Assembly (NCBI GenBank): GCA_958446785.1
Contig: CAUCXP010000024.1
Span: 1 to 12,454, forward strand
From: an uncultured Collinsella sp.
GTDB taxonomy: Bacteria > Actinomycetota > Coriobacteriia > Coriobacteriales > Coriobacteriaceae
Direction: 5' to 3'
DNA: 12,454 nt
Numbering within the stretch: position 1 is the stretch's first letter; every line of letters begins with the position of its first letter. Below the pieces are notes generated by a model, which was given only the letters and a program-made list of their open reading frames with translations, had not been told where the DNA came from and searched no databases. The position numbers and the translations under genes were made by a program. This document shows, one piece after another, positions 1 to 12,454 of this stretch.

Positions 1-128
1 GCAATCTGACGTTCAATCGTCGGTCGCGTACCGAAGTACGCTTCCCTCCTCTTTCGCGTCACCTTGCTCGCCTAGGGGCGTTTTCGCTGACGTATGCTCA
101 GTCCGCAACTCAATTCAGCTCTAAGCAA
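1..128. other. Left-edge non-coding stretch with a UUCG hairpin; possible start of a leftward gene
   Basis: No gene can be supported here. A perfect 6-bp stem, GCGTAC/GTACGC at 26-41, has a C(UUCG)G tetraloop when read on the minus strand, an unusually stable RNA fold. A minus-strand frame is open from the stop at 72-74 to the window edge and could begin at the GTG at 62-60 (start MTRKRREAYFGTRP), but it has no convincing ribosome binding site and only about 20 codons are visible. A short plus-strand frame ending at about 123 is also open. I do not recognise the product of either. Confidence 0.3.
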
Positions 129-160
129 AAAGGCCGAAGTCCCGAAGGGTTTCGACCTTT
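129..160 (-). terminator. Intrinsic terminator, possibly bidirectional
   Basis: The stem pairs AAAGG with CCTTT and CGAA with TTCG across one C/A mismatch, and has an inner CCC-gaa-GGG hairpin. Read on the minus strand it ends in CCTTTTTGC, so it suits termination of the NdpA-like gene, whose stop is at 187. On the plus strand it is followed by GTTTTTC, so it could also stop transcription entering from the left. Confidence 0.7.
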
Positions 161-186
161 GTTTTTCTGCAGTGTCCAAGCGCAAC

Positions 187-1191
187 TTATCGATTCTCGA
201 TGCTGCCGATGTTTTTGAGCTCGATGGAGATGAGGCCGTTGGGTTCGTTGACGAACTCGATGTACTCGGAGTTCGAGCCCATCTCGGCCGGAAAGCTGAT
301 CTCGATGCCCGTATCGGTACGAATCTTGTGGTTGCGCACGGCCGCACGCTCGACCTGCTTGCGCTCCACGGGCACACGCTCGGGCACCTTCTCTTCGGTC
401 AGCGCCGCACGCACGCTCTCCTTGATGACCGGCTCGTCCTCAAAGACCTCATCGACGATATCCCAGGGCGGCAGTTCCTCATCGTCCTCAACCTTCTCGG
501 CAACGGCAGCCTTAACCTTAGCGAGCGCTACGGCTGTATTGGCACCGTGCTCCTCGGCGACTTCCTCGACCACGCGCGTCACGGTGTCGATGACCTCCTT
601 GCCCGACACGCCCGTATCGCACTGCAGCAGACCGTCGGGAATGAGCATACGGTCTTCGCCGGCAATCTTGCGCTTCTTGTCCACATAGCCGATCTCCATG
701 GTGCTCGCGCGCACGATGGCATAGCTTGGCACCTTTTGGGAAGGATTCGGCAGAATAGCATAGTGGCGCGCGATGTCGTTGCGTACCTCGCCCTCCTCGC
801 GGCCCACCTCGTGCATAAAGGCCTGTTTGGAGCCCAGCAGCATCACGGCAAACCAGCGGGCATCCTCGTCGTCGTCAAAGTCGGCCACGAGCACATCGGT
901 GGACTCGGCTTTTTCGGCCTTGGTAAGCTCGGAGGAAATGAACTCCGCAATCTGCTGCGACAGGTCTACGAACTCGCGCTCGCCAAAGAAATAGCCCTTG
1001 AGCTCGCCGCCAAACGCAGAGTTCTCGGCAAACGTGGCGCGCTTATTGTCGGCCGAGGTTCGTGCGCGGCGCAGATGCGTGGTCACAAAGTTGCGCACGG
1101 TACGGCTCTCGATATCGAGCTCGCGCTGGCTCATGACGTTGACGGCAGAGTCAAAGTCCAGGATATGCAGAATCGCGTGATTGATTTTCAT
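187..1191 (-). CDS. Nucleoid-associated protein, NdpA/YejK-like
   Basis: Predicted 334-aa protein of the 37-kDa nucleoid-associated family (NdpA/YejK, PF04245), whose members bind the nucleoid; the exact role is poorly known. The start (MKINHAILHILD) and the end (TDTGIEISFPAEM, then EYIEFVNEPNGLISIELKNI) match the conserved ends of the family as I know it, and the length is normal. The middle, roughly residues 205-260, is rich in Glu and Lys and looks like a charged linker. I chose the ATG at 1191 over one three codons upstream (1200), because the AACGGA at 1201-1206 would touch the upstream ATG but lies 9 nt from the downstream one. It appears monocistronic, with its own -10-like TATACT upstream and a terminator downstream. 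Confidence 0.85.
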   Translation of the reverse strand: MKINHAILHILDFDSAVNVMSQRELDIESRTVRNFVTTHLRRARTSADNKRATFAENSAFGGELKGYFFGEREFVDLSQQIAEFISSELTKAEKAESTDVLVADFDDDEDARWFAVMLLGSKQAFMHEVGREEGEVRNDIARHYAILPNPSQKVPSYAIVRASTMEIGYVDKKRKIAGEDRMLIPDGLLQCDTGVSGKEVIDTVTRVVEEVAEEHGANTAVALAKVKAAVAEKVEDDEELPPWDIVDEVFEDEPVIKESVRAALTEEKVPERVPVERKQVERAAVRNHKIRTDTGIEISFPAEMGSNSEYIEFVNEPNGLISIELKNIGSIENR

Positions 1192-1229
1192 ATACGGCAT
1201 TCCGTTCTAGATCGATTTCGGCACGAACC

Positions 1230-1235
1230 AGTATA
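1230..1235 (-). promoter_or_regulatory. Candidate -10 element for the NdpA-like gene
   Basis: TATACT on the minus strand, 38 nt before the chosen ATG at 1191. At 17-nt spacing the -35 position reads GCCTGG, which is not consensus-like, so only the -10 box is supported. Confidence 0.3.
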
Positions 1236-1266
1236 GCGGTCGAGCCCGCCCCAGGCGCATCGAAGC

Positions 1267-1299
1267 TTGGTGCATCGGGGACAGGTTGCTTTGCACCAA
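1267..1299 (-). repeat. REP-like palindrome, copy 1
   Basis: Arms TTGGTGCA (1267-1274) and TGCACCAA (1292-1299) pair perfectly around a 17-nt centre. Read on the minus strand, it aligns with the palindrome at 2494-2524: 26 of 31 positions are identical by hand count, including the centre AACCTG-N-CCCC. The two copies are inverted and flank the Mbeg1-like gene. There is no T-tract, so it is not an obvious intrinsic terminator. It looks like a dispersed intergenic repeat. Confidence 0.6.
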
Positions 1300-1302
1300 T
1301 GG

Positions 1303-2463
1303 TTAGCGCAGGAGCTCGGACTGCCAAGCCTCGAGCTGTTCTGCCAAACTCTTGCCGGCAGCGGGCATGTCGATCTGGGGTCGTTTGGGCAGCAGTGCGC
1401 ATTTAAGGATTGCCACGATGGTCTGCGAGACAAAGCGTCGCGTATCCTCGTCAAAGCCTTGCGCAGCCTGGAGCATCACGGGCAGGCTCTCGCGCAGATT
1501 CCCGGCGATATCCGCAAACCGCTCAGCACCCGTAGCCTCAAACACGGAGAACAACGCATCTACAAAACGCTCGCGCTCGCTAGGTGACACTGCAAGCAGC
1601 ATCTCGCGAATGGAGCCATCAACGTATCGAGCACCGGCGGACAGGCGCTCACAGTACACGAAGTCGCGATCATCAACCACCCAGCTAAAGGGATTATGCT
1701 GCAGCAGGCTGAACTCGGTGCTCTCAACGATGGCGTAGTCCTCCTGTGTCTCGAACATCATGCCAAAGATCGACGACCGAGGTAGCGTCTTGTCGATTCG
1801 ACCGGAAAGATCGGCAAAGGCGTTGCCGTTCAGAAACTCCTCGACAAAGCCCGGACCATCATGGGAATACACCCGTTCGATTCGCTCACGGGCGACATCG
1901 GAGCACATCGCCGCACCGTACACCGCAAGGTTTCCACCCTTGGAATGACCTCCGCACAAAAGCGGCCCGTCAATCGCATCCGCCGCCTCGTCCACATAGC
2001 GCGCCGCAGATTCCTGGGAGGGCACGGGACACCGGAACGCCATGTTGAAGTCCTCTTTCCAGCCCACAATCGTGCTGTCGGTCCCCCGGAAGGAAAGATA
2101 GCTAAACCCCGCCGGAAACCGGAACGCCATGGCTGCAAACTGCTCTGTCGCCACCACATCGCTCACGGCACGATAGCCGCAAACGTGCACGCCACGGTAG
2201 CGAGGGCTTGCTGCCACGGCCTCCAACAGGGCACGGCTCCCCTCCGGATCCCACAGGTCGCCAATCATGTCTTGGTAGCACTCGGCGCGCAGCAGCTCGC
2301 GTACGTCTAGGCCCTGCCAGTTCGTCAGCTCCGCCATATCACCCGGCAAACGCAAATAGGACAACCACGCAAAGACCAGGCTATCCACCGCGCAGAACGG
2401 CCGTTCCTCAAACGGATCAAACGCCGTCTGGGCATAGGTCAAAAAATTAGGCGAATCCGACAT
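1303..2463 (-). CDS. Mbeg1-like (DUF2974) alpha/beta-hydrolase
   Basis: Predicted 386-aa soluble protein of the Mbeg1-like/DUF2974 family (PF11187), a lipase-like alpha/beta-hydrolase group of unproven substrate common in Gram-positive gut bacteria. The N terminus reads FLTYAQTAFDPFEERPFCAVDSLV, split here as FLTYAQTAF and then DPFEERPFCAVDSLV. SFRGTD is at 124-129. The nucleophile elbow is GHSKGG at 172-177, with Ser174 the likely catalytic serine. SHDGPGF (200-206) and QHNPFSW (255-261) are conserved family segments that could supply the acid and histidine. The start at 2463 follows GGGAGG closely. An upstream in-frame extension to 2667 crosses the ldh terminator and is not credible. REP-like palindromes lie on both sides. 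No signal peptide is seen. Confidence 0.85.
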   Translation of the reverse strand: MSDSPNFLTYAQTAFDPFEERPFCAVDSLVFAWLSYLRLPGDMAELTNWQGLDVRELLRAECYQDMIGDLWDPEGSRALLEAVAASPRYRGVHVCGYRAVSDVVATEQFAAMAFRFPAGFSYLSFRGTDSTIVGWKEDFNMAFRCPVPSQESAARYVDEAADAIDGPLLCGGHSKGGNLAVYGAAMCSDVARERIERVYSHDGPGFVEEFLNGNAFADLSGRIDKTLPRSSIFGMMFETQEDYAIVESTEFSLLQHNPFSWVVDDRDFVYCERLSAGARYVDGSIREMLLAVSPSERERFVDALFSVFEATGAERFADIAGNLRESLPVMLQAAQGFDEDTRRFVSQTIVAILKCALLPKRPQIDMPAAGKSLAEQLEAWQSELLR

Positions 2464-2493
2464 GGCCCTCCCATCAACTATGGTGCATTGGGG

Positions 2494-2524
2494 TGGTGCA
2501 AAGTAACCTGACCCCCTCGCACCA
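2494..2524 (+). repeat. REP-like palindrome, copy 2
   Basis: Arms TGGTGC (2494-2499) and GCACCA (2519-2524) enclose AAAGTAACCTGACCCCCTC. It matches the minus-strand reading of copy 1 at 1267-1299 with five differences. A further half-copy, GGTGCATTGGGG, sits directly before it at 2482-2493. It lies between the Mbeg1-like start codon and the ldh terminator. Confidence 0.6.
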
Positions 2525-2559
2525 AAAAGGCGCCCGGACCGTGTGGCCCGGACGCCTTT
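2521..2559 (-). terminator. Intrinsic terminator of ldh
   Basis: A 15-position stem (2526-2540 with 2545-2559, two mismatches) closes on a GTGT loop. On the minus strand it ends in CCTTTTTGG, a usable U-tract, 32 nt past the ldh stop codon. It is G+C-rich (core GGCG/CGCC and CCGG/CCGG) and should be efficient. Confidence 0.85.
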
Positions 2560-2590
2560 CATTGTAGCCTGCTGCCCAAAAGAGCTTGAT

Positions 2591-3541
2591 TTAGCAGGAG
2601 AAGTCGACGCTGTCGATGATGTCCTTGAGGGCCTTTGCGGAGGCGGTGAGCTCATGCTGCTCGTCATCGTTCAGCGGCACGGGGACGCGGCAGACGACGC
2701 CGTCGCGGCCGACGACGGTCGGCATGGAGATGGCAAGATCGGACAGGCCATACTCGCCCACCATGAGCGAGGAAACGGGCAGAACGGTCTGCTCGTCACG
2801 CATAACAGCGGTGCAGATGCGCTTGACGGCCATGGCGACGCCGTAGTAGGTGGCGTGCTTCTTCTCGATGATGGTGTAGGCGGAGTTCTTGACGTCCTCG
2901 GCGATGCGCTTCTCGGCAGCCTCATGCTCCAGATGACCGTGAAGCTCGCAGAAGGTGTTCAGCGGAACGCCAGCAACCTGAGCGCTGGACCAAGCGACAA
3001 ACTCGGAGTCGCCGTGCTCGCCCATGACATAGGCCTGGACATCGCGCGGGTCGACCTCGACGTGGGCGCCGAGCATCTGCTGCAGACGGCCGGTGTCGAG
3101 CACGGTGCCGGAACCGATGACGTGACCCTCGGGCAGGCCGGACATCTTGATGGCGGCGTAGGTCAGAACATCGACTGGGTTGGAGACGATGAGCAGAATG
3201 CCGTCGAAGCCGGACTTCTTAATCTCGGGGATAATGGACTTAAAGATGTTGACGTTCTTGTTGACCAGGTCCAGGCGGGTCTCACCGGGCTTCTGGGCAG
3301 CACCGGCGGTGACGACGATCATGGCGGCGTCGGCGACATCGGAATAATCGCCGGCGTAGATCTTCATCGGCTCGGCAAACGTCATGCCGTGCGCGATATC
3401 CAGAGCCTCACCCTCGGCACGGTTCTTGTCCACGTCGATGAGGACCATCTCGGAGAACAGACCACTCTGCATCAGTGCGAACGCCGAAGACGAACCGACG
3501 AAACCGCAGCCGACAATAGCGACCTTCTTCTCGTTAACCAT
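2591..3541 (-). CDS. ldh: L-lactate dehydrogenase
   Basis: Predicted 316-aa NAD-dependent L-lactate dehydrogenase (pyruvate + NADH to lactate + NAD+), a cytosolic enzyme that recycles NADH in fermentation. The Rossmann loop GCGFVG is at 11-16, and Asp36 (LIDVDKN) favours NAD over NADP. The active-site loop AAQKPGETRLDLVNKN carries Gln83, the residue that selects pyruvate; malate dehydrogenases have Arg there. Further conserved residues are Arg89, Asn121 (SNPVDVLTY), Asp149 and Arg152 (LDTGR) and the catalytic His176 in GEHGDSE. The length is typical. The ATG at 3541 has GGGAG six bases upstream; the longer frame to 3619 would run through the leader hairpin and is rejected. It has its own terminator and is probably monocistronic. 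Confidence 0.95.
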   Translation of the reverse strand: MVNEKKVAIVGCGFVGSSSAFALMQSGLFSEMVLIDVDKNRAEGEALDIAHGMTFAEPMKIYAGDYSDVADAAMIVVTAGAAQKPGETRLDLVNKNVNIFKSIIPEIKKSGFDGILLIVSNPVDVLTYAAIKMSGLPEGHVIGSGTVLDTGRLQQMLGAHVEVDPRDVQAYVMGEHGDSEFVAWSSAQVAGVPLNTFCELHGHLEHEAAEKRIAEDVKNSAYTIIEKKHATYYGVAMAVKRICTAVMRDEQTVLPVSSLMVGEYGLSDLAISMPTVVGRDGVVCRVPVPLNDDEQHELTASAKALKDIIDSVDFSC

Positions 3542-3567
3542 TAGAAACTCCCATCTCTCTCCACAAA

Positions 3568-3598
3568 CAAGCCGCCCGGGAACGACCCGAGCGGCTTG
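3568..3598 (-). promoter_or_regulatory. Leader hairpin upstream of ldh
   Basis: CAAGCCGC/GCGGCTTG plus CGGG/CCCG, with one C/A mismatch and an AACGA loop (plus-strand reading). On the minus strand it ends in GGCTTGTTTGTGG, a weak U-tract, and lies 27 nt ahead of the ldh ATG. It could be a weak terminator for the aminotransferase gene or a structured 5' leader of ldh. The sequence does not decide between them. Confidence 0.5.
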
Positions 3599-3685
3599 CC
3601 GTAATCCCAATACATCCAATCGGGACTTTGATTATGCTCCTATTCGCAGCCAAAAATCGACCGTTTACCGAAATTGTTTGCAGAA

Positions 3686-3706
3686 TTCGTAAAATAACTG
3701 TACGAA
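3686..3706. promoter_or_regulatory. Inverted repeat between the aminotransferase and ldh genes
   Basis: TTCGTA (3686-3691) and TACGAA (3701-3706), nine bases apart, form a dyad in the A+T-rich upstream region of ldh. A -10-like CATAAT lies downstream on the minus strand (3631-3636). It could be a regulator site. It does not match the Rex consensus TTGTGAA-N4-TTCACAA. Confidence 0.25.
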
Positions 3707-3742
3707 ATCGGTTTCGAGCTATTGACGAGCCGAAATACCTTT

Positions 3743-4906
3743 CTAATACAGGCCCGCCTCGCGAATGGCCTCGACAGCCAAAGCAATCTGATCGGGCGGC
3801 AGGACCAGCGCCATGCGCACGTGCCCCTCGCCCGAAGGACCAAAGCTCGCGCCCGGCGTCACCACAACGCCGGCCTTCTCCATGAGCTCCTCGCAAAACG
3901 CCATGGAATCGGTGCGACCACCGGGAAGCTTGGCCCACACAAACATAGAGCCATGCGCGTTGGGACGCTCCCAGCCCAGGCCCTCAAGACCGTCGCACAG
4001 GGCATCGCGGCGCTCCTGGTACTTCAGACGCTGCGCCTCGACCTCATCGCGCGGACCGTTCAGGCAGGCGATAGCAGCCTTCTGGATCGGGAAGAACATG
4101 CCAAAGTCGATCTGGCCGCGCAGCTTGGCAAAGGCAGAGACCACGTCCTCGCGGCCGACCAAAAAGCCGATACGCGCACCGGTGACGTTAAACGACTTGG
4201 AGAGCGAGAAGAACTCCACGCCCACCTCAAGCGCACCGGGATACTGCAAGAAGCTGCCGCCCGGTTCGCCGTCGAACACGATGTCGGAGTACGCGTTGTC
4301 ATGGACGATGAGCAGGTCGTGCTCGCGGGCGAAAGCGATAATCTCCTCGTAGACCTCGGGGGTACCCACCGAGCCCACCGGGTTGGCGGGCAACGACACG
4401 ATCATGTACTTGGCACGATCGGCCACCTCGGGATCGATGCCCGCCACATAGGGCAGGTAATTATGCTCGGCAACCAACGGATAGTACTCGAGCTTGGCAT
4501 CGGCGATCTTGGCGCCCGCCTCAAAGACCGGGTAGCACGGATCGGGAACCAAAATGGTGTCGCCCGGATCGAGCAGGGCAAGGCCCAAATGGCCCACGCC
4601 CTCCTGCGTGCCGTTGCACGACTGCACCATGGACGGTGTGATGCCCGAAACGCCAAAGCGACGCTCATAGTAATCGCACACGGCTTGCTTGAGTTCGGGC
4701 AGGTCGCGCAGGGCATACTTCCACATCTCGGGATCTTGGGCTGCTTGCGTGAGCGCCTCAACCACGTGGTCGTACGGCTTAAAGTCGGGCGTGCCCACGC
4801 TCATGTTGTGAATGGTCTTGCCCTGAGCCTTCAGCGCGAGAAGCTTGTTGTTGAGCGAGGCGAAGACCTCCGCGCCAAAGCGGTCGAGACGCTGCGATGC
4901 CTGCAT
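3743..4906 (-). CDS. Class I/II (fold-type I) PLP-dependent aminotransferase
   Basis: Predicted 387-aa cytosolic aminotransferase of the aspartate aminotransferase superfamily. Pyridoxal phosphate-binding elements are in order: SLPANPVG with Asn175, HDNAYSD with Asp203 and Tyr206, and SLSKSFNVTGARIGF with Lys237 as the Schiff-base lysine. Arg364 in GHVRMALV should hold the substrate carboxylate. The overall pattern (SVGTPDFKP near the start, HDNAYSDIVFDG, TPGASFGPSGEGHVR) resembles the LL-diaminopimelate (DapL-like) and AlaC-type branch, but the amino donor cannot be fixed from sequence alone. The ATG at 4906 follows AGGTGG at a good distance; the in-frame extension to 4969 crosses a terminator-like hairpin. 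It lies downstream of nadE on the same strand, separated by that hairpin. Confidence 0.9.
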   Translation of the reverse strand: MQASQRLDRFGAEVFASLNNKLLALKAQGKTIHNMSVGTPDFKPYDHVVEALTQAAQDPEMWKYALRDLPELKQAVCDYYERRFGVSGITPSMVQSCNGTQEGVGHLGLALLDPGDTILVPDPCYPVFEAGAKIADAKLEYYPLVAEHNYLPYVAGIDPEVADRAKYMIVSLPANPVGSVGTPEVYEEIIAFAREHDLLIVHDNAYSDIVFDGEPGGSFLQYPGALEVGVEFFSLSKSFNVTGARIGFLVGREDVVSAFAKLRGQIDFGMFFPIQKAAIACLNGPRDEVEAQRLKYQERRDALCDGLEGLGWERPNAHGSMFVWAKLPGGRTDSMAFCEELMEKAGVVVTPGASFGPSGEGHVRMALVLPPDQIALAVEAIREAGLY

Positions 4907-4925
4907 GGTGCCACCTTTCGATATG

Positions 4926-4956
4926 AAAAACGCGGCGCTCCGACAAGAGCGCCGCG
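4926..4956 (-). terminator. Intrinsic terminator or attenuator between nadE and the aminotransferase gene
   Basis: A perfect 10-bp G+C-rich stem, CGCGGCGCTC (4931-4940) with GAGCGCCGCG (4947-4956), has a 6-nt loop. On the minus strand it is followed by TTTTT. It fits as the nadE terminator, but its U-tract ends only about 20 nt before the aminotransferase ATG. Any aminotransferase transcript with a leader must therefore pass through it, which suggests read-through or attenuation. Confidence 0.8.
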
Positions 4957-4967
4957 CGATACGGGCC

Positions 4968-4996
4968 ATCAGATTGCAAAAGTGTAACGCTTACAA
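4968..4996 (-). promoter_or_regulatory. Candidate promoter and operator dyad for the aminotransferase gene
   Basis: The minus strand shows TTGTAA (4991-4996), 17 nt, then TCTGAT (4968-4973), each matching 4 of 6 consensus bases. The -35-like box overlaps an exact 13-bp dyad, TGTAACGCTTACA (4983-4995; arms TGTAA/TTACA), a shape typical of dimeric repressor sites. It lies just after the nadE stop codon. The regulator is unknown. Confidence 0.3.
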
Positions 4997-5024
4997 CCCC
5001 CGTACTGGTTCAATTTAGCCAACC

Positions 5025-7025
5025 TTAGTCAATCGGATTGAGCGCATCGATCTGCGCAAGCCACAGACGCGAGCTGGCGTCACTCGGCATACGCCAATCG
5101 CCACGCGGGCTGAGCGTCACCGAGCCCACCTTGGGACCGTCGGGCAGGCAGCTTCGCTTAAACTGCTGGGCAAAGAAGCGGCGGTAGAACGTACGCAGCC
5201 ACGTGTGGACGGTCTTGGCGTCGTAGACGCCCTCGAAGCTCTTGAGCGCCATGCGGTAGATCTTGCCCGGCTCAAAGCCAAAACGTAGCAGGTAGTAGAG
5301 GAAGTAGTCGTGCAGCTCGTACGGGCCCACCAAATCCTCAGTCTTCTGCGCAATCTCGCCGTCGCCCGTGGGCGGCAGAAGCTCGGGAGATACCGGCGTA
5401 TCGAGGATATCGAGCAAGACCTCGGCAATACGCCCGCCAAAGACATCAGCCGCATAGCGCACCAGATGGCGCACAAGCGTCTTGGGCACGCTCGCGTTGA
5501 CGGCGTACATGCTCATGTGGTCGCCGTTATAGGTAGCCCAGCCGAGCGCCAGCTCCGACAGATCGCCCGTACCGATGACAAAACCGCCGGCCTGGTTGGC
5601 TAGGTCCATCAGAATCTGCGTACGCTCGCGCGCCTGGCTGTTCTCGTAGGTCACGTCCTGTACGGCCGGATCGTGCTCGATATCCTTAAAGTGCTGCTCC
5701 ACGGCCGCATGAATCGAAACCTCGCGGAAACTCACACCCAGGTCGCGAGCAAGCGACTCGGCATTGGACTTGGTGCGGTGCGTCGTGCCAAAGCCGGGCA
5801 TGGACACGGCCGTGATACCGGTGCGCAGCAGCCCCAGTGCATCGAAGGCGCGCACGGTCACAAGCAGTGCTAGCGTGGAGTCCAGGCCGCCCGAAAGACC
5901 GATGACAGCCGCCTTGGTACCCGTATGGGCAAGGCGGGTCTTGAGGCCGGCGGTCTGCAGGTCGAGGATGGTCTCGCAGCGCTCGGCCAGATCACCGTGG
6001 TCGGCCGGCACAAAAGGCGCGCGAGGGAAAACGCGGTCGATATCAAGCGCATCGCGAAGAACAGGATCCTTCGCAAGCACGCCCTCAAACGAAAACTCAA
6101 CGGTCGTGGCCTCCGGCGCATCGTCCGCGCGCGTCCACGTCGTCGAGCGACGGCGCTCGGCAACCAGGCGGTCAAGATCAACGTCGGCGATGGCCATATC
6201 GCAGGTAAGCAGTTTGGTCGCGGCGAGCTTGGATCCGTTTTCGTAGACGAGGTTCTCGCCCGCAAAGACCATATCGGTCGTGGACTCGCCCTCGCTCGCG
6301 TCCGCGTAGGCATAGGCGCAGTACAGGCGCGCGCTCTGGTTGGAGATAAGGCTGCGGCGGTAATCTGCCTTACCGATAATCTCGTCCGAGGCCGACGGGT
6401 TGAGAATCACCGTCGCACCGGCAAGCGCCATCTCGGTCGAAGGGGGTGCCGGCACCCACAGGTCCTCGCACACCTCGACACCCAGCACCATATCCTCGGC
6501 GCCTTCATCACAGCAGCGGTAGACAAGCCCCGAACCCAGCGGAACCGGACCCTGACCGGCAAACTCGACCCACACAGGATCTGCGGGCGCCGGAGCAAAC
6601 CAGCGGCACTCGTAGAACTCGCCATAGTTGGGCAGATACTTCTTGGCCGTGAGGCCCAAAAGCTCGCCCGCGCAGCACACGGCGGCGCAGTTGTAGATAT
6701 TCTCGGCAACCGCAACGGGAAGACCGATGGTAAAGACAATCGACAGCTCACGAGTCTCGTCGAGGATATGCACCAGAGCAGCCTCACAGGCATGCAGCAG
6801 CGTGCGGTTATGGAACAGATCAGCCGCGGTATAGCCGGTCAGGTTAAGCTCGGGCAACACCAACGCGCGAACGCCACGCCCGGCAGCATCGCGAACAGCC
6901 GCCAGCGCAACCTCGACATTGCCCTCGACATCGGCGACGCGAATCTGCGGCGATGCCGCCGCAACCCGCAGAAAGCCGTCGTTCTTATTAGCCGAAACGC
7001 AGCATTGCCTTGTTGATCTGGACAC
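5025..7025 (-). CDS. nadE: Glutamine-dependent NAD+ synthetase
   Basis: Predicted 666-aa two-domain enzyme for the last step of NAD+ synthesis: deamido-NAD+ + ATP + glutamine to NAD+. The N-terminal nitrilase-fold glutaminase domain (about 18-300) shows the catalytic triad Glu59 (LPELNLTGY), Lys128 (AKKYLPNYGEFYE) and Cys186 (GVEVCEDLW). The C-terminal synthetase domain (about 345-645) has the ATP-pyrophosphatase P-loop SGGLDST at 378-384 and the conserved GTGDLSELALGW. The length matches the glutaminase-fused type seen in Mycobacterium rather than the short NH3-dependent enzyme. The start is uncertain: no suitable ATG exists, and the GTG at 7025 lies 7 nt after GGGG, whereas homology begins only around residue 17. 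A terminator-like hairpin follows the gene. Confidence 0.93.
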   Translation of the reverse strand: MSRSTRQCCVSANKNDGFLRVAAASPQIRVADVEGNVEVALAAVRDAAGRGVRALVLPELNLTGYTAADLFHNRTLLHACEAALVHILDETRELSIVFTIGLPVAVAENIYNCAAVCCAGELLGLTAKKYLPNYGEFYECRWFAPAPADPVWVEFAGQGPVPLGSGLVYRCCDEGAEDMVLGVEVCEDLWVPAPPSTEMALAGATVILNPSASDEIIGKADYRRSLISNQSARLYCAYAYADASEGESTTDMVFAGENLVYENGSKLAATKLLTCDMAIADVDLDRLVAERRRSTTWTRADDAPEATTVEFSFEGVLAKDPVLRDALDIDRVFPRAPFVPADHGDLAERCETILDLQTAGLKTRLAHTGTKAAVIGLSGGLDSTLALLVTVRAFDALGLLRTGITAVSMPGFGTTHRTKSNAESLARDLGVSFREVSIHAAVEQHFKDIEHDPAVQDVTYENSQARERTQILMDLANQAGGFVIGTGDLSELALGWATYNGDHMSMYAVNASVPKTLVRHLVRYAADVFGGRIAEVLLDILDTPVSPELLPPTGDGEIAQKTEDLVGPYELHDYFLYYLLRFGFEPGKIYRMALKSFEGVYDAKTVHTWLRTFYRRFFAQQFKRSCLPDGPKVGSVTLSPRGDWRMPSDASSRLWLAQIDALNPID

Positions 7026-7150
7026 TGGAGGCCCCTTCTACCCTGAGATTCAGTCTAACGGACGTTCACATATCTCTAACTAGCCAAAGCAACCTCCCAG
7101 TTTACTGAGACGCTAACCTGTGCTAAGAGCATGTATTCCAAAAAAATCTT

Positions 7151-7189
7151 TAATTAAAAAAGGAGAAATCGATAATCGACTTCTCCTTT
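7151..7189 (-). terminator. Intrinsic terminator of the radical SAM/peptide operon
   Basis: Stem arms 7159-7172 and 7176-7189 (AAAGGAGAA/TTCTCCTTT and TCGA/TCGA, one A/C mismatch) close on a 3-nt loop. On the minus strand the stem runs into TTTTTTAATTAAAG, a strong U-tract. It begins 25 nt after the stop of the 36-codon peptide gene and marks that gene as the last of the operon. Confidence 0.9.
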
Positions 7190-7213
7190 AAGCGAGGCAA
7201 GAAAATTCCGAAA

Positions 7214-7324
7214 CTAATGGCAGAATTTATCCATGTAGTCCTCAAAGTCGAACACTTCTACCACGACGCCCTCTTCCTGAGACTCTTTCAGTTGCTCCAA
7301 GAGATCTTTGTTAATAACGTCCAT
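7214..7324 (-). CDS. 36-aa peptide, candidate RiPP precursor
   Basis: A 36-codon gene too short for routine calling. It has an excellent start: AGGAGG, seven bases, then ATG at 7324, with the ribosome binding site immediately after the radical SAM stop codon (13-nt gap). The N-terminal half (MDVINKDLLEQLKESQEEG) is an acidic, probably helical leader-like segment ending at Gly19. The second half (VVVEVFDFEDYMDKFCH) holds the aromatic residues Phe25, Phe27, Tyr30 and Phe34, then the only Cys (Cys35) and a terminal His36. It is strongly acidic with no signal peptide or membrane segment. The position after a radical SAM enzyme and before a terminator argues for a modified-peptide precursor. I do not recognise the core as a named RiPP class. 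It could instead be an unrelated small protein. Confidence 0.75.
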   Translation of the reverse strand: MDVINKDLLEQLKESQEEGVVVEVFDFEDYMDKFCH

Positions 7325-7337
7325 GCAGAAACCTCCT

Positions 7338-9224
7338 CTATCTAATCAGTTGTAGTATATCTGCTTTCATGCAATTATCAACCAACTTGTTTAATTGCTC
7401 CTCGCTTGTCGATAGTCCCTCTTTTTTCAAAATGTCGCGCACCTCGTTCTTAGTAATCGGCTTTTCAAACAACGAAAGCAAAGCGAACGAAAAATCATTA
7501 ACCGCACACAGCCTATGGGTGGCACAACTCAGCAGTACTCTTAACCCCTCTTTTGAGCGTCCGACTTCTTTAACAAACGAACTTTTAACCAATTGAAAAC
7601 CATTATCGTGCATTACATAATCGGCATCGATATTTGTATTCAGCAATCCATAATGCAACAGTTCTTCTATCGCCCTTGTCAGCTCGAGGTCGCCCTGATC
7701 AAGAATAAGAGAAATGCTACAATCGGCCTCCAATAAACGGGCCAACTTATGGTATACCAACTGGGAAACAGCATAGACATGATGGTATTCAGAATTATAG
7801 AAGTAGGCAAATGGCTCAACGAGCACGACAGAGGTCTTGGAATCCAGCCAGATTCGATCGGCTGGATTTAGACTAGTTAGCCGTCGCTTTACTTTGGTCA
7901 AATGTCCCTTATACCTGACAGCGTGAATAGAATCTAGGATCCAGGTCACCTCTGAAATATGAAGCCGCTGGGGCAAGTCAATTGTGTCGCTACCGTTTAT
8001 GACCTCTTGCATATAAAAATCAATATGATGCTCATCAGATAAGGATTTTGCTTCATTTAAAGTTAAACCAGTGCCTGAAACATAATCTACTTCGAGGCGC
8101 AAATCCTCATATTGGGACTGCGGCATTACAGAGACACCATACTTATCGGGATGATTCCAAACATCCGACCCCATAACGAGACCAAAATTCGTAAATCCTC
8201 TCGTGGAATATGGAACACCACATACCTGTTTTGAATAATTCAAAACATTCTCTGTATAAGCTAAGGTGTTCAGAGCCTCTTCTTTAGTTTCGGTCGGAAA
8301 GCCAATCATAAAAAATAGATGAACAGGAATACCCGCATTGAGACAATCATGGATATTGCGATCAATCCAATCAACTCTCGTGTTCTTCTTCATTAGATCA
8401 AGAACTCTTTGGTTGTATGACTCGAGGCCAAACTGAATCTGCCTACATCCACTTTGGTATATCTTGTTAAAAACGTCTGTACTTAGGGTTGGAGAGAACC
8501 TCGTTTCTCCATGCCAGAAAAACGTTTTTCCCGATGCGTTTATTTCATCCGCGAGTTGCTCCATTCTTTTGCCTTCGAATGTTTCATCCACAAAAGAGAA
8601 AACTCTCGTGCCGTATTTTTCATTTAACCGACACATTATTTCAAATACTCTCGATATAGGCATCTTTCGGTAACAACCACCGGTAGCACCGGGAATGGTG
8701 CAGAAGGCGCAATGATTAAAACACTGCCTAGAGGAATAAACCGGCAATATTAGCTCAGGCATGAAGTATTTAGAAAGGGCGAAGCCATCGAAATCGGGAA
8801 CTGTATCGTTGATAAATGTTTGCTCAATCCGATGGTTTTTATATATCTTTCCACCTTTAGCATGGCAAAGGTTTGGAACACAGTCGAGATTGTCATCACC
8901 AGAGTCAAGAGCCTCAAGAAGACGTGCAAGCGGCTCTTCGCCGTCATACATCATTATCGAATCAATGTATTCAAAAAAGGGATGCCATTCTTTCATGCAG
9001 TCATCTGCTAAACGAGTAATGTAATTGCCGCCCAATGAGACGTGTTTAACAGATGGACATTCTTCTTTAATCAGTTTCGCTAACGTAACTGCAGAAATCA
9101 ATTGGAAACAGCCGCTCACCGAAATCCCAATAAACTCGATTTTTTCCCTCTGAATACGCTTAAGAAAGGCAGTTTCATAGAAGGAAATAAACGGATTATG
9201 CAAGGTATCCGCAAGCGATTTCAT
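7338..9224 (-). CDS. B12-binding-type radical SAM protein, C-terminal part (frameshifted gene)
   Basis: The 628 codons from the first ATG carry the catalytic part of a cobalamin-binding-type radical SAM enzyme. The [4Fe-4S]-binding CxxxCxxC is CFNHCAFC at 168-175 (numbering from the ATG at 9224). It is preceded by an alpha/beta region with IGISVSGCFQ, SLGGNY and YDGEEPLARLLEAL, typical of B12-rSAM proteins. The barrel continues through GLESYNQRVLDLM and FFMIGFPTET. The C-terminal 150 residues contain two stretches (about 483-530 and 575-628) that look like small winged-helix modules, possibly PqqD/RRE-like for peptide recognition. The ATG at 9224 has no ribosome binding site, and the frame is open upstream to 9320, joining the protein at 9302-9658 after a -1 shift. 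Likely role: modification of the peptide encoded next. Rejoined, the protein would be about 773 aa. Confidence 0.88.
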   Translation of the reverse strand: MKSLADTLHNPFISFYETAFLKRIQREKIEFIGISVSGCFQLISAVTLAKLIKEECPSVKHVSLGGNYITRLADDCMKEWHPFFEYIDSIMMYDGEEPLARLLEALDSGDDNLDCVPNLCHAKGGKIYKNHRIEQTFINDTVPDFDGFALSKYFMPELILPVYSSRQCFNHCAFCTIPGATGGCYRKMPISRVFEIMCRLNEKYGTRVFSFVDETFEGKRMEQLADEINASGKTFFWHGETRFSPTLSTDVFNKIYQSGCRQIQFGLESYNQRVLDLMKKNTRVDWIDRNIHDCLNAGIPVHLFFMIGFPTETKEEALNTLAYTENVLNYSKQVCGVPYSTRGFTNFGLVMGSDVWNHPDKYGVSVMPQSQYEDLRLEVDYVSGTGLTLNEAKSLSDEHHIDFYMQEVINGSDTIDLPQRLHISEVTWILDSIHAVRYKGHLTKVKRRLTSLNPADRIWLDSKTSVVLVEPFAYFYNSEYHHVYAVSQLVYHKLARLLEADCSISLILDQGDLELTRAIEELLHYGLLNTNIDADYVMHDNGFQLVKSSFVKEVGRSKEGLRVLLSCATHRLCAVNDFSFALLSLFEKPITKNEVRDILKKEGLSTSEEQLNKLVDNCMKADILQLIR

Positions 9225-9301
9225 TATTTCTGGTGTCGAATAATAATCATAGGGCAGATCTATGGAGTTGAACGTGTATTTAACTCCATATGAGACGTGA
9301 T

Positions 9302-9323
9302 TTATGATATAGAGTGCATTTCA
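9302..9323 (-). other. Frameshift splitting the radical SAM gene
   Basis: Frame 1 (from 9658) ends at TAA 9304-9302; the downstream frame has its last stop at TGA 9323-9321. The change of frame must therefore fall between these points. The only homopolymer there is AAA (9321-9319). Adding one A would read ENIFENALYIINHVSYG without a break. Slippage on the adjacent T5 run cannot repair it, because an extra T creates TGA in frame. Confidence 0.8.
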
Positions 9324-9658
9324 AAAATGTTTTCAGCATATTGTCTTTCTTTTAGATTAAAGTATCTCTTCGATCTGAAAATATCTTTTGCCTCGTCAAC
9401 ATTAAGTGCCGACTTTTGTATCAACTCGATTGTTAATTGGACATTCGAACTAAACGAATCCTTTGATTCCCGATACCTTTTACAGCACTCTTCGACATGT
9501 CTAAAAGATAGGAGGTCATCGTAAAATTCCACGTTTAAGTCAACAATGTCAACTTTGTATTGTTCAACCTCTTGAAGATATGACTTCAAAACAGGCAAGG
9601 CAAGATACGGCCCCACTGGACTCCATCCTGGGGGAAATACTAAAAGCGTTTTAGGCAT
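9302..9658 (-). CDS. B12-binding-type radical SAM protein, N-terminal fragment
   Basis: A 118-aa open frame that reads as the start of a B12-binding radical SAM enzyme, not as a separate protein. MPKTLLVFPPGWSPVGPYLA, then LPVLKSYLQE and VDIVDLNVEFYDDLLS, are the usual opening beta-alpha-beta and Pro-rich loop of that family. The last five residues (MHSIS) are a product of the frameshift; the natural continuation, NALYIINHVSYG, is in the -1 frame. The start ATG lies 7 nt after the MFS stop codon. No good Shine-Dalgarno is seen (only AAAGATG), so it is probably translationally coupled to the exporter gene. Confidence 0.8.
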   Translation of the reverse strand: MPKTLLVFPPGWSPVGPYLALPVLKSYLQEVEQYKVDIVDLNVEFYDDLLSFRHVEECCKRYRESKDSFSSNVQLTIELIQKSALNVDEAKDIFRSKRYFNLKERQYAENIFEMHSIS

Positions 9659-9665
9659 ATCAACG

Positions 9666-10850
9666 TCACATCTTTCGCAAATAATTCAATTGAAACACAA
9701 CTACCATCATAATTGAAAATACACCAAGTCCTGTAACGAGAATTGAGAACATCGCGATGCTCGTGAACAGCGAAACAAGAAGTGTTGAAATAACAACAGC
9801 AACCGATTGCAAAGACTCCCTAATTGAAAACAGGCTTATCGATTCAGATCCGTCTCTCGCCAAATCCTGCAGCGATGTTATGAGAAGCACATCTTGAATG
9901 GCGTTTCCGGCACCGACGATAAAAAGGAAAATAAACGATATCCCAGACGCATAGCGATAGCCAAACGCCAGATACGCACCGAGCGCAAGATACGTCACAA
10001 AACAATATGATTTAACGCAATCGGAACCACTGATTAAACGACCATATATTGTATTTCCGAACAACAGTCCGATTGTAAGACTACTCTGAAGGAATCCGTA
10101 TTGTATCGATGACGAGTCAAATTGCAATTGCGCTATAGCTGGCAAAAGAGAATTCAGAGAGCCGAATGCCACGCCACTAGAAATATCGATTAATAGGAAA
10201 CCAATTGCCAAGTGCTTCGCGCTAAGATCACTAAATGCAGTCCTGTTTTTTTCATTTTTGCTTATGCCCTCTTTATCATTAACCTCGATAACCGACGGAA
10301 CATCTCGCAGCAACCAGAACGACGCGGCAAAAGAAAGCGCGTCTAATGCAAGAACAGCCTCCGCCCCAAATTGAGCGACAACAAAACCGCCGGCAACTGG
10401 CCCCAGAACCATCATCAAATTCTGCAGGAACCCAAACGAATTATTAATTACGTCGCGATTGATACTATTCGTATTGGCTCTTAACAACGAGTAAAAGCAG
10501 GGCATTTCTACCGTTCGGCAAAGCGATACCGCGCACGTAATAGCAAACATACTCCATTTACTATCAACAAAAATATAGCAAACGAATAATCCCGCGCGAA
10601 TTAAGTCTGCCAATCTCATGGCCTGCAGTGTCCCGATACCCATCTTCTGAGGCAGCTGCGCGAGCGCAACTGAAAACAGAGAGGGGGCAAATCTGCAGCA
10701 GACCATCAAAGCAGTTGCAGAAACATCGTGAGTTACCTCGTAAATTAGCATTGGCAAAGCAATATTCGCACACCAATTGCCTATTTCGCTTATCCCTCTA
10801 GCAATATATAGGACCCGAACCGGACGGCTAGCTCTCAATACCGTGAACAT
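9666..10850 (-). CDS. MFS transporter, likely exporter
   Basis: Predicted 394-aa inner-membrane protein of the major facilitator superfamily, closest in feel to the MFS_3/drug and macrolide exporter group. About ten to twelve hydrophobic segments are spread over the whole length, with a polar cytoplasmic loop at about 184-212. The motif NNSFGFLQNLMMVLGPVAGG (136-155), with its GP...GG in a membrane helix, is characteristic of that group. The ATG at 10850 lies 9 nt after GAGG and overlaps the preceding DUF2087 gene by 23 nt, so the two are probably translationally coupled. By context it should export the cluster's peptide product or give self-protection. It has no peptidase domain, and no leader peptidase is visible in the window. 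Confidence 0.88.
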   Translation of the reverse strand: MFTVLRASRPVRVLYIARGISEIGNWCANIALPMLIYEVTHDVSATALMVCCRFAPSLFSVALAQLPQKMGIGTLQAMRLADLIRAGLFVCYIFVDSKWSMFAITCAVSLCRTVEMPCFYSLLRANTNSINRDVINNSFGFLQNLMMVLGPVAGGFVVAQFGAEAVLALDALSFAASFWLLRDVPSVIEVNDKEGISKNEKNRTAFSDLSAKHLAIGFLLIDISSGVAFGSLNSLLPAIAQLQFDSSSIQYGFLQSSLTIGLLFGNTIYGRLISGSDCVKSYCFVTYLALGAYLAFGYRYASGISFIFLFIVGAGNAIQDVLLITSLQDLARDGSESISLFSIRESLQSVAVVISTLLVSLFTSIAMFSILVTGLGVFSIMMVVVFQLNYLRKM

Positions 10851-11109
10851 CACGATTAACCTCGTATTTCAGGCCTCGTTCATCCCTTAATAGGAATCCA
10901 TAATCAACCAAGTACCGCCTCAACACGGCATAATCAGGATAGAGCTGTGACAGCACACGATTAACCTGAAGCTCCGTATAACTTGTATTTAATTCAAAGA
11001 AAGAGACGGCCCATAGCAGCATGATTCTTTTATAGCTTTCCTTTTTTGGAATTGAAACCAGCTCGCCATTCTTGAGAAATCGTTTTTTAAAGTCTATTAG
11101 CTCATCCAT
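10828..11109 (-). CDS. DUF2087 domain protein, possible transcriptional regulator
   Basis: Predicted 93-aa protein that is essentially one DUF2087 domain (PF09860). The signature runs along its length: FLKNGELVSIPKKESYKRIM (11-30), then YTELQVNRVLSQLYPDYAVL (44-63) and RRYLVDYGFLLRDERG (64-79). The domain is a small winged-helix-like fold, often attached to ArsR-type regulators and also found alone; DNA binding is likely but unproven. It is the first gene of the A+T-rich operon, with GGAGG six bases before the ATG. Its 3' end overlaps the exporter start by 23 nt. The promoter region ahead of it carries direct repeats, so autoregulation is a reasonable guess. Confidence 0.8.
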   Translation of the reverse strand: MDELIDFKKRFLKNGELVSIPKKESYKRIMLLWAVSFFELNTSYTELQVNRVLSQLYPDYAVLRRYLVDYGFLLRDERGLKYEVNRDVHGIES

Positions 11110-11124
11110 TCACATCCTCCATTT

Positions 11125-11165
11125 CATACGCATCTAATACTAAAAATGCATACGCTTTAGGTCAT
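11125..11165 (-). promoter_or_regulatory. Candidate promoter of the DUF2087/exporter/radical SAM/peptide operon
   Basis: On the minus strand ATGACC (11160-11165), 17 nt, then TAGTAT (11137-11142); each box matches 4 of 6 consensus bases. Transcription would start about 20 nt before the DUF2087 ATG. The -10 box is bracketed by a 7-bp direct repeat CATACGC (11125-11131 and 11149-11155), 24 nt apart, a possible operator. Confidence 0.4.
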
Positions 11166-11183
11166 CGCATTCAGCTTCTTTAT

Positions 11184-11203
11184 TCGAACTAAACTCGAAC
11201 TAA
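11184..11203. repeat. Tandem 9-bp direct repeat upstream of the operon promoter
   Basis: TCGAACTAA occurs at 11184-11192 and again at 11195-11203, an 11-nt period, about one helical turn, so both copies face the same side of the DNA. It sits just upstream of the candidate -35 box, where an activator would bind, and just after the stop codon of the 72-aa gene. Confidence 0.5.
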
Positions 11204-11209
11204 TCTAAA

Positions 11210-11428
11210 TTATTTGCTCAGACACTCTTCGAAAGCTCGTTTTTCACTCTGAGTAAAATGCCCTTCCCAGTCAGTCCACGAACAGGAAGGCAACTCACAA
11301 CGAGCGGAGTCGAAACCCTCTGCCGTCGGTCGTTCAAAATGCACGATAACCTTTTCGATATCGCCATCTGTAATCAGGTCAGAATGAATGACCTCGGTTC
11401 CATCTTCGAATGTCATATACGGGTACAT
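11210..11428 (-). CDS. Small conserved-looking hypothetical protein
   Basis: Predicted 72-aa soluble protein of unknown function. MYPYMTFEDGTEVIHSDLI followed by EKVIVHFERPTAEGFDSARCELPS resembles a small protein I have seen in many gut Firmicutes and Actinobacteria, always as hypothetical; this is memory, not a search. Those relatives tend, as I recall, to run a little further at the C terminus, so this copy may be slightly shortened. The ATG at 11428 follows GAGGTGG at eight bases. An in-frame extension to 11629 overlaps the divergent plus-strand gene and its ribosome binding site and is not credible. The gene lies 100 nt upstream of the DUF2087 gene on the same strand, but the candidate promoter between them suggests it is separate. 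Confidence 0.7.
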   Translation of the reverse strand: MYPYMTFEDGTEVIHSDLITDGDIEKVIVHFERPTAEGFDSARCELPSCSWTDWEGHFTQSEKRAFEECLSK

Positions 11429-11602
11429 CACGTAAACCACCTCGCAAACATAAATCCAGTTTAGCATCAAGCTATCGCACCAAAGACAGCAAGCCCCCTT
11501 GATGAGTTGATGGTATCTGTTAAATGTCACGTACGATTCACATCTGGTGGGTACCCTGATGGCTACACGAAACGAAGCAGATTTACACCGGGAGGACCCC
11601 GT

Positions 11603-12454
11603 ATGACAACCAAGTACACCGACGCGCATTCCATCGGACAGACCATGGCCATCGCGCCCAAAAAGGGCCTGTTCGACGACATTTCCATTCCCCAGATCAT
11701 CGCCGGCGCCGCAGCTGCCGCCACGAGCGTGGCGCTTGCTTCAAAGATCGGCATTGCCGGCTCGGTGATTGGTGCCGCTGTGAGCTCAGTCATCACTGTT
11801 GTGTCCTCGCAGGTCTATCGCCACTTTATCTCCGCCAGCGCCGAAGCAATCAAGGGCACGCATGCCGCTGTCGACTACCCTACCGGCGCCTACGAGCCCG
11901 TTGAGCCCAATGTCGAGGAGCACCTAGGTGGCGCCGCAACCACGCAGGAGATGCGCCAGGTTGCGGGACGCGCGACCACGGCGCGCGTCGCTCCCAACAG
12001 CCTGCGCGCCAAGGCGGCGGCTGAGCGCAGCCAGACGCAAAAGAAGGTCATCGTCTTCTCGATCGCTATCGCCATCGTCGCGGTCATCGCCTGCGCCGGC
12101 GCCATCCTTATCACCACTGCCGGTGAGGGTCTGGGCGAGCGTCCCGAGCCAATCCTGTCGTCGCGCACGACCGAGAGCGATGCAAATGGCAACACCCAGT
12201 CGCAGGATCAGCAAGCACAGACGGACGATACGCAAGACAGTTCTACCTCTGCCAATTCGTCCTCGAACACCCAAAACCAATCGCAGGGCACCGATTCCTC
12301 TGCGAACAACAGCGGCACGCAATCCGGCACGACTGACTCAAGCCAAACGACTGACGGCTCTCAACCGAGCACGGGCGGCCAGACGAGCGACACCACGTCG
12401 GGAACGGGCACAGCAGGCAGCAGCAACAGCAATTCGAGTGACACCACATTGGGC
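11603..12454 (+). CDS. Membrane protein with Ser/Thr/Gln/Asn-rich tail (partial)
   Basis: The only plus-strand gene; 284 codons are visible and it runs off the right edge without a stop. GGAGG lies seven bases before the ATG. The N terminus (about 22-69) has FDDISIPQIIAGAAAAATSV followed by a long Ala/Gly/Val-rich hydrophobic hairpin. A cytoplasmic-looking Arg/Lys/Ala-rich stretch (about 115-148) precedes a clear membrane helix at 149-172 (VIVFSIAIAIVAVIACAGAI). From about 185 the chain is low complexity, almost all Ser, Thr, Gln, Asn, Gly and Asp, as in wall-spanning linkers. This suggests an anchored protein with an extracellular domain beyond the window. Codon use is G+C-rich, like the left-hand housekeeping genes. 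Function not recognised. Confidence 0.85.
   Translation, partial: MTTKYTDAHSIGQTMAIAPKKGLFDDISIPQIIAGAAAAATSVALASKIGIAGSVIGAAVSSVITVVSSQVYRHFISASAEAIKGTHAAVDYPTGAYEPVEPNVEEHLGGAATTQEMRQVAGRATTARVAPNSLRAKAAAERSQTQKKVIVFSIAIAIVAVIACAGAILITTAGEGLGERPEPILSSRTTESDANGNTQSQDQQAQTDDTQDSSTSANSSSNTQNQSQGTDSSANNSGTQSGTTDSSQTTDGSQPSTGGQTSDTTSGTGTAGSSNSNSSDTTLG

Follow-up and report, generated by a model that had tools for sequence, protein, structure and literature searches.

In the DNA of an uncultured Collinsella sp., a short gene lies directly behind the gene of a radical SAM (rSAM) enzyme. Does the short gene encode the substrate of this enzyme, and do the two belong to a RiPP cluster? The whole stretch of 12,454 nucleotides around these genes, called the window below, was analysed to answer this question. 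We consider it highly probable that the locus is a RiPP cluster, in which a B12-type rSAM enzyme with two RRE-like domains would modify the tail of a 36-aa precursor, an MFS protein would export the product and a DUF2087 protein would regulate the operon.

The operon and its peptide gene

All four genes are located on the minus strand. The DUF2087 protein gene, the likely cluster regulator (10828-11109; PF09860, 4.6e-20, 72 bits, cut-off 22.4), overlaps the gene of an MFS transporter, the likely exporter (9666-10853; PF07690, 7.2e-16, 58.5 bits, cut-off 33.4). The rSAM gene follows after 7 bases. It consists of a B12-type N-terminal fragment before a frameshift (9302-9658), recognised from its frame and its alignment to relatives, and a main frame with the motif CFNHCAFC (7338-9224; PF04055, 3e-17, 63.7 bits, cut-off 29.5). 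The 36-codon precursor peptide gene, MDVINKDLLEQLKESQEEGVVVEVFDFEDYMDKFCH (7214-7324), begins 13 bases after the rSAM stop codon. Its Shine-Dalgarno sequence AGGAGG, reported in the preliminary description, is seen in the sequence itself at 7332-7337, seven bases 5' of the ATG. An intrinsic terminator of 14 pairs followed by a T run lies downstream on the same strand (7159-7189). The stretch that contains it folds at -27.7 kcal/mol (z -5.5), and equal stability was found in 0 of 200 shuffles. Coordinates, profiles and folding thus confirm the earlier claim of one minus-strand operon of the four genes with a strong terminator. The CFNHCAFC motif of the rSAM protein is present as described; the single open frame is not, because the gene is split. 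Rfam and tRNA scans of the whole window gave no matches.

The 36-codon gene is a real gene, as indicated by its occurrence in Collinsella, its codon changes and a homologue in G045, a genome from another family of the same order. The peptide is encoded in all 12 Collinsella loci covering the region (L001-L005, L008, L009, L011, L012 and L014-L016; some of these represent one strain in two collections). A single amino-acid change occurs across these loci. Compared with the carriers, three distinct codon changes were found, two silent and one not. A protein-database search with the window and G045 frames returned 35 peptides, one identical to that of G045 and 34 of the Collinsella type. Among the 19 full-length 36-aa forms, the window's included, 7 of 19 N-terminal and 13 of 17 C-terminal positions are variable. 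Rare Collinsella variants carry changes at Y30, K33 or C35. The length was altered in 16 of the 35 records, many of them with a broken tail; some odd-length records may be contig ends or errors. The peptide had no match among plasmid records.

In G045, a homologous rSAM gene is followed by a 39-codon (39-aa) peptide gene 21 bases past the rSAM stop codon, with a purine-rich stretch 5' of its ATG. Among 402 stop-to-stop frames of this locus (at least 20 aa, within 15 kb), the best match to the window's peptide was the frame just behind the rSAM gene, which scored 54 against 39 for the next. A local score of 54 was reached by 0 of 20,000 shuffles, the highest of which was 52. The aligned tails, VEVFDFEDYMDKFCH in the window and IEVLDHEDYLVKYCN (C-terminal end) in G045, are identical at 8 of 15 positions. 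The DUF2087 proteins are 44% identical over 85 aligned positions, and the MFS proteins are 30% identical (E 1e-37). The gene order of G045 differs from that of the window; the same four families are present, and the peptide gene is again right behind the rSAM gene. This supports two earlier proposals, that the four genes are one functional unit and that the peptide is the likely RiPP precursor of the adjacent enzyme. A short precursor gene beside a modifying enzyme is therefore kept in relatives, in two lineages only.

The preliminary description counted rSAM homologues without a peptide gene at this position as evidence against its reading. This was checked within the same order, and both lineages with the enzyme (two, among 9 of 395 genomes) have a peptide gene there. 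The core of the peptide had been described as rich in Phe and Tyr. In G045, Y30 and C35 are kept and F25, F27 and F34 are replaced. Instead of rich in Phe, the tail is therefore better given as E-V-x-D-x-E-D-Y-x-x-K-(F/Y)-C. A putative end of the leader at Gly19 is plausible.

Domains and relatives of the enzyme

The radical SAM features of the enzyme are the CFNHCAFC motif (CxxxCxxC) and the PF04055 match, and its main frame is 99% identical to frames in relatives. The predicted fold of residues 1-555 is OxsB-like, but MiaB-type folds match too. The B12-binding domain PF02310 stayed below the cut-off in the window, and 12 of 28 homologues matched it with E values up to 0.1. Since the fold search with the long model barely reached the C-terminal part, this part was modelled separately. 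Two RRE-like (RiPP recognition) domains are predicted there on the minus strand, at 7629-7865 and, at the very C-terminus, at 7341-7604. These predicted folds offer the leader-binding domain expected of a RiPP cluster. A PqqD-like fold was also found in the enzyme, and PqqD family matches occur in some homologues. RRE-like modules are present in another enzyme, the cyanobactin oxidase ThcOx, an oxidase with a catalytic domain unrelated to the rSAM enzyme. Between the window and G045, the catalytic part of the rSAM enzyme is 51% identical and the RRE-like C-terminal part 17%. Divergence of the peptide's leader half parallels that of the RRE-like part, and the peptide tail is kept like the catalytic part.

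No NCBIfam family fits the rSAM enzyme at its cut-off. The earlier view that the locus matches no named RiPP class is supported. The best match is TIGR03975 (rSAM_ocin_1), a family of RiPP maturation rSAM C-methyltransferases, over the B12-type and rSAM domains. Both the window enzyme (112.8 bits) and the whole copy of G024 (114.1 bits) are far below its cut-off of 281.85, and the window enzyme differs by its two C-terminal RRE-like domains. The ApyD/PbsB-type enzymes of ortho-Tyr and biphenomycin-like RiPPs resemble the window's in combining a B12-rSAM with a short precursor, and the part of the source available describes them as acting on aromatic residues of that precursor (PMC12257519). 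However, the window cluster is without an FHAFRF-like motif, and the enzyme scores 85.8 bits with the ApyD model NF050148, far below the cut-off of 750. A Pfam scan of island genes found no MNIO (DUF692) partner, given as a biphenomycin-like feature in the same text. The bottromycin cluster is likewise a RiPP cluster with a DUF2087-domain protein. As far as the source text extends, this protein, BtmL, is a 20.5-kDa protein whose C-terminal domain is DUF2087 and modulates the precursor gene (PMC7113386), but bottromycin chemistry differs from that of the window cluster. By analogy with BtmL, a regulator role of the window's DUF2087 protein is likely. Overall, the cluster is probably a variant of the B12-type rSAM RiPPs, with a product not assigned to a named class.

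The window comes from a Collinsella-like genome, and the nearest genome compared shares 75% of its sampled words. Genome searches recovered the enzyme from 8 of 43 genomes at genus level, from 9 of 395 at order level, and from 9 of 296 and 3 of 396 sampled genomes at class and phylum level. It was present in 1 of 140 genomes of the G045 family and in 1 of 60 relatives of G045, and all eight named loci with the enzyme are Collinsella. At the level of protein sequences, homologues outside the order, from Lachnospiraceae, Lactococcus, Desulfosporosinus and others, occur among the best 120 of 251 matches, and many other homologues lie in Bacillota. The largest public protein cluster, P0007, has 12,784 member sequences. 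Three rSAM queries against plasmid records gave distant relatives only, none of which spans 80% of the window protein. A Rhizobium plasmid record (L045) covers 83% of the homologue P0112 at 27% identity; its gene table, which is incomplete, lists no small gene immediately after the rSAM gene. A Niallia plasmid relative (L018) has a 56-codon gene behind its rSAM gene, and an Acetoanaerobium plasmid record carries no annotation at that place. No relatives of the enzyme were found among phages and viral contigs. In the open-licence literature, no paper was found on RiPPs and radical SAM enzymes of Collinsella aerofaciens, and no title on the cluster was among the matches listed in wider searches. 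The available portion of a paper on transferred gut clusters names no Collinsella (PMC12806405).

The island and the state of the enzyme gene

The whole cluster lies in a 4.5-kb presence/absence island beside nadE (6978-11498, no strand), as defined by the junctions in non-carriers. In 12 of 13 non-carrier Collinsella loci, position ~6977 is joined to ~11499 across ~127 bp of other DNA, which includes their own nadE start. The thirteenth locus, G011, retains a piece near 11286-11522. In 250-base bins of 7 carriers, the island is 95-100% identical and the flanks are 81-99% identical, lowest beyond 11750. The identity of the island above that of its flanks suggests that it spread recently.

The rSAM gene of the window is split by a frameshift near 9320, which was present in none of 11 aligned sequences of relatives (7 strains, four of them included twice). 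Nine Collinsella copies of the rSAM gene were compared, from eight genomes and the window. Differing lesions were found in 8 of them, and only the G024 copy looks whole. Frameshifts occur in the window and G007, nonsense changes in G006 and G031, and start-codon loss in G001. Insertions of mobile-type DNA are present in G004, G010 (near residue 200) and G026; those of G004 and G026 shorten the 773-residue protein by only about 22-25 residues at its C-terminus. The source assemblies are mostly drafts, and draft errors are possible among the lesions. The DUF2087 gene is open in 9 of 9 copies and the MFS gene in 8 of 9 (shifted in G004). The peptide gene is open in 7 of 7 copies checked, and also on L014 and L016, which come from the same strains as G004 and G026.

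In the main frame of the rSAM gene, 22 distinct codon changes were silent and 9 were not, which corresponds to a ratio of 0.11 per site. The corresponding values were 14 and 14 (ratio 0.31) for MFS, and 2 and 2 (ratio 0.28) for DUF2087. The low rSAM ratio suggests past constraint, and the gene was probably constrained until recently. The recurrent enzyme damage indicates that the four-gene unit is probably not working in the window strain, where the cluster is probably silent. Because the enzyme gene is frameshifted there, the peptide would probably be made but left unmodified. The preliminary description covered neither the RRE-like domains nor the island, nor the repeated damage to the enzyme gene.

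Proposed pathway and its alternatives

From the gene content and the predicted folds, we infer the following pathway. The N-terminal half of the peptide (about residues 1-19) would be the leader, gripped by the two C-terminal RRE-like domains; the known role of RREs, in the part of the source at hand, is to bind precursor peptides (PMC7470986, RRE-Finder). The B12-type rSAM enzyme would change at least one residue of the C-terminal half, most likely within E-V-x-D-x-E-D-Y-x-x-K-(F/Y)-C and likely around its conserved Glu, Asp, Tyr and Cys. Among the reactions of B12-rSAM enzymes on RiPPs, the excerpts available describe C-methylation (PMC5682303) and aryl cross-linking (PMC12257519). C-methylation is the first guess and a Tyr/Cys cross-link the second; the sequence cannot distinguish them. 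The MFS protein would export the product, and the DUF2087 protein would regulate the operon. The Pfam scan of island genes found no peptidase family that might remove the leader, and a protease elsewhere is possible.

The peptide lies directly behind the rSAM gene in two families despite shuffled gene orders, its halves track the enzyme domains in divergence, and the predicted RRE-like domains belong to a type known to bind precursors. These points make it improbable that the peptide acts in its own right, as a regulator or signal and no enzyme substrate, as its shortness, its own ribosome site and its open frame where the enzyme is broken might suggest. Judged from the sequences, it is very probably the substrate of the rSAM enzyme. 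PqqA serves as a carrier for PQQ. That the peptide likewise carries a cofactor or another small metabolite is, in our view, very improbable. The PqqD-like fold of the enzyme, the PqqD family matches of some homologues and the conserved Glu, Tyr and Cys of the tail would fit such a carrier, but no cofactor-using enzyme occurs among the island genes scanned, and the MFS gene and the likely regulator indicate product export.

Another reading is compatible with the RiPP cluster. A working RiPP may have spread recently in human-gut Collinsella, and the active enzyme may now be selected against, with strains that have lost it gaining as cheaters or through escape from the cost of the product. We think that this is possible but rather doubtful. 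The damage fell on 8 of 9 rSAM copies while DUF2087 and MFS stayed largely open; however, this gene offers the greatest length to hit, and if lesions fall by length alone, 8 of 9 lesions in it have a P of 0.067, which is no significant excess. Preferential loss is thus suggestive only, and plain decay of an unneeded cluster fits too. The codon ratio makes earlier constraint probable. Public protein records contain further damaged versions, among them an MFS-rSAM fusion, but P0007 may include intact copies, so that the true share of broken genes may differ from that found here, and 16 of the 35 peptide records are altered in length too. The insertions of G004 and G026 may leave activity, and some lesions may be draft assembly errors.

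The RiPP cluster thus provides a testable enzyme-substrate pair for a B12-type rSAM lineage that scores below the cut-off of every NCBIfam family. The source is a common human-gut genus, and the rSAM gene of a relative is apparently whole and usable for expression. Tentatively, the cluster may represent a new RiPP class, with the tail motif given above, a B12-type rSAM enzyme and tandem C-terminal RREs. Its product would be potent in the gut, and the enzyme would be repeatedly knocked out while precursor, exporter and regulator are kept, as for a social or toxic peptide during turnover. If true, a biosynthetic gene damaged independently time and again would give a rare view of ongoing selection on a gut peptide.

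Boundaries and surroundings of the island

The usual start of nadE has been displaced by the island at window positions 6960-7025. In non-carriers, the N-terminus of nadE starts with MNLHLSQSDGFLRV, and the N-terminus in the window differs from it. Within the island, a frame of 72 codons (MYPYMTFEDGTEVIH...) lies on the minus strand at 11210-11428, upstream of the DUF2087 gene. A Pfam scan of this frame matched no family. The non-carrier genome G011 retains part of the 11210-11428 stretch and lacks the remainder of the cluster. Beyond the island, the plus-strand gene starting with MTTKYTDA (11603-11760) lacks 54 bases, or 18 in-frame codons, compared with both the carrier locus L009 and the non-carrier locus L078.

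Interruptions of the radical SAM gene

The radical SAM gene of Collinsella strains was interrupted by mobile-type DNA, located at 1-1418 of locus L011, at the ends of L010 and L013, and at the starts of L014-L016. We presume from its appearance that the L011 insertion is IS21-like. The other insertions have inverted-repeat-like ends and share almost one common site in the last RRE-like domain of the enzyme (window 7341-7604).

Altered and fused homologues

The Lactococcus lactis homologue P0047, with 478 member sequences, carries ACVNKSTFC where its close homologue P0036 carries ACVNKCTFC, and thus one cluster-binding cysteine is altered in the P0047 representative. Six other protein records (P0001-P0006, 1053 aa) have MFS sequence at the start and radical SAM sequence at the end. 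In the three that were aligned (P0001, P0004 and P0006), the MFS part to about residue 358 is joined to the radical SAM part from about residue 63. These MFS-radical SAM fusions are an additional broken form.
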